From assembly GCF_026163685.1 (NCBI RefSeq), contig NZ_JAOXSR010000009.1, positions 124,001 to 188,000 on the forward strand: 64,000 nt of DNA. Reading direction: 5' to 3'. The notes beneath the pieces were generated by a model. The model was given only the letters and a program-made list of their open reading frames with translations, was not told the DNA's origin and searched no databases. This DNA is from Oerskovia flava. Lineage in GTDB: Bacteria; Actinomycetota; Actinomycetes; Actinomycetales; Cellulomonadaceae. A program made the position numbers and the translations under genes. Positions 1 to 64,000 of this stretch are shown piece after piece (the first letter of the stretch is position 1; the number at the start of each line of letters is the position of its first letter).

Positions 1-62
1 GAGACGCCCACGAGCACCACGAGGCTCGTCGCCGGGACCTTCAGCTCCCGCTGCTCGCTCAT
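1..62 (-). CDS. pnkp: Polynucleotide kinase-phosphatase Pnkp, N-terminal fragment
   Basis: The first 20 codons of a minus-strand gene run off the left edge of the window. The visible peptide reads MSEQRELKVPATSLVVLVGV, the usual hydrophobic strand that leads into the P-loop of the N-terminal kinase domain of bacterial Pnkp. Its ATG overlaps the hen1 stop as ATGA, so the two genes are translationally coupled. Family knowledge: Pnkp (kinase, phosphatase, ligase) works with Hen1 to repair cleaved RNA. The identification rests on this context plus the short N-terminus; the P-loop itself lies outside the window. Confidence 0.72.
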   Translation of the reverse strand, partial: MSEQRELKVPATSLVVLVGV

Positions 63-1522
63 GCTGCGCTCCCCTCGGTCCCGTCGGTGGTGGCGCGGTC
101 GACGCGGGTGAGGACCACCATCTGGGTGGGCGGTCCGGTCACCGCGTCCTGCGGCCCGATGCCCCGGTGCTCGACCGTGTACCCGAACCGCCGACCCGCG
201 GCCTGCGCCCAGTGGCGCAGCTGCGCGCGGGTCCACTCGAACCGGTGGTCGGGGTGCCGCATCGTGGCGCCGTCCCCGCCACCGAGGGTCGGGTAGTGCA
301 CGTTGTACTCGACGTTCGGCGTCGTCACGACCACCACCCGCGGGCGGGCGTGACCGAGTACGGCGCGTTCGAAGGCGTCGAGGCGCGAGGGGTCCACGTG
401 CTCGATCACCTCCATGAGCACGGCCGCGTCGAAGCCCGTCAACCGGTCGTCGGTGTACGTCAGCGACGACTGCAGCAGCCGCACCCGCTCGCGCTCGGCG
501 TCGCTCGCCTCGTGCAGGCGCAACCGCGTGGCCGCGCGGTCCAGCTCGCGCGCGGACACGTCCGTCCCCAGCAGCCGGGTGTAGCGCCGGTCGTCGGCGA
601 GCCGGCGCAGCAGCATCCCCTCGCCGCAGCCGAGGTCGACCACGCTGCCCGCGCCGACCTCCGCCAGCACGGCGAGCACGGCGTCGGCGCGCTGCCTGGC
701 GAGCGGCGGCGGGGCCAGCACCTGCTCGTCCGGCTCGACCTGCCCGACGTCGGCACCCACCTCGCCGTCGAGCGTCACCAGCCGCTCGGTCGCGTCGGCG
801 ACGTACCGGCGCTGGTGGGCGAGGTAGCGGCGCATGATCTCGTCCCGCTCGGGGTGCTCGGCGAGCCACCCGGCCCCGGCGCGCACGAGCTTGTCCACCT
901 CGTCGGTCGACACCCAGTAGTGCTTGGCATCGTCGAGCACGGGCAGCATCACGTAGAGCTGGTTGAGGGCGTCCGCCAGACGCAGCGACCCCGTCAGCCG
1001 CAGGTCCACGTAGCGCGAGTCGCCCCAGCCGCTCACCGCCGGGTCGAGCGGCACCGGGGTCGCGGCCACGGTCCAGCCCAGCGGCTCGAAGAGCCGGCGC
1101 GCGAGGTCCGCCCCGCCGCGGCACGGCAGGGACGGCACGTGGATCTCCAGGTCGAGCCGGACGCCGGTGAGCTCGGGGCGGGCCTCGCACCGCCCCGCCA
1201 TGGCGCTGCGGAAGACCTGACCGACCGCGACCGCGACCATCGAGGACGCGGCGTAGGGGCGGTCGTTGACGTACTGCGCGAGAGAGAACGCGTCCGAGCC
1301 GCCGAACCGCTTGTTCCGTACGATCCCGACCGGGTCGACCTCGAGGAGCAGCGCCACCGTGCACCGCTGCGCGGTCGCCTCCGGGTAGAGCACGTGCGCG
1401 CGGCCCACCGCCAGGTCGAACGTCTGCGCGCGGTCGGGGTGCTTGTGCAGCAGGTACCCGAGGTCGGTCGCGTCGACGAGGCCGGCGTCCGGGGTCGCCG
1501 ACGCGGAGAGGGTCACGAGCAT
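59..1522 (-). CDS. hen1: Hen1, RNA 3'-terminal ribose 2'-O-methyltransferase
   Basis: The protein is about 487 residues. The N-terminal half carries the bacterial Hen1 signatures TDLGYLLHKHPDR, YPEATAQRCTVALLLEVDP, YVNDRPYAASS and LPCRGG, which form the Pnkp-interacting half. The C-terminal half is a SAM methyltransferase with VVDLGCGEG (motif I) and EVIEHVDP, then NVEYNVHYP, the Mn2+-binding region of Hen1 enzymes. Known role: it 2'-O-methylates the 3' end of a cleaved RNA before Pnkp seals it, which protects the repaired site from renewed cleavage. I prefer the ATG at 1522 because family members begin M-L-x-T-L; an in-frame ATG at 1531 would add three residues. No clear ribosome-binding site precedes either. 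The stop overlaps the start of pnkp. Confidence 0.9.
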   Translation of the reverse strand: MLVTLSASATPDAGLVDATDLGYLLHKHPDRAQTFDLAVGRAHVLYPEATAQRCTVALLLEVDPVGIVRNKRFGGSDAFSLAQYVNDRPYAASSMVAVAVGQVFRSAMAGRCEARPELTGVRLDLEIHVPSLPCRGGADLARRLFEPLGWTVAATPVPLDPAVSGWGDSRYVDLRLTGSLRLADALNQLYVMLPVLDDAKHYWVSTDEVDKLVRAGAGWLAEHPERDEIMRRYLAHQRRYVADATERLVTLDGEVGADVGQVEPDEQVLAPPPLARQRADAVLAVLAEVGAGSVVDLGCGEGMLLRRLADDRRYTRLLGTDVSARELDRAATRLRLHEASDAERERVRLLQSSLTYTDDRLTGFDAAVLMEVIEHVDPSRLDAFERAVLGHARPRVVVVTTPNVEYNVHYPTLGGGDGATMRHPDHRFEWTRAQLRHWAQAAGRRFGYTVEHRGIGPQDAVTGPPTQMVVLTRVDRATTDGTEGSAA

Positions 1523-1682
1523 GGCCGTCATGCTGCCACGGGTGGGCCTGCCGACAGGTCTCGACCTGCCGCGGGCACAGGACTACCGTCAGGAGGCAGG
1601 ACCCCGTCGTCCGGGGCCCGCAGACGCGCACCGCCGGGAGCGAGGTGGCTCACGGGCGGCAGCGCCGGTGACGGGAGCCTCC

Positions 1683-2801
1683 ATGAGCACGGACCAGCAG
1701 ACGACGACCACGGCCGAGGCGTTCGCCGAACGGCTCTTCGCCTCGACCCTCGGCGCGTTCGAGATCCTCAGCGTCTACCTCGGCGACCGGCTCGGGTGGT
1801 ACCGGGCGCTCGCCGGGGCCGGCCCGCTGACGTCGGCCGAGCTCGCCGCGAGCACCGCCACCCAGGAGCGGTACGCCCGCGAGTGGCTCGAGCAGCAGGC
1901 CACCTCGGGCCTGCTGGTCGTCGCCCCGGGCGACCCGACAGACGGTGCGCCGCCCGGCGGACCGGAAGGGCCCCACCTGCGGCGCTTCGCCCTGCCGGCC
2001 GCGCACGCCGAGGTGCTCACCGACGAGCACAGCCTGTCGTACGTCGCGCCGCTGAGCCGGTTCGTCGCGGCCGCGGGACCCCAGCTCGAACACCTGCTGG
2101 AGTCGTACCGCCACGGTGGCGGGGTGAGCTGGGAGCAGCTCGGCGAAGACGCCCGCGAGGCGCAGGCCGCCGTCAACCGACCCTGGTTCGAGCGCGAGCT
2201 CGCACCCGCCCTGGCCGGGGTGCCGCAGGTGCACGACGTCCTGAGCCGTCCCGGCGCGCGCGTCCTGGACGTCGGCTGCGGCCTGGGCTGGTCGACGCTA
2301 GCCCTCGCGCAGGCCTACCCCGAGGCGTCGTTGCACGGCGTCGACGTCGACACCCCGTCGATCGCCGCCGCCCGGACGAACGCCCGGGACGCGGGTCTGA
2401 CGGACCGGGTCACCTTCCACCAGGCGGACGCGGCCGAGTCCCTGGGCGCCGAGCCGTTCGACGCCGCGTTCGCGTTCGAGTGCGTCCACGACATGCCGCG
2501 CCCCGTGGAGGTGCTCGAGGGCGTGCGGCGCGCGGTCCGGCCGGACGGGGTCGTCGTCGTCATGGACGAGGCCGTGGCGGACGACCTGCAGGCCCCCGGC
2601 GACGACGTCGAGCGGGTCATGTACGGGTACAGCATCCTGTTCTGCCTGCCCGACGGGCTGTCCTCGTCACCGTCGGCCGGGACGGGCACCGTGATCCGAC
2701 CACCCGTCCTGCGCCGGTACGCCCTCGAGGCCGGCTTCACGGGGGTCGAGGTCCTGCCGATCGAGGACTTCGCGTTCTTCCGGTTCTACCGCCTGACCTG
2801 A
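1683..2801 (+). CDS. Class I SAM-dependent methyltransferase with N-terminal winged helix
   Basis: This is a 372-residue protein. Residues 1 to about 110 look like the winged-helix dimerisation domain of small-molecule methyltransferases (ERLFASTLGAFEILSVYLGDR, then TSAELAAST and the YAREWLEQQ type helix). A Rossmann domain follows, with the SAM-binding motif VLDVGCGLGWSTLALA at about residue 200 and an acidic loop HGVDVD. The start was chosen at the ATG preceded by a GGGAG element; the reading frame stays open upstream but lacks family similarity there. The substrate is not predictable from sequence. The gene is divergent from hen1 and is followed by a GC-rich hairpin, so it is probably monocistronic. 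Confidence 0.8.
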   Translation: MSTDQQTTTTAEAFAERLFASTLGAFEILSVYLGDRLGWYRALAGAGPLTSAELAASTATQERYAREWLEQQATSGLLVVAPGDPTDGAPPGGPEGPHLRRFALPAAHAEVLTDEHSLSYVAPLSRFVAAAGPQLEHLLESYRHGGGVSWEQLGEDAREAQAAVNRPWFERELAPALAGVPQVHDVLSRPGARVLDVGCGLGWSTLALAQAYPEASLHGVDVDTPSIAAARTNARDAGLTDRVTFHQADAAESLGAEPFDAAFAFECVHDMPRPVEVLEGVRRAVRPDGVVVVMDEAVADDLQAPGDDVERVMYGYSILFCLPDGLSSSPSAGTGTVIRPPVLRRYALEAGFTGVEVLPIEDFAFFRFYRLT

Positions 2802-2832
2802 GGCCGGCATGGCCGGCCTGACAGACCGGGCT

Positions 2833-2853
2833 CCGGCGCCGCTGCGGCGCCGG
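2833..2853 (+). terminator. GC-rich inverted repeat after the methyltransferase gene
   Basis: Two perfect 10-base arms, CCGGCGCCGC and GCGGCGCCGG, are separated by one base. The hairpin lies 32 bases after the methyltransferase stop and just before the DUF1684 start. There is no T-run, as is common in actinobacteria. It may be a terminator. Confidence 0.45.
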
Positions 2854-2876
2854 GCGATCCCTGCGACGCTGTCTCG

Positions 2877-3539
2877 ATGAGCCCCGTCCCCGAGCTCGAC
2901 GTCGTCGACTGGCGCCGCCGGGTCCACCACCTGTACGCGACCGTGCGAGCCCTCGCGGCCGACGACCCGGCCGCCGCGCACGAGTACTGGGTCGCGGCCC
3001 GCGACGACCTCTTCGCCGAGCACCCCGCCTCGCCGCTCCTGCCCGAGGACCGCGCCGCGTTCACCGGCCTGCCCGTCGGCCCCTACGACCCGGCGATGCG
3101 GTTCGAGGTCCCGGTCCGGGCCGCGGGGACGGCCCGCCTCGACGTGCCCACGGGGACCGACGGCGTCGTGCCCTTCGAACGGGTGGGCCGCCTGGAGCTG
3201 CCCGGCCTCGGCGGGCTCGACGTGTGGGCGCTGCGCTCCTACGGCGGCGGGCTGTTCGTCCCCGTCAAGGACGCCGCGGCCGGCACCTGGACCTACGGGG
3301 GCGGTCGCTACCTGCTCGACACCGTCAAGGGCGCCGACCTCGGACCGGGCCGGGTGCCGTCGGGCACGGGCTCGGGGACGGCCGACGACGGCCCGACGCT
3401 GGTCGTCGACCTCAACTTCGCGTACAACCCGTCGTGCGCCTACGACCCCGCGTGGGCGTGCCCGCTCGCCCCGCCCGGGAACGTGCTGGACGTCGCCCTG
3501 GGGTGCGGCGAGCAGCAGCCGGGCGGGACACCCGGGTAA
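2877..3539 (+). CDS. DUF1684 domain protein
   Basis: This is a 220-residue soluble protein with no signal peptide. The C-terminal signature DLNFAYNPSCAYDPAWACPLAPPGN is diagnostic of DUF1684 (only its pattern is quoted in pieces here: NFAYNPSCAY and WACPLAPP). It is preceded by the YGGGLFVPVKDAAAGTWTYG and GGRYLLDTVKGADLG strands. Function is unknown in the family. The gene ends 10 bases before the TetR regulator and the two are probably cotranscribed. Confidence 0.85.
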   Translation: MSPVPELDVVDWRRRVHHLYATVRALAADDPAAAHEYWVAARDDLFAEHPASPLLPEDRAAFTGLPVGPYDPAMRFEVPVRAAGTARLDVPTGTDGVVPFERVGRLELPGLGGLDVWALRSYGGGLFVPVKDAAAGTWTYGGGRYLLDTVKGADLGPGRVPSGTGSGTADDGPTLVVDLNFAYNPSCAYDPAWACPLAPPGNVLDVALGCGEQQPGGTPG

Positions 3540-3549
3540 CGTCCCACCC

Positions 3550-4338
3550 ATGAGCGCCGTCCGATCCCGCACGCACACCCAGGCCGTCGACGCCGCCATC
3601 GAGCTGTTCACGCGGCAGGGCTACGAGCAGACCACCGTCGAGGACATCGCCGACGCCGCGCACATCAGCCGCGCCACGTTCTTCCGCCGGTTCCGCTCCA
3701 AGGAGGACGTGATCTTCGCCGACCACGAGCTCCTCCTCGACGAGGTCGTCGTGCTGCTCGCCGCGACCCGCCCGGAGGCCCGTGGGAACGGTGGCGCGCC
3801 GACCGACCCGGACCGGGCGTGGGACGCGTCCTACGACCCGTACGTCGAGGTGTGCCGGGCGGCGCGCCTCGTGTTCGACCACCACGTCGCCCAGCGCGAG
3901 ACGTCGCTCGCCCGCCACCAGCTCCTCCAGCAGGTGCCGGCGCTGCGCGACCGCGAGCTCGTCACGACCCACCGCTACGAGCGGGCGTTCACCGCCTACC
4001 TGCGCGACACCCTCCCGGAGAGCGCCCGCACGTCGACCGCGTCGGTCGCGTTCGCGGCGTCCGTCGTGGCGGTGCACAACGCGCTCCTGCGCCGGTGGCT
4101 GCGCGCCCCCGGTCTCGACCTGCGACCCGACCTCGAGGAAGCCTTCGCCGACCTGCGCCGGGCGGCGGCGCCGCGCGGCGCGGCGCACCCGACCGGGACG
4201 GCCTCGACCGACGTCGAGGCGGGCACGGCCGGGCGCGCACGGGTCGTCGTCACCGTGGTCGAGGGTGCCGGCGGCGCGGAGCGGCCCGACGACGTCGCGG
4301 CCGCCGTCTCCCGCGCCGTCCGCGACGCGCTCTCCTGA
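3550..4338 (+). CDS. TetR/AcrR-family transcriptional regulator
   Basis: This is a 262-residue protein. Residues 8 to 55 form a TetR helix-turn-helix: AAIELFTRQGYEQTTVEDIA, then the recognition helix SRATFFRRFRSKEDVI. The C-terminal ligand domain (about 75-200) is unassigned and ends in a low-complexity Ala/Arg tail. The gene follows the DUF1684 gene by 10 bases. The target is unknown; candidates are its own promoter region and the palindromes before the acyl-CoA dehydrogenase gene. Confidence 0.88.
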   Translation: MSAVRSRTHTQAVDAAIELFTRQGYEQTTVEDIADAAHISRATFFRRFRSKEDVIFADHELLLDEVVVLLAATRPEARGNGGAPTDPDRAWDASYDPYVEVCRAARLVFDHHVAQRETSLARHQLLQQVPALRDRELVTTHRYERAFTAYLRDTLPESARTSTASVAFAASVVAVHNALLRRWLRAPGLDLRPDLEEAFADLRRAAAPRGAAHPTGTASTDVEAGTAGRARVVVTVVEGAGGAERPDDVAAAVSRAVRDALS

Positions 4339-4450
4339 GCGGGCGTCCCGCGGCCTCCGGCGAGTGCACGCGTCCAGCGGGAATGCGCGCCCCTGTTCTT
4401 CGCGTTGACCGCCCCGTGAGCGGCGCGGCCGCCCGGGAGACGAGGACGAG

Positions 4451-5131
4451 ATGGACCTGATCGACGCGCTGTTCGACGCGCAGCTCACCCTCGGTGACCA
4501 GCACCTGCTCTGGCGCGAGATCGTCGGCAACGGGTTCGGGCTGGCCTCCGCGCTCGGCGGGATGCGGCGCAAGGTGTGGGCGTGGCCCGTGGGCATCGTG
4601 GGCAACCTGCTCCTGCTCACGGTGTTCCTCGGCGCGGTGTTCGCGACGCCGAACCCGGTCAACCTCCTCGGCCAGGCCGCCCGGCAGGTCATGTTCCTCG
4701 CCGTGTCGGTCTACGGCTGGGTGCAGTGGCGCGCGGTGCGTGCACGCACCGGTGACGCGGACGCCGACAGCCACGGCGTCGGCGTCGTGCCGCGCTGGGC
4801 GTCGGCGCGCGAGCGGGTGTTCCTCGTCGTCGCGCTGGTCGGCGGGACGGCGCTGCTCACCCCGGTCTTCCGCGCGCTCGAGTCGTACGAGCCCGTCTGG
4901 GCGGACGCGTGGATCTTCATGGGGTCCCTCCTCGCGACGTACGGCATGGCGAAGGGCTGGGTCGAGTTCTGGCTCGTGTGGGTCGCGGTCGACGTCGTCG
5001 GCGTCCCGCTCCTGCTCAGCGCGGGCTACTACGCCTCGGCGTTCATGTACATGTTCTACGGCGCCTTCACCCTCGTCGGGTTCTTCGTGTGGTGGCGCGT
5101 CGACCGCCGGGCGCGGGTGCTCACGACCTGA
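4451..5131 (+). CDS. pnuC: Nicotinamide riboside transporter PnuC
   Basis: This is a 226-residue integral membrane protein with about seven hydrophobic segments. PnuC hallmarks are visible: an N-terminal ALGGMRRKVWAWPVGIVGN segment, the YGWVQWRAV tryptophan motif that lines the substrate site in the family, and the C-terminal region YASAFMYMFYGAFTLVGFFVWWR. PnuC facilitates entry of nicotinamide riboside for NAD synthesis. No NAD-biosynthesis gene is adjacent. The gene appears monocistronic. Confidence 0.88.
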   Translation: MDLIDALFDAQLTLGDQHLLWREIVGNGFGLASALGGMRRKVWAWPVGIVGNLLLLTVFLGAVFATPNPVNLLGQAARQVMFLAVSVYGWVQWRAVRARTGDADADSHGVGVVPRWASARERVFLVVALVGGTALLTPVFRALESYEPVWADAWIFMGSLLATYGMAKGWVEFWLVWVAVDVVGVPLLLSAGYYASAFMYMFYGAFTLVGFFVWWRVDRRARVLTT

Positions 5132-5160
5132 GGTGCCGCTCGGAGGCCGTCTGATACTGC

Positions 5161-5187
5161 GTCTCTTGACGTGAGACCTGATATCAG
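5161..5187 (+). promoter_or_regulatory. Two adjacent palindromes before the acyl-CoA dehydrogenase gene
   Basis: GTCTC (5161-5165) pairs with GAGAC (5173-5177). It is immediately followed by the perfect 10-base palindrome CTGATATCAG (5178-5187). The site lies 30 to 70 bases after the pnuC stop and about 40 bases before the acyl-CoA dehydrogenase ATG. It could be a repressor operator, for instance for a TetR-family protein, or the hairpin ending pnuC. The regulator is not identified. Confidence 0.35.
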
Positions 5188-5227
5188 CGCACGATGGGGG
5201 GAGCCCGTCCGAGACCAGGGAGCACCG

Positions 5228-6481
5228 ATGCCCACCCCACCCGTCACGCCCGGTGTCACCGAGCCGTCCTACGACCTCACCACCCCGCTCGACGTCGACT
5301 ACGCCGGCGCGTTCGCGCACGCCACCGCCGAGGACCGCGCCCACCAGCAGCTGGTCCGGCAGTTCGTCCAGGACGAGGTCCTGCCCGTCATCGACGACCA
5401 CTGGGAGCGCGCCGAGGTACCGCTCGACCTCGTCAAGCGCATGGGCGAGGTCGACCTCCTGCGCGACGGCGTCGACGTCGAGAACCACCCCCGCGTCTCC
5501 GTGCTCGGCGCCGGCCTCGCCGCCATGGAGATGTCGCGGGGCGACGGCTCGGTCGCCACGATCTGCGGTGTCCAGGGCGGCCTGGCGCTGCGGTCGATCC
5601 AGATGCTCGGCTCGGACGAGCAGCGCGCCCGGTACGCCGAGCCCATGGCCCGCGGCGAGATCCTCGGGGCGTTCGCGCTCACCGAGCCCACGCACGGCTC
5701 CGACTCGGTCTCGCTCGAGACCACGGCCCGCCGGGCGACCCGCGACGGCGTCGACGGGTACGTCCTCGACGGCGAGAAGAAGTGGATCGGCAACGGGTCC
5801 TCCGGCGACATCACCGTCGTGTGGGCGCGCCTCGTCAGCAACGACGGTGCGGACGACGGCGACGGCCAGGTCCACGGGTTCGTCGTCCCCCAGGACACCC
5901 CCGGCTACACCGGCACGACCATCACCGGCAAGGTGTCGCTCCGCGCGATCTGGCAGGCGCACGTCGTGCTCGACGACGTGTTCGTCCCCGCCGACCACGC
6001 GCTGCCCGGCGCACGGTCCTTCAAGGACACCGGCCGGGTGCTCGCGGCGACGCGACTGGGGGTGGCGTGGGCCGCCGTCGGGCACGCGGTCGCGTGCTAC
6101 GAGACCGCGGTCGCCTACGCGAGGCAGCGCGTGCAGTTCGGGCGCCCGCTCGCGGCGAACCAGATGGTCCAGGAGCGGCTGACGTCGATGCTCAGCACGC
6201 TCACCCAGCTCCAGCTCACGGTCGCCGCGATGACGCGCCTCGAGGAGGCCGGGACGCTCTCCGGGCCGCAGGCGTCGCTCGCGAAGTACACGTGCACGCG
6301 GGGCGCCCGGCAGATCGCGTCGGTCGCGCGCGACATGCTCGGCGGCAACGGGATCCTCCTGCAGCACCGCGTCGCCCGGCACTTCGCCGACATCGAGGCC
6401 CTGCACACCTACGAGGGCACCGAGTCCGTCCAGGCGCTCATCGTCGGCCGCGACATCACCGGGGTCTCGGCGTTCGCCTGA
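5228..6481 (+). CDS. Acyl-CoA dehydrogenase family protein (glutaryl-CoA dehydrogenase-like)
   Basis: This is a 417-residue FAD flavoenzyme with the three-part acyl-CoA dehydrogenase fold. The flavin-binding strand [20 protein letters not shown] and [19 protein letters not shown] are at about 150-210. [17 protein letters not shown] is the FAD/dimer motif near 310. The C-terminal [18 protein letters not shown] places the catalytic glutamate as in glutaryl-CoA dehydrogenases. The start follows a GGGAG element; the frame is open 19 codons further upstream. A thiolase gene lies about 100 bases downstream, which suggests acyl-CoA or dicarboxylic-acid catabolism. The exact chain-length preference cannot be read from sequence. 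Confidence 0.85.
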
Positions 6482-6515
6482 CCCACCCGCGCGGGCACGG
6501 CCCGCGCCCTCCGCT

Positions 6516-6551
6516 CCCCGGCGCCGCTCGCCCCTCCTCGCGGCGCCGGGG
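6516..6551 (+). terminator. Long hairpin between acyl-CoA dehydrogenase and thiolase
   Basis: The arms CCCCGGCGCCG (6516-6526) and CGGCGCCGGGG (6541-6551) are perfectly complementary over 11 bases with a 14-base loop. The hairpin sits 35 bases after the dehydrogenase stop and 31 bases before the thiolase start. It may attenuate readthrough between the two genes. Confidence 0.5.
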
Positions 6552-6582
6552 CCTTCGTCTCGACCCGAGCCAGGAGCACACC

Positions 6583-7824
6583 GTGAGCACCGTCCCCGAG
6601 CACACCGACCAGACCGGCGCGCAGGTCCCCACCACACCCGAGGACGAGCGCACGCCCGTCCTCCTGCACGGTGCCCGCACGCCGTTCACGCGCTTCCGCG
6701 GGGCGCTCGCGTCGCTGTCCGCGACGGAGCTCGGCGCCCACGCCATCCGTGGGGCGCTGACGGCCGCCCAGGTGCGCGCGGACCAGGTGGACACGGTCAT
6801 CATGGGCCAGGTCATCCAGGCCGGCGCGGGGCAGGGTCCGGCACGCCAGGCCGCGATCGCGGCGGGCATCGGCTGGGACGTGCCGACCGTCACGATCAAC
6901 AAGCTGTGCCTGTCCGGCCTCACGGCGATCATCGACGCGGCCCGCCTCGTGCGCACGGGTGAGGCGAGCGTCGTCGTCGCAGGCGGCCAGGAGTCCATGA
7001 CGAACGCCCCGCACCTGCTGCTCGGCTCGCGGGCGGGGTACACCTTCGGCGACGCCACCCTGGCCGACTCGCTCACCTACGACGGCCTGCGCGACCCGTT
7101 CGACGGCCGGATCATGGGCGAGGCCACCGACCTCGGCTGCACGACGCGCGGGATCGCCCGCCCGGAGCAGGACGAGTACGCCGTCCGCTCGCACCACCTC
7201 GCGGCCGCCGCGCGCGACGCCGGTCACCTCGCCGAGGAGATCACCCCCGTGAGCGTCCCGCAGCGCCGCGGCGAGCCCGTCGTCGTCGCCGACGACGAGG
7301 GCATCCGCGCCGACACGACGCTCGAGGCGCTGAGCCGGCTGAAGCCCGCGTTCGTCGCGGACGGCACCATCACCGCCGGGTCCAGCTCCCCGCTGTCCGA
7401 CGGCGCCGCGGCGGTCGTGGTGACGAGCCGCGCCTTCGCGCTGCGCAACGGGCTCCCGTGGCTCGCCGAGATCGGTGCGGCCGGACAGGTCGCCGGCCCC
7501 GACAACTCCCTGCACTCCCAGCCCGCGCGCGCGATCGAGCACGCGCTGGAGCGCGAGCAGATCGCCGTCGGGGACCTCGACCTCGTCGAGATCAACGAGG
7601 CGTTCGCCGCGGTCGCGCTGCAGTCGGTCGCGGACCTCGGCATCGACGCCGAGCGCGTCAACGCCGACGGCGGCGCGATCGCCCTCGGCCACCCGGTCGG
7701 GGCGTCCGGGGCCCGCCTCGCGCTCCACCTCGCGCTCGCGCTGCGGCGCCGGGGCGGCGGCACGGGCGCCGCGGCGCTGTGCGGCGGCGGCGGGCAGGGA
7801 GACGCGCTCGTCCTGCGGGCGTGA
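6583..7824 (+). CDS. Thiolase (acetyl-CoA C-acetyltransferase type)
   Basis: This is a 413-residue thiolase. The nucleophilic cysteine is in [11 protein letters not shown] (about residue 109). The other catalytic motifs are [29 protein letters not shown] and the C-terminal [13 protein letters not shown] cysteine. The GTG start is set by AGGAG seven bases upstream; the long open frame before it has no thiolase similarity. The C-terminal loop reads CGGGGQG rather than the common CIGGGMG. Likely reaction: thiolytic cleavage or condensation of acetoacetyl-CoA or 3-ketoacyl-CoA, working with the upstream dehydrogenase. Confidence 0.9.
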
Positions 7825-7938
7825 CGCACGTCGCAGCACCTGGTCGTGCGGGCGGCGTCATGAACAGCCGCCCGCACTGTCTCTCTCGGTAGAACGGCCC
7901 ACCTGGGTCCCGAACCCCCCGAGACGAGGCACCACCGC

Positions 7939-8067
7939 ATGGCACTGCTCCAGCGCACCCGCACCGCGATCGTCCGACCGCGACCGCTGCACGTCCCGAC
8001 CGCCGTGGCGGCCGTCGTCCTCGGCCTCGTCGCCGGTGTCCTCGCCGCTCCCGAGCTGCTCGCCTGA
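7939..8067 (+). CDS. Small hydrophobic protein, 42 residues
   Basis: The predicted peptide has a basic N-terminus (MALLQRTRTAIVRPRPLH) followed by one Ala/Val/Leu-rich membrane-like segment (VAAVVLGLVAGVLAA) and a short tail. The start is preceded by GAGACGAGG-type purines. No family is recognised. The stop lies only six bases before the stop of the convergent Nudix gene. It may be a single-pass membrane peptide; coding status is uncertain. Confidence 0.4.
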   Translation: MALLQRTRTAIVRPRPLHVPTAVAAVVLGLVAGVLAAPELLA

Positions 8068-8073
8068 CGCACC

Positions 8074-8550
8074 TCACCCGGCGCGCAGGGCCGCGTCGAG
8101 GCGGTCGAGCAGCTCGGCCTGCGCGCTGACGACCAGACCCCGCGCGCGGTCGAGGTCGAACCAGCCCACCCGGTCGAGCTCCGGGAACTCCAGCCGCCGC
8201 CCCGACCGCGGCGGCCACTCGACCTCGACGGTGTTCGAGCCCGCCCGCTCCGCGTCGAGGTCGAGGTCACCGGCCCGGGCCCAGACCCGCACCACCTTCC
8301 CGGCGCGCTGGCGCACCTCCCCCAGGTCGAGGTCCGGCACCTGCGCGTCGGGCGGCGGCGCCCCGAGCTCCTCGGTGAACTCCCGCACCGCCGTGGCGTG
8401 CAGGTCCTCACCGGCGTCCGGCTCTCCCTTGGGGATCGTCCACGCCCCCGCGTCCTTGCGGGCCCAGAACGGACCGCCCATGTGGCCGAGCAGCACCTCG
8501 GGTGCGCCGTCGCGCACCCGGTAGAGCAGCAGTCCCGCGCTGAGCGCCAT
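8074..8550 (-). CDS. Nudix hydrolase
   Basis: This is a 158-residue protein with a complete Nudix box (G-x5-E-x7-REFTEELG), beginning GEPDAGEDLHATAVREFTEE. The N-terminal MALSAGLLLYRVRDGAPEVLLGHMGGPFW strand layout is typical of MutT-like enzymes. It hydrolyses nucleoside diphosphates linked to a moiety X; the substrate is not predictable. It is convergent with the 42-residue ORF. Confidence 0.88.
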   Translation of the reverse strand: MALSAGLLLYRVRDGAPEVLLGHMGGPFWARKDAGAWTIPKGEPDAGEDLHATAVREFTEELGAPPPDAQVPDLDLGEVRQRAGKVVRVWARAGDLDLDAERAGSNTVEVEWPPRSGRRLEFPELDRVGWFDLDRARGLVVSAQAELLDRLDAALRAG

Positions 8551-8720
8551 CCCCTCTTCCTACACCCTCTTCCTGCCCACGCGCCGTGCGACCTGCCCCG
8601 CGTTCACGCGCACGCCACCGGCGCGACCGCCACGCTCCACCGGCCGGTCATCGGCGCCACCTAGCGTCCACGACGTCCGGTGCGCGGCTCGCGCGCGCCC
8701 CACATCCTGGAGGCTCCCCC

Positions 8721-11012
8721 GTGCACCTGCCCTCCCGCGCGCTCGCCACGACGCTCGGCCTCGGCCTGTGCGCCGCGCTGGCCACCGCCACCCTGCCCGC
8801 GGCCGCGGGCATCGTCGACGACCCGGTCTCGGACTCCGCCGAGGATGCCGCGCTGTCCCTCTCCCCGCTCGGCACCTTCGAGAGCGGCGTGTTCGACGAG
8901 TCGGCGGCGGAGATCGTCGCGCACCACGCCGCGTCCCAGCGGCTCTTCGTCGTCAACGCCGCGCAGGGTGCCGTGCAGGTCCTCGACATCGCGGACCCGA
9001 CGCAGCCGGTGCTGCTGCACACGCTCGACACGACCGGGGTGAGCTCCGCGGACGGCACCACCGTCCCGGCGGGTGCGGTCGCCAACTCGGTCGCCGTGCG
9101 CCCCGACGGTCTCGGGATCGTCGCCGTCCAGTCCGACGTGAAGACCGACGACGGCTGGCTCGTGCTCTTCGACGCCGCCGACGACGGGGCGACGCTCGGC
9201 GCGGTCCGGGTGGGCGCGCTGCCCGACATGGTGACCGTGACGCCCGACGGCCGCCGCGCCGTCGTCGCGAACGAGGGCGAGCCCGACGACGACTACACGG
9301 TCGACCCCGAGGGTTCCGTCTCGGTCGTGGACCTGCCGGGCACCGTCGCGGTGCCGGGGCAGGACGCCGTCCGCACGGCAACCTTCCACGCGTTCGAGGA
9401 GGGCGGGAGCGCCACCCTGCCCGACGAGGTGCGGATCTTCGCCGGGCTCGAGGACGCGGAGCGCCCGGTGTCGGCGAACCTCGAGCCGGAGTACGTCGTG
9501 GTCGACGCCTCCTCGACCACGGCCTACGTCGTGCTCCAGGAGAACAACGCGACCGCCGTCGTCGACCTCGACGCCGCGCAGGTCACGGAGATCTGGCCGC
9601 TGGGCGCCAAGGACCACTCCCTGCCGGGCAACGGCATGGACCCGTCCGACCGGGACGGCCGGATCGACATCCGCCCCGTGCCCGTCAAGGGCCTGTACAT
9701 GCCCGACGGCATGAACGCCTACGTCGCGGACGGCGAGACCTACCTCGTCACCGCCAACGAGGGCGACGCGCGCGAGTGGGGCGACTACGCCGAGCCGGCC
9801 CGCGTCAAGGACCTCGGCAAGGGCGGGCTCGCGCCGGTGTGCACGGACAGCCCGGCGGCCGGCCTGCGGGGCGACGCGGACCTCGGCCGCCTCAACGTCT
9901 CAACCGCGAGCGGGCTCGCCGCGGACGGCTCGTGCTACGAGGAGCTGTACGCGTTCGGCGCCCGGTCCTTCTCCATCTGGACGACGGCGGGCGAGCGGGT
10001 CTTCGACTCCGGTGACGACTTCGAGCAGATCACGGCCGCGGTCGCGCCGGAGGCGTTCAACTCCAACCACTCGGCGACGAACCTCGAGGGCCGCTCGGAC
10101 GACAAGGGCCCCGAGCCGGAGAACCTCGCCATCGGCGAGGTCGACGGCCGCACCTACGCGTTCATCGGCTTCGAGCGCGTAGGCGGCGTGATCGTCTACG
10201 ACATCACCACGCCCGACGACGCGCGGTACGTCACGTACGTCAACAACCGCGACCTGTCGGTCTCCGTCGAGGACGCCGACGACCAGGACGCCGCGCTCGC
10301 GCAGGCAGGCGACCTCGGGCCCGAGGGTCTGGCGTTCATCCCGGGCGCGGACTCCCCGACCGGCACCCCGCTGCTCGCCGTCGCGAGCGAGGTCTCCGGG
10401 ACCACGACGCTGTTCTCCGTGGGCGGTCCGGCCCCGACGACGGCGCCGGGCAAGCCCGTGCTGAGCGACGACAGCTCGTGGGACGGCATCCGCGGCGGGT
10501 CGTACACCATCACCGCGAACCTGTGGTGGGGCCAGAACGGCACGACGTTCCGCCTCTTCGAGGACGGCGAGCTCGTCCACACCCAGCGCCTCGTGGACGC
10601 CACGCCGGCCGCGCAGAAGATCGAGGTCCCCCTCACGGGCCGGACGAACGGCACCTACGCCTACACGTGCGAGCTCGTGAACGCGGCGGGCACCACGCCG
10701 TGCCGCACGCACACGGTGAAGGTGACCGACGCGAACCCGGGCGTCGCGCGGCTGAGCCACGACAACCACCGCGGCGGCAGCGACTACACCGTCCAGGCCG
10801 ACATGTGGTGGGGCACCAACGCGACCAGCTGGGTCCTGTACGAGGACGACGTCGAGGTGGCCGCCGGCGAGCTGACGGACCGCACGCCCGCGGCCCAGCA
10901 GGTCCGGGTGCCGCTCGAGGGTCGCGAGCGCGGCTCGTACACCTACCGCATCGAGACGACGAACGACGCCGGCACCACGGCGAGCAAGGACCTCACGGTC
11001 CGCGTGCGGTGA
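8721..11012 (+). CDS. Secreted choice-of-anchor I protein with two chitinase-type Ig-like repeats
   Basis: This is a 763-residue secreted protein. The GTG start gives a signal peptide (basic start, LATTLGLGLCAALATATLPAAAG). The body (about 45-560) is the propeller-like choice-of-anchor I domain: NSVAVRPDGLGIVAVQ, MVTVTPDGRRAVVANEGEP, GDAREWGDYAEPARVKDL and SNHSATNLEGRSDDKGPEPEN. Two tandem Ig-like repeats end the protein (YTITANLWWGQNGTTFRLFEDG and YTVQADMWWGTNATSWVLYEDD), resembling the accessory domains of chitinases and cellulases. The enzymatic role is unknown; phosphatase or phosphoesterase activity has been suggested for relatives. Context is glycan degradation. Confidence 0.8.
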   Translation: MHLPSRALATTLGLGLCAALATATLPAAAGIVDDPVSDSAEDAALSLSPLGTFESGVFDESAAEIVAHHAASQRLFVVNAAQGAVQVLDIADPTQPVLLHTLDTTGVSSADGTTVPAGAVANSVAVRPDGLGIVAVQSDVKTDDGWLVLFDAADDGATLGAVRVGALPDMVTVTPDGRRAVVANEGEPDDDYTVDPEGSVSVVDLPGTVAVPGQDAVRTATFHAFEEGGSATLPDEVRIFAGLEDAERPVSANLEPEYVVVDASSTTAYVVLQENNATAVVDLDAAQVTEIWPLGAKDHSLPGNGMDPSDRDGRIDIRPVPVKGLYMPDGMNAYVADGETYLVTANEGDAREWGDYAEPARVKDLGKGGLAPVCTDSPAAGLRGDADLGRLNVSTASGLAADGSCYEELYAFGARSFSIWTTAGERVFDSGDDFEQITAAVAPEAFNSNHSATNLEGRSDDKGPEPENLAIGEVDGRTYAFIGFERVGGVIVYDITTPDDARYVTYVNNRDLSVSVEDADDQDAALAQAGDLGPEGLAFIPGADSPTGTPLLAVASEVSGTTTLFSVGGPAPTTAPGKPVLSDDSSWDGIRGGSYTITANLWWGQNGTTFRLFEDGELVHTQRLVDATPAAQKIEVPLTGRTNGTYAYTCELVNAAGTTPCRTHTVKVTDANPGVARLSHDNHRGGSDYTVQADMWWGTNATSWVLYEDDVEVAAGELTDRTPAAQQVRVPLEGRERGSYTYRIETTNDAGTTASKDLTVRVR

Positions 11013-11050
11013 GCAGGCGGTGAGCGAGGGTCGAGCTGCGGTCCCGCGGG

Positions 11051-12226
11051 TCAGAGCACCGGCTCGCGGGACTGCAGCTCGGCCAGGACCTCGGGGTCCT
11101 GGAGCTCCATCCAGGCGATGACGTCCTGGTAGGTCGCGCAGACGGTGTCCGGCTCGCCACAGACCTCGAGCATGAAGTCGAGGGCCGCGGGGTTGAACGC
11201 GTTGCCGCTCCACCGGTTGAAGTGGTTGGCGACGACGATCGGCGCCCGGTTCCCCTCGCTCGCGGTGGTGTGCATGTGGCGGTAGGTCTCGAGGACCCCG
11301 GCCCGGATCTCGTCCGCCTCGTCGGGGGCGTCGCGCGCACCGTTGTACTTGAACCAGAAGTTGTAGTCCATGGCGAGCACGGTGCCGAACGCGGGTGAGC
11401 GCGTCGAGGGCACCGGGAACTGCCACACACCCTCCTCGACCTGCGGCCACGCCATGCCGTGTCCCGGCTTCGACGAGTCGTAGGTGAGACCGTGCGCCTC
11501 CCACGCGGGGGCGAGCTCCTCCCAGACCCCCTCGAGGCACGGCGTCCGGCCGCCCTTGACGTCGTCCGGGCCGAACGCGAGCGCCGGGGCGTCCGGGATC
11601 TCGTTGAGGGTGTCCCAGCGGCGCAGGAACCGGAAGAACTGGTCGAGCTCGTCGTCCCAGTCGGCGGTGGACCACTGGTTGCCGCCGGGCGGGTTGTCCG
11701 AGCAGAAGTGCCCGTTGTAGTGGGTGCCGAGCTCGTGGCCGGCGGCGTAGGCCTGGTTGAGGTCCTCGACGAGCCGCAGCACGTCCTCCTCGTCGCCGCC
11801 GAACCCGATCGACGCACGACCGGTCGAGTGCCCGGGGCCGGTGTACTCGTCGCGGCGCTCGTCGGTGAGCAGGTAGATGCCGGTGAGGAACCCGGTGAAG
11901 CGGGCGTCGACCTGCTCGGCGGCGGTCATGAACTCCTGCCAGCGGTCGTGCCAGCCGGCGCCGTCGAAGGAGAAGATGACGAACTGCGGCGGTTCCTCGC
12001 CCGGTTCGAGCGCGACCATCGGAACGTTGGTCTCGGCCCGCACGGGGACCTCCGGGACGACGGGCGCGGGCGGCGCCGCCTTCCCCGGAGGCCGTGCGGC
12101 CGTGACGACGTCGACGCCGAGCCGCACCGCGCACGTCGCGGTGAGCAGCAGCACGACCACGGTGAGGACGCTCGCGACGATGCTGCGCGAGCGCGCGCTC
12201 AGGGGCGTTCCCTCCGACGGGACCAC
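11051..12226 (-). CDS. Membrane-anchored polysaccharide deacetylase-like protein
   Basis: This is a 391-residue protein. The GTG start at 12226 has GGAAGGA nine bases upstream. Residues 12-35 form an N-terminal membrane anchor or uncleaved signal (SIVASVLTVVVLLLTATCAV). The catalytic-type motifs are FVIFSFDGAGWHDRW (first Asp of the NodB metal site in relatives) and GHELGTHYNGHFC (HxxxH-like metal histidines). These fit the NodB/polysaccharide deacetylase superfamily, although the family is divergent. Its likely site of action is outside the cell on wall or environmental glycans. It is convergent with the choice-of-anchor I gene. Confidence 0.65.
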   Translation of the reverse strand: MVPSEGTPLSARSRSIVASVLTVVVLLLTATCAVRLGVDVVTAARPPGKAAPPAPVVPEVPVRAETNVPMVALEPGEEPPQFVIFSFDGAGWHDRWQEFMTAAEQVDARFTGFLTGIYLLTDERRDEYTGPGHSTGRASIGFGGDEEDVLRLVEDLNQAYAAGHELGTHYNGHFCSDNPPGGNQWSTADWDDELDQFFRFLRRWDTLNEIPDAPALAFGPDDVKGGRTPCLEGVWEELAPAWEAHGLTYDSSKPGHGMAWPQVEEGVWQFPVPSTRSPAFGTVLAMDYNFWFKYNGARDAPDEADEIRAGVLETYRHMHTTASEGNRAPIVVANHFNRWSGNAFNPAALDFMLEVCGEPDTVCATYQDVIAWMELQDPEVLAELQSREPVL

Positions 12227-12361
12227 GCACCGGTCCTTCCGCCGTCGGCCCGCCCCGGTCGGACGGGCCTGCCGTCGAGGACGACGCTAGGGGACGACGT
12301 CGGGCACGTGCGCACGCCGCGCGGGTCCGGCGCCGATCCGAGTCGTCCTACGAATGGCGAC

Positions 12362-12400
12362 GGCGGCGCCCGGCGTGCATCGCACGTGGGCACCGCCGCC
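12362..12400 (-). terminator. Terminator of the arabinoglycan operon
   Basis: GGCGGCG (12362-12368) pairs with CGCCGCC (12394-12400). An inner CGTGC/GCACG stem (about 12374-12378 and 12382-12386) continues the hairpin around a 3-base loop. It lies just after the stop of the large glycosidase gene on the minus strand. Confidence 0.6.
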
Positions 12401-12422
12401 GCTCAGGACGTCCGGCTGCAGG

Positions 12423-15400
12423 TCAGCAGGTCGCGGCGTCGTACTCGTGCGTCGTGGTCACACCCCCGGCCTCGACCTCGGCGCTGCCCGCCGCCACGGT
12501 GGCCGCGCGGACCGCGAACGACTGGAAGTGGCTCTGCCCCGGGCCGACCTCGGCCCGCGATCGGGACCCGTACGGGGTCGTGAGCGTGACGTCGACCGCG
12601 GCGTCGGACACGTTGGTGGCCCGCACCGCGACATAGGCCCGTGAGCCGATGCACCGGGACTCGGCCGTGACCTCGACCGGGCTGGTCGCCGCCGTGCTCG
12701 CGGTGAGCGGTGAGACCGTGATGCGGTCGACGATCGGGGCGTGCCGTGCCCGCAGGAGGAAGTCGGCGGACCAGGTCTCGGACGCGTAGGTCTCGCCGTC
12801 CCAGTTGGTCGCCTCCTCCGAGCGCAGGGAGATGGTGTTCTCCCCCTCCTCGAGGTCGAGGAGCACGGTGCGCTCCCAGAAGTTGTTCTCGTGGAACGTC
12901 GGCACGAACATCACGCGCACCGGCTCACCGTCGTTGACGGAGAAGTCGGCGTGCCGGGCGACCGGGTTCGGGTTGTAGTGGGTGCCGTCCACCTGCTCCG
13001 GGTTGGAGTAGCGCACGACGACCGCGTGCGTGCCCGTCGTGGCGGCCTCGACCCGGAACGTCAGCGCGCTGTCGTTGCCGGGATCCCCGCCGACGCCGGT
13101 GACGGCCTGGCCGCCCTCGGCGAGCGAGAGCTCCGTGACCGTCGCGTCGCCCGCGAGCTCGGCGTCCTCCGCCTGGTACTCGGTGGCGTCGAGCGCACCC
13201 TGACCCGCCTCGACCCGCAGGCGGTCGAGGAGCAGCGGCTCCGCGCCGCCCGTCACGGTCACCTTGTTGACGCCGCCCGCGAGGTGTACGGCGATCTCCG
13301 CCGAGCCCGTGAGGTCCGCGACGTCCTGGCCGTTGACGGTCAGGGTGCCCTGCCCGTCTCCGAGGACGTCGGCGCCCAGGGTGGCCTCGCCGTCGATCGG
13401 CGAGTACACCCAGAACGTGGCGCTCTCGTCGGCCGCCAGCTCGACGACACCGGCACCGGAGGCCTGGCCCTCGACGCCCTCGGGCGCCGAGTACAGGGTG
13501 CTGCCACCGTCGATCTGCGCCAGCTCGGCCTCGTACACGTCGCTCGACGCGCCGTCGTCCGGCAGCGACAGGGTGATGCGGTCGATGAGCGCGTCACCAC
13601 GCGTGACGCCCTCGCCGTCCAGGCTCTGGGCCGCGAGCGAGATCGTGTGCGTGCCCGCCGTGAGCTCGACGGTCGTGTCGCTGTGGTCCCACACGACCCA
13701 CTTGTAGCCCAGCGGCAGGTGGATCTCCTGCTCCTGCGCGCCGTCGACCCGGACGAACACGTTCGTCGGACCGTTCTCCTGCACCAGCGAGTAGGTGTTG
13801 AGCGTGCTGGCGAAGACGCTGAGGTCGTACGTGCCGTCCTCGGGCACGGTCACCTCGAAGTCGAGCACGCCGTTCGAGCCCGTCCGCAGGCCGCCCACGT
13901 TGAACCCGCCCGAGGTGTAGAACTTGCCGACGTCGCTCGGCGAGCCCTCGGGGCCGTTGCGGGTGTAGCCGCTGCCGGTGTACTCGGCGTCCTCGGCCTC
14001 GTAGCTGCCCGCCCAGACGGTCGGGACCGCCGCGGTGGTCTCGCCGAACCCGGCGGGCGTCACGACGATCTCGTACGCGGACGACTCGACGAGCTCGGGC
14101 AGGTCGCCCTCACCGAACTCGAGGGTGACGGTGCCGTTCTCGACCGCGTACACGCCCTCGGTGAGGTGCGCGGGCTGGGCCGAGTCGCCGAGCTGACCGG
14201 TCCAGGGGATCTCCCGGACGGTGACCCGGACGTCGTCGCCGAAGAGCTCCGACGGGACGCCTGCGACGTCGACCGGCACCGGGCCGTCCTGACCACCGAT
14301 GATGGCCCGCGCGACGGACTGCTCCTCGTCGAGCGTCGCGACGCCCTGGAGGGAGTAGTTCGTCCCGGGCGACGGGGGCGTGACCTCGACGGTGTGGCCG
14401 CTCATCTGCGCGTAGGCGTTGTAGAGCCACCACTGCCCGTTGCCGCGGTTCGTCTGGACGGCGGAGTCCGCGAGGTTGCCGTTGATGTTCCAGAACGCGA
14501 TCATCGCGTCGACCTTGGACTCCTCGATCGCGGAGATCCACTGGATCATCTGGCCGGGGACCGAGGTGTGGTAGTTGAACGCGTACTCGTTGATGTTGAG
14601 CGGGAGCTCGGTGCCCTCGTCGTCGGACCCGGCGAACGCCGCGGCCTCCCAGCCGCGGAAGCGCTCGACGGAGTCACGGATGCTCTGCGGGTGCGTGAGC
14701 TCGTGCCACGTGATGATGTCCGGGACGGTGTCCTCGGCGACGGCGTGCTGCATGAAGCCCTGCACCTGGCTGTACAGGATGCTCGTGCCAGGGCCGGCGA
14801 TGCGCATGTCCGGGAACTCTTCCTTGATCCGCCGGTAGGTGGCGTCCCAGGCCGCGAAGTAGTCCGTCGGGTCGTTGAGCCAGCTCGTCCTGTTGTAGCT
14901 CCACTGCCCGGTGCCGAACATGTTGCCCTCGGGCTCGTTGAACGGCTCGATCACGAGGTTGTCCAGGTACTGCGGGTCGAGGTCGTGGATCATCGCGAGC
15001 TGCTCGTCCAGGACCTCCATGTAGTCCGCGAGCTTGGCCTGGGGCGTGCTGCCCGGCCACTGGTACGGGAAGCCCCGGTACCAGTCGGTGACGCGCAGGT
15101 AGACGTCGCCGCCCGTGGTGTCGCCGAGCTGGCCGACGATCTCGAGCGCGTCGGAGCCCGGGTGCTGGGCGCCGTCCTGCGCCTTGGTCGCGACGGTCCG
15201 CACGTTCATGCCCTCGACGAGGTTGTCCGTGGGCATGCCGTCGGCGTACAGGCCGTAGAGGACACCGGACGCGCCGCCGTGGAAGGCGCCGGTGTCGGTG
15301 CCGAGGTCGATGCGCAGCTCCCCGCGCGTCACCGTGACCCGCGCGGTCACGGCGGTGCCCGCCGCGTCGCCCGCGACGAGGAACGTGCCGCTGGCCGCGT

Positions 15401-16343
15401 AGTCCGCCGGGTCGACGTCGTCCCACACCACAGGGACGTTCCGGTCGACGCCGTCGCTGAAGGTGGCCCGCACGCTCTCGGGCAGTTCGGGCGCGGTCCC
15501 GACCGAGGTCCGCACCGCGACCTGCCCCTGCGTGACACCGGTCAGGGTCGGGACGTCGTCGCCCGCCAGCTCCGCGACCTGCTCTGCGCTGAGCGCCGCG
15601 TGATAGACCCGGAAGTCGTCGATCGCACCGTTGAAGAGCGGGTCCGGGTAGAACGACCGGCCGATGTACCCGGCCGACGACGCCCCGGCCGTCAGCAGCT
15701 CGCCCGCGGAGATCCCGGTGGTCGCGGAGGAGACCGCCACGCCGTCCAGGTAGGTGGTCAGGCGGTCGGCGTCGGTGTCCAGGGTGACGGTCAGTGTCGC
15801 CCAGTCCCCCGCGGCCAGGGGCGAGTACCCCGTGACCGTCGTCTCCGACGCCCCGCCGCCGTTCGTCGTCACCGCGGTCCGCAGGCGGCCGTCGGCGTTC
15901 GAGGGGGTCGAGAACAGGTAGCGCTGGTTGTTCGTGCCGAGCGCGTAGATCCACTGCCAGGCACCGCCGGTGCCGTCCCAGCGGACCCGCGTCGAGACCG
16001 TGAGGTCCTGCGCGCCCTCGAGGGCGCCGCGCGGCAGCGTCACGTAGCCGCCGCCCGTGCCGCCGTGCAGGTCGAGGGCCGAGCCGCCGGCCTCGTCGTC
16101 CACGAGCTCGGCGCTGCCCGAGAGCGTGCCGTGCAGGTCGTTGCCGGAGCTGTCGGTGACGGTCGTGCCGTCGAGCGCGTCCATCGTGTAGTGCAGGTCG
16201 GGCTCGGGCGTCGCGGCCGTGGCAGGCGCGGCGAACGCCCCTCCCAGGAGTCCGGCGCCCAGCGCCGAGACGGTGGTCAGTGCCACAGCCGTCCGTCGCG
16301 GCGTGCGCCGCGACTGCGTCGTGCTCTTCGTCGAGTACCTCAT
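12423..16343 (-). CDS. Secreted multidomain glycoside hydrolase (LamG, Ig-like, clan-A-like barrel, three CBM6/35-like modules)
   Basis: This is a 1306-residue exported protein. Signal peptide: about 1-43 (RRTAVALTTVSALGAGLLGG ending ATAA). LamG/concanavalin-like domain: about 48-262. Ig-like (Big_4 type) domain: about 265-345 (FSDGVDRNVPVVWDDVDP). Central barrel: about 350-770, with LVIEPFNEPEGNMF (acid/base Glu in NEP near 467) and LNINEYAFN (nucleophile candidate near 584), the paired-Glu layout of clan GH-A. Three modules starting YEAEDAEY (about 784), VYEAELAQ (about 934) and YQAEDAEL (about 1057) look like CBM6/CBM35 domains. It lies downstream of a GH127 gene and has its own LacI-type operator. 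An arabinose-containing plant glycan is the likely substrate; the GH family number is not certain. Confidence 0.78.
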   Translation of the reverse strand: MRYSTKSTTQSRRTPRRTAVALTTVSALGAGLLGGAFAAPATAATPEPDLHYTMDALDGTTVTDSSGNDLHGTLSGSAELVDDEAGGSALDLHGGTGGGYVTLPRGALEGAQDLTVSTRVRWDGTGGAWQWIYALGTNNQRYLFSTPSNADGRLRTAVTTNGGGASETTVTGYSPLAAGDWATLTVTLDTDADRLTTYLDGVAVSSATTGISAGELLTAGASSAGYIGRSFYPDPLFNGAIDDFRVYHAALSAEQVAELAGDDVPTLTGVTQGQVAVRTSVGTAPELPESVRATFSDGVDRNVPVVWDDVDPADYAASGTFLVAGDAAGTAVTARVTVTRGELRIDLGTDTGAFHGGASGVLYGLYADGMPTDNLVEGMNVRTVATKAQDGAQHPGSDALEIVGQLGDTTGGDVYLRVTDWYRGFPYQWPGSTPQAKLADYMEVLDEQLAMIHDLDPQYLDNLVIEPFNEPEGNMFGTGQWSYNRTSWLNDPTDYFAAWDATYRRIKEEFPDMRIAGPGTSILYSQVQGFMQHAVAEDTVPDIITWHELTHPQSIRDSVERFRGWEAAAFAGSDDEGTELPLNINEYAFNYHTSVPGQMIQWISAIEESKVDAMIAFWNINGNLADSAVQTNRGNGQWWLYNAYAQMSGHTVEVTPPSPGTNYSLQGVATLDEEQSVARAIIGGQDGPVPVDVAGVPSELFGDDVRVTVREIPWTGQLGDSAQPAHLTEGVYAVENGTVTLEFGEGDLPELVESSAYEIVVTPAGFGETTAAVPTVWAGSYEAEDAEYTGSGYTRNGPEGSPSDVGKFYTSGGFNVGGLRTGSNGVLDFEVTVPEDGTYDLSVFASTLNTYSLVQENGPTNVFVRVDGAQEQEIHLPLGYKWVVWDHSDTTVELTAGTHTISLAAQSLDGEGVTRGDALIDRITLSLPDDGASSDVYEAELAQIDGGSTLYSAPEGVEGQASGAGVVELAADESATFWVYSPIDGEATLGADVLGDGQGTLTVNGQDVADLTGSAEIAVHLAGGVNKVTVTGGAEPLLLDRLRVEAGQGALDATEYQAEDAELAGDATVTELSLAEGGQAVTGVGGDPGNDSALTFRVEAATTGTHAVVVRYSNPEQVDGTHYNPNPVARHADFSVNDGEPVRVMFVPTFHENNFWERTVLLDLEEGENTISLRSEEATNWDGETYASETWSADFLLRARHAPIVDRITVSPLTASTAATSPVEVTAESRCIGSRAYVAVRATNVSDAAVDVTLTTPYGSRSRAEVGPGQSHFQSFAVRAATVAAGSAEVEAGGVTTTHEYDAATC

Positions 16344-16451
16344 CGAGTACCTCTCTGTCGCCGCGCGCTTGCCGGCGCGCGCTCGAACGTCGTCGTACGA
16401 GCTCCCCCTCGGGGGTGGTGCCTCCTCCTTCCTCGATCGTCCGCATCGCCG

Positions 16452-16465
16452 TCGAACCGGTTCCG
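16452..16465. promoter_or_regulatory. LacI-type operator before the large glycosidase
   Basis: TCGAACCGGTTCCG contains the perfect palindrome GAACCGGTTC (16454-16463). The same core lies before the lacI gene at 22772-22783. The site is about 110 bases upstream of the glycosidase start, so this gene probably has its own LacI-controlled promoter in addition to readthrough from GH127. Confidence 0.75.
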
Positions 16466-16526
16466 CGGTGGACGTGCCCGTCCCGCCCCGGCAGCGCCGG
16501 GGCGGACTCTCAGGCGGGCGCGGCGC

Positions 16527-18500
16527 TCATGCGGTCGGCACGAACACCCGCATGGTCGACGGGCCGCGCTCGGCCCACCGCTGGTACGGCACGAGCCGCA
16601 GCTCGACCGGCTCGCCGGCGCCCGGGTTCGGCGGACCCGCCGCGAAGGGCGGCCGTCCCGTCCCGTCGCCGGTGGGCGGCAGGGCCAGGCCGCGGGCGCG
16701 GGCGCCGTCGTCGTCGTCCGCCAGCGGCGCCGCGACGTCGAGGCGGACGTCCTCGAGCTCGACGCCCGCGGGCAGGTCGACCGACTCGAGGCACAGCACG
16801 AGGGGCCCGCGCTCCACGGCGACGGTCCCGCGCACGGCGTCGACCCGCGGGTCGGGCCACGTGAGGCGGGGGGCGACGGGCAGCCGGAGCACGACCTCGT
16901 CGCCCGCGGCGAACGTCCGGGTCACCTCAGCCCAGCCCGGCGCGGCCGGACCGGCCGTCCCGTCCGGGTCGGTGAGCCTCGCGCCGTCGGCCCAGTGCGG
17001 GACGCGCATCCGCAGCGTGACGGGCCGGTCCGGGGCACCCGTGACCTCCACCGCGACGTCGCCCGTGCGCGGGTAGCCGGTGCGCACGGTGAGGGCGAGC
17101 TCGCCGCCGTCGTCGAGCACAACCCGCACGTCACCGGCGGCGTGCTGGACCAGGGTGACGGTGTCGCCGTCGACCGACACCGCGTACAGGTGCCAGGTCG
17201 CGAGCGTGCGCGCCACGTTCGTCGGGCAGCAGGAGACGTCGAACCAGGGGGCGCGGACGCCGCCCTCGGCCCGCGGGTTCTCGGCGTCCGGGCGCACGTC
17301 CGCCCCCGCGACCCGCTGCTGCAGCGGGTTCGCGTAGAAGAACGCCCGGCCGTCGGTCCGCGGCGACGTCGCGACCACGTTGTAGAAGGTGCGCTCCATG
17401 AGGTCGGCGTACCGCACCTCCCCCGTCGCGAGGTACAGCCGCCACGAGACCATGACCGACGCGACCCCGGCGCACGTCTCGCAGTAGGCGCGGTCGGGCG
17501 AGAGCTCGAAGTCGTCGCCGAACCCCTCGTCCTGGTGCCGCGAGCCCATGCCCCCGGTGAGGAACGTCCGTCGCTCGACGGACCGGGACCACTGCCGCTC
17601 GACCGCGGCGAGGAGCTCGTCGTCCCCCGTGTCGACCGCGACGTCGGCGGCGCCCGCCGCCAGGTAGAGCGCGCGGACCGCGTGCCCGCGCCAGACGTCG
17701 GCCTCGCGCACCGGCACGTCGTCCTGGAAGTACGCCGGGCTCAGCAGCGGGATGGGGCCGAGCGTGCCGCGGCCCCGTCGCTCGACGAACAACCGCGCCT
17801 GCTCGGTGTAGCGCGGCTCGTCGAGCGCCCGGCCGAGCTCGGCCAGCCCGACCTCGATCTCGGGGTGCCCGCACAGGCCCTCCCGGGCGCCCGCGCCGAA
17901 CTCCCGGCAGACCTCGTCGGCCGCGCGGCGCGCCACCGCGACGAGCAGGTCCTCGCCGACGGTCCGGACCCGCGCGACGGCCGCCTGCAGCAGGTGGCCC
18001 GTGCAGTAGAGCTCGTGACCCCGCTCCAGGTCGGTGTACCGGCCCGGCTGGCCCGCGTGCCCGTAACAGGTGTTGAGGTAGCCGTCGGCGTCCTGCGCGG
18101 CGGCGATCCGGTCGACGAGCCCGCCGAGCATCGCCTCGACCCGCGCGTCCCCCGTCCGGCCGTGCTCCCACGCCAGCGCCTCGACGAGCTTGTAGACCTC
18201 GGAGTCCGAGAACTGCCAGCCGGGGCGGTGCCCACCGGTCGTGCCCTGCGCGACCCGGTCGAAGTTCTCGACCCACCCCAGCCGCTCCATCCAGGCGAGG
18301 CAGTGGTCCAGCGTCGCGGCCGCGTTGGTCTCCTGCAACCGGCCCCAGAACCCTCCGGTCAGCCGCACCTCGCCCAGGCCCGCACCGCGGTGCGTGCCCG
18401 CCGGGACCACCGGCCGGGCGAGCCGAGCGTGGGCCCGGGTACCGGCGTCGGGCAGGGTGGACGACGCCGCGGCGCCGGTCAGGGTGACGTGCTGGGTCAC
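16527..18500 (-). CDS. GH127 beta-L-arabinofuranosidase
   Basis: This is a 657-residue cytoplasmic-type protein without signal peptide. GH127 landmarks include VRLTGGFWGRLQETNAA, DGYLNTCYG and LTGGMGSRHQDEGFGDDFELSPD. The Zn-binding Cys/Glu set is present in YCETCAG (about 340) and DVSCCPTN (about 425); one cysteine of the CC pair is the nucleophile in characterised HypBA1. The enzyme releases L-arabinofuranose from beta-linked arabino-oligosaccharides. It begins four bases after the permease stop, so it is cotranscribed with the ABC transporter that would import the oligosaccharide. Confidence 0.9.
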   Translation of the reverse strand: MTQHVTLTGAAASSTLPDAGTRAHARLARPVVPAGTHRGAGLGEVRLTGGFWGRLQETNAAATLDHCLAWMERLGWVENFDRVAQGTTGGHRPGWQFSDSEVYKLVEALAWEHGRTGDARVEAMLGGLVDRIAAAQDADGYLNTCYGHAGQPGRYTDLERGHELYCTGHLLQAAVARVRTVGEDLLVAVARRAADEVCREFGAGAREGLCGHPEIEVGLAELGRALDEPRYTEQARLFVERRGRGTLGPIPLLSPAYFQDDVPVREADVWRGHAVRALYLAAGAADVAVDTGDDELLAAVERQWSRSVERRTFLTGGMGSRHQDEGFGDDFELSPDRAYCETCAGVASVMVSWRLYLATGEVRYADLMERTFYNVVATSPRTDGRAFFYANPLQQRVAGADVRPDAENPRAEGGVRAPWFDVSCCPTNVARTLATWHLYAVSVDGDTVTLVQHAAGDVRVVLDDGGELALTVRTGYPRTGDVAVEVTGAPDRPVTLRMRVPHWADGARLTDPDGTAGPAAPGWAEVTRTFAAGDEVVLRLPVAPRLTWPDPRVDAVRGTVAVERGPLVLCLESVDLPAGVELEDVRLDVAAPLADDDDGARARGLALPPTGDGTGRPPFAAGPPNPGAGEPVELRLVPYQRWAERGPSTMRVFVPTA

Positions 18501-18504
18501 GAGC

Positions 18505-19332
18505 TCAGTCCTTCACTGCGCCGGCGGTGACTCCCGCGGCGACGTAACGCTGGGCGACGACCAGGAGGATCGCCGCGGGGACGGACGCGACGACGGCGGT
18601 CGCCATGATGGCGTTCCACTGCGTCGTGTTGTTGCCGATGTACTTGTAGATGCCGAGCGTGATGGGGATGAGGTCCCCGTTGCGGTTCAGCGTCGAGGCG
18701 AAGATGAAGTCCGACCACGCCCACAGGAACGCGAAGAGCGACACGGTCAGCGTCGAGTTCCGGCTGACCGGCAGCACGACCGACCGGAACGTGCGCCAGG
18801 CGCCCGCGCCGTCGATGCGCGCGGCCTGCAGGAGCTCGCGCGGGATGCCCGACATGAAGGCCGTGAAGAGCAGGACGCCGAACGGCACCGCGATCGTCGA
18901 GTTCGCGACGATGAGCCCGGGGATGGTGTTGAGCAGCCCGAGGCGGACGTAGATCGCGTAGAAGCCCATCGCCATGACGACCGCCGGGATCATCTGCGCG
19001 ACGAGGAGCAGGAAGTTCAGCGTCCTGCCGCCCCGAAGGTTCAGCAGCGCGAGCGCGTAGCCCGCGGGTGCCGCGATGACGACGGTGAGCAGCACGCATC
19101 CGAAGCCGATGAGCAGGCTCGTCGCGAGGGACGGCAGCTGTTGGTCGAACACGGCGGTGTAGCCGACGAACGTCGGCTCGAACGGGAACCACCGCGGCGG
19201 GTCGGACCGCAGGTCGCTCGTCTCGGTGAGGGAGACGTTGACCATCCAGTAGACGGGGAAGAGCATGAGCGCGGTGAAGAACAGGCCGAGAGCGGTCTTC
19301 CACCAGGTCTTGCCGTAGGGACGGCGGTTCAT
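18505..19332 (-). CDS. Carbohydrate ABC transporter permease (MalG type)
   Basis: This is a 275-residue membrane protein with six predicted helices. The cytoplasmic EAA loop appears as RELLQAARIDGAGAWRTFRSVVLPVSR, typical of CUT1 sugar permeases. The ATG start shares one base with the stop of the upstream permease (TGATG), so translation is coupled. With the partner permease and lipoprotein it forms an importer; no ATP-binding subunit is encoded here, as usual for actinobacterial CUT1 systems that share an MsiK-type ATPase. Confidence 0.93.
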   Translation of the reverse strand: MNRRPYGKTWWKTALGLFFTALMLFPVYWMVNVSLTETSDLRSDPPRWFPFEPTFVGYTAVFDQQLPSLATSLLIGFGCVLLTVVIAAPAGYALALLNLRGGRTLNFLLLVAQMIPAVVMAMGFYAIYVRLGLLNTIPGLIVANSTIAVPFGVLLFTAFMSGIPRELLQAARIDGAGAWRTFRSVVLPVSRNSTLTVSLFAFLWAWSDFIFASTLNRNGDLIPITLGIYKYIGNNTTQWNAIMATAVVASVPAAILLVVAQRYVAAGVTAGAVKD

Positions 19333-20312
19333 CAGGGGGCCTCCTGCCGTCGCTGGAGCTGCAGGTGCAGGAACCCGAAGACGAGCGCGATGAGGATGAG
19401 GACGTTGCCGACGGCGGCCGCCGGCGAGAAGTCGGGCTGGCCGGTGCCGAAGGCCTCGCGGTAGGACCACACCGCGAGCGTCGTCGAGGCGTCGCCCGGA
19501 CCGCCCGTCGTCATGATCCAGATGACGTCGACGACCTTGAGCGTGTAGATGAGCCCGAGCAGGATCGTGATCGCCGAGACAGGCCGCAGCAGCGGGAACG
19601 TGACGCTCCAGAACTGGCGCCACGCACCGGCGCCGTCGAGCGAGGCCGCCTCGTACACCTCGCCCGGGATGTTCTGCAGCCCGGAGTAGAGGATGACGAG
19701 GTTGAACGGGATGCCCAGCCAGATGTTCGCGATGATCACGGAGATCAGCGCGGTGTCCGGCGAGGTGAGCCAGTTGATCTGGCCGATGCCGAACGCGCTC
19801 AGCACGGAGTTGACGATGCCGTTGTCGCTGTTGAGCATCCACGCCCAGGTGGAGGCCGAGACGATCAGCGGCAGGAGCCACGGCACGAGGAACAGCGCCC
19901 GCAGCCCGCTGGAGAGGCGGAAGCTCGACCGGAAGAACACGGCCAGGGCCAGGCCGATCGAGAACTGGAACACGATCGAGACGACCGTGAAGAGCGCGGT
20001 GTTGACGAGCGCCGTGGAGAAGGTCGACGAGGTGAAGATCTCGACGTACTTCTCCACACCGACGAACTCGGCGTTGCCCTGGACGAACGCGCGGATCGTG
20101 TAGTCGTGCACGCTGAGGTCGATGTTGCGGATCAGCGGGTACGCGTAGAACAGCACGAGGTAGACGAGCAGCGGGGCGGCGAAACCGACCGCGGTCCACT
20201 GGCTCGGCCCGGGGCTGCGGCGCCGGCGGCGGGGTCCCGCCGCCGGGACGGGCACGGAGCCCGTCCCGGCGTCGGCGCCACGCGTCCCGACGGCCGTCGG
20301 GGAGGTCGTCAT
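19332..20312 (-). CDS. Carbohydrate ABC transporter permease (MalF type)
   Basis: This is a 326-residue membrane protein. A Pro/Arg-rich cytoplasmic N-terminus (about 1-40) precedes six helices. The EAA loop is VYEAASLDGAGAWRQFWSVTFPLLRP. The start at 20312 is preceded by GAAGGA nine bases upstream. A lac-operator-like palindrome lies in the 46-base gap before it. Confidence 0.93.
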   Translation of the reverse strand: MTTSPTAVGTRGADAGTGSVPVPAAGPRRRRRSPGPSQWTAVGFAAPLLVYLVLFYAYPLIRNIDLSVHDYTIRAFVQGNAEFVGVEKYVEIFTSSTFSTALVNTALFTVVSIVFQFSIGLALAVFFRSSFRLSSGLRALFLVPWLLPLIVSASTWAWMLNSDNGIVNSVLSAFGIGQINWLTSPDTALISVIIANIWLGIPFNLVILYSGLQNIPGEVYEAASLDGAGAWRQFWSVTFPLLRPVSAITILLGLIYTLKVVDVIWIMTTGGPGDASTTLAVWSYREAFGTGQPDFSPAAAVGNVLILIALVFGFLHLQLQRRQEAP

Positions 20313-20334
20313 GTCACGTCCTTCGATCAGATCG

Positions 20335-20348
20335 TGTGAGCGTTCACA
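20335..20348. promoter_or_regulatory. lacO-like palindrome between lipoprotein and permease genes
   Basis: TGTGAGCGTTCACA matches a palindrome at six of seven base pairs and resembles the general LacI-family operator TGTGAGCGCTCACA. It differs from the GAACCGGTTC operators of the neighbouring lacI. Inside the mRNA it could also form a small hairpin that lowers permease expression relative to the binding protein. Either role is inference. Confidence 0.45.
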
Positions 20349-20358
20349 ACTGTCGCGG

Positions 20359-21633
20359 TCAGCTCGTCGCCGACTCGGCGTCGGCCTGCGCGGCCTCGAG
20401 CGCCTCCTGCGGCGTCTGCGCACCGGACAGCGCGTTCTGCACCGCGGTCCACAGCGCCTCGGAGATCGGCGGGTAGCTCGTGCCGAGGTCGTCGCTCGTG
20501 CGGCCCTTCGCGTCGCGCACCGCACCGACCCACGGCTCGAGCTCGGGGTTCTCCTCGAGCAGAGCGTCCTGGCCGTCCGCCGTCGGCGGCACGTAGTAGG
20601 CGAACGTCGTCGCCGTCTGCACGAAGCCCTCAGGGGTCGTCATGCACTCGACGATCTGCCGCGTCACGTCGTACCGCGCCTCGTCGCTCTGGACCGGGGT
20701 GATGATGAACTCGCCACCCGTCGGTGCCGGTGCGCCGCCGCCGTCGCGCGCGGGGATCTGGATGATCCCGGTCTCGAACCCGGCCTCGGCCGCGCTGTTG
20801 ACCTGCCACGTCCCGTTCTCCACGAACGCGAAGCTCCCGGTGAGGAACTCCTCCCACGTCGTGTTCTGCGAGTTGCCGATGACGGAGTTCGGGGCGTAGC
20901 CCTCGTCGAGCCAGCCCTTCCACAGCTCGAGGGCCTCCACGGCCTCCGGCGAGTCGAGCTCGCGCAGGTCCGCGCCGGATCCCCAGAACCACGGCAGGAA
21001 CTGGAAGGAGCCCTCCTCGGTGCCGATCCCGGCGAAGGTGATGCCGCGGTGACCGGCGGCGTCGACCTGCTCGAGCGCCGCGGTGAGCGAGGCCCAGTCC
21101 GTGACGGACGCCGGGTCCACGCCGGCCTCGTCGAGGATCTCCTTGTTGTAGTAGAGCGCGAGGGTGTTCGCGCCGATCGGGATCCCGTACGTCTCGCCGT
21201 CGACGACGCCTGCGGCGAGCAGGTTCTCGTCGACCGCGGAGGTGTCGAGGCCGAGCTCCTCGACCGTCGTGAGCATGCCGGTGTCGGCGAGCGTCGAGAC
21301 CGCGGGGTTGTCGAGGAGCATCACGTCCGGGGACGTGCCCTCCTGCGCGGCCAGGAGCGCCTGGTTGGTGAGCGCGGTCGTGTCGTACGCGGTACGCGAG
21401 ATCGTGACCCCGGCGTCCTCGCCGCACTGCTGGACCCGGCCGGCCCAGTCGGACGAGTCGTCGTGCTGGGGGTACGGGTCCCACCACGTGTACGTGCCGG
21501 TCGCGGCGGAGTCGCCGGTGCCGTTGCCCGACCCGCCCTCGCCCGACGAGCAGGCTCCCAGGAGACCGACGGTGAGGGTGGTCGCGGCGGCGGTGGCGGC
21601 CACCAGGACGGGCTTGCGTCTGATGTTCTGCAT
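20359..21633 (-). CDS. Sugar ABC transporter substrate-binding lipoprotein
   Basis: This is a 424-residue lipoprotein. The signal peptide ends in the lipobox LLGAC (Cys at about residue 28), followed by a Ser/Gly linker. The body is a family 1 extracellular solute-binding protein: TSPDVMLLDNPAVSTLADTG, GIPIGANTLALYYNKEILDEAG and FVENGTWQV. SD GGAGG precedes the ATG by about eight bases. It would deliver oligosaccharides, probably arabino-oligosaccharides judging from the GH127 in the same operon, to the two permeases. Confidence 0.93.
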   Translation of the reverse strand: MQNIRRKPVLVAATAAATTLTVGLLGACSSGEGGSGNGTGDSAATGTYTWWDPYPQHDDSSDWAGRVQQCGEDAGVTISRTAYDTTALTNQALLAAQEGTSPDVMLLDNPAVSTLADTGMLTTVEELGLDTSAVDENLLAAGVVDGETYGIPIGANTLALYYNKEILDEAGVDPASVTDWASLTAALEQVDAAGHRGITFAGIGTEEGSFQFLPWFWGSGADLRELDSPEAVEALELWKGWLDEGYAPNSVIGNSQNTTWEEFLTGSFAFVENGTWQVNSAAEAGFETGIIQIPARDGGGAPAPTGGEFIITPVQSDEARYDVTRQIVECMTTPEGFVQTATTFAYYVPPTADGQDALLEENPELEPWVGAVRDAKGRTSDDLGTSYPPISEALWTAVQNALSGAQTPQEALEAAQADAESATS

Positions 21634-21723
21634 TGCTGTTCCTCCTCGAACGTCCGGCCGACGGCGTCGACGACCGGTCTGTGTGCCGCCCCTCCCCCCG
21701 GGGAGCAGGTCTGACGGGGCTGG

Positions 21724-22755
21724 TCAGCCCCCGGTACGCCGCGGAGGCGCACCCGTGCTGCCGCGATCGACGAGCTCGGGCGAGACGAACCGCACGACGT
21801 GCGGCTCACCGGGCCCGACCTCCCCTTCGATGCGGCGGACGAGCTGGCGGACCGCCATGCGGCCCAACCGGTCCGGCGCGCTCTCGATCGACGAGAACGG
21901 CAGGGAGAACGTGCGGGCGAACTCGTCCGAGTAGCGCCCGAGCACCGACAGGTCACCAGGCGCGGTGAGCCCCCGCTCGTGCAGGACGCTCGGCAGCGCG
22001 GCCGCGGCGGCCTCGTTGTTGACGAGCAGGCCCGTCGCGCCGGGGTGCGCGTCGAGCACCGCGTGCAGGTCGCGCCCGACCTCGGGCTGGTGCGAGGCGC
22101 CGAACACGGAGTGCAGGGTCACGCCTCGCTGGCGCGCCTGCTCGTGCGCGGCGTTCTGCAGGCGCCACACGTAGGCGCCGCCCCGCTCGACCACGTGGTC
22201 CGGCTGCGAGACCAGGACGAGCTCGCGGTGCCCGAGCTTGTAGAGGTGGTCGACCATCGCGCGGCCGGCCTCCTCGAAGTCGAGGTCGAAGACGTCGACG
22301 CCGGAGCAGTCCTCCGGGAGCCCGACGAGCGCGCCGGGCTGCCGCGCGGCCCGCAGCAGCGGGAGCCGCTCGTCGTGCTCGGCGACGTTGAGCAGGACGA
22401 CGCCGTCGACCATGCGTGAGTCGGTGATGCGACGCAGCGCACGCGTCCCGTCGTCCTCGGTGACGAGCAGGATGTCGTAGCCGAGCTCCCGCGCGGTGTT
22501 CGAGACACCGAGGATGTACTGCAGCATCGCCGGCGCGAACTCGTCCTCGAGGAACTGCGCGAGCAGCCCGATGACCATGGTCTGCGAGGTCGCCAGCGCC
22601 CGAGCGCCCGCGTTCGGGGTGTACCCGAGACTGCGCACCGCGTCCATGACGCGGGTGCGAACGTCCTCCGAGATCGCGCGCTTGCCGGACAGCGCGTACG
22701 ACGCCGTGCTGCGCGACACGCCTGCGACACGTGCGACGTCTCCGATGGTGGCCAC
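21724..22755 (-). CDS. LacI-family transcriptional regulator
   Basis: This is a 343-residue regulator. The GTG start at 22755 has GAGGAGG seven bases upstream and gives ATIGDVARVAGVSRSTASYALSG, the canonical LacI helix-turn-helix, then the hinge-helix region GYTPNAGARALATSQT. The periplasmic-binding-protein-like core follows. It is the first gene of the arabinoglycan operon. Two palindromes (22772-22783 and 22846-22859) lie directly before it, so it is probably autoregulated and releases DNA when it binds an imported sugar. Confidence 0.93.
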   Translation of the reverse strand: MATIGDVARVAGVSRSTASYALSGKRAISEDVRTRVMDAVRSLGYTPNAGARALATSQTMVIGLLAQFLEDEFAPAMLQYILGVSNTARELGYDILLVTEDDGTRALRRITDSRMVDGVVLLNVAEHDERLPLLRAARQPGALVGLPEDCSGVDVFDLDFEEAGRAMVDHLYKLGHRELVLVSQPDHVVERGGAYVWRLQNAAHEQARQRGVTLHSVFGASHQPEVGRDLHAVLDAHPGATGLLVNNEAAAAALPSVLHERGLTAPGDLSVLGRYSDEFARTFSLPFSSIESAPDRLGRMAVRQLVRRIEGEVGPGEPHVVRFVSPELVDRGSTGAPPRRTGG

Positions 22756-22771
22756 GATGCCCTCCTCTGTG

Positions 22772-22783
22772 CGAACCGGTTCG
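22772..22783. promoter_or_regulatory. LacI operator O1
   Basis: The perfect 12-base palindrome CGAACCGGTTCG lies 17 bases upstream of the lacI GTG. The core is identical to the site before the glycosidase at 16452. It probably mediates autorepression and control of the whole operon. Confidence 0.8.
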
Positions 22784-22845
22784 AAAGTAGCAGTCAGGAT
22801 CGCCTGATGGCAACAGTCTTGTGCGTTGGCGAACGGGTGATCCTT

Positions 22846-22859
22846 TCGAACCGATTCGA
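22846..22859. promoter_or_regulatory. LacI operator O2
   Basis: TCGAACCGATTCGA is a palindrome at six of seven pairs and differs from O1 by a single central base on one side. It is centred about 75 bases upstream of O1, a spacing compatible with DNA looping. It also sits near the divergent clpP promoter. Confidence 0.7.
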
Positions 22860-22903
22860 CGTTCGGGGTGTGGGGCGGGGCTAGCTCCTCTGCTGTGAGC
22901 CGC

Positions 22904-22918
22904 TCTGCCGACGGCAGA
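22904..22918. promoter_or_regulatory. PopR-type operator before the accessory clpP operon
   Basis: TCTGCC-GAC-GGCAGA is a perfect 6-3-6 inverted repeat 41 bases before the first clpP. From memory of the Streptomyces lividans literature, PopR control of clpP3-clpP4 needs exactly TCTGCC-N3-GGCAGA. The regulator gene at 24180-24554 is the obvious ligand. Confidence 0.8.
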
Positions 22919-22959
22919 TCCGCCCCTGCCGGCGCCGGTTCCGGGGGCACTGTGGAGGC

Positions 22960-23589
22960 ATGAGCGAGACATCGAAACGACCGCAGTTCACGGAGACCGT
23001 CCGGCGCGAGCTCTACGAGCGACGTGTGCTCGTGCTGGACGGAGTGCTCGACGACGACAACGGGGCGCTGCTGGCGACGCAGCTCATCACCCTGGCGACC
23101 GAGGACCAGTCAGCGGACATCTCCCTGTGGATCCACTCACCCGGTGGGTCGGTACCCGCGATGCTCGCGATCCGGGACGTCGTGCGCACGATCCCGAACG
23201 ACGTCTCGACGCTCGTGCTCGGCATCGCGTACAGCGCCGGGCAGTTCCTGCTCTCCGGGGGCACGAAGGGCAAGCGCAAGGCCCTCCCCCACGCCCGGGT
23301 CCTGATGCACCAGGGGTCCGCGGGGATCGGCGGCAGCGCCGTCGACATCGAGCTGCAGGCGGACGACCTGCGCCACACCCGGGACACCGTGCTCGGGCTG
23401 ATCGCGCGGGACACCGGGCAGCCGGTCGAGCGGGTCTTCGAGGACTCGCTGCACGACCACTGGTACACCGCCGAGGAGGCACGCGAGTACGGGTTCATCG
23501 ACACGATCGTCCAGTCCTTCGACGACTACAAGCCGCGGAACCAGATCACGCCGGGCTTCAGCGGCGCGGTCGGCGGAGGTGCCCGATGA
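22960..23589 (+). CDS. clpP: ClpP protease subunit, catalytically complete (clpP3-like)
   Basis: This is a 209-residue ClpP. The catalytic Ser92 is in GIAYSAGQF, His117 in RVLMHQG and Asp166 in HDHWYT. The oxyanion segment HSPGGSV is intact. The N-terminus is short, with no long propeptide. The gene overlaps the next clpP by ATGA. Known role of the family: barrel protease that degrades unfolded or tagged proteins delivered by ClpX, ClpC or related ATPases. The pair plus regulator and operator match the accessory clpP3-clpP4-popR locus of Streptomyces rather than the essential clpP1-clpP2 pair. Confidence 0.92.
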   Translation: MSETSKRPQFTETVRRELYERRVLVLDGVLDDDNGALLATQLITLATEDQSADISLWIHSPGGSVPAMLAIRDVVRTIPNDVSTLVLGIAYSAGQFLLSGGTKGKRKALPHARVLMHQGSAGIGGSAVDIELQADDLRHTRDTVLGLIARDTGQPVERVFEDSLHDHWYTAEEAREYGFIDTIVQSFDDYKPRNQITPGFSGAVGGGAR

Positions 23590-24173
23590 GCAGCTACACC
23601 ATCCCGAACGTCATCGCGCAGCACCCTCGCGGCGAGCGGGTCATGGACGTGTACTCACACCTGCTGACCGAGCGGATCGTCTACCTCGGCACCGCGATCG
23701 ACGCGGGGGTCGCGAACGCGCTCATCGCCCAGCTGCTGTTCCTGGAGTCGGACAACCCCGACGCCGACATCCAGCTGTACGTGAACTGCGAGGGCGGAGA
23801 CCCGAGCGCGGCGCTCGCGATCTACGACACGATGCGGTTCATCCGTCCGCAGGTCGCGACCACGTGCGTGGGGCAGGCGGTCGCCGTCGGCGCCGTCCTC
23901 CTCGCCGCCGGCGCCCCCGGCAAGCGGGCAGCCCTGCCGCACGCCCGGATCATCCTCCACCAGCCGGCGGCCCAGGGTCGCGGGACGATCCCGGACCTCA
24001 TCCTGCAGGCCGACGAGGTGGTGCGGATCCGCGCGGACATCGAGGACGTCCTCGCCCGGCACACCGGGCAGAGCGTCCAGACGCTGCGCGCCGACACCGA
24101 TCACGATCGCGTGTTCACCGCCGCAGCCGCCCGCGACTACGGCCTGCTCGACCACGTGATCGAGCAGCGCTGA
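23586..24173 (+). CDS. clpP: ClpP homologue lacking the catalytic serine (clpP4-like)
   Basis: This is a 195-residue ClpP fold. The position of the nucleophile, normally QAASMGA, reads QAVAVGA: residue 100 is Ala (codon GCC). His125 (IILHQP) and Asp174 (HDRVFT) remain. The usual SPGG before the oxyanion loop is CEGG. The rest is well conserved (ALAIYDTMRFIRPQ, LPHARIILHQPAAQG). The protein is therefore probably a non-catalytic ring or docking partner of the upstream ClpP. The two genes overlap by four bases, which favours balanced co-assembly. Confidence 0.9.
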   Translation: MSSYTIPNVIAQHPRGERVMDVYSHLLTERIVYLGTAIDAGVANALIAQLLFLESDNPDADIQLYVNCEGGDPSAALAIYDTMRFIRPQVATTCVGQAVAVGAVLLAAGAPGKRAALPHARIILHQPAAQGRGTIPDLILQADEVVRIRADIEDVLARHTGQSVQTLRADTDHDRVFTAAAARDYGLLDHVIEQR

Positions 24174-24179
24174 CGGGGG

Positions 24180-24554
24180 TCAGGCGGCCAGTGCGACGTC
24201 GGACCGGCTGAGCGAGGCGTGCGAGGTGGACGGACGCTGCGCCGCGATGAGGCTCTCGGCGATGTCGAGCGTGAGGTCGACCAGCGCGATGTCCAGGGCG
24301 CCCGTCACGGCGGCGATCATCTCGCTCGACGGCTCCTTGAGACCCCGTTCGATCTCGGACAGGTACTGCGGGGAGACCCCGGCGCGACGCGCGATCTCGC
24401 CCAGCGTCTCGCCGCGCTCGTGCCGCAGGCCACGCAACCGGTCACCGAGCATGTGCCGCCACAGGGGCTCACGCGGCTTCTTCGGCTCGGGAGGTGCCGC
24501 GGCGGGCAGCTCGGCAGCACTTCGAGGTCTCACGGTCACGACGTCTTCGGCCAT
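24180..24554 (-). CDS. popR: XRE-family regulator of the ClgR/PopR type
   Basis: This is a 124-residue protein. The helix-turn-helix at about 40-95 contains LRGLRHERGETLGEIARRAGVS and YLSEIERGLKEPSSEM, the ClgR/PopR signature. The gene is convergent with the clpP pair; the stops are six bases apart. The C-terminus is DVALAA, an ssrA-like Ala-Ala end. Family knowledge: ClgR and PopR activate clp genes and are themselves degraded by Clp through C-terminal alanines, which gives a feedback loop. The symbol is assigned from the operator match before the clpP pair. Confidence 0.82.
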   Translation of the reverse strand: MAEDVVTVRPRSAAELPAAAPPEPKKPREPLWRHMLGDRLRGLRHERGETLGEIARRAGVSPQYLSEIERGLKEPSSEMIAAVTGALDIALVDLTLDIAESLIAAQRPSTSHASLSRSDVALAA

Positions 24555-24640
24555 GGTCGATCGTAGGACGGCGGCCGGGCGCGTGGCAGCAGGATCTGCT
24601 CACAGCAGAGAAGCGCGCCTACCGAGTCTCGACCGGCCGG

Positions 24641-25291
24641 TCATGGAACGTTCGCCAGCACCGCGAGTCCGACCGGCGTCGAGCCCTGAGTGAGCTCGAG
24701 GATCTGTCGGCGGATCCGGGGCTCGTGGAGCAGCTCCGCCAGGGTGGCGGCGACGTCCTGACGTGAGATCTCGTCGTGGGGCTGGGCAGGACCGAGCGAT
24801 ACCGTCCCGATCCCGTCGCGGTCGACGAGCAGGGACGGCCGAAGGATCAGCCAGTCCAGGTCGCTCATGCTGACCGTGACGTCGATCAGCTTCTTCACCG
24901 CGAAGTAGAACTCCACCTCGTCGCCGAGGGGCTTCCCACGCTCGGCCTCGGGAAGCACGGACACCAGTGCGAAGCGACGCACACCAGCGAGGCTCGCCGC
25001 CTCGAGAGCCTTCACCACACCGTCGCCGTCGATGGCGGCCGTGACCTCCCGCGGACCGCCGTTCGACCCGGCGGTGTAGACGACGGCGTCCACCCCGGCG
25101 AGAAGGGGCGCCAGCGAGTCGGCGGTCGCGTCCGCGAGCTCGGCCACGTGCGCCCCGACTCCCCGGGCGGAGAGCTCTGCTCGCTGCTCCTCACGGCGGA
25201 CCAGTCCGACGACGTCGTCGCCACGGTCGATCAGGTTCTCCGCCAGCAGCCGACCGACGGCACCGCTGACACCGATGACGAAGACCTTCAT
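24641..25291 (-). CDS. NAD(P)-binding atypical short-chain dehydrogenase (YwnB-like)
   Basis: This is a 216-residue protein. The N-terminal dinucleotide motif is KVFVIGVSGAVGRLLAENLI, then DDVVGLVRRE and DAVVYTAGSNGG. The chain resembles NAD(P)H-binding epimerase-like proteins (LVSVLPEAERG, LDWLILRPSLL). The start was chosen at the ATG immediately before the glycine-rich strand; upstream codons are out of family. The substrate is unknown. Confidence 0.85.
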   Translation of the reverse strand: MKVFVIGVSGAVGRLLAENLIDRGDDVVGLVRREEQRAELSARGVGAHVAELADATADSLAPLLAGVDAVVYTAGSNGGPREVTAAIDGDGVVKALEAASLAGVRRFALVSVLPEAERGKPLGDEVEFYFAVKKLIDVTVSMSDLDWLILRPSLLVDRDGIGTVSLGPAQPHDEISRQDVAATLAELLHEPRIRRQILELTQGSTPVGLAVLANVP

Positions 25292-25664
25292 CGGTCCGCT
25301 CCCTGCCGCACGGGTCCTGCGGCGGTCCGTGGACACGCCGGGTGGCGATCGGGCGAACGGGTCGGCGAGAGCAGACCTGCCTGGGAAAGGTGAGCGCGGT
25401 ACGGGTGCATGCTGCCAGGCTGCCCGTCGCGGCCTGGCCTTCGCGTCGGTAGACGCCACCGATCTTCTGGTGGGCCGCACCGGCCCCTCGGGGACGCTGG
25501 AGCTCCGCACGCGTGCCTCGAGAGGTCGCTCCGGACAGTGGTGGCCTACGTAGTTGTCACCGATGCGAGGGCTCGACCGCCGGTGCGAGCCTGACGACGT
25601 CGCTCGGGCCGGGTATCCGGACCTGCGCGCAGGACGCACCGACCATCAGAAGGCAGGAGACCTC
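25292..25664. other. Intergenic region between divergent dehydrogenase and kinase genes
   Basis: There are 373 bases without a convincing gene. Short open frames occur but lack ribosome-binding sites and family similarity. Promoters for the two divergent genes must lie here. No operator-like repeat was recognised. Confidence 0.5.
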
Positions 25665-26612
25665 ATGGGCACCGACCGCGTGCTGGGCGGACGCTATGAG
25701 CTCCGTGACGTCCTCGGTCAGGGTGGGATGGCCGTCGTCCACCTGGGTCGTGACGTCCTTCTCGAACGCTGGGTCGCGGTGAAGGTGCTCCGCAGAGACC
25801 TGGCCCGCGATCCGCTGTTCCGATCGAGGTTCCGGCGGGAAGCGCAGACGGTCGCCGGCCTCAACCACCCCGGCATCGTCTCCGTGCACGACGTCGGGGA
25901 GGAGCACGTCGCAGGCAGCCGGGCGGACGAGCCGAGCGTCCCGTTCATCGTCATGGAGTACGTCGCCGGCCCGTCGCTGCGGGACCTCCTCCGCGAGGGC
26001 CCGCTCGCACTGGAGGAGTCGATCCGGAATCAGGTGGGGGTCCTGTCGGCGCTGGAGTTCAGTCATCACGCGGGCGTCGTCCACCGCGACATCAAGCCCG
26101 CCAACGTCATGGTCACGCCCGACGGCGGGATCAAGGTCGTGGACTTCGGGATCGCGTCTGTCGGTGGTGATCCCGGCGCTACGGCGACCGAGGCCCACGC
26201 GTTCCTCGGCACCGCCCAGTACCTGCCTCCCGAACAGGTGCACGGGGAGGTCGCCGACGCTCGGAGCGACCTGTACTCCGCGGGTTGCCTGCTCTTCGAG
26301 ATGCTGACCGGACGGCCGCCCTTCGTGGGTGACGACCCGGTCGCCGTCGCCTACCAGCACGTGCACCAGGACCCACCGCCAGCCAGCGACTACCGCTCCG
26401 AGGTCCCGCCGGCAATGGACACGGTGCTGCTCACGGCGCTCGCCAAGGACAGGAACGACAGGTTCCAGAGCGCTCGATCGTTCCGGGAAACGCTCCGGTC
26501 CGCAGCGACGGGTAGGCACCGCGGGGACGACGACTCCGGGGACGCGTCGTGCGACGTCCTCCCGTTCCATCCGTCCTGGCACAGCACCACGACGTCCACA
26601 CGATCGGCTTAG
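25665..26612 (+). CDS. Serine/threonine protein kinase, PknB-like, soluble
   Basis: This is a 315-residue kinase. Subdomains are complete: glycine loop LGQGGMAVVHLG, Lys in VAVKVL, catalytic loop VVHRDIKPANV, DFG in VVDFGIAS, and activation segment FLGTAQYLPPEQ. The kinase domain ends near 280. The tail (about 35 residues) is Asp/Ser/Thr rich with no membrane helix and no PASTA domains, unlike PknB. AGGAG lies before the ATG. It is followed by a membrane protein 13 bases downstream. Confidence 0.93.
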   Translation: MGTDRVLGGRYELRDVLGQGGMAVVHLGRDVLLERWVAVKVLRRDLARDPLFRSRFRREAQTVAGLNHPGIVSVHDVGEEHVAGSRADEPSVPFIVMEYVAGPSLRDLLREGPLALEESIRNQVGVLSALEFSHHAGVVHRDIKPANVMVTPDGGIKVVDFGIASVGGDPGATATEAHAFLGTAQYLPPEQVHGEVADARSDLYSAGCLLFEMLTGRPPFVGDDPVAVAYQHVHQDPPPASDYRSEVPPAMDTVLLTALAKDRNDRFQSARSFRETLRSAATGRHRGDDDSGDASCDVLPFHPSWHSTTTSTRSA

Positions 26613-26625
26613 GAGAACGTCAGAC

Positions 26626-27201
26626 ATGAATCCCGTCGAACAGCTCATCATCAACTTCCAGGAGCTCGTCGCCCAGGTACCCGAGGTCGTCCAGCCCTTC
26701 ATCGTCATGCTCGCGGGCGCGATCCCGTTCGTCGAAGGTGAGGTAGCGGCCCTCATCGGCGTTGTCGGTGGTCTCCCTCCCGTCGTCGTGGCCATTGCAG
26801 CCGTCACGGGGAACTTCCTGTCCGTGCTGTTCGTCGTCGCGGTCACCGCACGCGCTAGGACGGCTGTCGTCGATCGACGATCCCGCCTGGTCCGCGTGAG
26901 CGGAGCTGCGGGAACGGGGCCGAGCGTCGAGGGGGACCCCTTTCAGGACACCGTGACCAAGAAGCCAGAGTCCAAGGGGCGTCAGCGCTTCAACAGGTGG
27001 CTCGTCCGTTTCGGCGTCCCCGGCGCGAGCATCCTCGGCCCTCTCGCCATTCCGACCCAGATCACAGCGGCGATCCTCGTGGGCGGCGGAACTCCCCGCC
27101 GGTGGGTCCTGCTCTGGCAAGCCGTCGCCATCATCCTCTGGACGACCGTCGCCACCGTCTCGATGTGGGCCGCGCTCACCTACGTCGTGGACGTGTCGTG
27201 A
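26626..27201 (+). CDS. Small multidrug-export (Sm_multidrug_ex) family membrane protein
   Basis: This is a 191-residue protein with hydrophobic segments at about 20-70, 115-145 and 155-190. The pattern FIVMLAGAIPFVEGEVAALIGVVGG and RFGVPGASILGPLAIPTQITAAI resembles the small multidrug export family. Transport activity is unproven for the family. It forms an operon with the kinase (AGGAG SD in the 13-base gap). A basic cytoplasmic loop with Ser and Thr (about 75-110) could be a kinase substrate; that is inference. Confidence 0.65.
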   Translation: MNPVEQLIINFQELVAQVPEVVQPFIVMLAGAIPFVEGEVAALIGVVGGLPPVVVAIAAVTGNFLSVLFVVAVTARARTAVVDRRSRLVRVSGAAGTGPSVEGDPFQDTVTKKPESKGRQRFNRWLVRFGVPGASILGPLAIPTQITAAILVGGGTPRRWVLLWQAVAIILWTTVATVSMWAALTYVVDVS

Positions 27202-27331
27202 GCCGTGTCCGAGCAGCAAGCACGACCACTTCCAGGCGCCAGTCATCCCCGATACGCTCATCCGCAGCCCGGCTCGCGGGCGAGCGCGAGGCGGATTAGG
27301 AACTGAAGGTCCGGCACGACGAAGGGATCTC

Positions 27332-27355
27332 ACGTCCGCAGAACTCTGCGGACGT
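27332..27355 (-). terminator. Hairpin at the distal junction, probable original terminator of tRNA-Ser
   Basis: ACGTCCGCAGA and TCTGCGGACGT form an 11-base perfect stem with a 2-base loop, followed by TTAA. The flank (ACGACGAAGGG) matches that of the hairpin after the intact tRNA-Ser at 41873. This suggests it is the chromosomal terminator displaced when the element integrated. Confidence 0.6.
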
Positions 27356-27369
27356 TAAGCCATTCAGTC

Positions 27370-27384
27370 GGCGGTAGCGGTGGG
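27370..27384. other. Attachment site, distal end of the integrated element
   Basis: GGCGGTAGCGGTGGG is identical to 41919-41933, the 3' end of tRNA-Ser with part of its CCA. The identity stops at 15 bases. It marks the chromosomal junction far from the integrase. Confidence 0.7.
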
Positions 27385-27604
27385 CTTGGATGGTCGGCTT
27401 CGACGTCGTAGGTCGCAACTGGAGGAAACCGCTCTTGACCTGCGGTGATACTCAGGAGCCGCTTGGACTGGCCTGCGTCTTGGAGCACGCGAACTGTCGC
27501 CAAAACGGAGGGAAAGAGGTGGGTCATCCGTCTACAGGCGGAGGGATGCAGAGTCAGCCCTCCTCGGCGATACAGCCGACGTAGCCTTCGGGGCGAAGCC
27601 CAGG

Positions 27605-28129
27605 GGCGCCACCAAATACCCATGGGCTGACCTGCGCTTACGCACGAAATCGGACGGTGTAGCTCTCACCACGCGCCACCAGATGCACATGGGCCGGCCG
27701 AGCGGAGCGCGCCCGCTGCGGCAGGTGGCCAGACTCTCGCGGCAACGCCCTACGCAGCCGGGCCGGCGCCACCAAATACCCATGGGTCTGACCTGCGGAG
27801 ATGCTCCCACGGACGCTCCCGGACACACGATAGCGCCACCAAATACCCATGGCCTCCGGAGCGAGAGGCGCCGACGCGCGGACGGTTGGTAGGCGGCAGC
27901 GGTACGCAAAGGGCTACGGGCGCCGCCCGCCGTGACCGTCCGCAGATTACGGAGCGCAACCCCGGCACCGCTCCCAAGCGACGACGCTGCGACGGCCGGG
28001 CAGCGCGGTCGAGCGGTGGGGTGCGCGTAGCGAGCGGAGCGCGGGGTCCCACCGAGCGGCCGTGCAACCGGACGCCGCGGCGTCGTCGCCTTCGGCGCGA
28101 TGAGGTGTGGGGCCACCAAATACCCATGG
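27605..28129 (+). repeat. Five dispersed copies of a 20-22 base repeat (GCGCCACCAAATACCCATGG)
   Basis: Copies begin at 27606, 27673 (diverged: AGATGCACATG), 27766, 27833 and about 28110, all in the same orientation. Start-to-start spacings are 67, 93, 67 and 277 bases. The unit has an AT-rich core (AAATA) between a GGCGCC palindrome at one end (weak in some copies) and CCATGG at the other. Copies 1 and 3 share a further CTGACCTGCG downstream. Copies 1 and 5 share GCCTTCGG-N-GCGA upstream. On the minus strand the unit reads Met-Gly-Ile-Trp-Trp. No known repeat family was recognised. Confidence 0.8.
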
Positions 28130-28404
28130 ATGACGCGCGGCAAGCCGCCGCGCGTCGTCCTCGCGTCCGTGGCCGACACCGAGCGGGCGCCCAGCTCGGG
28201 GCGCGCGCTCCTTGAGTCAGTAGGGAAACTCCTCACGCCACCGCATGAGGAAACGCAAAAAACCGCGGCACAGAGTTAGGTCCGTTCCGGGAGTCGACCA
28301 CAACTACACAGACCCCTTCGCGAGGAGCGTCAGGGCGATCCTCCGCACTCGGCGACGGCATCCTCCGTGGTGCCGGACTCCCTCATGGCGCGGAGCGTAG
28401 GCCG

Positions 28405-28410
28405 TATCAT
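28405..28410 (+). promoter_or_regulatory. Candidate -10 box for the TIR gene
   Basis: TATCAT lies 43 bases before the ATG, in a stretch without other signals. No good -35 is visible. An AAGGGG ribosome-binding site precedes the start codon. Confidence 0.35.
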
Positions 28411-28452
28411 GGGCTGCAGACAGGATGACCAGGTCCGACACAAGGGGCGTCA

Positions 28453-30918
28453 ATGGCGACCAAGCGGTTCTTCATCTCCCATGCCGGACCGGACAAGCCT
28501 ATTGCCCTAGAGTTGAAGGACCAGTTGCACGGTGACGCTTGGGTCGATCTGCACGAAATCGACCTTGGCGACATTCTCTGGCACGAAATCAGCGACGGCA
28601 TCGAGGCCGCCACGGACTTTATTCTGCTCTGGTCGCGCCACTCCGCCGCATCGAAGTGGGTGCAGTACGAGACAACGCTCGCATTCACTCGCTATCTCGA
28701 AGACAGCGCCATCGCGCTTCGCATTGTTTGCCTTGATGACACCAAACCTCCGCTTCGGTTCCGGCCCTTCTTGCAAGCAAGGAACGCCAAGACCGCCCAC
28801 GAAATTGCGGCTGCTCTCAGTCGAACAGCTCCGGCGCCCGTTCCAAGGCGCCGCTTCTTCAACCGCAATGATGAGATCGGGAGGATTGAGGAGCTCCTAT
28901 ATGACTCAGAACACGTAGCCGTTTGGATATGCGGAGTACCGGGAAGCGGTAAACGCTCTCTTGCACGCGAAGCACTACATCGACTCACCGCTGGATCCGG
29001 CACAGTTGCGACCATTGTGGTCACTGAGGGAACTGCAGAGCCAGAACTAAACCTGAAACTAGCTTCCGCTGTACACTCAGCACCCGCAGACTCGGATGCC
29101 GACCTGACCACACTTGTGGAACATAGTCACGGTCTCATTGCCGACTTCGTCGATGCTGGGGGCGTACTAGTATTCGAGGACGCCGAGCACTGGATCACGG
29201 AGGACGGCTCATATGGTCGCCTCGCCGCTCAGGTCGTCGACGCCGTCTACAAGACTGGCGAGAATACCGATCGACTCATCGTCTTCACATCACGCAGACG
29301 CCCAAAGGCGCAGCAGGCAATGGCAAGCTTTTACCTCCAGGGTCTTGCCAACAAGCACGCACTACCACTTCTTCGATCCCACGGGGCGATCGGGAGTGAC
29401 CCTGAGTTGACAGAGATTGCGAAAGAACTCGACGGACACCCTCTTGCCCTCGAGGTAATCGCACCCCAATTGCCACTCGCGCACAAGGCCCTGATAGACA
29501 AGCGTCATGAGATAGCCACCGACCTCATCGACCCAGCGCGCGTCGCGGCATCGACATGGCATCTTCTTGAGGCGCTCTCTCTCGTAGACGGGCCACTAAG
29601 CGGCGAGGATCTTGCATCGGTGCTTGGCCTCTCTGCGGAGGACTTCAACGCTGCCGTCAATGAGGGCACTGAGTATTCGCTCGTTCGGATCGGACACTCA
29701 AGAACCCTGAGTCTTCACCCACTGCTCCGAGACTACTTCTTGCGGTCTTATCGTAAGAATCCGGAGTACACGGAACGGACCAATGCCCTAGCCAACCTGC
29801 TCGTCGCGCGCCTCTCGGCGATCTCGACGACAGACGACACGTACGTCGCAACTCTTCTCTCTACCGTTAAGGTTCTTGGTCTGGCCGGTCGCCTCGGCGA
29901 AGCCCGTGATCTTCGACAAGGGCTCATCGGAACGCTGTATCAGACCGGGCTCGAACTGTTTCAGGAGCGGAGGTACGACTTGGCCCTGCAGCACCTACAG
30001 GAGAGTCTCACAGGAAACGCCGAGATCGACCTACCTGCTAACCAGGTGATCATCAAGACCCTGGCTAGTCTCGGGCGGCTTCCTGAAGCGCGCGAAATTG
30101 GAGACCAGCTCGTTGCTGAGAACCCACGAAACGGCGCCGTTCTTCGTGATCGTGGGCGGGTCGAGCAAATTGACCGAAAGTGGCGAGAGGCTATTCAGTG
30201 GTACGAGCGAGCTATCCCGTTCCGCAGGAATGCCGCACAGCTCTATGCAGACATCGCACAGGTTCGGATTCGGCTTGAGGATTGGCCCGGAGCCGCAGCA
30301 GCGGCAAAGACAGCAATAGATACGGGCGGTGACACGCCCTACGCCCTCTCCGTTTACTCGCAAGCGCTGGAAGCGCAAGGGCTGTTCCCTGAAGCCAAGG
30401 AGATGATGAGCCGCGCGGTCCGCCGCGAGCCGAATAATCCACGATACCGCCATAGACTGGGCCGAATCGCGCTAAGACTTAACGATCGACCCCGGGCAAT
30501 GGAAGAGTTCAAGCGCACGATAGAAATTGATCCGAGCTTTGTTGACTCGCGACTCTCGCTAGCCAGCATGCAGATCGACGACGGCGCAGTCGAGGATGCG
30601 AAGATCTCTCTAGCGGCCGCAGAGAAATCTCCGAGTGCGCCCCGGGCAGTGGTACTCAACGTTCGTGCCAAACTCGCACTGGCGGAGCGCGACCTGTCGG
30701 GAGCGCAGGCGACCGTCGATGAGGCTCTCAAGGCGCAACGTGATTCACAGAATCTCGCGCTAGCAATCAGGATACTGATTGCACGAGGGGAAGCAAGTGA
30801 ATTGTCGGTGGGACAGGCCGCCGCGCAGGTGAAGTTGCTTGCCAAGGAGTTGGATAGCACCGGTGGCCTCGCGCTGGTACTGGAACATTCGCAGCGCCAC
30901 CCGAAGTACTTCGAATAA
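28453..30918 (+). CDS. TIR-NB-ARC/STAND-TPR protein, probable antiphage defence
   Basis: This is an 821-residue protein. TIR domain: about 1-130 (FFISHAGPDKPIALELKDQL; WVDLHEIDLGD; SKWVQYE, which holds the candidate catalytic Glu). STAND ATPase: about 135-480, with Walker A GVPGSGKRS near 162, Walker B VLVFEDAEHW, an RNBS-B-like VFTSRRRP and a GLPL-like GHPLALEV. This gives the NB-ARC order known from plant NLRs, followed by a winged-helix-like part. TPR solenoid: about 480-790 (RRYDLALQHLQESL, AIQWYERAIPFR, AMEEFKRTIEIDPS). Inference: TPRs sense a phage signal and the TIR domain depletes NAD. GC is clearly lower than in neighbours. Confidence 0.85.
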   Translation: MATKRFFISHAGPDKPIALELKDQLHGDAWVDLHEIDLGDILWHEISDGIEAATDFILLWSRHSAASKWVQYETTLAFTRYLEDSAIALRIVCLDDTKPPLRFRPFLQARNAKTAHEIAAALSRTAPAPVPRRRFFNRNDEIGRIEELLYDSEHVAVWICGVPGSGKRSLAREALHRLTAGSGTVATIVVTEGTAEPELNLKLASAVHSAPADSDADLTTLVEHSHGLIADFVDAGGVLVFEDAEHWITEDGSYGRLAAQVVDAVYKTGENTDRLIVFTSRRRPKAQQAMASFYLQGLANKHALPLLRSHGAIGSDPELTEIAKELDGHPLALEVIAPQLPLAHKALIDKRHEIATDLIDPARVAASTWHLLEALSLVDGPLSGEDLASVLGLSAEDFNAAVNEGTEYSLVRIGHSRTLSLHPLLRDYFLRSYRKNPEYTERTNALANLLVARLSAISTTDDTYVATLLSTVKVLGLAGRLGEARDLRQGLIGTLYQTGLELFQERRYDLALQHLQESLTGNAEIDLPANQVIIKTLASLGRLPEAREIGDQLVAENPRNGAVLRDRGRVEQIDRKWREAIQWYERAIPFRRNAAQLYADIAQVRIRLEDWPGAAAAAKTAIDTGGDTPYALSVYSQALEAQGLFPEAKEMMSRAVRREPNNPRYRHRLGRIALRLNDRPRAMEEFKRTIEIDPSFVDSRLSLASMQIDDGAVEDAKISLAAAEKSPSAPRAVVLNVRAKLALAERDLSGAQATVDEALKAQRDSQNLALAIRILIARGEASELSVGQAAAQVKLLAKELDSTGGLALVLEHSQRHPKYFE

Positions 30919-31179
30919 CGAGCACTTGTGAATCTGCTGCCAACAGCGGGTCCGCCCGATCCATCTACGAAAGGAACTTGAGAGCGCCGTTTCGGCCTCT
31001 TCGCAGTGCGACGGCTTCATTGACCGGTGTAGCGAGCCGATGCGCGTCAAAGTGTCTGCCAGTACTAGCCGTACAGGACCACGCCTGTCATAGGCAGTTG
31101 ACCCTCCTGTGTGATGTCTGCACTCCGGCAATCCAGGCAGGAGCGCCTAGGTCGACGTGCGTCATCTGAGTTGAGCCAC

Positions 31180-32352
31180 TTAATCTTCGTTCGCATCAGC
31201 GACTTCGACTCGACGACTTAACAGCGCCTCAACTAGAGCGGACCGCGCCGTGCGAGTTCGCTCAACCTCTTCTGCTACCGCCGCGACCTGGCGGTCAAGG
31301 GCGTCGATCGCGTCAGCGATCTCCGCCTGCACGGCTGGCGGCGGGACAGGCACGGTCATGCGGGCGAGGTTGTCCCTGGATACGCGCACGACCTTGGTAT
31401 CGGAGTACACATGCTGCACCTGTTCGCGCAAGCCCGGTGATGCAAAGAGGTATGCGGCGAAGCGCGGCTCGAGCGAATGGTTGAGAATGTACGCGTCGTC
31501 GTGGACAGCGACCGGCTCCTCTCCACACCAAGCAACCGCCTTGAGCACACCTTCCACGTTCTCACTGGTTCCTGCGATCACCAGGTCGCCCGGTTCTGCG
31601 AAGCGCAACCTCGAACGCATCGTCTCCGGCAAGTGCGAGACGACTTCCCGCGTGTAGGCCCCGAAGTCCGTGTGGATCTGTGAGTAGTGGATACAGCCGA
31701 TGCCTTCGGGTACATAGTCCGCTTTGACGAAGCGCTTGCCTCGCGTGAGCGGACCTAGCTTCCCAACGGGAAGATCTTCCCAAGTCTCGTCCCGCCGCTG
31801 AAGGAGCTCATGCAATAGAGCGGCGCGAACAGCCCCGGTCGCCTCGATCTCGCCCTCGAGAGCTCCGATGGTCTTATCGACAGCCGAGATGACAGTCACG
31901 ATACGTTTCTGAACCGGCACCGGCGGATGCGGGACTTGCCACGCCTCGAAGTCTGGCTCCTTCCAACGAGCCCTGCCATCTCGACCCTCCCTGAGGCCGT
32001 CGATCTGGTCAAGCGTGGCTCGGTTCGAGAAGCACAACACCAGAAAACGCGAATCCAACGCATCCGGGTCAACTTTGTAGAGCGGGAACTCATTTGTAGC
32101 CAACGCACCATCGAGCTCGGGAGGCACTACTGCAAAGGGACCGTTCTGAGCGTCGATACGGCAGAAGACGAAGTCGCTCTCGCGGGCGATGCCGAGGGAC
32201 TTGGTCTTCGGCCTGCTGGGAGGACGGAGGTACGCGCCCTTCCCGTACCACCGGACACCCATCGTGTCGTACTCGGTCTCGGGCTCGACCGAGACCTTCT
32301 CCCGACTCCGAGCGACGTGCTCACCGACGGTAGTCAGAGGCCACTCAGCCAT
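31180..32352 (-). CDS. Specificity subunit (HsdS-like, BcgIB-like) of restriction-modification system
   Basis: This is a 390-residue protein with two target-recognition domains separated by helical spacers. First half-site: WPLTTVGEHVARSREKVSVEP, ending VPVQKRIVTVISAVDKTIGALE. Second: EDLPVGKLGPLTRGKRFVKADYV, ending PPPAVQAEIADAIDALDRQVAAVAEEVERTR. The second terminus repeats the PP(P/V)xVQxxI pattern of the first. It overlaps the methyltransferase gene by eight bases. It recognises a bipartite DNA site that cannot be deduced from sequence. Confidence 0.9.
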   Translation of the reverse strand: MAEWPLTTVGEHVARSREKVSVEPETEYDTMGVRWYGKGAYLRPPSRPKTKSLGIARESDFVFCRIDAQNGPFAVVPPELDGALATNEFPLYKVDPDALDSRFLVLCFSNRATLDQIDGLREGRDGRARWKEPDFEAWQVPHPPVPVQKRIVTVISAVDKTIGALEGEIEATGAVRAALLHELLQRRDETWEDLPVGKLGPLTRGKRFVKADYVPEGIGCIHYSQIHTDFGAYTREVVSHLPETMRSRLRFAEPGDLVIAGTSENVEGVLKAVAWCGEEPVAVHDDAYILNHSLEPRFAAYLFASPGLREQVQHVYSDTKVVRVSRDNLARMTVPVPPPAVQAEIADAIDALDRQVAAVAEEVERTRTARSALVEALLSRRVEVADANED

Positions 32353-34207
32353 CGAATCCTCCGATGCCAGCTTCTGTCAGCACTGCATCCATTGCGGCCT
32401 GTGCTTCTTCCCGGGTCGCGCGCGCCTCCTGCCAATCCGCGATCGCCGAATCCAGATCGTGCGACTCGGCCTGTGGCCACGGATTGGGACAGACGCCACG
32501 CGCCACCAACCGGCCGGAGTCGGTGAAGATCGGAGTACGCCACGACCTCGCCGCCTCGTCCTCAACGCTGTCACGAATAGCTCGCCTAACGTTCCGGCTA
32601 ATCGCCGGCCACGCCCCGGTGTCACGCCTGCCGTAGTGCACCTGCACCTTGTGGCCGTCCTCGGTCATGTCAACGAAGGTCACCAGTGCGTCCTGGGTAT
32701 GACCAGTACTAGTCTTTGTGAAGCCAAAGATGGAGGTCTTTACGCCGCGGTTCTGTTCGAAAAAGAGTTGCTGCGGCATATCGATCACGAAGTCGAGACG
32801 AGCCCTGCCGAGAATCGCAAGGGCCGCCTTCTCGCTGCTCGCCTTCGAGAGGGTGTTGTTCGGCATGATTATGACGAGCCGACCTCCCTCCTCGAGGTAC
32901 TCAATCGCCGACATAGTAAAGGGAATCGCAAGGTCATTCTCGTACGGGGGATTTATTATGCACTTTGTGGGCTTTAGGCTCTTGATATAGTCGCGTAGTC
33001 GGAGATCCGGGGCCGCGACAGCAAACGTTCTACCGCGCGTGACCAAAGAGTCCCGGAATAGGAGGTTGGATCGCCCGTCACCGTGGAGGAACATATTTGA
33101 GCAAGCCAGGGCGAATAGAATCGGATCGAGTTCAATACCAATCAGCTGGCGTTCATGAATGTGGTCGATCCGCTTCTCGTCGCCGTGCGCCTGGTCGACG
33201 AGTTGCTCCATCGCATCCATGAGGAAGCCCCCAGCCCCCATGCAGGTGTCAAGGACGACGTCGTCGCGAACGAGCGATGCCAAATCGACCATGAGGGTCT
33301 TGATATGGTCCGGCGTCAGGATAATATTCTTGTTATCCATCTTGCCTGCACGAGATAAGAACACCTTGTATGCTCGACCCAGGATGTCCCGCTTCGTCGC
33401 GTTCTTCGACGGCTGGTGAACTCGCTCGTCAATGTCACTAACGATCTTCTTGTACTCCGCCAGCGGAATATCGACCGTCTTGACGAACGCAAAGCGATCG
33501 CCCCAGTCAATCTTCTTCGACTCTGAGTTTACCTTCTTGACCAGCTGGCGACGGACGGCATCGATAACCTGGTTGTTGAGGTAGTGCGCCTCAACAAGAC
33601 GTTCGTCTTCGGGCTTACCCATCGACATGTAGACATTGCGAAACTGCTGGTCGTCGAGCGCGATCATCAGGGCTGAAAAGAAGAGCGACCGTTCGGTGTC
33701 ACGGACGCGAGAATCCTTGTGGAATCGCTCGTTTATCTGCACCAGGAACCGGCGCAGTTCGGCGTCAGAGAGCGGGTCGCCAAAGGCGGCGGTCTCATAG
33801 TGCTTCGTCAAGGCGGCGAGGCTTACGAGGCTGCGCGGCTCGGCGAGCTCCTCAATCTCGTCCGTACCGCCCCTGCGAAGGAAGTGGGTAACGCGAAGCG
33901 ACTCCTGGGCCTGCCCGGAGACAGCGATGCCGACGATGTCAACATGCGGCACCGCGTTCGTAGTCATATAGCTGCGAATGTCAGCCTCGGCGGCCGCGTG
34001 GTCTGATTTGGGCCCTTGAGCGCCTGATTTGGCCTCTACAACAATAAGCCATGAGCCCATGTCCTTGAAGAAATCTGGAAATCCGTCAACCGTCGAAGTC
34101 GCGCGCTTGGACTGGAACCCGAACTTCTTGGGGATGTCACGCTTCTCTGTAAACGTTGAGGCCCCATAGAATTCACGGAACAGGTTCTCTGTCGTGCTCT
34201 CCGCCAC
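32345..34207 (-). CDS. Fused endonuclease-methyltransferase subunit (BcgIA-like)
   Basis: This is a 620-residue protein. The N-terminal ~100 residues hold a PD-(D/E)xK nuclease signature: FPDFFKDMG, then VVEAKSG. The remainder is an HsdM-like adenine methyltransferase with motif I DTCMGAGGFL (about 325) and motif IV INPPYEND (about 420), plus the helical N6_Mtase N-domain. The GTG start has AGAGGAG eight bases upstream. No HsdR helicase is present, so a one-protein R and M plus one S subunit, as in BcgI (type IIB/IIG), fits better than type I. Family members methylate and cut at the same bipartite site. Confidence 0.85.
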   Translation of the reverse strand: MAESTTENLFREFYGASTFTEKRDIPKKFGFQSKRATSTVDGFPDFFKDMGSWLIVVEAKSGAQGPKSDHAAAEADIRSYMTTNAVPHVDIVGIAVSGQAQESLRVTHFLRRGGTDEIEELAEPRSLVSLAALTKHYETAAFGDPLSDAELRRFLVQINERFHKDSRVRDTERSLFFSALMIALDDQQFRNVYMSMGKPEDERLVEAHYLNNQVIDAVRRQLVKKVNSESKKIDWGDRFAFVKTVDIPLAEYKKIVSDIDERVHQPSKNATKRDILGRAYKVFLSRAGKMDNKNIILTPDHIKTLMVDLASLVRDDVVLDTCMGAGGFLMDAMEQLVDQAHGDEKRIDHIHERQLIGIELDPILFALACSNMFLHGDGRSNLLFRDSLVTRGRTFAVAAPDLRLRDYIKSLKPTKCIINPPYENDLAIPFTMSAIEYLEEGGRLVIIMPNNTLSKASSEKAALAILGRARLDFVIDMPQQLFFEQNRGVKTSIFGFTKTSTGHTQDALVTFVDMTEDGHKVQVHYGRRDTGAWPAISRNVRRAIRDSVEDEAARSWRTPIFTDSGRLVARGVCPNPWPQAESHDLDSAIADWQEARATREEAQAAMDAVLTEAGIGGFDG

Positions 34208-34353
34208 GCGTTGGCTCCTCTAGATCGAAATGTATGCGGGAGGTAGGTTGGCCCCGCTGATGGATGTTCAAGGCTATCCCAGGCACCTTTCAGCGCCAGT
34301 AGTGGCTTGACCTTCGAGCCGCCCCAGCGCCCGAAGTCGTGTACCGGGCATAG

Positions 34354-34989
34354 CTAGACAAGTCTACTCTTGTAGCCTCTATCGACAAGGCGGCGATATG
34401 CTTCAAGTACGGATTGGGAAACATGCTGACGCTCGGCAAAGCCGGCTTCGGCGTATACCCAGATTCTCTGCGTATCGCCGACGAGCATGTTGAGGACCCG
34501 CTCTTCGTCACCGACCGAAGAAATGTATTCCTCAAGGGATTGCGCCCTAGCTGACCCGACGACGTCAAGACTGGGCCAGACCTTTCGGGAAGTTGCAATG
34601 GCTCTGCGTTGCTGGTACGGCCGACTGATGATCGTGGCTGACGCTGGACGCACCTCAAGTCGATCTAATAGCTCACGGGTGAAGGTGAAGTTCTCGCCGG
34701 TGTTTGTGGCGCGCGTCTCGGTGAGTATCGCGTCGTCTGGCACTCCGAGCTCCCTGGCCCGCGCGGTGTAGTGCACGGCCTCGCCACGAGGGAAGACGCC
34801 GACTGTCGTGGGTGCGTTCGCACCCGAGAAGACTATGAGGGGGAAACGACCCTCGTGCCAGAGCTCTGCGGCATGCTCTGCAACGCCGATGTCGTGGCTG
34901 CCTAGGCCAATCGCTATGTCGGTGTCCCGGGGCTCGTGGTGTAGCTGGTGGTAGTCCCAGAGGACCTGGGCGTCTTCCATCACGGTCAT
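34354..34989 (-). CDS. YdcF/ElyC-like DUF218 protein
   Basis: This is a 211-residue protein without membrane segment. DUF218 landmarks are DIAIGLGSHDIGVAEHAAELW, LIVFSGANAPTT, GEAVHYTARARELGVP and ATNTGENFTFTRELL. The start was set at the ATG preceded by AGAGG; an alternative ATG lies three codons later. The stop of gntR is 14 bases upstream, so the two are probably cotranscribed. Function of soluble members is unknown; this one is a common passenger of pSAM2-like elements. Confidence 0.8.
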   Translation of the reverse strand: MTVMEDAQVLWDYHQLHHEPRDTDIAIGLGSHDIGVAEHAAELWHEGRFPLIVFSGANAPTTVGVFPRGEAVHYTARARELGVPDDAILTETRATNTGENFTFTRELLDRLEVRPASATIISRPYQQRRAIATSRKVWPSLDVVGSARAQSLEEYISSVGDEERVLNMLVGDTQRIWVYAEAGFAERQHVSQSVLEAYRRLVDRGYKSRLV

Positions 34990-35002
34990 GCGAGACCTCT
35001 CA

Positions 35003-35770
35003 TCAGTCGGGCATCGTGAAGGTGTAGGTCCATGCGAACCGGGAAGCCGCGTGGATGCCCTCGGCGTACTCGACAACACGTCCACCTCTGGTCTTGGTCG
35101 TTCGGTGCAGCACCATGACTGGTTCACCGACGGGCATCTCGAGCACGGCGGACTCGTTCGGCGTCGGCATGCGTGCCGTTAGTGTTTCAGTGATCTCGTC
35201 CGGCTCGAGGCCCTGCAGAGTGAGCACGGCGAATCCTCCCCCGCGCCCGGCGGGACCCGGCGATGGATCGGCGAGGGGCGTGCCCGCCACGTCCTCGGCA
35301 CGGTAGTAGCTCGTGAGGGTGTGAGTGGGCTGGCCTTCGTGGCGTACGAGGCGCGCTCGCGCGTAGACCTCCGACCCGGGCTCAAGTTGCAGCGCGTCCG
35401 CCACGTGCGTCGGAGCCGTGAGCCGCTCCACCGTCTGAGTCTGGTCGTTCCGGTGCCACGTCTGCCCGTTGGTCTCGCGGTCGGCGACGAACGCAACGCG
35501 GTCACCGAACTTCCAGTTGCTCTTGGCGTAGCGCTCCATGCCGAGACGACGCATCGGAGGGCGCGACCGGACAACGGTTCCACGCCGACGCACGGGCGTG
35601 ACGAGACCTTCGGACTCCAGAAGCGCGACAGCGTTGCGGACGGTCTTGATGTTGACCGCGTAGTCGCGGGCGAGGTCGGCTTGCTTGGGCAGCGTTGAGC
35701 CCGGCGGGTAGTCACCTCGATGGATGCCCTCCCGCAGGATACCCGCGAGCTCCCTGTAGCCGTGTGCCAC
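35003..35770 (-). CDS. GntR-family regulator of the element (KorSA-like)
   Basis: This is a 255-residue protein. N-terminal winged helix: YRELAGILREGIHRGDYPPGS, TLPKQADLARDYAVNIKTVRNAV and LESEGLVTPVRRRG. The C-terminal UTRA-type domain is at about 85-250. The GTG start at 35770 is set by a strong AGGAGGT six bases upstream; an in-frame GTG six codons earlier is less likely. It is divergent from the pra-tra-rep-xis-int genes, as KorSA is in pSAM2, and probably represses them through the inverted repeat at 35835-35879. Confidence 0.88.
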   Translation of the reverse strand: MAHGYRELAGILREGIHRGDYPPGSTLPKQADLARDYAVNIKTVRNAVALLESEGLVTPVRRRGTVVRSRPPMRRLGMERYAKSNWKFGDRVAFVADRETNGQTWHRNDQTQTVERLTAPTHVADALQLEPGSEVYARARLVRHEGQPTHTLTSYYRAEDVAGTPLADPSPGPAGRGGGFAVLTLQGLEPDEITETLTARMPTPNESAVLEMPVGEPVMVLHRTTKTRGGRVVEYAEGIHAASRFAWTYTFTMPD

Positions 35771-35834
35771 AACCTCACCTCCTAGCACTTAAGGGTAGTG
35801 CTAACACCTTCGTCGACGACACTTGGAGAGTAGG

Positions 35835-35879
35835 GGTGGTTCTATCCATGCGAGTCTGCTACGTTCTGTTAGAACCACC
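35835..35879. promoter_or_regulatory. Inverted repeat, candidate GntR operator of transfer genes
   Basis: GGTGGTTCTA (35835-35844) is exactly inverted as TAGAACCACC (35870-35879), 25 bases between arms. It lies in the 166-base gap between divergent gntR and pra. The distance suggests two half-sites or two operators overlapping the divergent promoters. Confidence 0.65.
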
Positions 35880-35936
35880 TCTATCTCGGAGGGGTCAGCC
35901 CGGTCCAGGCGGGCACATGGCGAAGGAGCTACCAGC

Positions 35937-36368
35937 ATGGCGATGAAGCAGCGGTTCGACATCGAGCACTCGGTGGCGTTCCCGAAGGGTGCGTTCCTGC
36001 GCGGGGAGGTCGAGCCCGTGGCGGACTTCAACGCGGCGCAGCGGCCGGACGGTACGCGCCCGCAGCAGCACGACAAGGAGACGGGCCTGCCACTGTGGCA
36101 GTGCGTCGTGATCGACGGTGACGAGGACGCCGGCCGCAAGGAGATCGGCGTGACGGTGAAGTTCGCGGCCAAGTACCAGCCGGTCCCGCCGGAGAACAAG
36201 TCCGGGTTCCCGTGGACGCCGGTCGAGTTCGTGGGCCTGACGGCCCTCCCCTACGTCGACGACAACGGGATGCGCCCGCGTATCGCCTGGTCGTTCCGTG
36301 CATCCGACCTCGTCGCGCCCGGCCAGTCCCGCGAGGCGGCGAAGACGAGCCCGAAGGCCGCGGCGTGA
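35937..36368 (+). CDS. pra: Pra-like activator of element replication, integration and excision
   Basis: This is a 143-residue protein. The layout (KQRFDIEHSVAFPKGAFLRGEVEPV, then WQCVVIDGDEDAGRKEIGV, and FVGLTALPYVDDNG with AWSFRASDLVAPG) matches Pra-type proteins of pSAM2-like elements. AAGGAG precedes the ATG. The stop overlaps the GTG of tra as GTGA, so it heads the transfer/replication operon. Function is by family analogy. Confidence 0.75.
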   Translation: MAMKQRFDIEHSVAFPKGAFLRGEVEPVADFNAAQRPDGTRPQQHDKETGLPLWQCVVIDGDEDAGRKEIGVTVKFAAKYQPVPPENKSGFPWTPVEFVGLTALPYVDDNGMRPRIAWSFRASDLVAPGQSREAAKTSPKAAA

Positions 36369-37876
36369 TCACCGCGCGGCTCTGGCAGGGGGTCCGCCGC
36401 GTCCTGTCCGCGATGTGGCTCGCGCTGCGGTGGACCGTCCGAGCGTGGCGGTGGATCGCAGCGACGCTGCTCGCGGGCGGCGTGTTCGGCCTCCTCGGCT
36501 ACGACGCACTGTCGACGGCGTTCTACTGGTCTGTCCCTGCCTGGAACCTCGTCCGCGCATTCTGGGCGGTGTTCAGCCCGATGACGTACGAGCCGCTGCT
36601 CGGCGGCCCGCTGCGTCGTCACAGGTGGCGCAGGTACGTGCGTCAGCAGTGGCCTTCGATGGCGGAGTCCTGCGGGCTCGCTGACCGGGTCGTTCGGGAG
36701 AACCGGACGGTCCCGCGGCTGCTCCGGGTCCGGGCACACGACAACGCGCTGACGATCCGTGTCCGCGCCCGTTCGGGTCAGACGCTCGACGACCTGCGTG
36801 GTGCCGTCGAGGCGGTCGGCACGATCATGGGCGCCGAGGCGTCGACGAGCCGTCGCGTGCGTCCCGGGGTGCTCGACATCGTGCTGACGATGGCCGATCT
36901 CCTCGACCAGCCGCTCTACGCGACGATCCCGAGCGACGTCGACCCGACCGGGGTGCAGCTCGGCCGTATCCAGGACGGCAACCGGTGGCGGCTCACGCTG
37001 CGCGGGTTGCAGACGCTCGTCGTGGGGTGCTCGGGCTCCGGCAAGGGCTCAGTCTTCTGGGGCATCGCCGGAAACCTTGCCCCGGCCGTGCAGGCGGGCA
37101 TCGTGCGGCTCTGGGGCATCGACCTCAAGGGCGGCATCGAGATCGGCATGGGTGACGGCTTGTTCTACCGCGTGAGCACCGACGAGCACCAGGCCGTCGA
37201 TGCGCTGCGGGACCTGCTCTCCGTCGTCGACCTGCGGCAGAGGGCCATGTACGGGAGGACGCGCGACTTCGTGCCGTCGCCCGGGGACCCGGTGCACGTG
37301 CTCCTCATCGACGAGCTCGCCGTCCTGACCGCCTACGCGTCCAAGCAGGTGCAGAGCGAGGCATCCGACCTGTTGCGGCGCGTCCTCACCCAGGGTCGTG
37401 CGCTCGGTGTGCTCGTCGTCGCGTTCGTGCAGGACCCGCGCAAGGAGACCGTGGCGATGCGCGGCCTGTTCACGCAGACTGTCGCGCTGCGGCTGCGCTC
37501 CGCGTCCGAGACGGCGATGGTGCTCGGCGAGGGCATGGCCGACGTCGCACCCGCGCACCAGATCAGCCCGGCGCACCCCGGCACGGGCTACGTGGTCGCG
37601 GACGACGGGAACGTGGAGCGGGTCCGGGCGGACTTCTGGGAGGACACGTTCATCCGGATGGTCGCCCACACGTACCCGGCGCCCGACCGGTACGTGCCGC
37701 CGCCGATCTTCGTCGGCCCGCCGACGCCCGTCGTCGACGACAAGGCGGACACTCCCACGAGGGTCCCGGCCGAGGAGCAGCGAGTCCCTCGCGCACCGCG
37801 CAAGCCGCGTTCTCCTCGCAAGCCGCGCGAGACGGCGACCCGTACGACGTCCGCCGCTGAGGCGTCGAATGACTGA
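36365..37876 (+). CDS. FtsK/SpoIIIE-type DNA translocase (TraSA-like)
   Basis: This is a 503-residue protein. Two N-terminal membrane helices (about 20-65; RWIAATLLAGGVFGLLGYDA) precede the ATPase domain with Walker A VVGCSGSGKGSVFW near 221 and Walker B VHVLLIDELAVL near 315, then TQGRALGVLVVAFVQDPRKE. The tail is Arg/Pro rich. In AICEs this single protein moves double-stranded DNA between mycelial cells. The GTG start overlaps the pra stop; the 3' end overlaps rep by eight bases. Confidence 0.9.
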   Translation: MITARLWQGVRRVLSAMWLALRWTVRAWRWIAATLLAGGVFGLLGYDALSTAFYWSVPAWNLVRAFWAVFSPMTYEPLLGGPLRRHRWRRYVRQQWPSMAESCGLADRVVRENRTVPRLLRVRAHDNALTIRVRARSGQTLDDLRGAVEAVGTIMGAEASTSRRVRPGVLDIVLTMADLLDQPLYATIPSDVDPTGVQLGRIQDGNRWRLTLRGLQTLVVGCSGSGKGSVFWGIAGNLAPAVQAGIVRLWGIDLKGGIEIGMGDGLFYRVSTDEHQAVDALRDLLSVVDLRQRAMYGRTRDFVPSPGDPVHVLLIDELAVLTAYASKQVQSEASDLLRRVLTQGRALGVLVVAFVQDPRKETVAMRGLFTQTVALRLRSASETAMVLGEGMADVAPAHQISPAHPGTGYVVADDGNVERVRADFWEDTFIRMVAHTYPAPDRYVPPPIFVGPPTPVVDDKADTPTRVPAEEQRVPRAPRKPRSPRKPRETATRTTSAAEASND

Positions 37877-39461
37877 CGTCTCTCCCGCGCAGGGTGGGTT
37901 CCCGGGGTTCGGGCTGGACGCCCCGCTCGACCTCGGGAACCTTGCCCCGGCGGCGGTCGCCGGGATCTCTGCACGGTTGCGCGACCGCACCGCCGCAGCG
38001 TTTTCCGACGCCGCCGCCCGTACGGGCTTCTGCTCGCACCCGATCCGGTTGCGCGGCTCCTCGACCACAGTCGACGCGGCCACGGGTGAGGTCCTGTCGC
38101 AGTTCAGCTCCGACGACGCGCCGCTCGGCCTGCTGTACCGGGCGTGCGGTAGCCGGCGCGAATCCGTCTGCCCGGCCTGCTCCCGCGTCTATGCGCGCGA
38201 CACGTTCGAGATGATCCGGGCGGGCCTCCTGGGTGGCAAGACCGTGCCGACCGCCGTCGCGGACAACCCGCTGGTCTTCGCGACCCTCACCGCCCCGTCG
38301 TTCGGCCATGTCCACGGCGTCCGCTCCAAGCACGGCAGGTCCGCCCGCTGCCGACCGCACGGGACCGGGACATGTCCACACGGCAGCCCGCGCGCGTGCA
38401 CCACGCAGCACTCCGACATCGATCCTCTCGTCGGGTCGCCGCTGTGCGAGGCCTGCTACGACTGGCACTCGGCCGTCGTGTGGCAGTGGCACGCCCCGGA
38501 ACTGTGGCGGCGCTTCACGATCGCGTTGCGACGTCAGGTCGCCGAGGCTCTGGGCGTCCGCGAGTCGGCGCTCGGCACGGTGGCCTCCTCGCAGTTCGCC
38601 AAGGTCGCCGAGTACCAGGTGCGCGGCCTCGTGCACTTCCACGCCCTCATTCGGCTCGACGGTCCCGACGGCCCGGGCAGTCCCGCTCCCCTCGACGGCG
38701 CAACCCTTGCGCATGCGGCGCGGGCTGCCGCCCGAGCGGTCGTCGTCACGGCTCCTCCGGTGGACGGTGCGGACGTCCCGCGCGTGCTGCGCTTCGGTAC
38801 GCAGCTCGACGTGCGGTGCGTGCGCACTGGCGTACCGGAGAACGAGGACGGTTCCGACGACCTGCGGCCCGAGCAGGTGGCTGGCTACCTTGCGAAGTAC
38901 TCGACCAAGGGAACGGGCACCGACCTCGCGTCGCCGCGTCCGCACCACCAGCGCATGGTCCGCACGTGCAGGTGGCTCGCCGAGCGCGCCCGTACCGCCT
39001 GCCGTGGCCTCACCGGCCCGGACCTGGAGGACGACGAGGGCTGCGTCTGCGGGCAGTGCGCCGACGGCCCGTACCGGTTGCTCGCGAAGTGGGCGCACAT
39101 GCTGGGCTTCCGCGGTCACTTTTCGAGCAAGTCGCGGCGCTACTCGATCCCGCTCGGGCGGTTGCGCCGGGCTCGCCTCCGGTTCCAGCGGCTCAAGGCC
39201 GATGCCGAGCGGGACGGAACCCCGATGGACATCACCGACCTCGAGGCCCGCCTGCTCGCCGAGGACGAGACGACTCTCGTCGTCGGCTCCTGGTCCTACG
39301 TGGGCTCCGGGTGGACCAATCCCGGCGACAAGGCGCTGGCCGACGCGGCCGCAGCACGCGCCCGCGAGTACGCGCAGTGGAAAGCGCAGGAACGCGCCGG
39401 CCAGCGACCGCAGCTGGGCATCCCCCAACGGGGCGGAGTCCCGATCACGCCCGCAGCGTGA
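37869..39461 (+). CDS. Rolling-circle replication initiator, RepSA-like
   Basis: This is a 530-residue protein. HUH-type motifs are visible: FATLTAPSFG (motif 1), LVHFHALIRLDG with HxH near 255 (motif 2) and VAGYLAKYSTKG with catalytic Tyr/Lys near 340 (motif 3). Cys-rich pairs (CPACSR, CEACYD, CVCGQC) suggest metal binding. It initiates autonomous rolling-circle replication of the excised element. It overlaps tra by eight bases. Confidence 0.88.
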   Translation: MTDVSPAQGGFPGFGLDAPLDLGNLAPAAVAGISARLRDRTAAAFSDAAARTGFCSHPIRLRGSSTTVDAATGEVLSQFSSDDAPLGLLYRACGSRRESVCPACSRVYARDTFEMIRAGLLGGKTVPTAVADNPLVFATLTAPSFGHVHGVRSKHGRSARCRPHGTGTCPHGSPRACTTQHSDIDPLVGSPLCEACYDWHSAVVWQWHAPELWRRFTIALRRQVAEALGVRESALGTVASSQFAKVAEYQVRGLVHFHALIRLDGPDGPGSPAPLDGATLAHAARAAARAVVVTAPPVDGADVPRVLRFGTQLDVRCVRTGVPENEDGSDDLRPEQVAGYLAKYSTKGTGTDLASPRPHHQRMVRTCRWLAERARTACRGLTGPDLEDDEGCVCGQCADGPYRLLAKWAHMLGFRGHFSSKSRRYSIPLGRLRRARLRFQRLKADAERDGTPMDITDLEARLLAEDETTLVVGSWSYVGSGWTNPGDKALADAAAARAREYAQWKAQERAGQRPQLGIPQRGGVPITPAA

Positions 39462-39672
39462 GGGTCTCCCGGACCCGGCCCGGCTCGAACGGGCTGCCAC
39501 CCTCTCCACACTGCGGGCTGGACGCGCTGTTACCGGGTAGGCGCGCCTTGGGCGGGTTCGAGGAGAGCCTAGACCGCCGACTCTGGCCGCCAACAGGTCT
39601 TTACGGAACCGCGCCGCCGCGACGGCACGAGAACAGATCACCCATCACCACAACGACGTAGGGGTAACCACC

Positions 39673-39900
39673 ATGAGCACCACCAGCGTGAGCCAGATCG
39701 ACGGCGCGGCGACCCGCCGACGCCTCATGACGCCCGAGGAGTTGGCCGAATACCTCGGTGTGACGCTGCACTGCGTGTACGCGTGGTCCAGCCGCGGCGG
39801 CGGCCCGAAGGTCGTGCGGGTCGGGGCGCGGCTCCGGTACCGGCCCGCCGACGTCGAGCAGTGGCTCGACCGCGTGACCGACTCCGGCGCGGCGGGCTGA
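39673..39900 (+). CDS. xis: Excisionase Xis (MerR-type helix-turn-helix)
   Basis: This is a 75-residue protein with one winged-helix domain: LMTPEELAEYLGVTLHCVYAW, then GGGPKVVRVGARLRYRPADVEQWLD. It is typical of AICE excisionases. The stop is three bases before the integrase start, so the two are cotranscribed. The 210 bases upstream, after rep, hold no gene. Confidence 0.9.
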   Translation: MSTTSVSQIDGAATRRRLMTPEELAEYLGVTLHCVYAWSSRGGGPKVVRVGARLRYRPADVEQWLDRVTDSGAAG

Positions 39901-39903
39901 GGC

Positions 39904-41133
39904 ATGGCACGCAAGCCCATCGAGCCCGGCCGGTGGGGCCGAATCAGCCGCAAGGAGATCACCCCTGGCGTGTGGCGTGCGCAGGCGCAGTACCGCGACT
40001 TCACGGGCGTGCTGCACAAGTACGAGTCGCGAGGTCCGTCGGGGGCCGCAGCGCAGCGAGCCTTGGAGGACAAGCTGCACCACGCGAGCAGCGAGGCCAC
40101 GGTCCCCGGGACGGCGACGATCACCCCGACGACCCGCATGGGTGTCGTCTTCGATCACTGGATCGCGGAGAAGCGCGTCGAGGGCCAGATCACCATGCAG
40201 TCGCTCGAGACGTACCGCGGCGTTCTTGATCGGGACCTGCGGCCCGCGCTCGGCCTGCTGCGGGTCCGGGAGGTCACACCCGTCGCGGTGAACCGCGTGC
40301 TCATGGCGCTGAGCACGGCGCAGAAGTACGACACCGCGAGGCAGGCTCGCAACGTCATGTCCCAGGTCATGATGATGTGCGTCCGCTACGGCGCTTAGCC
40401 GTTCAACCCGGTCCGTGACGCGGTGACCGTTCGCAAGCCACGGCGGGCCGAGGTGCGCACGCTCGGGCTTGAGGAAATCGCATTGCTGCGCAAGGCCGTT
40501 CGCGAGTGGGAGGACCGTCCCGCGCTCGCCCGTGGTCGCCGCAACGTGAGGCTTCTGCCGCAGATCGTGGACACGATGCTCGGCACCGGGCTGCGGATCG
40601 GCGAGTGCCTGGCTCTGCGGGAGGCGGACGTCGACCTCGACGCCGAGGTCCCGACGCTCACCGTGACCGGGACCGTCGTCCGGGCCGACGGCCGGCTCGT
40701 GCGGCAGCCCAAGCCGAAGTCCGACTCGTTGCGGCGCACGATCAGGCTCCCCACGTTCGTCGTCGCCGCGATCCGTGAGGCGCTGGACCTCGGCCTGGAC
40801 GGCGGCTCAGACGGCCTGGTGTTCCCCTCCACCCGGGCTACGCCCCGCTCCCCCAGCCGGGTGCGCGACCAGCTCCGCGAGGCGCAGGCCGCCATCGGCA
40901 CTACGGTTACTCCGCACGACTTCCGACGCAACGTGGCGACGCAGGTCGCGAACTCGACGACGATCGGGAACGCGACGGCGCTGCTCGGTCATGCCGACGA
41001 GGGCACCACCGTGCGGCACTACGTGAAGCGAACCCACGTGGCGCCGGACCTGCGGATCGTCATCGACCAGCTCGTCGCCGAGGCGGCAGCGACCACGGAA
41101 GGTCCTCCGCGACCCACGCTGCATACTGGCGCC
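39904..41133 (+). pseudogene. int: Tyrosine integrase interrupted by in-frame TAG
   Basis: The frame gives a phage-type integrase. Residues 1-164 (arm-binding and SAM-like core-binding domains) end at TAG 40396-40398, between RYGA and PFNPVRDAV. The same frame continues with all catalytic residues: Arg in GTGLRIGECLAL, Lys in KSDSLRRT, HxxR in TPHDFRRN, LLGHADEGTT and Tyr in RHYVKR. A single base change from a sense codon (for example TTG) would explain it. There is no stop after the catalytic domain: the frame runs into the DUF2625 protein. Either a recent nonsense mutation, readthrough or a sequencing error is possible. It sits next to the tRNA target as expected. Confidence 0.85.
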
Positions 41134-41793
41134 ATGGTTCTCCAGAGCGGTGCCCAGCTTGCCGACGTCGACGACCCCGCGTGGCCCAGGCTCCGCGAAC
41201 TCATCGATACCGCGCCCAGTACGCGGGCTCTGCCCGTCTCGAGCGCTCAGGGCCTGCGCACGCTGGAGTCTCTTCAGGTCACCGCCCGGTCGACCCTCGG
41301 TGCCCTCGCCCTCAACTGCGGCGCGATCACCGCCGACCACGGATGGTTCCGCCTTCTCGGGGGTGGCGGAGACGGCCTGCCGGACCTCGCAACGGCCAAC
41401 CAGCTGAGCCCCGACAACCCCACGCCGCCCCCGTACATGCTGGTGGGGTACGACGCAGTGGGTGGGCGCTTCGCGATCGACGGGGGCGGTCTGGGCGTGG
41501 CGCCCGGGCAGGTCTGCTACTTCGGCCCGGACACTCTGCAGTGGGACGGACTCGGCGGTGGACACTCCGCCTTCGTGGAAGCGGTCATCACCGGAGCGAT
41601 GGGCGAGACGTTCGCCGACCTCCGCTGGAGCACGTGGCAGCGCGACGTCGAAGCCCTGGGACCCGACCAGGGGTTCAGCATGTATCCGCCACCCTTCAGC
41701 GAGGAAGGTCGCGATCTGGACAACGTCTCACGCCGCCCGGTACCGCTCTCGGAGCTCTTCGCCTTCTACGACGAAGCTTCGGCGAAGCTCTGA
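41134..41793 (+). CDS. DUF2625 protein
   Basis: This is a 219-residue protein when started at the ATG. Family motifs are ESLQVTARSTLGALALNCGAI, DHGWFRLLGGG, VCYFGPDTLQWDGLGGGHS, FADLRWSTWQRDV and VSRRPVPLSEL. It is in frame with the integrase and no stop separates them. A separate start is plausible: CATACT lies a few bases before the ATG and no ribosome-binding site is seen, the pattern of a leaderless promoter. Function is unknown. It may be cargo acquired between int and the att site. Confidence 0.8.
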   Translation: MVLQSGAQLADVDDPAWPRLRELIDTAPSTRALPVSSAQGLRTLESLQVTARSTLGALALNCGAITADHGWFRLLGGGGDGLPDLATANQLSPDNPTPPPYMLVGYDAVGGRFAIDGGGLGVAPGQVCYFGPDTLQWDGLGGGHSAFVEAVITGAMGETFADLRWSTWQRDVEALGPDQGFSMYPPPFSEEGRDLDNVSRRPVPLSELFAFYDEASAKL

Positions 41794-41872
41794 CCGCTCG
41801 ACACGTTCCGAGAGCCGGGTCTGGCCCTTCTCTCAACGCGGCCTGCGGGCAAAGCGGAGTGCGGGGAACGAC

Positions 41873-41914
41873 GAAGGGCCCCACATCCGCGGAATCTCGC
41901 GGGTGGGGCCCTTC
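41873..41914. terminator. Long hairpin 3' of tRNA-Ser
   Basis: GAAGGGCCCCAC (41873-41884) and GTGGGGCCCTTC (41903-41914) are perfect arms. An inner CCGCG/CGCGG stem gives about 17 pairs with a 6-base loop. It ends the minus-strand tRNA and may also stop transcription from the DUF2625 gene. Confidence 0.8.
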
Positions 41915-41917
41915 GGG

Positions 41918-42007
41918 TGGCGGTAGCGGTGGGATTTGAACCCACGGTGGACTTTCACCCACACACGCTTTCGAGGCGTGCTCCTTAGGCCGCTCGGACA
42001 CGCTACC
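41918..42007 (-). tRNA. tRNA-Ser (anticodon CGA), CCA encoded
   Basis: This is a 90-base serine tRNA on the minus strand. Acceptor GGTAGCG pairs with CGCTACC, discriminator G, then encoded CCA. The anticodon loop CTCGAAA sits in stem CACGC/GCGTG. A long variable arm precedes the T arm GTGGG-TTCAAAT-CCCAC. It is the integration target of the element to its left; its 3' end is supplied by the element side. Confidence 0.95.
41919..41933. other. Attachment site, integrase-proximal (within tRNA-Ser)
   Basis: GGCGGTAGCGGTGGG is the copy of the 15-base direct repeat that lies inside the intact tRNA. Its partner is at 27370-27384. Confidence 0.75.
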
Positions 42008-42192
42008 CAGCCGGAGTACCCGGCCGCAGAAGACTACCTGGTCTGAGCCGCTGAGCCGAATCCGGCTGCGCAGCGCCGTCGACGACGGCCCCTGGGACAG
42101 CTCATACACGCCGCTGCGGTTCCGCACAGCCCGTCCACAGACTGCGAGCGCCTACTGACGGAGTCCCACCAGCCAGACCCACGGAGCACCTC

Positions 42193-42795
42193 ATGCCGAC
42201 TCTCGCCCTGTACGCCGTCGACCTCGTCGCGGTCACGATCCTCACGTTCGGTCTCTACTTCCCACGCCACCGGCGCCGGGACCTGGTGGTCGCGTACCTC
42301 GGGGTGAACGTGGGTGTCCTGGTGGTCGCGACGACCCTGGCGTCCTCGGCGGTCGGTGCGGGTCTCGGCCTGGGCCTGTTCGGGGTGCTGTCGATCATCC
42401 GGTTGCGGTCGAACGAGCTGTCGCAGCACGAGGTCGCGTACTACTTCGCGGCGCTGGCGATCGGTCTGCTGGGCGGGTTGTCGTCGAGCACGGGGTGGCT
42501 CGGTGTCGTGGGGATGGGGATGATCCTCGTGGTCATGGCGGTCGGGGACCACCCGCGGCTGCTGCACCGGCACCGCAGCCAGCTCGTGGTGCTCGATCAC
42601 GCGTTCAGCGACGAGGCCGCGCTCACCGCGCACCTCGAGGGTCTGCTGGGCGGCCGGGTCCGTTCGGTGAGCGTCCAGCGCCTCGACCTGGTCAACGACA
42701 CCACGACCGTCGAGGTCCGCTTCGAGCTCCCCCGCGGCGGGTCCCCCGCCGCCCCGGTCCGGACCCCGGCCCGCACCGCCGGGGCGCTCGCATGA
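42193..42795 (+). CDS. DUF4956 integral membrane protein
   Basis: This is a 200-residue protein with four hydrophobic segments in the first 120 residues and the family signature LFGVLSIIRLRSNELSQHEVAYYFAALAIGL (quoted as LSIIRLRSNELSQHEVAYYF). A cytoplasmic domain of about 75 residues follows. Its stop overlaps the VTC gene (ATGA). The family nearly always travels with VTC-domain genes; function is unknown. Confidence 0.85.
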   Translation: MPTLALYAVDLVAVTILTFGLYFPRHRRRDLVVAYLGVNVGVLVVATTLASSAVGAGLGLGLFGVLSIIRLRSNELSQHEVAYYFAALAIGLLGGLSSSTGWLGVVGMGMILVVMAVGDHPRLLHRHRSQLVVLDHAFSDEAALTAHLEGLLGGRVRSVSVQRLDLVNDTTTVEVRFELPRGGSPAAPVRTPARTAGALA

Positions 42796-43616
42796 GCGCC
42801 TCGTCCATCCGGGCCGCCGACCTCGCGCTCGACCCGATCGGACTGGAGGAGCTCGTCGGCACAGCCTCTTTCCAGACGCGCGTCGACCGCAAGTACGTCC
42901 TCGACGGCGCTGCCGCCCGGCGGGTGCTCGCCGAGCTCGGGCCGGGGACGCGGGTCCTGGAGATCGACGGGCGTCGCGACTTCGCCTACGAGTCGGTGTA
43001 CTTCGACACCCCGGACCTCACGAGCTACCACCTCGCGGCCCACCGCCGCCGGCGCCGCTTTAAGGTCCGCACCCGGACCTACCTCGACTCCGGCACGACG
43101 TGGCTCGAGGTGAAGACCCGCGGCCCGCGCGGCGCGACCGTGAAGGAGCGCGTCCCCCACCCCGTCGGGGAGCGCACCCGCCTCGGGGCGGGACGGGCGT
43201 TCGTCGACCAGGTCCTGACCGGGGCGGGGGTCGACGGCGTGACTCACCTCGACCTGGACGCCGGGCTCGTGACGCGCTACTCCCGCACGACGCTCGCCCT
43301 GCCGGGTGCGTGCGCCCGGGCGACGGTCGACACCGGTCTCACCTGGAGCCTGCGGACGGCCGATCGCCCCGGCGTGTCCGCGGTCTCGCGGGACACCGTC
43401 ATCGTCGAGACGAAGACGGGGTCGACGGCGTCGGCCCTCGACCGTCTCCTGTGGACGCACGGCCACCGACCCGTGCGGATCTCGAAGTACGGCACGGGCC
43501 TCGCGGTCCTGTGCCCCGACCTCCCGGGGACCCCGTGGCGCCGCGTGATCCGCCGCCACCTGGACCCCGCTCTGACCACGAGCACAGCTCCCCTCCTTCA
43601 CGACAGGACACCATGA
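42792..43616 (+). CDS. VTC-domain (polyphosphate polymerase-like) protein
   Basis: This is a 274-residue protein. Residues 15-250 show the VTC tunnel-fold pattern of basic and acidic strands: FQTRVDRKYVL, FAYESVYFDTPDL, RRFKVRTRTYLDSG, TWLEVKTRGPRG, TVIVETKTGS and VRISKYGTG. In eukaryotes VTC domains make polyphosphate; in bacteria the role is not established. It is coupled to DUF4956 upstream and to the lipoprotein downstream, suggesting one envelope function. Confidence 0.87.
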   Translation: MSASSIRAADLALDPIGLEELVGTASFQTRVDRKYVLDGAAARRVLAELGPGTRVLEIDGRRDFAYESVYFDTPDLTSYHLAAHRRRRRFKVRTRTYLDSGTTWLEVKTRGPRGATVKERVPHPVGERTRLGAGRAFVDQVLTGAGVDGVTHLDLDAGLVTRYSRTTLALPGACARATVDTGLTWSLRTADRPGVSAVSRDTVIVETKTGSTASALDRLLWTHGHRPVRISKYGTGLAVLCPDLPGTPWRRVIRRHLDPALTTSTAPLLHDRTP

Positions 43617-45364
43617 TGCGACCCCTTCGACACCGACGCTCCACCACCACGACCGCCGCAGCCGCGGTCCTCGCCCTGGCGGCCCTCGCGGGCTGCTCGG
43701 CCGGCACGACCGCGGCCGGCACCTCCGGTACCTCCGGCACGACGAGCTCGACCAGCACCACCGAGCAGGCCGCCGCGTCCACCGCCGCCGCGGGTCTGAC
43801 CCCCGAGGAGGCGATGGCCGACAACGCCGACCCCTCCGAGACCGCCGACCTCGCCGACGAGACCTGGGACGAGGCGGACGAGGTCGCGATCGACCTGTCC
43901 GACCTCGACACCGCCCAGGACGGCGCGGGCGTGAGCGTCGACGACCAGGTCGTGACGATCAACGCACCGGGGACGTACCGGGTCTCGGGCACGCTCGCCG
44001 ACGGCCAGGTCGTCGTCTCCTCGGCGGCCGACGGCGAGGTGCGCCTCGTGCTCGACGGCGCCGACATCACGAGCTCGACGGGCGCACCGCTCGTCGTCGA
44101 GGACGCCGACCAGGCAGTGATCGTCCTCGCGGACGGCTCGGTGAACTCCCTGGAGGACGCCGAGGCGTACGCCACCGACGAGAGCGACGACGCGCCCAAC
44201 GCCGCCCTCTACTCCACCGCGGACCTGGCGATCACGGGCACGGGCGAGCTGACCGTCGTCGGGCACACGAACGACGGCATCACGAGCAAGGACGGGCTCG
44301 TCGTGGCCGGCGGGACCATCACGGTCGAGGCCGCCGACGACGGCATCCGCGGCAAGGACTACCTCGTCCTCACCGGCGGCGACGTGACGGTGACGGCCGG
44401 TGGCGACGGCCTGACGTCCGACGACGAGGACGACGCGACCACCGGCTACGTCGCGCTGCTCGGCGGCTCGGTCAAGGTCACGTCGGGTGACGACGGCGTG
44501 CAGGCCGCCACCGACGTGATCGTCGCGGACGGCGACCTGACGGTCGAGGCCGCGGGCGGCGCGGGTGCGACGGTCGCCGACGACGCGTCCGCCAAGGGCC
44601 TCAAGGGCGACGTCGGGGTCGTGATCGGCGGTGGCACCGTGACGGTCGACGCCGCCGACGACGCCCTGCACTCGGACGGCGCGATCGCGCTCACGGGCGG
44701 CGACCTGACGCTGGCCGCCGGGGACGACGGTGTGCACGCGGACGGCGACCTGACGGTCAGTGGCGGGACGCTCGAGGTGACGACGTCCGTCGAGGGCCTC
44801 GAGGCGTCCACCATGACGCTCGCGGGCGGCGACCTCACCGTCGCGGCCTCCGACGACGGCGTGAACGCCGCGGGCGACGGCTCCGAGATCTGGCTCGAGA
44901 TCACCGGCGGCACCCTCACGATCGACGCGGACGGCGACGGGATCGACTCGAACGGCTCGCTCACGGTCAGCGGCGGCGACACGGTCGTCCAGGGCCCCAC
45001 GGGCGCCGGGGACGGCGCGCTCGACGTCGACGGCGCGTTCATCGTCTCGGGCGGCACCCTTCTCACGGCGGGCAGCTCCGGGATGGCCGCCGCCCCGGAC
45101 ACGGACTCCGCGCAGGGCTGGCTCTCCGCCACGTTCGACACCACCCTCGCGGCCGGGACCGAGATCGAGATCGTGTCCGACGACGGCACCCAGGTCGTGA
45201 CCTCCACCCTCACCAAGGACACGGGGAACCTCGTCTACTCGGCGGACGACGTCACGAGCGGCGAGACCTACACCGTGCTCGCCGACGGCACCGAGTCCAC
45301 CAGCGTGACCGCGGGCGATGCGCCCGCCGGCGGGCCGCGGCACGGCACACCGCCGGGGGCCTGA
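43613..45364 (+). CDS. Carbohydrate-binding-domain lipoprotein (DUF4353), beta-helix-like
   Basis: This is a 583-residue protein with a lipobox LAALAGC (Cys at about 27), then a Thr/Ser/Ala linker. Much of the chain is short repeats of the type GGDLTVxAxDDGVxAxG (for instance GGDLTLAAGDDGVHADG), as in the DUF4353 family, and probably forms a beta-helix on the cell surface. It has many Asp residues, suited to metal binding. It is the third gene of an overlapping operon with DUF4956 and VTC and is followed by a strong terminator. A CotH-type kinase often accompanies this set but is absent here. Confidence 0.82.
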   Translation: MMRPLRHRRSTTTTAAAAVLALAALAGCSAGTTAAGTSGTSGTTSSTSTTEQAAASTAAAGLTPEEAMADNADPSETADLADETWDEADEVAIDLSDLDTAQDGAGVSVDDQVVTINAPGTYRVSGTLADGQVVVSSAADGEVRLVLDGADITSSTGAPLVVEDADQAVIVLADGSVNSLEDAEAYATDESDDAPNAALYSTADLAITGTGELTVVGHTNDGITSKDGLVVAGGTITVEAADDGIRGKDYLVLTGGDVTVTAGGDGLTSDDEDDATTGYVALLGGSVKVTSGDDGVQAATDVIVADGDLTVEAAGGAGATVADDASAKGLKGDVGVVIGGGTVTVDAADDALHSDGAIALTGGDLTLAAGDDGVHADGDLTVSGGTLEVTTSVEGLEASTMTLAGGDLTVAASDDGVNAAGDGSEIWLEITGGTLTIDADGDGIDSNGSLTVSGGDTVVQGPTGAGDGALDVDGAFIVSGGTLLTAGSSGMAAAPDTDSAQGWLSATFDTTLAAGTEIEIVSDDGTQVVTSTLTKDTGNLVYSADDVTSGETYTVLADGTESTSVTAGDAPAGGPRHGTPPGA

Positions 45365-45378
45365 CCGGTCCACCACGC

Positions 45379-45422
45379 AGCACCGCCCCGCGGTGGGTCG
45401 AGACCCACCACCGGGCGGTGCT
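45379..45422. terminator. Terminator between convergent lipoprotein and chitinase genes
   Basis: AGCACCGCCC (45379-) pairs with GGGCGGTGCT (to 45422), and inner GGTGGGTC pairs with GACCCACC. The hairpin is long and nearly perfect, with a small loop. It can serve both converging genes. Confidence 0.8.
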
Positions 45423-45451
45423 GTCCTGCTCAGGTCCTGCTCAGGTGCGGA

Positions 45452-47143
45452 TCACACCTCGCAGGGCGACCCGGCGTCCCACGCGCCCCACGTCGTGGAG
45501 CCCGGCACCTCGCCGCGCGTCCACCACTGGGCGGTGTGGTTCACCCCGGCCCGCGAGACGGTCTGGCCGCCGGTGTAGGTGGTCTCGCGCGACCACGCGG
45601 GCCCGCAGGGCTCGAGCTCGACGGCCGGCGCGGTCCCGCAGGGGCCGAGCTCCTTCCACGGGTTGCCCGACGTCGCGGCCGGGGCGATCCCACGGGTCCA
45701 CCACTTCGCGGCGTACTCCGTGCCCTGGTGGGAGACGACGTCGCTGCCGGTGTAGACGCCCGAGGAGTACCAGGGGGCGGCGCACTCGCCGCCGACGCCG
45801 GGGCCCGGTGTCGCCGCACGCAGCGTCGAGCCGAGGGTCCCGCCGAGCTCGTTCTTGTAGTCGCCCGACAGGTCCCACCACATGGCCCCGCCGTAGCCCT
45901 GCACCGCGAGCCACTCGGCCTTCGCGGTGACGGACTTCGGGTCGTCCAGGCTCCACCACGCGTCGCCGTCGTAACGCCACGACGCCCCGAGGCTCTCGTC
46001 GAAGTACGCCGTGCCGACGTCGCGCAGCTTGGCGTAGTAGTCCGTGCCGAGGGTCCCCTCGGCGGGCTGCCAGGCCTCCTCGCCGTTCTCGACGCCGAAC
46101 CAGCCCTGCCCGTAGGCCGCAAGACCGGCGTTGAGCTGGCTGGGGTCGGCGCCGGCGTCGACGTACATGCCCATGGCGCCCGTCAGGCCGAGGCCCCAGT
46201 TCTGGTCACCGTCCGGGTACAGGTTGCCCTGGTGACCGGTCTGCTGGGGCACCCAGCCACCGTGGAAGTCGTAGCCCTGGACGTTGAGGAAGTCGACGAC
46301 CGCGAACAGGCGCGGGTCGAGCCAGCCGCCCTGGCCGGCGTTCCAGCCGCCGGCAGGTGCGAACGCCGTGAGGAGGTACTCCTCGCCGTCTGCGGCGCCG
46401 CGCGCGTCGAGCTCCGCACGGAACTCCTCCATGAGGAGCAGGAAGTTCTCCTTGTCCTCAGGGCGCGCGTTGGCGGTCTCGCCGCCCGTGACCGGCCACT
46501 CCCAGTCGACGTCGATCCCGTCGAAGATGCCGGCCGCGACGCCCTCGCCTCCCTTGCCGTCGATGACGGGGAGGTTCCCGTCGATGTAGATGCTCAGGCA
46601 GGACTCGACGAGCGCCGTCCGACCCTCAGCGGTCGAGGCCGCCTCGGAGAAGTTGTCCGACCAGGTCCAGCCGCCCAGCGAGATGAGGATCTTGGTGTCC
46701 GGGCTGACCTCCTTGAGCTTCCGGAGCTGGTTGAGGTTGCCCGCGAGCGCCTGGTCAGGGCTGTCGGCGGTGCCGTCGACGGAGTCCGCCGCGGAGACGA
46801 GCCGGAGGAAGTCGTTCTGCGCGTCGCCCTCGCCGGGCTCGTCGAGGATGTCGCAGACGAGGTCGGTCGTGACGTTGCCGAAGGCGTAGTTGAGGTGCGT
46901 CACGTCCTCGATCGCGCCGGTGTGCAGGAGGTCGGCGATCTGGAAGTCGCGGGTGACGGGGGTGTCCGCCATGAGATAGCCGACGCTGCGGTAGCCGTTG
47001 ATGTCGTCGGGGCCGGCCAGGGTGGGCGCGGACGGCGGTGCGGCGACGGCCGGTGCTGCCAGCAGCGACACCGCGAGCAGTGGCGCGGCGCCGATCGCGA
47101 TCGCTCGTCGGGGGTGGGGGATGCGTCTCATGGAGGGCCTCAT
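45452..47143 (-). CDS. Secreted GH18 chitinase with two CBM5/12 modules
   Basis: This is a 563-residue exported enzyme. Signal peptide: about 1-35 (AIAIGAAPLLAVSLLAAPAVAA). GH18 domain: about 48-445, with SLGGWTWSDNF and the catalytic FDGIDVDWEWP (proton-donor Glu near 210), then YDFHGGW and GGAMWWDLSGDY. Two chitin-binding CBM5/12 domains end the protein (APWYSSGVYTGSDVVSHQGTEYAAKWW and AWSRETTYTGGQTVSRAGVNHTAQWW patterns, each Cys-bounded). It hydrolyses chitin outside the cell. Its promoter region (47144-47250) is shared with the divergent sirtuin gene. Confidence 0.95.
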   Translation of the reverse strand: MRPSMRRIPHPRRAIAIGAAPLLAVSLLAAPAVAAPPSAPTLAGPDDINGYRSVGYLMADTPVTRDFQIADLLHTGAIEDVTHLNYAFGNVTTDLVCDILDEPGEGDAQNDFLRLVSAADSVDGTADSPDQALAGNLNQLRKLKEVSPDTKILISLGGWTWSDNFSEAASTAEGRTALVESCLSIYIDGNLPVIDGKGGEGVAAGIFDGIDVDWEWPVTGGETANARPEDKENFLLLMEEFRAELDARGAADGEEYLLTAFAPAGGWNAGQGGWLDPRLFAVVDFLNVQGYDFHGGWVPQQTGHQGNLYPDGDQNWGLGLTGAMGMYVDAGADPSQLNAGLAAYGQGWFGVENGEEAWQPAEGTLGTDYYAKLRDVGTAYFDESLGASWRYDGDAWWSLDDPKSVTAKAEWLAVQGYGGAMWWDLSGDYKNELGGTLGSTLRAATPGPGVGGECAAPWYSSGVYTGSDVVSHQGTEYAAKWWTRGIAPAATSGNPWKELGPCGTAPAVELEPCGPAWSRETTYTGGQTVSRAGVNHTAQWWTRGEVPGSTTWGAWDAGSPCEV

Positions 47144-47250
47144 CGCTCTCTCCGGGTCGAACCCGGGGACTGGGTGCGAGCATTTGTTCGGACCCCTAGC
47201 ACTTTAGTGACGCGGAGCACATTTGACCAGAGTGGTAACCAACTCGTCAC

Positions 47251-48129
47251 ATGCCGACCTCGTGGCACCCGTCGTACGCTCGGGGGGTGCGCTCCGACAC
47301 CGACCGGCCCACCGCCACGGTGGAGGACGTCCTCGACCTGCTCCGCGGCAAGCGGCTGACCGCCCTCACGGGCGCGGGCGTCTCCACGGACTCCGGCATC
47401 CCCGACTACCGCGGCCCGGACTCCCCGCCCCGGACCCCGATGACCTACCAGCAGTTCGTCGGCGACGAGTCCTTCCGCCGCCACTACTGGGCCCGCAACC
47501 ACGTCGGCTGGCAGCACGTGAACCGCACCCACCCGAACGCCGGGCACCGCGCGCTCGCCACGCTCGAGGACCGCGGCATCCTCGTCGGCCTCATCACGCA
47601 GAACGTCGACCTGCTCCACGAGGACGCGGGCAGCCGCAACGTCATCGACCTGCACGGGCGCTACGACCGGGTGATCTGCCTGCAGTGCGGTCGGGTGATC
47701 TCCCGCGAGCACCTCGCCGAGCGCCTCAGCGCGCTCAACCCCGGGTTCCTCGAGTCGGTCGGCGAGGTCGCCGACATCGAGATCGCCCCCGACGCGGACG
47801 CCGTCATCGAGCAGACCGCGCACTTCCACCCCGCGCCGTGCGAGTTCTGCGGCGGTGTCCTCAAGCCGGAGATCGTCTACTTCGGCGAGAACGTGCCGCG
47901 CGAGCGCGTCCAGCGGGCGTTCGCGATGGTCGACGACGCCGACGCCCTCCTCGTGGCCGGCTCCTCGCTGACCGTGATGAGCGGGCTGCGGTTCGTGCGG
48001 CACGCCGCGAAGACCGACAAGCCCGTCGTGATCGTCAACCGCGGTGCCACGCGCGGCGACGACCTCGCGACCCTCAAGCTCGAGACCGGCGTCTCCGAGA
48101 CGCTCACGGCGCTCGCCGCCCGGCTCTGA
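47251..48129 (+). CDS. Sir2-family NAD-dependent protein deacylase
   Basis: This is a 292-residue sirtuin. NAD-binding motifs are ALTGAGVSTDSGIPDYRG and LITQNVDLLHEDAG; the catalytic His is in DLHGRYD; the zinc Cys pairs are CLQC and CEFC; the C-terminal part is VAGSSLTVMSG and VIVNRGATRGD. A GTG 12 codons downstream (47287) is an alternative start, as neither has a typical ribosome-binding site. It removes acyl groups from lysines with NAD. It is probably monocistronic. Confidence 0.92.
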   Translation: MPTSWHPSYARGVRSDTDRPTATVEDVLDLLRGKRLTALTGAGVSTDSGIPDYRGPDSPPRTPMTYQQFVGDESFRRHYWARNHVGWQHVNRTHPNAGHRALATLEDRGILVGLITQNVDLLHEDAGSRNVIDLHGRYDRVICLQCGRVISREHLAERLSALNPGFLESVGEVADIEIAPDADAVIEQTAHFHPAPCEFCGGVLKPEIVYFGENVPRERVQRAFAMVDDADALLVAGSSLTVMSGLRFVRHAAKTDKPVVIVNRGATRGDDLATLKLETGVSETLTALAARL

Positions 48130-48165
48130 GGACGCGCCGGCTCGCCCGCGTCAGACACTCCCGCG

Positions 48166-48717
48166 TCAGCGCTGCGTCGCGAAGAACTCCCGGATGAGCG
48201 CGCCGCACTCCTCGGCCCGCACCCCGCCGATCACCTCGGGCCGGTGCGTCGCCCGCTGGTCGCGCACGAGGTCCCAGACCGACCCGGTCGCCCCCGCCTT
48301 CGGGTCCCACGCGCCGAGGACGAGGCGCCCCACACGGGACAGCAGCAGCGCCCCCGCGCACATCGCGCACGGCTCCAGCGTGACGACGAGCGTGCACCCC
48401 TCGAGCCGCCACGACCCGAGCGTCGCCGCCGCCTGGCGCAGCGCGAGGACCTCGGCGTGCGCCGTCGGGTCGCCGATCTCCTCGCGCCGGTTGCGCCCCA
48501 GGCCCAGCAACCGCCCGTCCGGCCCGACGACGAGCGCGCCCACCGGGACGTCGGCGCTCGCCAGGGCGTGGCTCGCCTCGTGCAGCGCGAGGCCCATCAG
48601 CGCGTCCCAGACCTGACGGCGGGCCGCCACCGAGCCCGGTGGGAAGGACCCGTCCGCCCAGGGCAGGTCGAGACCAGGGCGAGGCTCGGGCTCTGCGGGA
48701 GCCGCGTCGTCGGGCAC
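48166..48717 (-). CDS. tadA: tRNA adenosine deaminase TadA-like nucleoside deaminase
   Basis: This is a 183-residue protein. Zinc-site motifs are TAHAEVLAL (HAE) and [11 protein letters not shown] (PCxxC), followed by [18 protein letters not shown], the TadA pattern. The GTG start at 48717 is set by AGGAGGT at good spacing. It deaminates A34 of tRNA-Arg to inosine in the family. It is divergent from upp. Confidence 0.88.
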
Positions 48718-48804
48718 CGGACCTCCTGCGTCGTCAGCGGACGCCCCCAGGCTATCGAGCCGAGGCCGAGCAGCCCATCTCGACCAGGGGGTGCCGCGGT
48801 CGGA

Positions 48805-48810
48805 TACCGT
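48805..48810 (+). promoter_or_regulatory. -10 box of leaderless upp transcript
   Basis: TACCGT lies seven bases before the upp ATG. No ribosome-binding site is seen, so transcription would begin at or next to the start codon. Confidence 0.5.
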
Positions 48811-48817
48811 TGTCGTC

Positions 48818-49453
48818 ATGCGCCTGCACGTCGCCGACCACCCGCTGGTCGCCCACAAGCTCACCGTCCTGCGAGACAAGAACACCGCGTCCCCGACCTT
48901 CCGCCTGCTGGTGGACGAGCTCGTGACGCTCCTCGCGTACGAGGCGACCCGGGACGTGCGGGTCGAGCCGCACGAGATCGAGACGCCCGTGACGACGACC
49001 GTTGGGGTCCGCATCGCCGACCCGCGGCCGCTCGTGGTGCCGATCCTGCGCGCCGGGCTCGGCATGCTCGAGGGCATGACGCGGCTGCTGCCGACCGCCG
49101 AGGTCGGGTTCCTCGGGATGCAGCGCGACGAGGAGACGCTCGAGGCGATCACCTACGCGAACCGCCTGCCCGACGACCTGTCCGGGCGGCACGTCTTCCT
49201 CCTCGACCCCATGCTCGCGACCGGCGGCACGCTCGTCGCCGCGATCGACTACGTCTTCGAGCGTGGGGCGCGGGACGTCACGGCCGTCTGCCTGCTCGCC
49301 GCCCCCGAGGGCCTCGAGGTGCTGCAGACCGCCGTCGGTGACCGGGTGGACGTGCACGTCGTCGTCGCGGCCGTCGACGAGCGCCTTAACGAGAAGGCGT
49401 ACATCGTGCCCGGGCTCGGTGACGCCGGCGACCGCCTGTACGGCGTCGTCTGA
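48818..49453 (+). CDS. upp: Uracil phosphoribosyltransferase
   Basis: This is a 211-residue enzyme. N-terminal [24 protein letters not shown] motif [16 protein letters not shown]; and [16 protein letters not shown] at the C-terminus bind uracil. It makes UMP from uracil and PRPP. The start is the ATG at 48818, consistent with the adjacent -10 box; an upstream ATG in frame would add nine residues without family match. Confidence 0.95.
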
Positions 49454-49611
49454 CCGTTCCACTGGGCGGACCTCATTCTTCTCACCTCGTGAGATTTCCC
49501 GGAGAGCTCTTGGAGCGACGCGGACCCGCTGTCATGCTCGGTCCGTGAGCACCCCGCAGCCCCACCACGCCGCCCTCGGCGCGCGTCGTGCTGCGATGCC
49601 TCGCGTCTGTT

Positions 49612-49623
49612 GTCAGGCCTGAC
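49612..49623. promoter_or_regulatory. Palindrome upstream of winged-helix regulator gene
   Basis: GTCAGGCCTGAC is a perfect 12-base palindrome about 78 bases before the regulator start. It is a candidate autoregulatory operator. Confidence 0.35.
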
Positions 49624-49700
49624 GACCACCAGGCCCTGAACAACCCCTGCCGTACCGGTGCCCCGCGCACCCGTGGCAGCCGACGCACCCGGAGCTCCGC

Positions 49701-50351
49701 ATGACCACGACCCTCCCCGCACGCCCGACGCCCGCACACCCGGCTGCCCACACGGCCGCCCCGCCGACACGGCCGGGGGCGCGGAACCACCCCGGCTTCG
49801 TGCTCTACGTGGGCGTCGACGCCGCCCCCGGCGAGAACCCGCGACCGCAGCTCGTCGAGCTCGCCGAAGCCCTCGGTGAGCTCGCCCGCGACACGCTGCC
49901 GGGCGCCGAGACCTACACCGCGCTGGCGCTCGGGGAGCCGACGCCGGGCGTCACGTCGAGCGACCCCGACCTGCCCGCGTCCGCCGTCCGCGACATCGCC
50001 GCGTTCCGCGCACAGCTCGCCGCCCTCTCCCCCGTGCCCCGCGTCCTCGTGGACTCCACACGCCGCACGGTGAGCGTCGACGGACGCCCCCAGCACCTCA
50101 CCCAGCGAGAGCTCGACCTGCTCGCCTACCTCGCCCGGTCCTCCGACCACGTCGTGACCAGAGCCGAGCTCCTCGCGACCGTCTGGCAGGGGCACGCCGT
50201 CTCCGCACAGAGCCGCACCGTCGACGTCCACGTCCGCCGGCTGCGCGAGAAGCTCGGCCTCGAGCACGCCATCACGACCGTACGCGGCGTGGGCTACCGG
50301 TTCGACCCGCACGCGTCCGTCGTCCTCACCAGCGCCGACGACGCGGCCTGA
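49701..50351 (+). CDS. OmpR/PhoB-type winged-helix regulator without receiver domain
   Basis: This is a 216-residue protein. The C-terminal DNA-binding domain is at about 112-205: LTQRELDLLAYLARSSDHVVTRAEL, SRTVDVHVRRLREKLG and ITTVRGVGYRF. The N-terminal ~110 residues are Pro/Ala rich and lack the phosphoacceptor Asp pattern of a receiver. It therefore probably acts without a classical histidine kinase. Regulated genes are unknown. Confidence 0.85.
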   Translation: MTTTLPARPTPAHPAAHTAAPPTRPGARNHPGFVLYVGVDAAPGENPRPQLVELAEALGELARDTLPGAETYTALALGEPTPGVTSSDPDLPASAVRDIAAFRAQLAALSPVPRVLVDSTRRTVSVDGRPQHLTQRELDLLAYLARSSDHVVTRAELLATVWQGHAVSAQSRTVDVHVRRLREKLGLEHAITTVRGVGYRFDPHASVVLTSADDAA

Positions 50352-50368
50352 CGAGGCTCCTCCGTCGT

Positions 50369-53300
50369 CTACGGCCGGCAGCGCGAGACGCGCTCCCAGA
50401 AGAGCGGGCCCAACCCGGAGGTGGGGCGGACACCGATGTTCCCGTTGCGGGCGTCGTAGTTCGCGCCGTTGTAGGACACCGACTCCGAGTGGTCGTACCA
50501 GACGGTTCCCCGCCACGGTGCGAGGCACTGCGGTGCCTCGTCGAACGGCTCGACCGCGAGCACGGTGCGCCACCCTGCGGCCGTGACGGTATAGGTCGCT
50601 CCCGAGCCTGGCGCCTCGCCCACGAGCACCGTCGTGGTCGCCTCGGCGTCGACCCTGGCGTCACCCGCACCGGTGACGGAGAACGTCAGCGGGACGTTGG
50701 ACGCGCTGTTGTCGAGGACGACGCGTACCTCGACGAACGACTCGTCCCGGGCCGCGTCGAAGTACGGCGCACCCAGCTGCAGGGTGGCGGTGGGGTTCCG
50801 CACGGTCGAGTCCGCGCCCTGGTAGCGCTGCGTCGAGGTGTGCCGATGGGTCGAGCCGTCGGCAAAGCGAGACTGCTCGAAGACGACCGTCCCGGCGGGC
50901 AGCTCGAGGGCGGACGTCTCGATCCGGAACTCCGCGGTCGCGCCCGCCCCGACGGTGCGCTCACCCGCCGAGCCGAAGCTCCCGCTCGACATCGAGACCG
51001 TCATCGACTCGGCCGTGCTGTTCGTGAACGTCCCGACGATCACGCCGCCGCCGAACGTCGTCTCGACCGAGACCGGCGCCCGCTCGACCCAGGTCGGGAC
51101 GTAGCAGCTCTCGCCGGGGATGTCGTACCGGGCGAGCTCAGAGCCGTCCGCGCGGACGATGATCGTCTCGTCCCGCCATCCGACCGTGAACGCCACCTCT
51201 GCCTGCGTGCCCGCCCGCACCGTTCGCGAGAGATCCTCGCGGCCGTCGACCGCGAACTCGACGGGCAGGGTCGAACGGGTGTTGTCGAAGGTGACGATCA
51301 CCGCCGTCTCGGACTGCCGCGTCTCGGTGTCGAAGGTGCAACGGCCGATGTCCGGCTCAGCCACGGCCGGGGCGATGCGCGCCTCGCGCACGTCGACCGC
51401 CAGCGAGTGCCGGTACTCGGCGCGGTCACCGTCGGTGTCCTCGTGCTGGATCGTCTGCGCGAACGTCACGGCCCCGCCAGGGAGGGTCGTCGCGCCGGTG
51501 TCGATGATCAGCGTGGCCTTCTCGCCCCTGTCGAGCGTGATGGCGTCCGTGGCCTCCGCGCTGCGCGTCGCAGACGGCTGGGGAGCCCGCATCTGCACCT
51601 GCACCGGGTGGGCGGTGGTGTTCTCGACGACCCCGATCAGACGGATCTGGCCGTCAATGTTCTCGGTCGAGACGTCGGCGCCCTGGATCCACGCAGGCTC
51701 GTAGCAGTCCAGCGCGCCGTGCCGGCCCGCCGGCACCGTGTGCGTGAAGTCGGTGCCCGCGATGGTCGTCGTCAGGGTGTAGGTGCCGAACCCTGCAGGC
51801 ACGCGCACGCCGCCGGGAACCTGCAGCGCCGCGGTCTCGCCCGCGGCGAGCGACCCAGAGCTCGACGACGACCCGGCGGCTTCGAGCTCCACGTCGACCG
51901 TGCGGTAGCGGGTCGTGTTCGTGTAGCTGCCGCTGACGACTGCCTGGTTGCCGAGGCGGGAGCTCTCATCGCTCGGTAGGCACTGCGCGGCCAGCGCGCG
52001 CCCGACCCCGGCCGCGGCGCCCTCCCAGGGCTCCCGGACCGTGAGGCTCGGAGTCTGCGTGACGGAGTGCCGAGTGCCGTTCTCGGTCGCCTCGACCGTG
52101 GCCGTGAAGGTCGTGTGCGTCGCGCTGCCGGACCCGTCGGCCAGGAGCTGCACGTCGAGGACGACGGAAGGCCCGGAGTGCTGCGACGTGTCCGGCGCGG
52201 CCAGACGGTCCCCGCTGCCGTCGGTGGCGCAGGTCACCGCGCCGCCGCCTGTCGAGCACACCCACCCGTTCGTCGTGGCCGACGCCGAGACGCCGGCCGG
52301 CAGATCGGCGAGCGTGAAGGTCGTGCCGGTGACGTCGCGGTCGCCGGTGTTCGCGGCCTCGAGACGTACCGCGGCGATGCCCGGGTTGGCCAGTTGACGG
52401 ACCGTGGGTGACGTCAGCGTCACCTCAGGGCCGAAGTGCTTGGCCGGAGCGGGCTTGAACGACTTGCGGACCGGCTCGATGCCCTTCGCGCGGATGCTGC
52501 CCGCGAAGCCGTACTCGCCGCCACGGTTCGCGACGACGCCGACGAACAGCGCGCGCGACTCGCGGGGACCCAGAGTGCCGACGGCGCACGAGACCGTGCT
52601 CGTGCCGTCTCCCACGCGTGTCTGAGCGCCGCAGCGCAGCTGCGTGGGAGTGATGACCGCACTGACCGAGGCACCGCTCGTTCCGCCTGACCTGTCGAGC
52701 GTCACGTGCTGCGGCAGCACCAGGTCGACGACGACGTCGTTCGCCGTGCTGCCCCCGGTGTTGGACGCGGTGATGGGCAGCGCACCCGGTGTGCGGGCGG
52801 TGAGCTGCACGTCACCCATGGCGATATCGAGAACAGGGTCCGAGGGAGCCGTCGGGTCGGTAGGTGTCGGGTCAGGGGGCATCGGGTCGGTCGGCGCAGG
52901 ATCGGTGGGATCCGGGTCAGCGGCATCCCCGGGACTCTCCGTACCGGCTACGGGAGTGGTGTCGCCGGCTGAGGTGCCGCCCGGCGTCGTGCCCTCGCCG
53001 TACGCGGGTGGGATGTTCGTCGGTGACTCCGGATCGTTCGCCGGGTCGGTGGTGGCGGGCTCGTCCTGCGCGTCGTCGACGGCCTCGTCCGACTCGGGGT
53101 CGGTCGACGGGTCGGTGGCCGGGTCTGTCGACGGGTCGGCCGGCTCGGCCGAGCCCGGCGAGGTCGGGGGCGGCGGGGCCGCGTCGACCACCTCGTCGGA
53201 GGGCGAGAAGGCGCCCATGCCCGCGGCGACGCCGAGGCCGGCGACCGCCAGGACACCGAGCGAGATGGCGGCGACGGCGAGCGGGGACGAGGCGATGAGG

Positions 53301-54382
53301 GCACCGAGGCCGGTCGCGGTCGCCGCCGCGGCGACGCCTGAGGCACCGGTCCCTGCGGCAGCACCGACCGCTGCACCACCGGCTGCGACCGTCCCGCCGA
53401 CCGCACCGGTCCCACCGGCGACACCCCCTGCCCCGGCGGCACCACCTGAGGCACCGCCGCCAGCAGCCCCGCCGCTCGCACCTCCACCGGACGAGGCCCC
53501 ACCTGCTCCGCCGGACGAACCGCCCGTGCCGCTGCCTGCGGCACTGTCCGCACCGGCGAGCCCGCCCGCGACGGGGAGGGCGGTCCCGACGAGGCCGAGG
53601 CCCCCGATCCCGAGGACGAGCGGAGCGATGACCGACCGCATCCCGCTGGAGACGTCGCTGAGCTCGAGCACGAGCCCGCGGCACTCGCCGCAGTCGGCGA
53701 GGTGGCCCTCGACGCGCGTCGTCTCCCGCTTGGACAGGCCACCGCGGACGAACGAGCCCAGCAGGGCGTTGACCTGGCGGCACTCCTCGGCAGGCGTCCC
53801 GGCGAGGTGCTGCTGGAGGTACGCCTGCCGCAGGCCTTCGCGCGCGCGGTAGGCGAGCGCCGCGACGCCGTTGGCCGTCAGCCCGAGGATCGGGGCGATC
53901 TCGGCAGGGCTGAGCCCCTCGACCTCGGTGTACCAGAGGGCGGCACGCCACCGCTCGGGCAGCGTCTCGTAGGCCTTGGCGACCACCGAGCGCTCGAAGT
54001 CAGCGAGAGCGGGGTCCTCGGTCGAGGCCATCGGCCCCGTCGCGGACTCGAAGACGGAGTCGTCGTCCGTGGGCCGAGTGCGGCGCACTCCGTGCTGGAG
54101 GTCGTACGACAACCGGCGCACCACGGTGAACAGGTAGGCGCGGAAGGAGACGTCCGGCCCGCCGCTGCCCTGCAGGACGGCGTAGACCTTGGTGAACGCG
54201 TCGGCGACGACGTCGTCGGCGTCCGCGGCGGAGTCCACGTACTGCCGGGCGACCATGGTCGCAGCGCCGGCGTGGCGTTCGTAGAGCACACCAAAAGCCT
54301 CGGCGCCGCCCCCTCGCGCCGCGGTGATGAGCTCGGCATCGCTCGATGCCTCGTCCCACACCTGGGTGTGTGCTTGCGTCAT
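50369..54382 (-). CDS. ECF sigma factor fused to zinc-finger anti-sigma-like domain, membrane segment and large extracellular region
   Basis: This is a 1337-residue fusion. Sigma2: about 15-90 (AFGVLYERHAGAATMVARQYV, DADDVVADAFTKVYAVL). Sigma4: about 130-195 (AYETLPERWRAALWYTEVEGLS, AYRAREGLRQAYL). A zinc-finger segment follows (ECRQVNALLGSF then HLADCGECRGL, HxxxCxxC). Hydrophobic stretches at about 245-270 and 360-390 flank a Gly/Ala/Ser-rich region. A Pro/Asp/Thr linker (DPTDPAPTDP) and about 800 residues of beta-rich, DUF11-like repeats lead to a C-terminal CBM5/12-like module (WRGTVWYDHSESVSYNGANYDA). The ATG at 54382 has AGGG upstream; an ATG 16 codons earlier is less likely. Confidence 0.88.
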   Translation of the reverse strand: MTQAHTQVWDEASSDAELITAARGGGAEAFGVLYERHAGAATMVARQYVDSAADADDVVADAFTKVYAVLQGSGGPDVSFRAYLFTVVRRLSYDLQHGVRRTRPTDDDSVFESATGPMASTEDPALADFERSVVAKAYETLPERWRAALWYTEVEGLSPAEIAPILGLTANGVAALAYRAREGLRQAYLQQHLAGTPAEECRQVNALLGSFVRGGLSKRETTRVEGHLADCGECRGLVLELSDVSSGMRSVIAPLVLGIGGLGLVGTALPVAGGLAGADSAAGSGTGGSSGGAGGASSGGGASGGAAGGGASGGAAGAGGVAGGTGAVGGTVAAGGAAVGAAAGTGASGVAAAATATGLGALIASSPLAVAAISLGVLAVAGLGVAAGMGAFSPSDEVVDAAPPPPTSPGSAEPADPSTDPATDPSTDPESDEAVDDAQDEPATTDPANDPESPTNIPPAYGEGTTPGGTSAGDTTPVAGTESPGDAADPDPTDPAPTDPMPPDPTPTDPTAPSDPVLDIAMGDVQLTARTPGALPITASNTGGSTANDVVVDLVLPQHVTLDRSGGTSGASVSAVITPTQLRCGAQTRVGDGTSTVSCAVGTLGPRESRALFVGVVANRGGEYGFAGSIRAKGIEPVRKSFKPAPAKHFGPEVTLTSPTVRQLANPGIAAVRLEAANTGDRDVTGTTFTLADLPAGVSASATTNGWVCSTGGGAVTCATDGSGDRLAAPDTSQHSGPSVVLDVQLLADGSGSATHTTFTATVEATENGTRHSVTQTPSLTVREPWEGAAAGVGRALAAQCLPSDESSRLGNQAVVSGSYTNTTRYRTVDVELEAAGSSSSSGSLAAGETAALQVPGGVRVPAGFGTYTLTTTIAGTDFTHTVPAGRHGALDCYEPAWIQGADVSTENIDGQIRLIGVVENTTAHPVQVQMRAPQPSATRSAEATDAITLDRGEKATLIIDTGATTLPGGAVTFAQTIQHEDTDGDRAEYRHSLAVDVREARIAPAVAEPDIGRCTFDTETRQSETAVIVTFDNTRSTLPVEFAVDGREDLSRTVRAGTQAEVAFTVGWRDETIIVRADGSELARYDIPGESCYVPTWVERAPVSVETTFGGGVIVGTFTNSTAESMTVSMSSGSFGSAGERTVGAGATAEFRIETSALELPAGTVVFEQSRFADGSTHRHTSTQRYQGADSTVRNPTATLQLGAPYFDAARDESFVEVRVVLDNSASNVPLTFSVTGAGDARVDAEATTTVLVGEAPGSGATYTVTAAGWRTVLAVEPFDEAPQCLAPWRGTVWYDHSESVSYNGANYDARNGNIGVRPTSGLGPLFWERVSRCRP

Positions 54383-54512
54383 GCAAACCGCCCTGACATC
54401 GCGCGCTCGGAGGCTAGAGATCGCCAGCATAGCCTGCCGCCGCCGTCAGACCCAGGGTCTAGACCGCGCTCGGGAGCACGCACCGGGCGGATTCACCCTG
54501 CAGAACGGCGTC

Positions 54513-55310
54513 ATGATCGCGGAGGTCGAGGGTCTCATCGGCATGGAGGTTCATCCGGGCTGCCTCACGCCCTCACCCGACTCGCTCCGCGAGCGGTGGA
54601 GGAGCCTGAGCATCGAGTCCGTCTGGCTGCGGCCGGGCGACTGGTACCACCCTGCCGTGGACGCCCTCGTCGAGGCGTTGGCCGACGGCCGCAGCCCCGA
54701 GCCCGCGGCCGAGCGGCTCGGCTCCGCGCGCGGCGAGGCGGGCGTCAGCGTCGGGGAGACCATCGACGACGTCGCGTGCCTGTACCGCTCGACCGGCGCG
54801 GACCCGGCGCTGGCCGTCCTGCGGGCCGTCACGACGGGGTGGGTCCTCGGCAACGAGACGGCCCCGATCATCGCGTCCGTGGACGACCCCGAGACGGGCC
54901 TGGCCACGATCCCCTATCTGGTGCGACGCCTGCGAGAGACCTACGGCGCAGCAGTTCGCAGCGGCCGGAGCCCTGCGAGGAGCCACGCCCTCGTGGTGGT
55001 CGACGTCGCGGTCGAGCACCTCACGTCGTGGCAGCGGGCCGCGCGGTCCGCCGTGATGGGCGAGACGCTCACGCAGACCTTCGGCGAGGGGCACCCGATG
55101 TCCGCTCTCGGGAACGGGTCGTTCGCGATCCTCTGCGAGCGCACCGACGAGCTCGACAAGGTGATCGCGGAGCTGAGGGCACGCACCGAGCGCAACGCGC
55201 GCGCCCTGGGGGTCACCACCGTGCTGCGTCGGCCGCCGCGCATCTGGGTCGAGCCGCTGCCCCGCACCCACGACGGTGCGCTGGCCCTGATCTCACACCT
55301 GAGCCGTTGA
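54513..55310 (+). CDS. Protein with degenerate GGDEF-like C-terminal domain
   Basis: This is a 265-residue soluble protein. The N-terminal half is helical (SIESVWLRPGDWYHPAVDALVEAL). From about 150 the pattern LVVVDVAVEHLTSW, GETLTQTFGEGHPMSALGNGSFAILCE resembles a GGDEF domain in which the signature is lost, so cyclase activity is unlikely. It is divergent from the ECF fusion. A link with that sensor is inference. Confidence 0.55.
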   Translation: MIAEVEGLIGMEVHPGCLTPSPDSLRERWRSLSIESVWLRPGDWYHPAVDALVEALADGRSPEPAAERLGSARGEAGVSVGETIDDVACLYRSTGADPALAVLRAVTTGWVLGNETAPIIASVDDPETGLATIPYLVRRLRETYGAAVRSGRSPARSHALVVVDVAVEHLTSWQRAARSAVMGETLTQTFGEGHPMSALGNGSFAILCERTDELDKVIAELRARTERNARALGVTTVLRRPPRIWVEPLPRTHDGALALISHLSR

Positions 55311-55362
55311 CCGGAGCCGTTCGCACGACGTCGGCGACGCCCGGCGACGATCTGGAGTAGGG

Positions 55363-55401
55363 CCACGAGCCCTGCCGCGCTGGGGGCGGCAGGGCTCGTG
55401 G
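55363..55401. terminator. Strong bidirectional terminator
   Basis: CCACGAGCCCTGCCGC (55363-55378) and GCGGCAGGGCTCGTGG (55386-55401) form a 16-base perfect stem with a 7-base loop. It lies between the convergent GGDEF-like and DUF1540 genes. Confidence 0.85.
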
Positions 55402-55443
55402 GAGGTCGACCGGCGGCTCAGCGAGCCGCGCGGAACGCGTGGA

Positions 55444-55752
55444 TCAGCGCGGGGCGTAGGTCAGGCAGTCGGGGTGCGCCTCGCTGCTCGGTCCGGCGCC
55501 GACGCGGATCGAGTCCGCGTGGCACTCGAGCGACTCGTTGTGCCGGCACTCCCCGCGCTGGCAGGCGCCGACGTGGGCGATGACCTTGTCGAGCCCACCC
55601 TTGGTGGACAGGGGGATGAACGTGGCGCACTCGGCGTCACCGCCGTGGGCGGCGATGGTCACGGCACCGGCGTGACACCCGTGGTCGTGGTTGTACCCGC
55701 ACCCGTCGATCGAGCACTCGGCAACCTCTGGCATGTCCAGGACAGAGCTCAT
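55444..55752 (-). CDS. DUF1540 double zinc-binding-like protein
   Basis: This is a 102-residue Cys/His-rich protein with two DUF1540 units: CSIDGCGYNHDHGCHAGAVTI then AECATF, and CQRGECRHNESLECHADSIRV then PDCLTY. Each has four Cys. GAGGAG precedes the ATG. Upstream 230 bases are AT-richer than average. Function is unknown; metal binding is likely. Confidence 0.85.
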   Translation of the reverse strand: MSSVLDMPEVAECSIDGCGYNHDHGCHAGAVTIAAHGGDAECATFIPLSTKGGLDKVIAHVGACQRGECRHNESLECHADSIRVGAGPSSEAHPDCLTYAPR

Positions 55753-55981
55753 CGGGATTCTCCTCGGTGACGGTGATGATTGTTCAATTGTCAGCCACGC
55801 TATTCCTGTTCGCCACCGCTGTATAGCAAGGAAGGGCTTGCCTACATTCTTCGCGGTTCGCATTCTTTACGTCACGCATTCGTTTCTTTATTGCGCCCGA
55901 CGGGGAGGGCGCGGCACGACCGGCACGGCGGGGTCGGCACCGCGAGCATCGCCTCGGGGCGCGTTGTACCGTCGAAGAGAC

Positions 55982-56695
55982 ATGGACATCGGAACCCCTC
56001 TTGCCACCGGCCGCGCCTCTGACGTCTACCTCGTCGGGCACGAGCAGGTGCTGCGTCGATCTCGGACGGGCGCGGACGTCACGCGCGAGGCGCACGTCAT
56101 GCGGTACGTGCGCGCGGCCGGATTCCCCGCACCACGGGTGGACGCCGCGGAGGGCGGGGACCTGACGATGGAGCTCCTGCGGGGGCCGACGCTGCTGCAG
56201 TCGCTCGCCGCGGGCGAGACCAGCCTGGTCGACGGCGCGCAGGTTCTCGTCGACCTGCTGCGCGCCTTGCACGCCCTGCCGCTCCCCCCGGACGACGACC
56301 CCGCGACCGCCGCCCTCGGCGCGCCGTTCGCCGGCACGGACTCGGGCGAGCACCGGATCCTGCACCTGGACCTGCACCCGGCGAACGTCGTGCTCACGGT
56401 CGACGGGCCGGCGCTGCTCGACTGGGCGAGCGCCCGACCGGGCCCGCCTGCCCTCGACACCGCGACGACGGCGCTGATCGTCGCGGAGGTCGCCGTGGAC
56501 GACAACCCCTACGCCTCCGGGGCGAAGGTGCTCCTGGACGCGTTGCTCGCCACGACGGACGAGGACGTGCGCCCCTACCTGGACGACGCCCTCGCGGTGC
56601 GCCGGGCAGACCCCGGGCTCGTCCCGGAGGAGGTCTCGTTGCTGCCCGCGGCGCGGGCGTTCGTCGAGCGCGAGTGCGTCCAGCGGCTCGGCTGA
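55982..56695 (+). CDS. Aminoglycoside phosphotransferase-like kinase
   Basis: This is a 237-residue protein. Kinase-like features: LATGRASDVYLVGHEQVLRRS (N-lobe), then HLDLHPANVVLTVDGPALLDWASA (catalytic loop DxHPxN and a DW metal site). It resembles the APH superfamily, but the substrate need not be an aminoglycoside. No resistance-gene neighbourhood. It converges on hspR. Confidence 0.75.
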   Translation: MDIGTPLATGRASDVYLVGHEQVLRRSRTGADVTREAHVMRYVRAAGFPAPRVDAAEGGDLTMELLRGPTLLQSLAAGETSLVDGAQVLVDLLRALHALPLPPDDDPATAALGAPFAGTDSGEHRILHLDLHPANVVLTVDGPALLDWASARPGPPALDTATTALIVAEVAVDDNPYASGAKVLLDALLATTDEDVRPYLDDALAVRRADPGLVPEEVSLLPAARAFVERECVQRLG

Positions 56696-56709
56696 GCCCC
56701 GTCCGAGCC

Positions 56710-57129
56710 TCAGCCCCGACCGGACGGGCGCCACAGGACGAGGGCGCCGGCCGTCGTCGTGCGCTCGTCGCGCCGCACCCGCCGGCCGCGGGGGACGACG
56801 ACGACGTCGCCGCTCGCCCCCGCCGCGAACACCCGGCCACCCTCGACCCGGGAGGCGAGGGTCTCCAGCCGTCGCTCGAGGCGCTCGACCTTCTCCTCGA
56901 GCGCGAGGATCCGCTTGATGCCCGCGAGGTTCACGCCCTCCTCCTGCGCGAGGCGCTGGATCTCGAGGAGCTTGACGACGTCGCGGTTCGAGTAGCGGCG
57001 CCCCCGCCCGACGGTGCGTCGTGGGACGACCAGGCCGAGCCGGTCGTACTGGCGCAGGGTCTGCGGGTGCATCCCGGCGAGCGCCGCCGCCTGGGAGATG
57101 ACCAGGTGGGGGACGTCGTCGTGCGCCAT
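56710..57129 (-). CDS. hspR: HspR, MerR-type heat-shock repressor
   Basis: This is a 139-residue protein. MerR helix-turn-helix: VISQAAALAGMHPQTLRQYDRLG, then the wing RRTVGRGRRYSNRDV and a coiled coil EEKVERLERRLETL. It is the last gene of dnaK-grpE-dnaJ-hspR. HspR, with DnaK as co-repressor, binds HAIR sites; two lie upstream of dnaK. Confidence 0.93.
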   Translation of the reverse strand: MAHDDVPHLVISQAAALAGMHPQTLRQYDRLGLVVPRRTVGRGRRYSNRDVVKLLEIQRLAQEEGVNLAGIKRILALEEKVERLERRLETLASRVEGGRVFAAGASGDVVVVPRGRRVRRDERTTTAGALVLWRPSGRG

Positions 57130-57163
57130 GCTCGCCTCCGGCTCTGCTCGTGCGTGCTCGGGT

Positions 57164-58183
57164 CTACTCCGCGGCCTGTCGCAGGAGGTCCCCGCGGACG
57201 TCGGTGCCGTCGGTCTCGGCGGCGAACGTCTCGACGGCCTCCCGCGCGGCCTTGGACAGCTTCTGCGGGACGGCGACCTGGACCGTGACGAGCAGGTCCC
57301 CCGTGCCCTTCGCCGCGGGCACGCCGCGGCCCTTGACCCGCAGCGTGCGGCCGGACGGCGTCCCGGCGGGGACCTTGAGCCGGACGGTGGCGCCGTCGAG
57401 GGTGGGGACCTCGATCGTGCCGCCGAGCGCGGCCTCGGCGAACGTCACGGGGGCGACCATGCGCAGGTTCGTGCCGTCGATCGTGAACACCGGGTGCGGC
57501 GTCACGTGGACGGTGACGACGAGGTCGCCGGGCGGTCCGCCCGCCGTGCCGGGCCGGCCCTTGCCGCGCAGGCGGATCTTCTGCCCGTCGCGCACACCGG
57601 GCGGGATGCGGGTCGTGACGTTGCGACCTTCGACACCGAGCGTGACGGTCGAGCCGGTCACGGCCTGGCGGAACGGCAACGTCGTGCCGGCGTGGATGTC
57701 GGCGCCGGCCTGGGGTCGGGGCCCGCCCTGACGGGCGCCGAAGCCCGCGGGGCCCCCGCCGCCGCCGAACATGCCGGCGAGGATGTCCTCGAAGCCGGCC
57801 GCCCCGCCCGGGCCGCCCGCGCCGCCGCTGGAGTAGCGCACGCGCGAGCCACCGGTACCGCCGGCGCCACCGAACATGCCGCCGAACACGTCCTCGAACC
57901 CGCCGGCACCGCCGCCGGGTCCCCCTGCGGAGAAGCGGGCGCCGCCGCCGGCCATCGCGCGGATCGCGTCGTACTGCTGGCGCTGCTCGGAGTCGGACAG
58001 CACGGCGTACGCCTCGCCGATCTCCTTGAAGCGCGACTCGGCCTTCTCGTCCCCGGGGTTCTGGTCCGGGTGCCAGGTACGCGCGAGCTTGCGGTACGCC
58101 TTCTTGATCGCGGCGTCGTCGGCGTCCTTGGGGACGCCGAGTGCGGCGTAGAAGTCCTTCTCGATCCAGTCCTGTCCGGTCAC
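57164..58183 (-). CDS. dnaJ: DnaJ-family cochaperone without zinc finger
   Basis: This is a 339-residue protein. J domain: 1-75 ([23 protein letters not shown] with WHPDQNP). A long Gly/Phe-rich region: about 80-165. The beta-sandwich C-domains follow ([31 protein letters not shown]). The four CxxCxGxG repeats of classical DnaJ are absent, as in DnaJ1/CbpA-type proteins of actinobacterial dnaK operons. It stimulates DnaK ATPase. Confidence 0.9.
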
Positions 58184-58215
58184 AGCGCCTCCCTCCGTGC
58201 GGTCGTCGTCAGTGC

Positions 58216-58248
58216 TCTGTCCTCGTTCGTGGTCTGTCCTCGTTCGTG
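58216..58248. repeat. Tandem 16-base repeat between grpE and dnaJ
   Basis: TCTGTCCTCGTTCGTG occurs twice (58216-58231 and 58233-58248) with one base between, just before the hairpin at 58253. Confidence 0.7.
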
Positions 58249-58252
58249 CTGT

Positions 58253-58309
58253 GGTGCCCGACGCCGGAGCGAGCGTCCCGTACGAGGGCTCGCCCCGGCG
58301 TCGGGCACC
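58253..58309 (-). terminator. Hairpin between grpE and dnaJ
   Basis: GGTGCCCGACGCCGG and CCGGCGTCGGGCACC form a 15-base perfect stem around a 27-base loop in the 142-base gap. It may reduce readthrough, so dnaJ-hspR could also have its own promoter. Confidence 0.7.
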
Positions 58310-58325
58310 GTAGTGGCTTCGGAGA

Positions 58326-58970
58326 CTACTCGGGGCCGACGACAGCGACGCGCGCGGCGCGCACGACCTTGTCGCCGATCCGGTAGCCCGGCTCGATCAC
58401 CATGGTGACGGTCGACGCCGTGGCGTCCGCGTCGGTGGAGTGCATGAGCGCCTCGTGCACGGCGGGGTCGAACTCCTCCCCCACCTGCCCGTAGCGCTCG
58501 ACGCCGAACTTCGCGAGCGTCACGTCGAGCTTCTCCGCGATGGCCACGAACGGCCCGGAGAGCTCGTCGTGCTGCCGGGCGCGGTCGACGTCGTCGAGCA
58601 CCGGCAGCAGCGCCGCCAGCACGTCCTCGACGCCCCGGACCCGCGCGGCCTCCTGGTCGCGCACCGCCCGGTTGCGGTAGTTCGTGAAGCTCGCCCGCTC
58701 ACGCTGCAGGGCGTCGAGGTGCTCGGCCGCCTGGGCCTGCGCCTCGATCAGCGCCGCGTCGTCACCGGCCTCGCCGGACGGCTCGAAGTCGAGCCCGGCC
58801 AGCGGGTCGCCCTCGGCAGGCTCACCTGCGGGCTGCTCGGCGTCCTCCGCGCCGGCCGCGCTCTCGCGTGGCCGGGCGGTCTCGGGGTCCACCTTGCGCT
58901 TGTCCGTGAACTGGAAGGGCTTGTCCTCGGAGCCGTTCTCCGTGGGGCCCTGCGGGTCCTCGGCCGTCAC
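58326..58970 (-). CDS. grpE: GrpE nucleotide exchange factor
   Basis: This is a 214-residue protein. The acidic N-terminus (about 1-65) is followed by the long helix [24 protein letters not shown] and the C-terminal beta domain ([40 protein letters not shown]). The GTG start overlaps the dnaK stop (GTGA). It releases ADP from DnaK. Confidence 0.95.
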
Positions 58971-60838
58971 TTCTTGTCACCCTCGTCGTCGACGATCTCG
59001 GCGTCCACGACGTCCTCGTCGGACGGTGCGTCCGCCGGGGCGTCCTGGGGCGCAGCGCCGTCGGCGCCGGCCGCCTGCTCCTGCTCGGCGGAGGCGTAGA
59101 GCGCCTCGCCGATCTTCTGGCTCGAGGCGACGAGCTTCTCGTGGGCCGTCTTGACGGCCTCCGCGTCGTCGCCCTCGAGGGCGGTCTTCACGGCGGCGAT
59201 GTCGGCCTGGATCTCCGTGGCGACCTCGGCGGGCAGCTTCTCGGAGTTCTCCGTGACCAGCTTCTCGGTCGAGTAGACGAACGCCTCGGCCTGGTTGCGG
59301 GTCTCGGCGTCCTCGCGACGCTTCTTGTCCTCGGCCGCGTGCTCCTCGGCCTCCTTGACCATGCGGTCGATGTCCTCCTTGGGGAGGGCGGAGCCACCGG
59401 TGATGGTCATCTTCTGCTCCTTGCCGGTGCCGCGGTCCTTGGCGCCGACGTGCACGATGCCGTTCGCGTCGATGTCGAAGGTGACCTCGATCTGCGGGAC
59501 GCCGCGCGGTGCGGGAGCGATGCCGGTGAGCTCGAACGTGCCGAGCGGCTTGTTGTCGCGCGCGAACTCGCGCTCACCCTGGAACACCTGGATGAGGACG
59601 GACGGCTGGTTGTCCTCGGCCGTCGAGAAGATCTCGCTGCGCTTGGTCGGGATGGCCGTGTTGCGCTCGATGAGCTTGGTCATCACCCCACCCTTGGTCT
59701 CGATGCCGAGGGACAGCGGGGTCACGTCGATGAGCAGGACGTCCTTGCGGTCACCCTTGATGACACCGGCCTGCAGCGCGGCGCCGACGGCGACGACCTC
59801 GTCCGGGTTGACGCCCTTGTTGGGCTCCTTGCCACCGGTGAGCTCCTTGACGACCTCGGTCACGGCGGGCATACGGGTCGAGCCACCGACGAGGACGACG
59901 TGGTCGATCTCGGAGACGGAGACGCCCGCGTCGGAGATGACCTTGTGGAACGGCGCCTTGGTGCGGTCGATGAGGTCCTGCGTCATCTGCTGGAACTGAG
60001 CGCGCGTGAGCTTCTCGTCCAGGTGGATGGGGCCGTTCTCGCTCATCGAGAGGTACTGCATGGAGATGTTGGTGCTCGTCGCGGACGACAGCTCCTTCTT
60101 CGCCTGCTCCGCGGCCTCCCGCAGACGCTGCAGCGCGATCTTGTCCTTCGACAGGTCGACACCGCTGGAGTTCTTCACCTGCTTGATGAGGTGCTCGACG
60201 ATGCGCTGGTCCCAGTCGTCACCACCGAGACGGTTGTCACCGGAGGTCGCGCGGACCTGGATCGTGGAGAAGTCGTCCTCGTCCTTGCCCACCTCGAGCA
60301 GGGAGACGTCGAACGTGCCGCCACCGAGGTCGAAGACGAGGATGAGCTCGTCCTCCTTGCCCTTCTCCAGCCCGTAGGCGAGGGCGGCCGCGGTGGGCTC
60401 GTTGACGATGCGCAGGACGTTGAGGCCGGCGATCTGCCCGGCGTCCTTGGTGGCCTGGCGCTCGGCGTCGTTGAAGTACGCCGGGACCGTGACGACCGCG
60501 TCCGTGACGGGCTCGCCCAGGTACTCCTCGGCGTCGCGCTTGAGCTTGCCGAGCACACGCGCCGAGATCTCCTGCGCGCTGTACTTCTTGTCGTCGATCT
60601 CCACGTCCCAGTCGGTGCCCATGTGGCGCTTGACCGAGGAGATGGTGCGGTCGACGTTCGTGACCGCCTGACGCTTGGCGATCTCGCCGACGAGGACCTC
60701 GCCGGTCTTCGAGAACGCGACGACCGACGGGGTCGTGCGAGCGCCCTCGGCGTTCGCGATGACGGTGGGCTCTCCACCCTCGAGGACGGCGACCACCGAG
60801 TTGGTGGTGCCCAGGTCGATTCCGACCGCTCGTGCCAT
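58967..60838 (-). CDS. dnaK: Molecular chaperone DnaK
   Basis: This is a 623-residue Hsp70. Nucleotide domain starts [21 protein letters not shown], with [17 protein letters not shown] and [12 protein letters not shown]; substrate domain holds [18 protein letters not shown]. The C-terminus is acidic ([14 protein letters not shown]). A more distant upstream open frame is spurious: the ATG at 60838 gives the standard N-terminus. First gene of the heat-shock operon, under HspR control. Confidence 0.97.
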
Positions 60839-60944
60839 GTTCGTTCCTCCGTGTTGCTGACGTCGTGGAGGGCTGAACTGCCCCCACGGGTGTGGTCTGG
60901 AGGACTCGTCCCGTGCCCGACGGCGATGACGCCCGGGCGACCAG

Positions 60945-60965
60945 GTTGAGTCGTCTTCACTCAAG
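60945..60965. promoter_or_regulatory. HAIR operator 1 (HspR site)
   Basis: GTTGAGT-N7-ACTCAAG matches the HspR-associated inverted repeat CTTGAGT-N7-ACTCAAG at 13 of 14 positions. It is about 110 bases upstream of dnaK. Confidence 0.9.
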
Positions 60966-61006
60966 TTATGCCGAGTGCCCGCGTCATGCAAGCCCGCAGC
61001 CGTGAA

Positions 61007-61027
61007 CTTGAGTCCACTAGGCTCAAC
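61007..61027. promoter_or_regulatory. HAIR operator 2 (HspR site)
   Basis: CTTGAGT-N7-GCTCAAC matches the HAIR consensus with two mismatches in the right arm. A further half-site TTTGAGT follows at 61028-61034. Centres of the two HAIR sites are 62 bases apart. Confidence 0.8.
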
Positions 61028-61320
61028 TTTGAGTCGCGTGTGCCTATTCCCGCGTGTGCGCCGTCGCGGTTGCCGGCCACCGGGCCGCCGTGGACACCTG
61101 GCGGTCGGCGCCGGGCGCCGAGACGAGGGCGACCCGTGCCGAGCTGTGCGTCTTGCTCCGGGCATCGCTCGCGGCCGCCCCGTCAGCGCTGGAGACCAGG
61201 CTTCCCTGACAGGGGCGCCCGCCCTCGACGGAACGTAGACGGGCGGGCCGGCAGCGGCCGCGTACGATTCGTGGGGCACGCGGGACCGCGACAGCCTCCC
61301 CTCTGCAGGACGGACGCCGT

Positions 61321-62832
61321 ATGAGCGCGCACACGATCACGTCGGTGGACCACCCCGACGACACGGCTCCTGAGCCGCACGGCATCGACCCCGCCGACTT
61401 CGCGACGTTCCTGCGCGTCATGGACCAGGTCGCGGTGCTGCCGCAGACGCACGAGCAGCACACCGCCGCCCGCCGCGCGTCGTCCAACCTGTTCAAGGCC
61501 GCCAAGAAGCACCGGCGCACCGAACGGCGTAGGGTCCAGAACGCAGCCGACACGGCCGTCGTCGCCGCGACCGCTACCGGCAGCCCGGGACGGATCGACG
61601 ACGAGACGAACGGGATCCCGCTGACATCGGCGACGACCGGTGCCGTCGCCGGCACCCTGCGGCGCGCACGGCCCTGCTACGTCTGCAAGCAGGACTACAC
61701 GATCGTCGATGCCTTCTACCACCAGCTCTGTCCGGCCTGTGCCGCGATCCACCACGCCAAGCGGGGCGCGCGCACCGACCTGACCGGCCGGCGGGCTCTG
61801 CTGACGGGCGGACGCGCCAAGATCGGCATGTACATCGCACTGCGGCTGCTGCGCGACGGCGCCGACCTGACGATCACGACGCGGTTCCCCCGCGACGCCG
61901 TCCGGCGGTTCAGCGCCATGGAGGACGCCGGCGACTGGCTCCACCGGTTGCACGTCGTCGGGATCGACCTGCGCGACCCGGCGCAGGTGGTGGCGCTGGC
62001 AGACCACGTCGCCTCACAGGGACCGCTGGACGTCCTCATCAACAATGCCGCCCAGACCGTGCGCCGGTCGCCCGGGGCGTACACGCGGATCGCCGAGGCG
62101 GAGCAGGCACCCCTGGCGGCCGAGGCCGAGCGCCTGATCACGACCTTCGGCCACACGAGCGACGCGCACCCCCGAGCCCTCGCCGGCTCGGTGACTGAGC
62201 TGTCGAGCCCCGAGCTGGCCATCGAGCGCGCTGCCCGCACCGCCGCTGACGAGCTCGTCGCACAGTCGCTGACCGCGGAGGCCGCGAGCCTCGAGCGGCT
62301 TGTGGCGGGCACCTCGATCGACGCCGGCGGGCTGATCCCCGACACGACCGCGACGAACAGCTGGGTCGCGACGGTCGACCAGGTCGACCCGATGGAGCTG
62401 CTCGAGGTCCAGCTGTGCAACCAGACCGCGCCCTTCATCCTGATCAGCCGGCTACGGGACGCCCTCGCCGCGTCGCCGGCTCGACGGACGTACATCGTGA
62501 ACGTCTCCGCGATGGAGGGGGTGTTCTCCCGCGGCTACAAGGGCCCCGGTCATCCGCACACGAACATGAGCAAGGCGGCGCTCAACATGCTGACGCGCAC
62601 CAGCGCGTCCGAGATGCTCGCCGACGGGATCCTGATGACGGCTGCGGACACCGGGTGGATCACGGACGAGCGACCCCATGCCACAAAGGTGCGGCTCGCT
62701 CAGGAGGGATTCCATGCACCGCTCGACCTGGTGGACGGCGCCGCGCGAGTCTACGACCCGATCGTCCGGGGCGAGGCGGGCGAGGATCTCTACGGGTGCT
62801 TCCTCAAGGACTACGCGCCCTCGCCATGGTGA
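61321..62832 (+). CDS. SDR-fold protein with N-terminal Cys cluster and no canonical catalytic Tyr
   Basis: This is a 503-residue protein. The N-terminal ~115 residues are charged and helical, then a zinc-ribbon-like CYVCKQDY and CPACAAIHH. The SDR domain follows: [21 protein letters not shown] (cofactor loop), [12 protein letters not shown] (NNAA) and [10 protein letters not shown] (Ser). An insertion of about 100 residues precedes [10 protein letters not shown]. The YxxxK position reads TNMSK (K kept, Tyr replaced by Thr). A non-classical or altered activity is likely. It is divergent from dnaK. Confidence 0.78.
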
Positions 62833-62866
62833 GAGCGCGTAGTCAGCGGACCATACGAACTCTCGC

Positions 62867-63796
62867 TCACACCAGCTCGACGCTGTCGGCCTGCGGCCCC
62901 CGGTCGCTCTGACGCACCTTGTACCGGACACGGTCGCCCTGCTCCAGCGACTCGGCACCTCGCACGACCGACACGTGGACGAACAGGTCCTCGCCCCCGG
63001 CGTCAGGGGTGATGAAGCCGAAACCTCGCTCCGCGTCGTAGCGCGCGACGGTGCCCTCACCTCCGCGCACCGGCCCGCCGGATGCCGCGGGACGGTTCGA
63101 TCGACCCCGGTCCGTGGCCGGGCGCGCACTCCCGGAGCCGCGCACGAGCTGCACGTTGCGGGCGTTCGGCCCCTTGTCGCCGTCGACGACGTCATACGTC
63201 ACGCGCGCGCCCTCGGAGAGCTCGGTCAACCCGGAGCCGAGCGCCTTGACGTGGACGAAGACGTCCGCGCCACCTGCGTCGGGAGCGATGAACCCGAAGC
63301 CCTTGGCGTCCTCATACCAGGACACCGTGCCGTCCGCGCCGTCCGACGCCGGCCGTGCAGCCTCCGCCGCGAGCGGTAGCAGGTGGTCCGCCTGCGGCCC
63401 CTTCTCCCCGTCGACGACGAGGAACGCCACCCGCTGCCCCTGCGAGATCACACCGCCCCCAACGATGGCCGAGCTGTGCACGAAGGTCTCGCCGCGACCG
63501 TCGTCGGGCGTGACGAAGCCGTATCCCTTCGCCGGCTCGTACCAGGTGACGGTGCCGAGCACGCCCACGGGCGCGTCGGCGGCGCGCTCGCCCGTGACGC
63601 GGACACGGCGCGCCTGCGGGCCACGGCTCCCCTCGCCCACCTCGAACTCGACGGCCTGACCCTCGCGGAGCTGCTTCGGACCGTCGTCGCCGACGATCTC
63701 GGACGCGTGCACGAACAGGTCCTCGGCCTCGTTCCCGAGGTCGATGAAACCGAACCCTCGGTCGGCGTCGAACCATCGGACAGTTCCTTGAGGCAC
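62867..63796 (-). CDS. Protein of four tandem cold-shock domains
   Basis: This is a 309-residue protein. Each unit holds the RNP1/RNP2 cores: [15 protein letters not shown] and DLFVHAS (about 4-35); [15 protein letters not shown] and TFVHSS (about 81-112); [15 protein letters not shown] and DVFVHVK (about 155-186); [15 protein letters not shown] and DLFVHVS (about 249-280). Each ends in a (K/R)GPQA- or KGPNA-type strand. The third and fourth are joined by an Arg/Ser/Gly linker. The GTG start has AGGAG six bases before it. Four OB folds in one chain would bind long single-stranded RNA or DNA. Bacterial cold-shock proteins usually have one. Confidence 0.9.
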
Positions 63797-63958
63797 TGAG
63801 AACTCCTAGTCTCTTCCAACATTGCTGTCACCCATTGTCGCCGACCGGAGCGCAGACACGTGGGTCCAGCCGTTTCCGGCGTCGTTCGCGCACGCTCGAC
63901 GTCGACGGAGCTGATCAGGAACTACCGCTCGTGCACGGCACAGGGAGACACTCGACCC

Positions 63959-64000
63959 ATGAGCACAAGCGCCGCCCACGCTGCCGCGTTCTACCGTGAG
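63959..64000 (+). CDS. N-terminus of an unidentified gene (possibly DUF2750)
   Basis: ATG at 63959, preceded by AGGGAG, starts MSTSAAHAAAFYRE and continues beyond the window. The N-terminus resembles DUF2750 proteins, but 14 residues cannot prove it. Confidence 0.35.
   Translation, partial: MSTSAAHAAAFYRE

Follow-up and report, generated by a model that had tools for sequence, protein, structure and literature searches.

The closest described counterpart of the locus analyzed here is the PopR/clpP3-clpP4 circuit of Streptomyces lividans (Viala et al. 2000, 2002, as excerpted from PMC9765437, PMC9775585, and PMC12607617). It likewise comprises overlapping clpP3 and clpP4 genes, a convergent popR gene, tandem TCTGCC-N3-GGCAGA sites at 15-bp spacing, an equal operator to -10 distance, and a C-terminal AA degron on the regulator. 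In Streptomyces, ClpP1P2 acts together with ClpX to degrade PopR (PMC9765437), and double-alanine tails are the likely recognition site for degradation (PMC9775585). ClgR of actinobacteria shares the XRE-family core and the half-site spacing (N5 between inner triplets) with this type of regulator, whereas its half-sites are TTCGC and those of the PopR-type operator are TCTGC. The ClpP/ClpR cores of cyanobacteria and plastids likewise pair catalytic ClpP with a ClpP-like partner lacking a working triad; this partner, ClpR, is devoid of the whole triad and is built into mixed alternating rings of four ClpR and three ClpP3 subunits (PMC4673316). The circuit itself has already been described in Streptomyces; finding it elsewhere is a natural step beyond that.

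The window, a stretch of 64,000 nucleotides from Oerskovia flava, carries a bicistronic clpP3-clpP4 pair linked to a PopR-type regulator (Table 1), the arrangement by which the PopR/clpP3P4 circuit is recognized. The two clpP genes overlap by 4 nt (ATGA). Both the overlapping gene pair and the convergent ClgR/PopR-type regulator ending in ALAA had been proposed in an earlier sequence-only reading of this DNA, and the gene calls and Pfam matches agreed with it. On the other side of the clpP3 promoter, a divergent LacI-family gene (minus strand, ending at 21724) is followed by a gene resembling a sugar ABC binding protein (21633-20359, minus strand), and the LacI-type palindromes CGAACCGGTTCG (22771-22788) and CGAACCGATTCG (22844-22859) lie in the promoter region of the former. 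These two genes probably constitute an unrelated sugar-uptake operon.

Table 1. Features of the clpP3-clpP4-popR locus, in window coordinates
Feature	Position	Strand	Remarks
Predicted PopR site 1, degenerate, TCTGCTGTGAGCCGC	22889-22903	+	-71 to -57 from the clpP3 start codon
Predicted PopR site 2, perfect palindrome, TCTGCCGACGGCAGA	22904-22918	+	-56 to -42 from the clpP3 start codon
Predicted -10 of clpP3, CACTGT	22948-22953	+	Weak, without the first T; 6 nt before ATG
clpP3-like gene	22960-23589	+	Pfam PF00574, E 1e-51; catalytic subunit, ClpP1 paralogue
clpP4-like gene	23586-24173	+	Pfam PF00574, E 4e-65; predicted catalytically dead subunit, ClpP2 paralogue
C-terminal LAA codons and stop	24180-24191	-	Predicted Clp degron of popR
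popR-like gene	24554-24180	-	XRE/ClgR family, 124 aa, convergent with clpP4, ends ...SDVALAA
Predicted -10 of popR, TACGAT	24560-24565	-	Canonical TANNNT; 5 nt before ATG
Second palindrome, predicted PopR operator of popR, TCTGCTGTGAGCAGA	24595-24609	-	-41 to -55

A family search, in which 141 of 222 genomes had a match at E 1e-57 or better, was extended with a Streptomyces-containing family, contigs of GTDB genomes, and plasmids, giving 170 non-redundant actinobacterial clpP3-clpP4 loci. Grouping by ClpP4 identity to the window separated 100 window-type loci (74% or more; Micrococcales, Streptosporangiales, Propionibacteriales, Tsukamurella, Embleya, and others), 46 "mid" or cellulomonad-type loci, mostly from the window's own family (including Cellulosimicrobium, Promicromonospora, and Cellulomonas, as judged by identical sequences), and 24 classic Streptomyces-type loci (the Streptomyces record L139 and same-family genomes of the same type), whose ClpP4 is only 53-59% identical to that of the window. 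Conserved features of the 170 loci were the clpP3-clpP4 operon, the operator tandem, the LAA tail, and the spacing of 29 nt described below; the regulator was convergent with clpP4 in 156 of them. The proposal that a PopR-type circuit is conserved outside Streptomyces thus gained support from the operators, the linked regulator, and its C-terminal end. Complete clpP3-clpP4-regulator modules were also present on records deposited as large plasmids, namely p1-WH99 of Prescottella equi (L140) and plasmid 10 of Tsukamurella tyrosinosolvens (L142), suggesting that the module may move between actinobacteria.

Upstream of clpP3, the perfect TCTGCC-N3-GGCAGA palindrome on which the sequence-only reading had centered was indeed found, directly adjoined at 15-bp periodicity by a second copy that had been overlooked and that carries two mismatches, both in its right half. 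The S. lividans operator has the same 15-bp tandem layout (TCTGCC-3N-GGCGAATCTGCC-3N-GGCAGA, as cited in PMC9775585), and the weak copy is accordingly what one would expect beside the perfect site rather than noise. Perfect TCTGCY-N3-RGCAGA palindromes (0 mismatches) occur just twice in the whole 4.11-Mb genome, before clpP3 and before popR, at a distance of 1.7 kb from each other. A search for the palindrome before clpP pairs of relatives, set beforehand as a check, recovered a site carrying one mismatch or none within 200 bp of clpP3 in 67 of 100 window-type, 34 of 46 mid, and 23 of 24 Streptomyces loci, against about 1% in dinucleotide shuffles, and tandem sites 15 bp apart recurred across the 170 loci. 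A chance origin was therefore rejected, given the genome-wide rarity of the palindrome and its conservation far above the shuffles in every group. The genome contains five TCTGC-N5-GCAGA sites in total; when the three further ones and 12 of the one-mismatch sites were checked as other PopR targets, none had a TANNNT at 28-30 nt, and only a loose NANNNT was seen at four of these 15 sites.

The upstream operator of the tandem in Streptomyces-type clpP3 promoters (L139, L150-L172) is a conserved hybrid, with TCTGC on the left and a ClgR-like GCGAA on the right that is about 95% conserved at the changed positions. Such hybrid operators, also seen in some popR promoters, are possible sites of ClgR/PopR cross-talk or of heterodimer binding. 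We consider it highly improbable that the palindromes belong to ClgR or to the divergent LacI-family protein and that the linkage to popR is incidental: such an assignment would accommodate the mixed TCTGC and GCGAA half-sites of some Streptomyces and Streptosporangiales loci as well as the LacI-family neighbor in the window, but the clpP1 promoter region of the same genome carries a different, ClgR-like motif (TGCGC-N5-GCGAA), and TCTGC sites are kept amid quite different neighbors, for example in Streptomyces and Prescottella.

The perfect palindrome before popR, which the sequence-only reading had missed, sets the window apart from the classic Streptomyces state, in which the popR promoter lacks a canonical operator. 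Canonical operators preceded popR in 54 of 93 window-type and 30 of 39 mid loci but in none of the 23 classic Streptomyces loci; the other 39 window-type promoters had no site at one mismatch or fewer, many of them containing TCCGC or GCGAA variants. The stronger statement that popR of Streptomyces lacks any operator was rejected: although no promoter had a canonical site, a hybrid TTC(A/G)C-N5-GC(A/G/C)(G/A/C)A site was present in 14 of 23, usually 33 nt from the -10 element. No description of an operator before popR was found in the literature searched, the founding PopR/ClgR papers (2000, 2004, 2005) lying outside that search.

The distance from operator to -10 element is exactly 29 nt at both promoters of the window, which the sequence-only reading had likewise missed. 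Among relatives, a NANNNT lay exactly 29 nt past the second clpP3 site in 75 of 100 window-type, 40 of 46 mid, and 23 of 24 Streptomyces loci, whereas a full TANNNT at this position occurred in none of the three groups. Operator-bearing popR promoters had a TANNNT at 28-29 nt in 45 of 54 window-type and 14 of 30 mid loci. The shared spacing, with operators ending at about -42 and thus upstream of the -35 region, suggests an activator-like arrangement common to clpP3 and popR. The contrast between a crippled clpP3 -10 and a good popR -10 is read as tight activator dependence of clpP3P4 versus basal plus self-activated expression of popR. Because the start codons follow the -10 elements of the window by only 5-6 nt, both mRNAs are predicted to be leaderless, a further difference from Streptomyces.

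We infer the activating polarity at popR from this promoter geometry alone, and it has to be weighed against autorepression, in which PopR would activate clpP3P4 while dampening its own synthesis, adding homeostatic negative feedback to proteolysis. Small XRE regulators commonly repress their own genes, RNA polymerase could be obstructed by one site at -41 to -55, and the canonical popR -10 could fire without an activator. Autorepression nevertheless appears rather unlikely to us, since the popR site covers neither the predicted -35 nor the -10 and its 29-nt spacing is identical to that at clpP3, where Streptomyces PopR is an activator (PMC9765437). Under the activator reading, the 29-nt spacing common to both promoters clearly predicts a switch that activates itself.

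The best NCBIfam match of the regulator was ClgR (NF041677, an equivalog), at 69.6 bits against a curated cut-off of 170, which identifies it as a ClgR paralogue and not ClgR. A separate ClgR-like gene lies elsewhere in the same genome; its product is 39% identical to the PopR-like protein, and the recognition helices read SLGYLSE and SPQYLSE, respectively. The nearest solved structures were the ClgR entries 3f51/3f52 and 5woq, and the structure model was confident for residues 31-106, whereas confidence was low at the N-terminus and in the C-terminal tail. Within this tail, L122-A123-A124 was invariant in 22 aligned relatives, the flexible linker just before it being variable, and 140 of 156 regulators with a readable C-terminus ended in LAA; the window regulator has the AA tail. 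The earlier description of a "self-destructing regulator" was imprecise, as ClpP1P2, and not the regulator itself, would be the destroyer by analogy with Streptomyces. The genome's own ClgR-like protein (L006) ends in LQPVG, without the AA tail of PopR, and the region upstream of clpP1 in the clpP1P2 locus (L001) contains the ClgR-like site TGCGCCGTCAGCGAA.

The residues of the two peptidases were consistent with the active/inactive pair proposed beforehand. ClpP3 of the window has an intact Ser-His-Asp triad, and ClpP4 reads GQAVAVG where E. coli has GQAASMG, the nucleophile Ser being replaced by Ala with His and Asp kept. Across the 170 loci, the ClpP3 triad was intact in all and the ClpP4 triad broken in 133. 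The lesions differed between groups: Ser had changed to Ala in 89, Gly in 5, and Asp in 1 of the 100 window-type proteins, and to Ala in 7 and Gly in 7 of the 46 mid-type proteins, whereas Streptomyces ClpP4 has lost His (His to Gly, GQP for HQP; 24/24), a difference that had escaped the sequence-only reading. A sequencing error or single-lineage quirk was rejected as the source of the window's Ala on the basis of these counts. A complete ClpP4 triad was found in 37 loci (32 cellulomonad-type, 5 window-type); inactivity is therefore not universal, and the notion that ClpP4 is never active was dropped. The five window-type proteins (L095, L111, L117, L120, L124) read AVSVG or AISVG, with the nucleophile Ser in an otherwise dead clade, possibly reflecting a regain of catalysis. 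On the ClpP4 tree, the triad had to switch between the intact and the broken state at least 10 times, 5 of these switches being forced by well-supported branches, with loss and regain not separable by counts. Neither the loss of ClpP4 catalytic residues, including the missing His of the Streptomyces protein, nor its repetition was found described in the literature searched, a search that did not cover the founding PopR/ClgR papers.

In the phylogenetic tree, ClpP3 joined housekeeping ClpP1 and ClpP4 joined ClpP2, both groupings having 100% SH-aLRT support. This fits a duplication of the whole clpP1-clpP2 pair, and the same main groups appeared in the ClpP3 and ClpP4 subtrees. At two of the positions whose aromatic residues bind the ATPase loops, ClpP4 retained Tyr (E. 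coli position 62, 169 of 170 loci) and Phe, Tyr, Trp, or His (position 82, all 170); at position 82, ClpP3 showed Leu, Thr, Ile, Val, Ala, or Met and never an aromatic residue. In Streptomyces ClpP1P2, the Ser of ClpP2 is dispensable and ATPases are docked by ClpP2 alone (PMC9765437); docking in M. tuberculosis ClpP1P2 also proceeds through ClpP2 only (PMC4416901). The residues of the accessory pair parallel this experimentally known split of roles, and ClpP4 looks like a ClpP2 relieved of catalysis. Unlike ClpR, ClpP4 has usually lost one triad residue (in the window Ser only), groups with actinobacterial ClpP2, and, on the model of ClpP1P2, is predicted to make up a ring of its own.

ClpP4 might instead act as a pseudo-protease, dominant-negative or regulatory, that holds back ClpP (ClpP1P2 among them) and not as the ring that docks ATPases in a functional ClpP3P4 protease. 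In S. hawaiiensis, ClpP1 oligomers are disrupted by ClpP-ADEP (PMC12607617), so accessory ClpPs can exert their effect through mixing, and ClpP4 is dead in most lineages. We nonetheless regard a restraining role as very unlikely, because every one of the 170 loci has an intact ClpP3 partner, the main groups of both subtrees match, the docking residues are retained, and clpP3clpP4 can replace clpP1clpP2 for viability of S. lividans (PMC9765437).

We therefore favor, with a probability of roughly three in four, a conditional accessory Clp module in which PopR would activate clpP3P4, popR would be positively autoregulated, ClpP3 would cut, and ClpP4 would dock. PopR would bind the tandem TCTGC-N5-GCAGA sites and activate the clpP3-clpP4 promoter with its poor -10, and through the single site at equal distance it would activate its own, stronger promoter. 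In healthy cells, housekeeping ClpP1P2 would remove PopR through its LAA tail and keep the module off; when ClpP1P2 is inhibited or overloaded, PopR would survive and activate popR and clpP3P4, so that ClpP3P4 is made. The self-activation loop would give a sharp switch, and in the resulting peptidase, ClpP3 would supply all active sites, with ClpP4 as a structural ring docking ClpX or ClpC. PopR binding, the polarity of activation, degradation of the window PopR, and the ring arrangement are predictions from sequence, and the role given to housekeeping ClpP1P2 is carried over from Streptomyces. In S. lividans without ClpP1P2, ClpP3 expression continues (PMC12607617), which indicates that ClpP3P4 does not obviously switch PopR off, so that added self-activation would prolong the on-state. 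Whether actinobacteria outside Streptomyces have a PopR switch that is latching and under positive autoregulation, responds to lost ClpP1P2 activity, and builds a half-dead barrel, with repeated and varied lesions in one ring and none in its partner, seems to us evenly balanced.

ClpP is an antibiotic target, and a backup core switched on at ClpP1P2 failure has been documented as a means by which S. lividans escapes ADEP (PMC12607617); the backup module is present in many actinobacterial genera besides Streptomyces. The repeated loss of catalysis in the ClpP2-derived partner only is a natural experiment supporting a division of labor in which one ring cuts and the other docks, and it makes the question of whether seven active sites are enough for the barrel directly testable.

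Follow-up and report, generated by a model that had tools for sequence, protein, structure and literature searches.

The gene at positions 28453-30918 of the window (the whole stretch of 64,000 nucleotides of Oerskovia flava DNA analysed here) probably encodes an NLR-like receptor for defence that functions as a one-gene system. Its product is best read as a divergent TIR-NLR relative from an actinobacterium and would work through NAD-cleaving abortive infection. The initial annotation had already proposed an NLR-like immune candidate; what it observed is confirmed, and its interpretation is borne out in part. This reading gains from the match in design to a one-gene TIR-NLR validated against phages (Rousset et al., 2022, PMC9122126) and from the position of the gene as sporadically distributed cargo of a mobile element. 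The protein shows the domain order of such a receptor, its key residues are conserved in its relatives, and a distant homology to TIR-NLR extends along its whole length.

Domain architecture and conservation of the putative receptor

The gene starts with an ATG behind the sequence AAGGGG at 28442-28447, which by eye resembles a Shine-Dalgarno site, and comprises the following features:

28453-30918, plus strand: TIR-STAND(NB-ARC)-TPR gene, 821 amino acids, ATG start
28468-28788, plus strand: TIR_2 domain, residues 6-112 (Pfam, 2.6e-16)
28669-28671, plus strand: catalytic-type glutamate E73 of the TIR domain in the SKWVQYE motif, aligned with the AbTIR glutamate
28855-29772, plus strand: STAND/NB-ARC switch and winged-helix part, about residues 135-440 (Pfam NB-ARC, motifs, matches to PH0952 and 9m0n)
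28951-28953, plus strand: lysine K167 of the intact P-loop, GVPGSGKRS
29176-29178, plus strand: Walker-B-like E242 in LVFEDAEH, read from the motif, with E in place of D
29929-30822, plus strand: TPR sensor array, about residues 493-790 (Pfam TPR models, AlphaFold helices, VIA-align)

This order of TIR, NB-ARC-like ATPase and TPR repeats is the one proposed in the initial annotation, and it is borne out by the domain matches. Several Pfam TPR models match residues 495-780 or thereabouts, the best at 6.5e-16, and the helices suggest by eye about eight units of 34 residues. The NB-ARC match (residues 140-355, 1.8e-4) is a weak call, since its 21.3 bits lie below the Pfam gathering cut-off of 23.5 bits. 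Further motifs of the nucleotide-binding part are TSRRRP (279), GHPLALE (328) and LHPLLRDY (421), so that the protein has the P-loop, sensor-1 arginine motif, GxP motif, winged helix and superstructure-forming repeats of a STAND protein with a TPR sensor. No DNA-binding domain was found in it with Pfam.

Three further full-length copies, 47-69% identical to the Oerskovia protein along the whole chain, were found scattered within its taxonomic order:

L004, Agromyces sp. NDB4Y10: 69% identity in the alignment
L005, genome G139, same genus as L004: 51% identity in the alignment
L006, genome G284: 47% identity in the alignment

A copy in G1138 shares its contig coordinates with L004 and was taken to be that one. 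Because the whole chain is conserved in three other genomes, the gene is more than a chance open reading frame. All four members keep WVQ[YF]E, G..G.GKRS, TSRRRP, GHPLALE and LHPL.RDY, down to 47% identity; the SKWVQYE glutamate, GSGK lysine, TSR and GLPL-like motifs singled out in the initial annotation are thus present and shared by the family. The glutamate at the active-site position of the TIR domain, E73, is invariant in the four and aligns under the YE glutamate of the NAD+ hydrolase AbTIR (8g83), among the nearest solved TIR domains, which we take to be the catalytic residue of AbTIR. E242 is likewise invariant, and the residue that follows it varies in the family alignment (E-D, E-D, E-G, E-E).

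Pairwise identities among the four sequences are highest in the TIR domain (56-82%), followed by the TPR part (49-68%, and 51-75% in its core at residues 560-700), the ARC/winged helix (46-66%) and the nucleotide-binding domain (39-64%). As a tendency among four sequences, conservation of the TPR part equals or exceeds that of the nucleotide-binding domain, unlike a fast-diversifying sensor. The suggestion in the initial annotation that the sensor repeats are specific for a phage trigger loses weight here, since repeats that vary no more than the ATPase weaken the idea of a sensor dedicated to one such trigger.

AlphaFold models were calculated from two sequences, the Oerskovia protein and its L004 relative. 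The full-length model was poor (pLDDT 51.4, pTM 0.28), with TIR blocks at pLDDT 40-72, and the TIR domain modelled alone reached 36.4. Residues 591-690 of the TPR array formed helices with pLDDT 75-91, and VIA-align gave Z-scores of up to 18.4 with designed TPRs over residues 593-708. A structural search of the TPR part had been suggested in the initial annotation; it returned TPR proteins, and the model supports a TPR fold for residues 593-708. With the full model, the matches listed by Foldseek and VIA-align were TPR proteins only, 9m0n not being among them; these lists do not judge the TIR and NOD folds.

Copies of the gene are rare and sporadic: the search of the order found them in 3 of 396 genomes, and searches of two genera that include carriers in 1 of 44 and 2 of 60. 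Wider searches gave 2 of 394 genomes for the class and, in two sets from the phylum, 1 of 396 and 1 of 246, with misses possible since the first pass of these class and phylum counts scored two or six candidates per genome; all counts include the Oerskovia genome itself wherever it was searched. Scans of viral contigs found no close relatives. The Oerskovia protein had no match in phage records, where its Agromyces relative gave a weak TIR match only, and plasmid records gave only a match confined to the TIR domain, in Streptomyces. A 469-residue open reading frame at a further locus (L011, genome G065) contains a TIR domain related to that of the Oerskovia protein (2.2e-18).

The carrier element and the neighbouring genes

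Judged from its genes and termini, the carrier of the receptor gene is a pSAM2-type actinomycete integrative element (AICE) of 14,564 bp, with the receptor gene as cargo at its distal end. Its other features are:

27370-27384, no strand: attL-type 15-bp direct repeat
31180-32352, minus strand: restriction-modification (R-M) specificity (S) subunit (Methylase_S 1.3e-8; PADLOC Specificity_I 2.6e-32)
32345-34207, minus strand: R-M fused nuclease-like/N6 methyltransferase protein (N6_Mtase 1.4e-25; PADLOC REase_MTase_IIG 6.4e-35)
35003-35788, minus strand: GntR/UTRA regulator of the element (Pfam)
36212-37876, plus strand: FtsK/SpoIIIE-like (TraB-type) transfer protein (Pfam)
37869-39461, plus strand: RepSA, pSAM2-type replication initiator (start chosen within the longer ORF 37398-39461, to which the match of 6.6e-149 refers)
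39673-39900, plus strand: Xis-like HTH_17 protein (1.4e-12)
39904-41793, plus strand: tyrosine integrase with DUF2625 in frame at the C-terminus and an in-frame stop at 40396-40398
41918-42007, minus strand: tRNA-Ser
41919-41933, no strand: attR-type 15-bp direct repeat within the tRNA-Ser 3' end

The location on a mobile element, as claimed in the initial annotation, is thus confirmed by the 15-bp repeats at the tRNA-Ser 3' end together with RepSA, the FtsK-like protein, the Xis-like HTH protein and the integrase, which are the usual marks of an AICE (RepSA-type Rep, FtsK/TraB, Xis/Int and, with direct repeats, insertion at the 3' end of a tRNA gene). The longest match in 200 dinucleotide shuffles was 13 bp, as against the 15 bp of the att repeats. 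The integrase is not intact: the in-frame stop breaks it, so that the element may have lost the ability to move with it. A DUF218 protein is also encoded between the att repeats. The lower GC content noted earlier also holds: the receptor gene has 58.4% GC, the S gene 61.7% and the methyltransferase gene 57.7%, whereas the rest of the window, beyond the element, has 72.4%; the other three copies have 59-62% versus 68% in their surroundings. A place of the gene in the chromosomal core was considered and rejected on the grounds of GC, sporadic occurrence and att repeats.

Elements with RepSA occur widely in the order: 23 of 189 genomes have a match at 1e-60. From 27 matched places we compared five related elements by tblastn at 1e-5; three genomes contributed their top match each, with two further places taken from G164. 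RepSA was found in all five, Xis in three and parts of the integrase in two, and neither the TIR gene nor the R-M genes in any, from which it follows that the TIR gene and the R-M pair are cargo. A gene 64% identical to the GntR/UTRA regulator adjoins RepSA at another locus (L039).

Two observations concern the element itself. The DUF2625 domain (3.3e-55) lies in frame behind the catalytic part of the tyrosine integrase. Adjoining the left attachment repeat, at 27606-28132, are five direct repeats of 21-23 nucleotides in one orientation, four of them exact in the core GCCACCAAATACCCATGG; allowing up to two mismatches, the pattern has four sites genome-wide, all within 27606-28132, and none in the reversed control. 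They are possibly binding sites of a protein of the element.

The adjacency of an R-M system stands as the initial annotation had it, with both genes on the minus strand (31180-32352 and 32345-34207). By eye, the methyltransferase protein carries a PD-(D/E)XK-like motif at its N-terminus, and our reading of the compact pair, in which the S subunit is a protein of its own and the methyltransferase has a nuclease-like N-terminus, is a BcgI/Type IIG-like system. As far as the other three loci were read, they lack the R-M neighbour, and two of these three copies lie near other R-M, TIR or nuclease genes. L005 has a ThsB-type TIR protein (ThsB_TIR 1e-18) and a SLATT protein as neighbours, with an open reading frame of integrase-like sequence (by eye) near tRNA-Phe/Asp/Glu. 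Beside the L006 copy are genes for an IrrE-type protein and for a DUF6602 protein similar to nucleases of the NucC type. The L004 copy lies outside any recognised element; upstream of it are genes for ribonucleotide reductase and glutaredoxin, downstream one with a DUF488 domain, and no defence gene was seen among the ten open reading frames scanned there. As the neighbours differ among the four loci and no partner is constant, the TIR-STAND-TPR gene most likely acts alone, as a one-gene system. A joint system of R-M pair and TIR gene was rejected, given that the other three loci have no partner in common and that tblastn at 1e-5 found none of these genes in the five related RepSA elements compared.

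At 11917-13543 of L005, the ThsB-type TIR gene lies directly beside the SLATT-domain gene (two SLATT matches), possibly as a two-gene TIR-SLATT defence unit. At 12580-15044 of L006, an IrrE/M78-type gene, an open reading frame of 159 residues and the NucC-like DUF6602 gene lie beside the relative.

Relationship to TIR-NLR and other STAND proteins

The closest design in the literature is the TIR-NLR of P4-like satellites, a one-gene TIR-STAND-TPR system that protects E. coli from phages and for which the authors propose TPR sensing, oligomerisation and NAD+ cleavage by the TIR domain (Rousset et al., 2022, PMC9122126). It shares with the Oerskovia gene the single chain of about 820 residues, the domain order and the occurrence as cargo of mobile elements among defence genes. 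The PADLOC model for TIR-NLR, PDLC03015, did not match the Oerskovia protein at E<=0.1, gave no match in the Oerskovia genome at 1e-5 and none to the Agromyces relative (P0001) at 0.01. As positive controls we used four plasmid proteins of about 820-860 residues, from Photobacterium, Enterococcus, Zymomonas and Komagataeibacter, that were matched by a piece of 9m0n; all four match PDLC03015 (824 positions), at 9.4e-277, 1.6e-20, 5.8e-44 and 1.7e-8. Aligned with hhalign to these four plasmid TIR-NLRs, the family profile gave a probability of 99.8% over 751 columns at 17% identity, an alignment supported chiefly by the TIR and NOD parts, since Neff is low in both profiles (1.8 and 2.8) and TPR columns are readily aligned. 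The Oerskovia protein itself matches three of the plasmid proteins in BLASTP, at 3e-9 to 3e-10. Given that PDLC03015 missed it but the profiles align along the whole length and BLASTP finds matches, we regard the protein as distantly related to TIR-NLR, without assigning it to the PADLOC family; the best reading of these comparisons is a divergent actinobacterial relative of TIR-NLR.

The two groups differ in the P-loop, which reads GxGKRS with the lysine kept in all four members of the present branch, whereas the four plasmid members and 9m0n have GxGRR(S/T), with R184-R185 invariant in that known branch and GVGRRS in 9m0n. The entry 9m0n/9umd is a 'Tetratricopeptide repeat protein' of 824 residues, which equals the PADLOC TIR-NLR model in length, and from this length we guess it to be the E. 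coli TIR-NLR; a literature search for the PDB codes 9M0N and 9UMD found no paper. Its TIR domain and the start of its NOD align with family profile A2 (E 8.9e-9); apart from residues 5-182, the alignment takes in just a weak piece of the winged helix.

Likeness to other systems is more partial. PH0952 of Pyrococcus horikoshii (6mfv) and MalT combine a STAND core with a TPR sensor (PMC6468293), and PH0952 matches the family at sensor 1 and GHPL (2.3e-5 with profile A2, 7.6e-6 with profile A4); these proteins differ in being without a TIR domain, MalT being a transcription activator. The plant TNP proteins (TIR-NBARC-TPR, formerly XTNX) have the identical domain order (PMC9806590, PMC9153377). 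The TNP paper reports bacterial TIR-NB-TPR proteins and 427 actinobacterial matches to the TNP NBARC model, with bacterial similarity confined to the nucleotide-binding domain (PMC9806590). The plant NBARC has MHD and TTR, whereas the present family has TSR and, at the MHD-like position, LHP in all four members; together with the 21.3 bits for NB-ARC, below the cut-off, this sets the protein apart from a plant-type NLR or TNP. The comparison with plant TNL receptors made in the initial annotation lacked the point that the architecture is already in print for both kingdoms, as TIR-NLR in bacteria and as TNP in plants. Avs5 resembles the Oerskovia protein in being a STAND receptor; its N-terminal effector cleaves NAD, as is proposed here for the TIR domain, and its trigger is a phage protein. 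Cleavage of NAD+ by a STAND defence protein has been shown for Avs5, with a SIR2 domain where the Oerskovia protein has TIR (PMC12931631). No Avs model (Avs1-5) was among the eight PADLOC matches at E<=0.1. A Thoeris ThsA partner was not found beside the TIR gene, the neighbours being R-M and element genes.

Proposed working and alternatives

By analogy with PH0952 and MalT (PMC6468293), we infer a resting state in which the TPR array and the winged-helix part would keep the STAND core closed on ADP. Binding of a trigger to the TPR array would let ATP replace ADP in the intact P-loop (K167), upon which the chains may oligomerise and the clustered TIR domains, through E73, would cleave NAD+. 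The infected cell would then stall or die before the phage, or a rival element, could spread. Several results count against this reading: the miss by PDLC03015, the NB-ARC score under the cut-off, the Walker-B-like site with E for D and a varying next residue, LHP at the MHD-like position, the poor structure models, and the L004 copy with no defence neighbour seen among the open reading frames scanned. A more specific suggestion, which we offer tentatively and hold to be rather doubtful, is that the four proteins form a separate actinobacterial TIR-NLR branch with a working P-loop lysine and a conserved sensor, switched by ATP and responding to a conserved cue. Were this so, the cue would be a fold common among phages, or a state of the host that infection upsets, rather than one variable phage protein.

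TIR_2 domains can make cyclic ADP-ribose signals, as in Thoeris, and it is conceivable, if unlikely, that the TIR domain makes such a signal nucleotide for a partner effector encoded elsewhere, without itself draining NAD+. The ThsB-type TIR and SLATT genes that adjoin the L005 relative would fit this, but they read as a unit of their own, and the four loci have no common partner (R-M; ThsB-TIR and SLATT; DUF6602 and IrrE; none recognised in L004); TIR-NLR, moreover, works as a single gene (PMC9122126). Quite improbable, in our view, is a primary role in guarding the element itself against other plasmids or elements, by exclusion or addiction, with phages as secondary targets. The gene does lie inside an element beside an R-M pair, and the TIR-NLR of P4 also acts against P2-like helper phages (PMC9122126); however, the L004 copy is outside any recognised element, and the gene, missing from the five related RepSA elements, is optional cargo. 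NB-ARC-TPR regulators are common in actinomycetes, and the conserved rather than diversified TPR array would suit a regulatory or developmental STAND protein whose TIR serves for interaction and which has no immune role. This we regard as very improbable, because the protein has no DNA-binding domain detectable with Pfam, its catalytic-type TIR glutamate is invariant in the best conserved of its domains, and the gene is sporadic, low in GC and located on a mobile element.

The preferred reading, a TIR-NLR-like receptor acting through NAD+ cleavage, leaves the knowledge of this kind of system unchanged: the kind is already known, and the Oerskovia protein is a new, distant relative. With it, the TIR-NLR design, validated against phages, gains a branch that the current defence-gene model misses, here on an actinobacterial integrative element. 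If the protein is active, the branches with lysine and with arginine in the P-loop would allow the need for ATP in the switching of bacterial TIR-NLRs to be tested, and the Oerskovia branch would let one ask how a conserved TPR sensor recognises infection.

Follow-up and report, generated by a model that had tools for sequence, protein, structure and literature searches.

A long gene of Oerskovia flava raises the question of whether a single polypeptide can act as a sigma factor, hold itself in check and at the same time reach out of the cell to sense a signal, and if so, what it responds to and what it controls. The window analyzed here is a stretch of 64,000 nucleotides (NZ_JAOXSR010000009.1:124001-188000). 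The gene occupies positions 54382-50369 on its minus strand and encodes 1337 residues in a frame with no internal stop; an in-frame ATG upstream, at 54430, would give an alternative protein of 1353 residues. Pfam identified three domains in the N-terminal part of the protein, all above the respective cut-offs:

54098-54286, minus strand: sigma-70 region 2 (residues 33-95; PF04542, Sigma70_r2, 2.2e-9)
53837-53974, minus strand: sigma-70 region 4 (residues 137-182; PF08281, Sigma70_r4_2, 1.7e-7)
53678-53782, minus strand: zf-HC2, a zinc anti-sigma-like domain (residues 201-235; PF13490, 4.1e-9)

With regions 2 and 4 as its only sigma regions, the protein is an ECF sigma factor, in agreement with a match above cut-off to the TIGR02937 sigma70-ECF model (1.8e-19). 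The zf-HC2 domain carries the motif C-x-HxxxCxxC, which is kept in 80 of 81 proteins, and sits immediately C-terminal to sigma4, on one chain with it, as in fused ECF factors of the ECF48/52/53 kind. The one or two membrane helices and the proline-rich extension of such factors are present as well, as judged by hydropathy and composition alone. A weak match was found between residues 210-247 and the membrane-protein chain of PDB 3hug. The initial annotation had described sigma2, sigma4 and a HxxxCxxC zinc finger in one stop-free frame, followed by hydrophobic segments, a Pro/Asp linker and about 800 beta-rich residues. All of this was confirmed, by Pfam and a frame check for the former and by hydropathy, composition and a structure model for the latter.

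Relatives were collected by a profile search with an alignment of the sigma/zinc-finger part, which provided 80 proteins from named genomes; the full-length protein as a query against genome contigs and viral contigs found no relatives. In 68 of the 80 relatives the frame closes within the locus, and 63 of these 68 frames comprise at least 700 residues, indicating that the single frame is real and not a sequencing error. The concern that a frameshift might separate sigma factor and sensor was not borne out, and an assembly artefact was likewise rejected, given the long closed frames in dozens of relatives. The one-chain membrane sigma factor is real and well conserved. It joins a sigma factor, a zinc-finger anti-sigma-like domain, a membrane anchor and a large beta-rich arm that is probably extracellular.

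The arm was delimited with an AlphaFold2 model, Foldseek, a weak DUF11 similarity and, for the tip, hhalign with a shuffle control:

50522-52774, minus strand: chain of about seven Ig-like beta domains (residues ~537-1287)
50372-50521, minus strand: CBM5/12-like C-terminal tail (residues 1288-1337)

Residues 520-1337 were predicted to be all-beta (mean pLDDT 84.5), and the best Foldseek matches of the arm were chains of Ig-like repeats. The count of about seven domains plus tail was taken from the strand order in the predicted model. The last 50 residues had been likened to CBM5/12 modules. Searched against Pfam CBM_5_12, they gave no match even at E<=10 and thus stay below the family cut-off. 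Profile comparison nevertheless upheld the likeness. A profile of the tail and five orthologues scored 44.3 against a set consisting of the CBM5/12 modules of a chitinase in the window and three modules of the relative from Luteimicrobium subarcticum (L029); the highest of 200 column-shuffled controls reached 16.4. The tail alone scored 27.4, with a shuffled-control maximum of 20.5. The likeness to the chitinase modules therefore reflects real homology. The exposed aromatic residues of CBM5/12 modules serve chitin binding. In the alignment, the tail has RN at the place of the WW pair found in the chitinase modules, and this loss, together with the missing Pfam match, makes chitin binding by the tail doubtful; judging by its residues, it cannot be assumed.

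Other relatives carry other tips. L029 has CBM5/12 modules above cut-off at its C-terminal end, SCO4117-type relatives carry an NPCBM domain at the tip position, and other Streptomyces relatives have ricin-type lectin domains. The tip is therefore exchangeable and often glycan-binding. Tips are also missing from some relatives, and total length varies widely (for example 1749, 1337 and 1081 residues), the difference lying in the arm. The variable length, the inconstant tips and the predominance of Ig-like repeats would also suit an arm that is mainly an adhesive or wall-anchored stalk, reporting stress on the wall or envelope, mechanically or through protease access, and not one particular glycan outside the cell. 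Pilin genes adjoin the genes of two plasmid relatives (L009 and L010), with a sortase gene in L010 as well, and this setting points in the same direction. The recurrence of lectin-type tips among the relatives argues against it, and we consider a stalk without a particular glycan somewhat unlikely.

The most conserved feature of the surroundings of the sigma gene was not mentioned in the initial annotation. It is a divergently oriented neighbor:

54513-55310, plus strand: partner gene (265 residues; start codon inferred)

The partner protein had no match in Pfam or NCBIfam. Its model (pLDDT 92.1) combines an N-terminal helical bundle with a degenerate GGDEF-like domain in the C-terminal half. 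The GGDEF fold was recognized both by profile, with matches to GGDEF proteins in the PDB (7e6g, 3.3e-5), and by Foldseek with the model (3ezu, 9.7e-6). The catalytic motif GG[DE]EF was present in none of 61 partner members, and the window protein reads GNGSF at this place, so that the family does not have the signature of diguanylate cyclases.

Of 80 genome loci, 78 have an orthologue of the partner next to the sigma gene, as do three plasmid-collection records. Adjacency is weaker evidence in the 60 of 86 loci where other neighbors from the window are kept too, and the GGDEF-like gene might on this ground be unrelated to the sigma factor and merely belong to an ancestral gene arrangement close to the dnaK operon. 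The remaining 26 loci, which keep none of the other tested neighbors, speak against this explanation, for the partner is retained in 21 of them, including plasmid loci (L008, L009) and most Pseudonocardiaceae. In another family, moreover, the partner lies directly upstream of the sigma gene and in the same direction, and a second copy in the Oerskovia flava genome adjoins the gene of an ECF factor lacking both zinc finger and membrane anchor. Shared gene order is therefore quite an unlikely explanation. The second copy, next to an untethered ECF factor, further suggests that the sigma domain is what the partner acts on.

When 59 additional genomes of the class were searched with the partner profile, three strong members emerged, each directly beside a fused sigma gene. 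Weaker matches covered mainly the C-terminal half and stemmed mostly from frames of greater length, which is what ordinary GGDEF proteins would give. No partner was detected beside SCO4117-type genes or beside the genome's own fused paralogue, suggesting that not all fused factors require it; a universal stress protein gene next to this paralogue was considered and is not the partner.

Taken together, the partner probably acts on the sigma/zinc-finger module. Tentatively, and at somewhat less than even odds, we propose that this unnamed and widespread family of dead GGDEF proteins is a dedicated cytoplasmic partner of membrane-tethered one-chain sigma factors. It might serve as anti-anti-sigma factor or co-inhibitor and perhaps read a guanine nucleotide, so that outside and inside signals would converge on one sigma factor.

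The intergenic region towards the partner contains a short conserved element:

54508-54514, plus strand: GCGTCAT, ECF-type -10-like element reading towards the partner gene

This heptamer occurred in the intergenic regions towards the partner of 52 of the 80 relatives, with 0.04 expected per region, and in three on the other strand. In many cases GAA precedes it, and GAAA lies some 15 bases upstream. The base following the heptamer is not G in about half of the cases, and the start codon therefore fails to explain it. The motif resembles an ECF -10 element, suggesting that the sigma factor controls the partner gene. A genome search for the regulon with the pattern GAANNNGCGTCAT returned just two matches, without clear meaning; the pattern is not ideal, since the copy in the window has the spacing GAANN.

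Whether the arm can face the outside depends on how the chain crosses the membrane. Four stretches lie between the zinc finger and the Ig-like domains:

53576-53632, minus strand: hydrophobic segment 1 (residues ~251-269, with a conserved APLVLG; from hydropathy)
53282-53575, minus strand: Gly/Ala-rich, almost uncharged tether (residues 270-367)
53222-53281, minus strand: hydrophobic segment 2, the most hydrophobic segment (residues ~368-387)
52775-53209, minus strand: Pro/Asp/Glu/Thr-rich linker, probably extracellular (residues ~392-536)

The initial annotation had noted two hydrophobic stretches and called the topology uncertain. Both segments are indeed there and are conserved in nearly all relatives, as would be expected if each spanned the membrane; the arm would then be cytoplasmic, and the protein would not be a surface sensor. 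The charges on the two sides of segment 2 point the other way. In the 60 residues after it, Asp/Glu outnumber Lys/Arg by 586 to 61 when summed over 69 proteins, and the net charge is acidic in 63 of these. Between the two segments, the same proteins have no charge or a slight positive excess (38 Lys/Arg and 23 Asp/Glu in total). The linker of the window protein, of about 140 residues, has 32 Pro, 31 Asp/Glu and a single Lys/Arg, and Pseudonocardiaceae members have a positively charged PRQ immediately before segment 2. This asymmetry and the PRQ favor a single crossing, by segment 2, that leaves the tether inside and the C-terminus outside. Chains of Ig-like domains, Pro/Thr linkers and NPCBM, ricin-type and CBM5/12 domains are moreover typical of exported regions, and segment 1 has a lower mean hydrophobicity than segment 2 (1.93 versus 2.29). 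Segment 2 is likely a single transmembrane helix on these grounds. Segment 1 is probably not membrane-spanning, and its properties would fit a buried or membrane-associated element. A double crossing with a cytoplasmic arm thus seems improbable.

The initial annotation had also suggested chitin as the signal and a GH18 chitinase gene 4 kb away as the linked target. The chitinase gene is real (45452-47143, minus strand; GH18 and two CBM5/12 modules according to Pfam) and lies about 3.2 kb from the stop of the sigma gene, with four genes in between. This proximity and the CBM5/12-like tail would suit a tip that senses chitin and a sigma factor that turns on its neighbor. We regard this as very improbable, because the tail lacks the paired tryptophans and is not recognized by Pfam, because the flanks of the relatives contain no GH18 gene, even at loci that keep sir2, tadA and upp in synteny, and because the region around the chitinase, between 44820 and 49075, has no copy of GCGTCAT. 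Flanks of some relatives end short of the chitinase position, and 16 loci reach sir2, the neighbor of the chitinase. What is conserved around the sigma gene is sir2, tadA, upp, a winged-helix gene, dnaJ and a merR-type gene. The chitinase as linked target was therefore rejected as unsupported.

Overall, we favor, with a probability of roughly 0.7, a fused sigma/anti-sigma signaling protein of the ECF48/52/53 kind that is inhibited at rest, tethered to the membrane, triggered from outside, released by proteolysis and co-regulated by the GGDEF-like protein. At rest, the zinc-finger domain after sigma4 would keep the sigma domains inactive, and segment 2, as a single membrane helix, would tether the whole protein. 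Outside, an acidic linker would carry the Ig-like stalk and the CBM5/12-like tip. The trigger could be the binding of the tip to a wall or matrix glycan, or a stalk that comes under tension or is cleaved. Proteolysis would follow, and the freed sigma-bearing N-terminus could bind RNA polymerase. The degenerate GGDEF protein would act in the cytoplasm as a co-regulator of the sigma/zinc-finger module, adjusting its release or activity, and its gene would be a probable target of the sigma factor. The Oerskovia flava genome encodes a member of the site-2 protease family, which is weak support for release by cleavage because such a member is present in all 14 of 14 control genomes too.

The design had been presented as striking, but it is not new. 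The one-chain sigma architecture is already known, and carbohydrate-binding domains and proteolytic release have already been proposed for it. ECF52 proteins, restricted to Actinobacteria, combine an ECF domain, a zinc finger, a membrane region, a proline-rich extension and a carbohydrate-binding domain in one chain (PMC5826349). The first member to be characterized, in 2018, was SCO4117 of Streptomyces coelicolor, for which activation via the carbohydrate-binding module, by proteolysis or conformational change, was proposed (PMC5826349). ECF48, ECF52 and ECF53 are placed together as fused factors for which activation by proteolysis is expected (PMC8999054), and some ECF52/53 members are predicted to have glycoside hydrolase or carbohydrate-binding domains (PMC10766802). 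The window protein resembles SCO4117 and ECF52 in its ECF domains, zf-HC2 (pfam13490), membrane segment(s) and proline-rich linker, and possibly in having a carbohydrate-binding domain at the C-terminus. It differs in that SCO4117 ends in a single NPCBM-type module, whereas the window protein ends in about seven Ig-like domains and a tail that is not NPCBM and whose likeness to CBM5/12 shows in profile comparison but escapes Pfam. In a tree in which three SCO4117-type sequences (L106-L108; NPCBM match of the L106 tail at 8.6e-31) stood for SCO4117 itself, these sequences grouped with the Streptomyces ricin-lectin members. The window protein fell into a separate clade, the one with the GGDEF-like partner. 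It thus belongs to a known kind of protein but lies outside the SCO4117 clade. ECF48 and ECF53, likened here by their descriptions, share the C-terminal fusion with a zinc finger and one or two membrane helices (PMC8999054, PMC10766802).

One-chain sigma sensors have barely been studied. The present locus adds many relatives with a constant sigma/zinc-finger/anchor core, a variable stalk length and tip, and a conserved neighbor gene. This GGDEF-like neighbor, for which no description of the family was found in the literature searched, is the new lead and the part worth following. If it controls the sigma factor, it would offer a handle on the switching of such factors and tie GGDEF-type proteins to ECF sigma factors.

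Other known systems share single aspects of the proposed design. IutY of Pseudomonas putida (ECF243) also unites a sigma factor and a membrane-bound anti-sigma factor in one chain and is released by regulated proteolysis involving Prc and RseP (PMC8999054), but it serves siderophore signaling in a Gram-negative bacterium and has no glycan-binding arm. In SigI/RsgI of Clostridium thermocellum, carbohydrate-sensing domains on the outside control a sigma factor (PMC12203970, PMC4711584), but sigma and anti-sigma factor are two separate proteins and SigI is not an ECF factor. With RmdB and sigma-WhiG, a GGDEF domain binds a sigma factor and counters its anti-sigma factor (PMC13232838). RmdB differs from the window partner, whose GGDEF domain is degenerate and accompanied by a helical bundle, in that it is active as a c-di-GMP phosphodiesterase and that WhiG does not belong to the ECF factors.

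The genes considered around the sigma gene and elsewhere in the same genome are as follows.

54513-55310, forward strand: degenerate GGDEF-like protein (the partner), divergent from the sigma gene
55444-55863, reverse strand: small, cysteine-rich DUF1540 protein
43700-45364, forward strand: Cthe_2159 carbohydrate-binding family protein (strong match, 1.4e-95)
Own genome, C1:330276 (L002/L093): paralogue of the sigma protein, 647 residues
Own genome, C21:61922-63234 (L094): second partner copy (GGDEF-like), arranged tail-to-tail with the gene of an ECF sigma factor

The partner gene, for which Pfam and NCBIfam offered no name, is kept next to the sigma gene in almost all relatives, and the DUF1540 gene is kept nearby in 32 related loci. 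The Cthe_2159-family gene adjoins the chitinase gene.

In the own-genome paralogue, sigma is combined with a cysteine/histidine region, an anchor and an acidic linker, and the arm is shorter. A universal stress protein gene adjoins the paralogue's gene, for which no partner was found. The ECF sigma factor beside the second partner copy lacks both zinc finger and membrane anchor.

In the window protein and in L013-L092, its related loci, the two hydrophobic segments are separated by a Gly/Ala-rich stretch (window residues ~270-367) that varies in length from ~23 to 365 residues and is nearly devoid of charge.

SpaA/SpaH-type pilin genes adjoin the fused sigma factors of two Micrococcaceae plasmids (L009 and L010), with a class C sortase gene additionally nearby in L010, suggesting that these sigma factors control surface structures.
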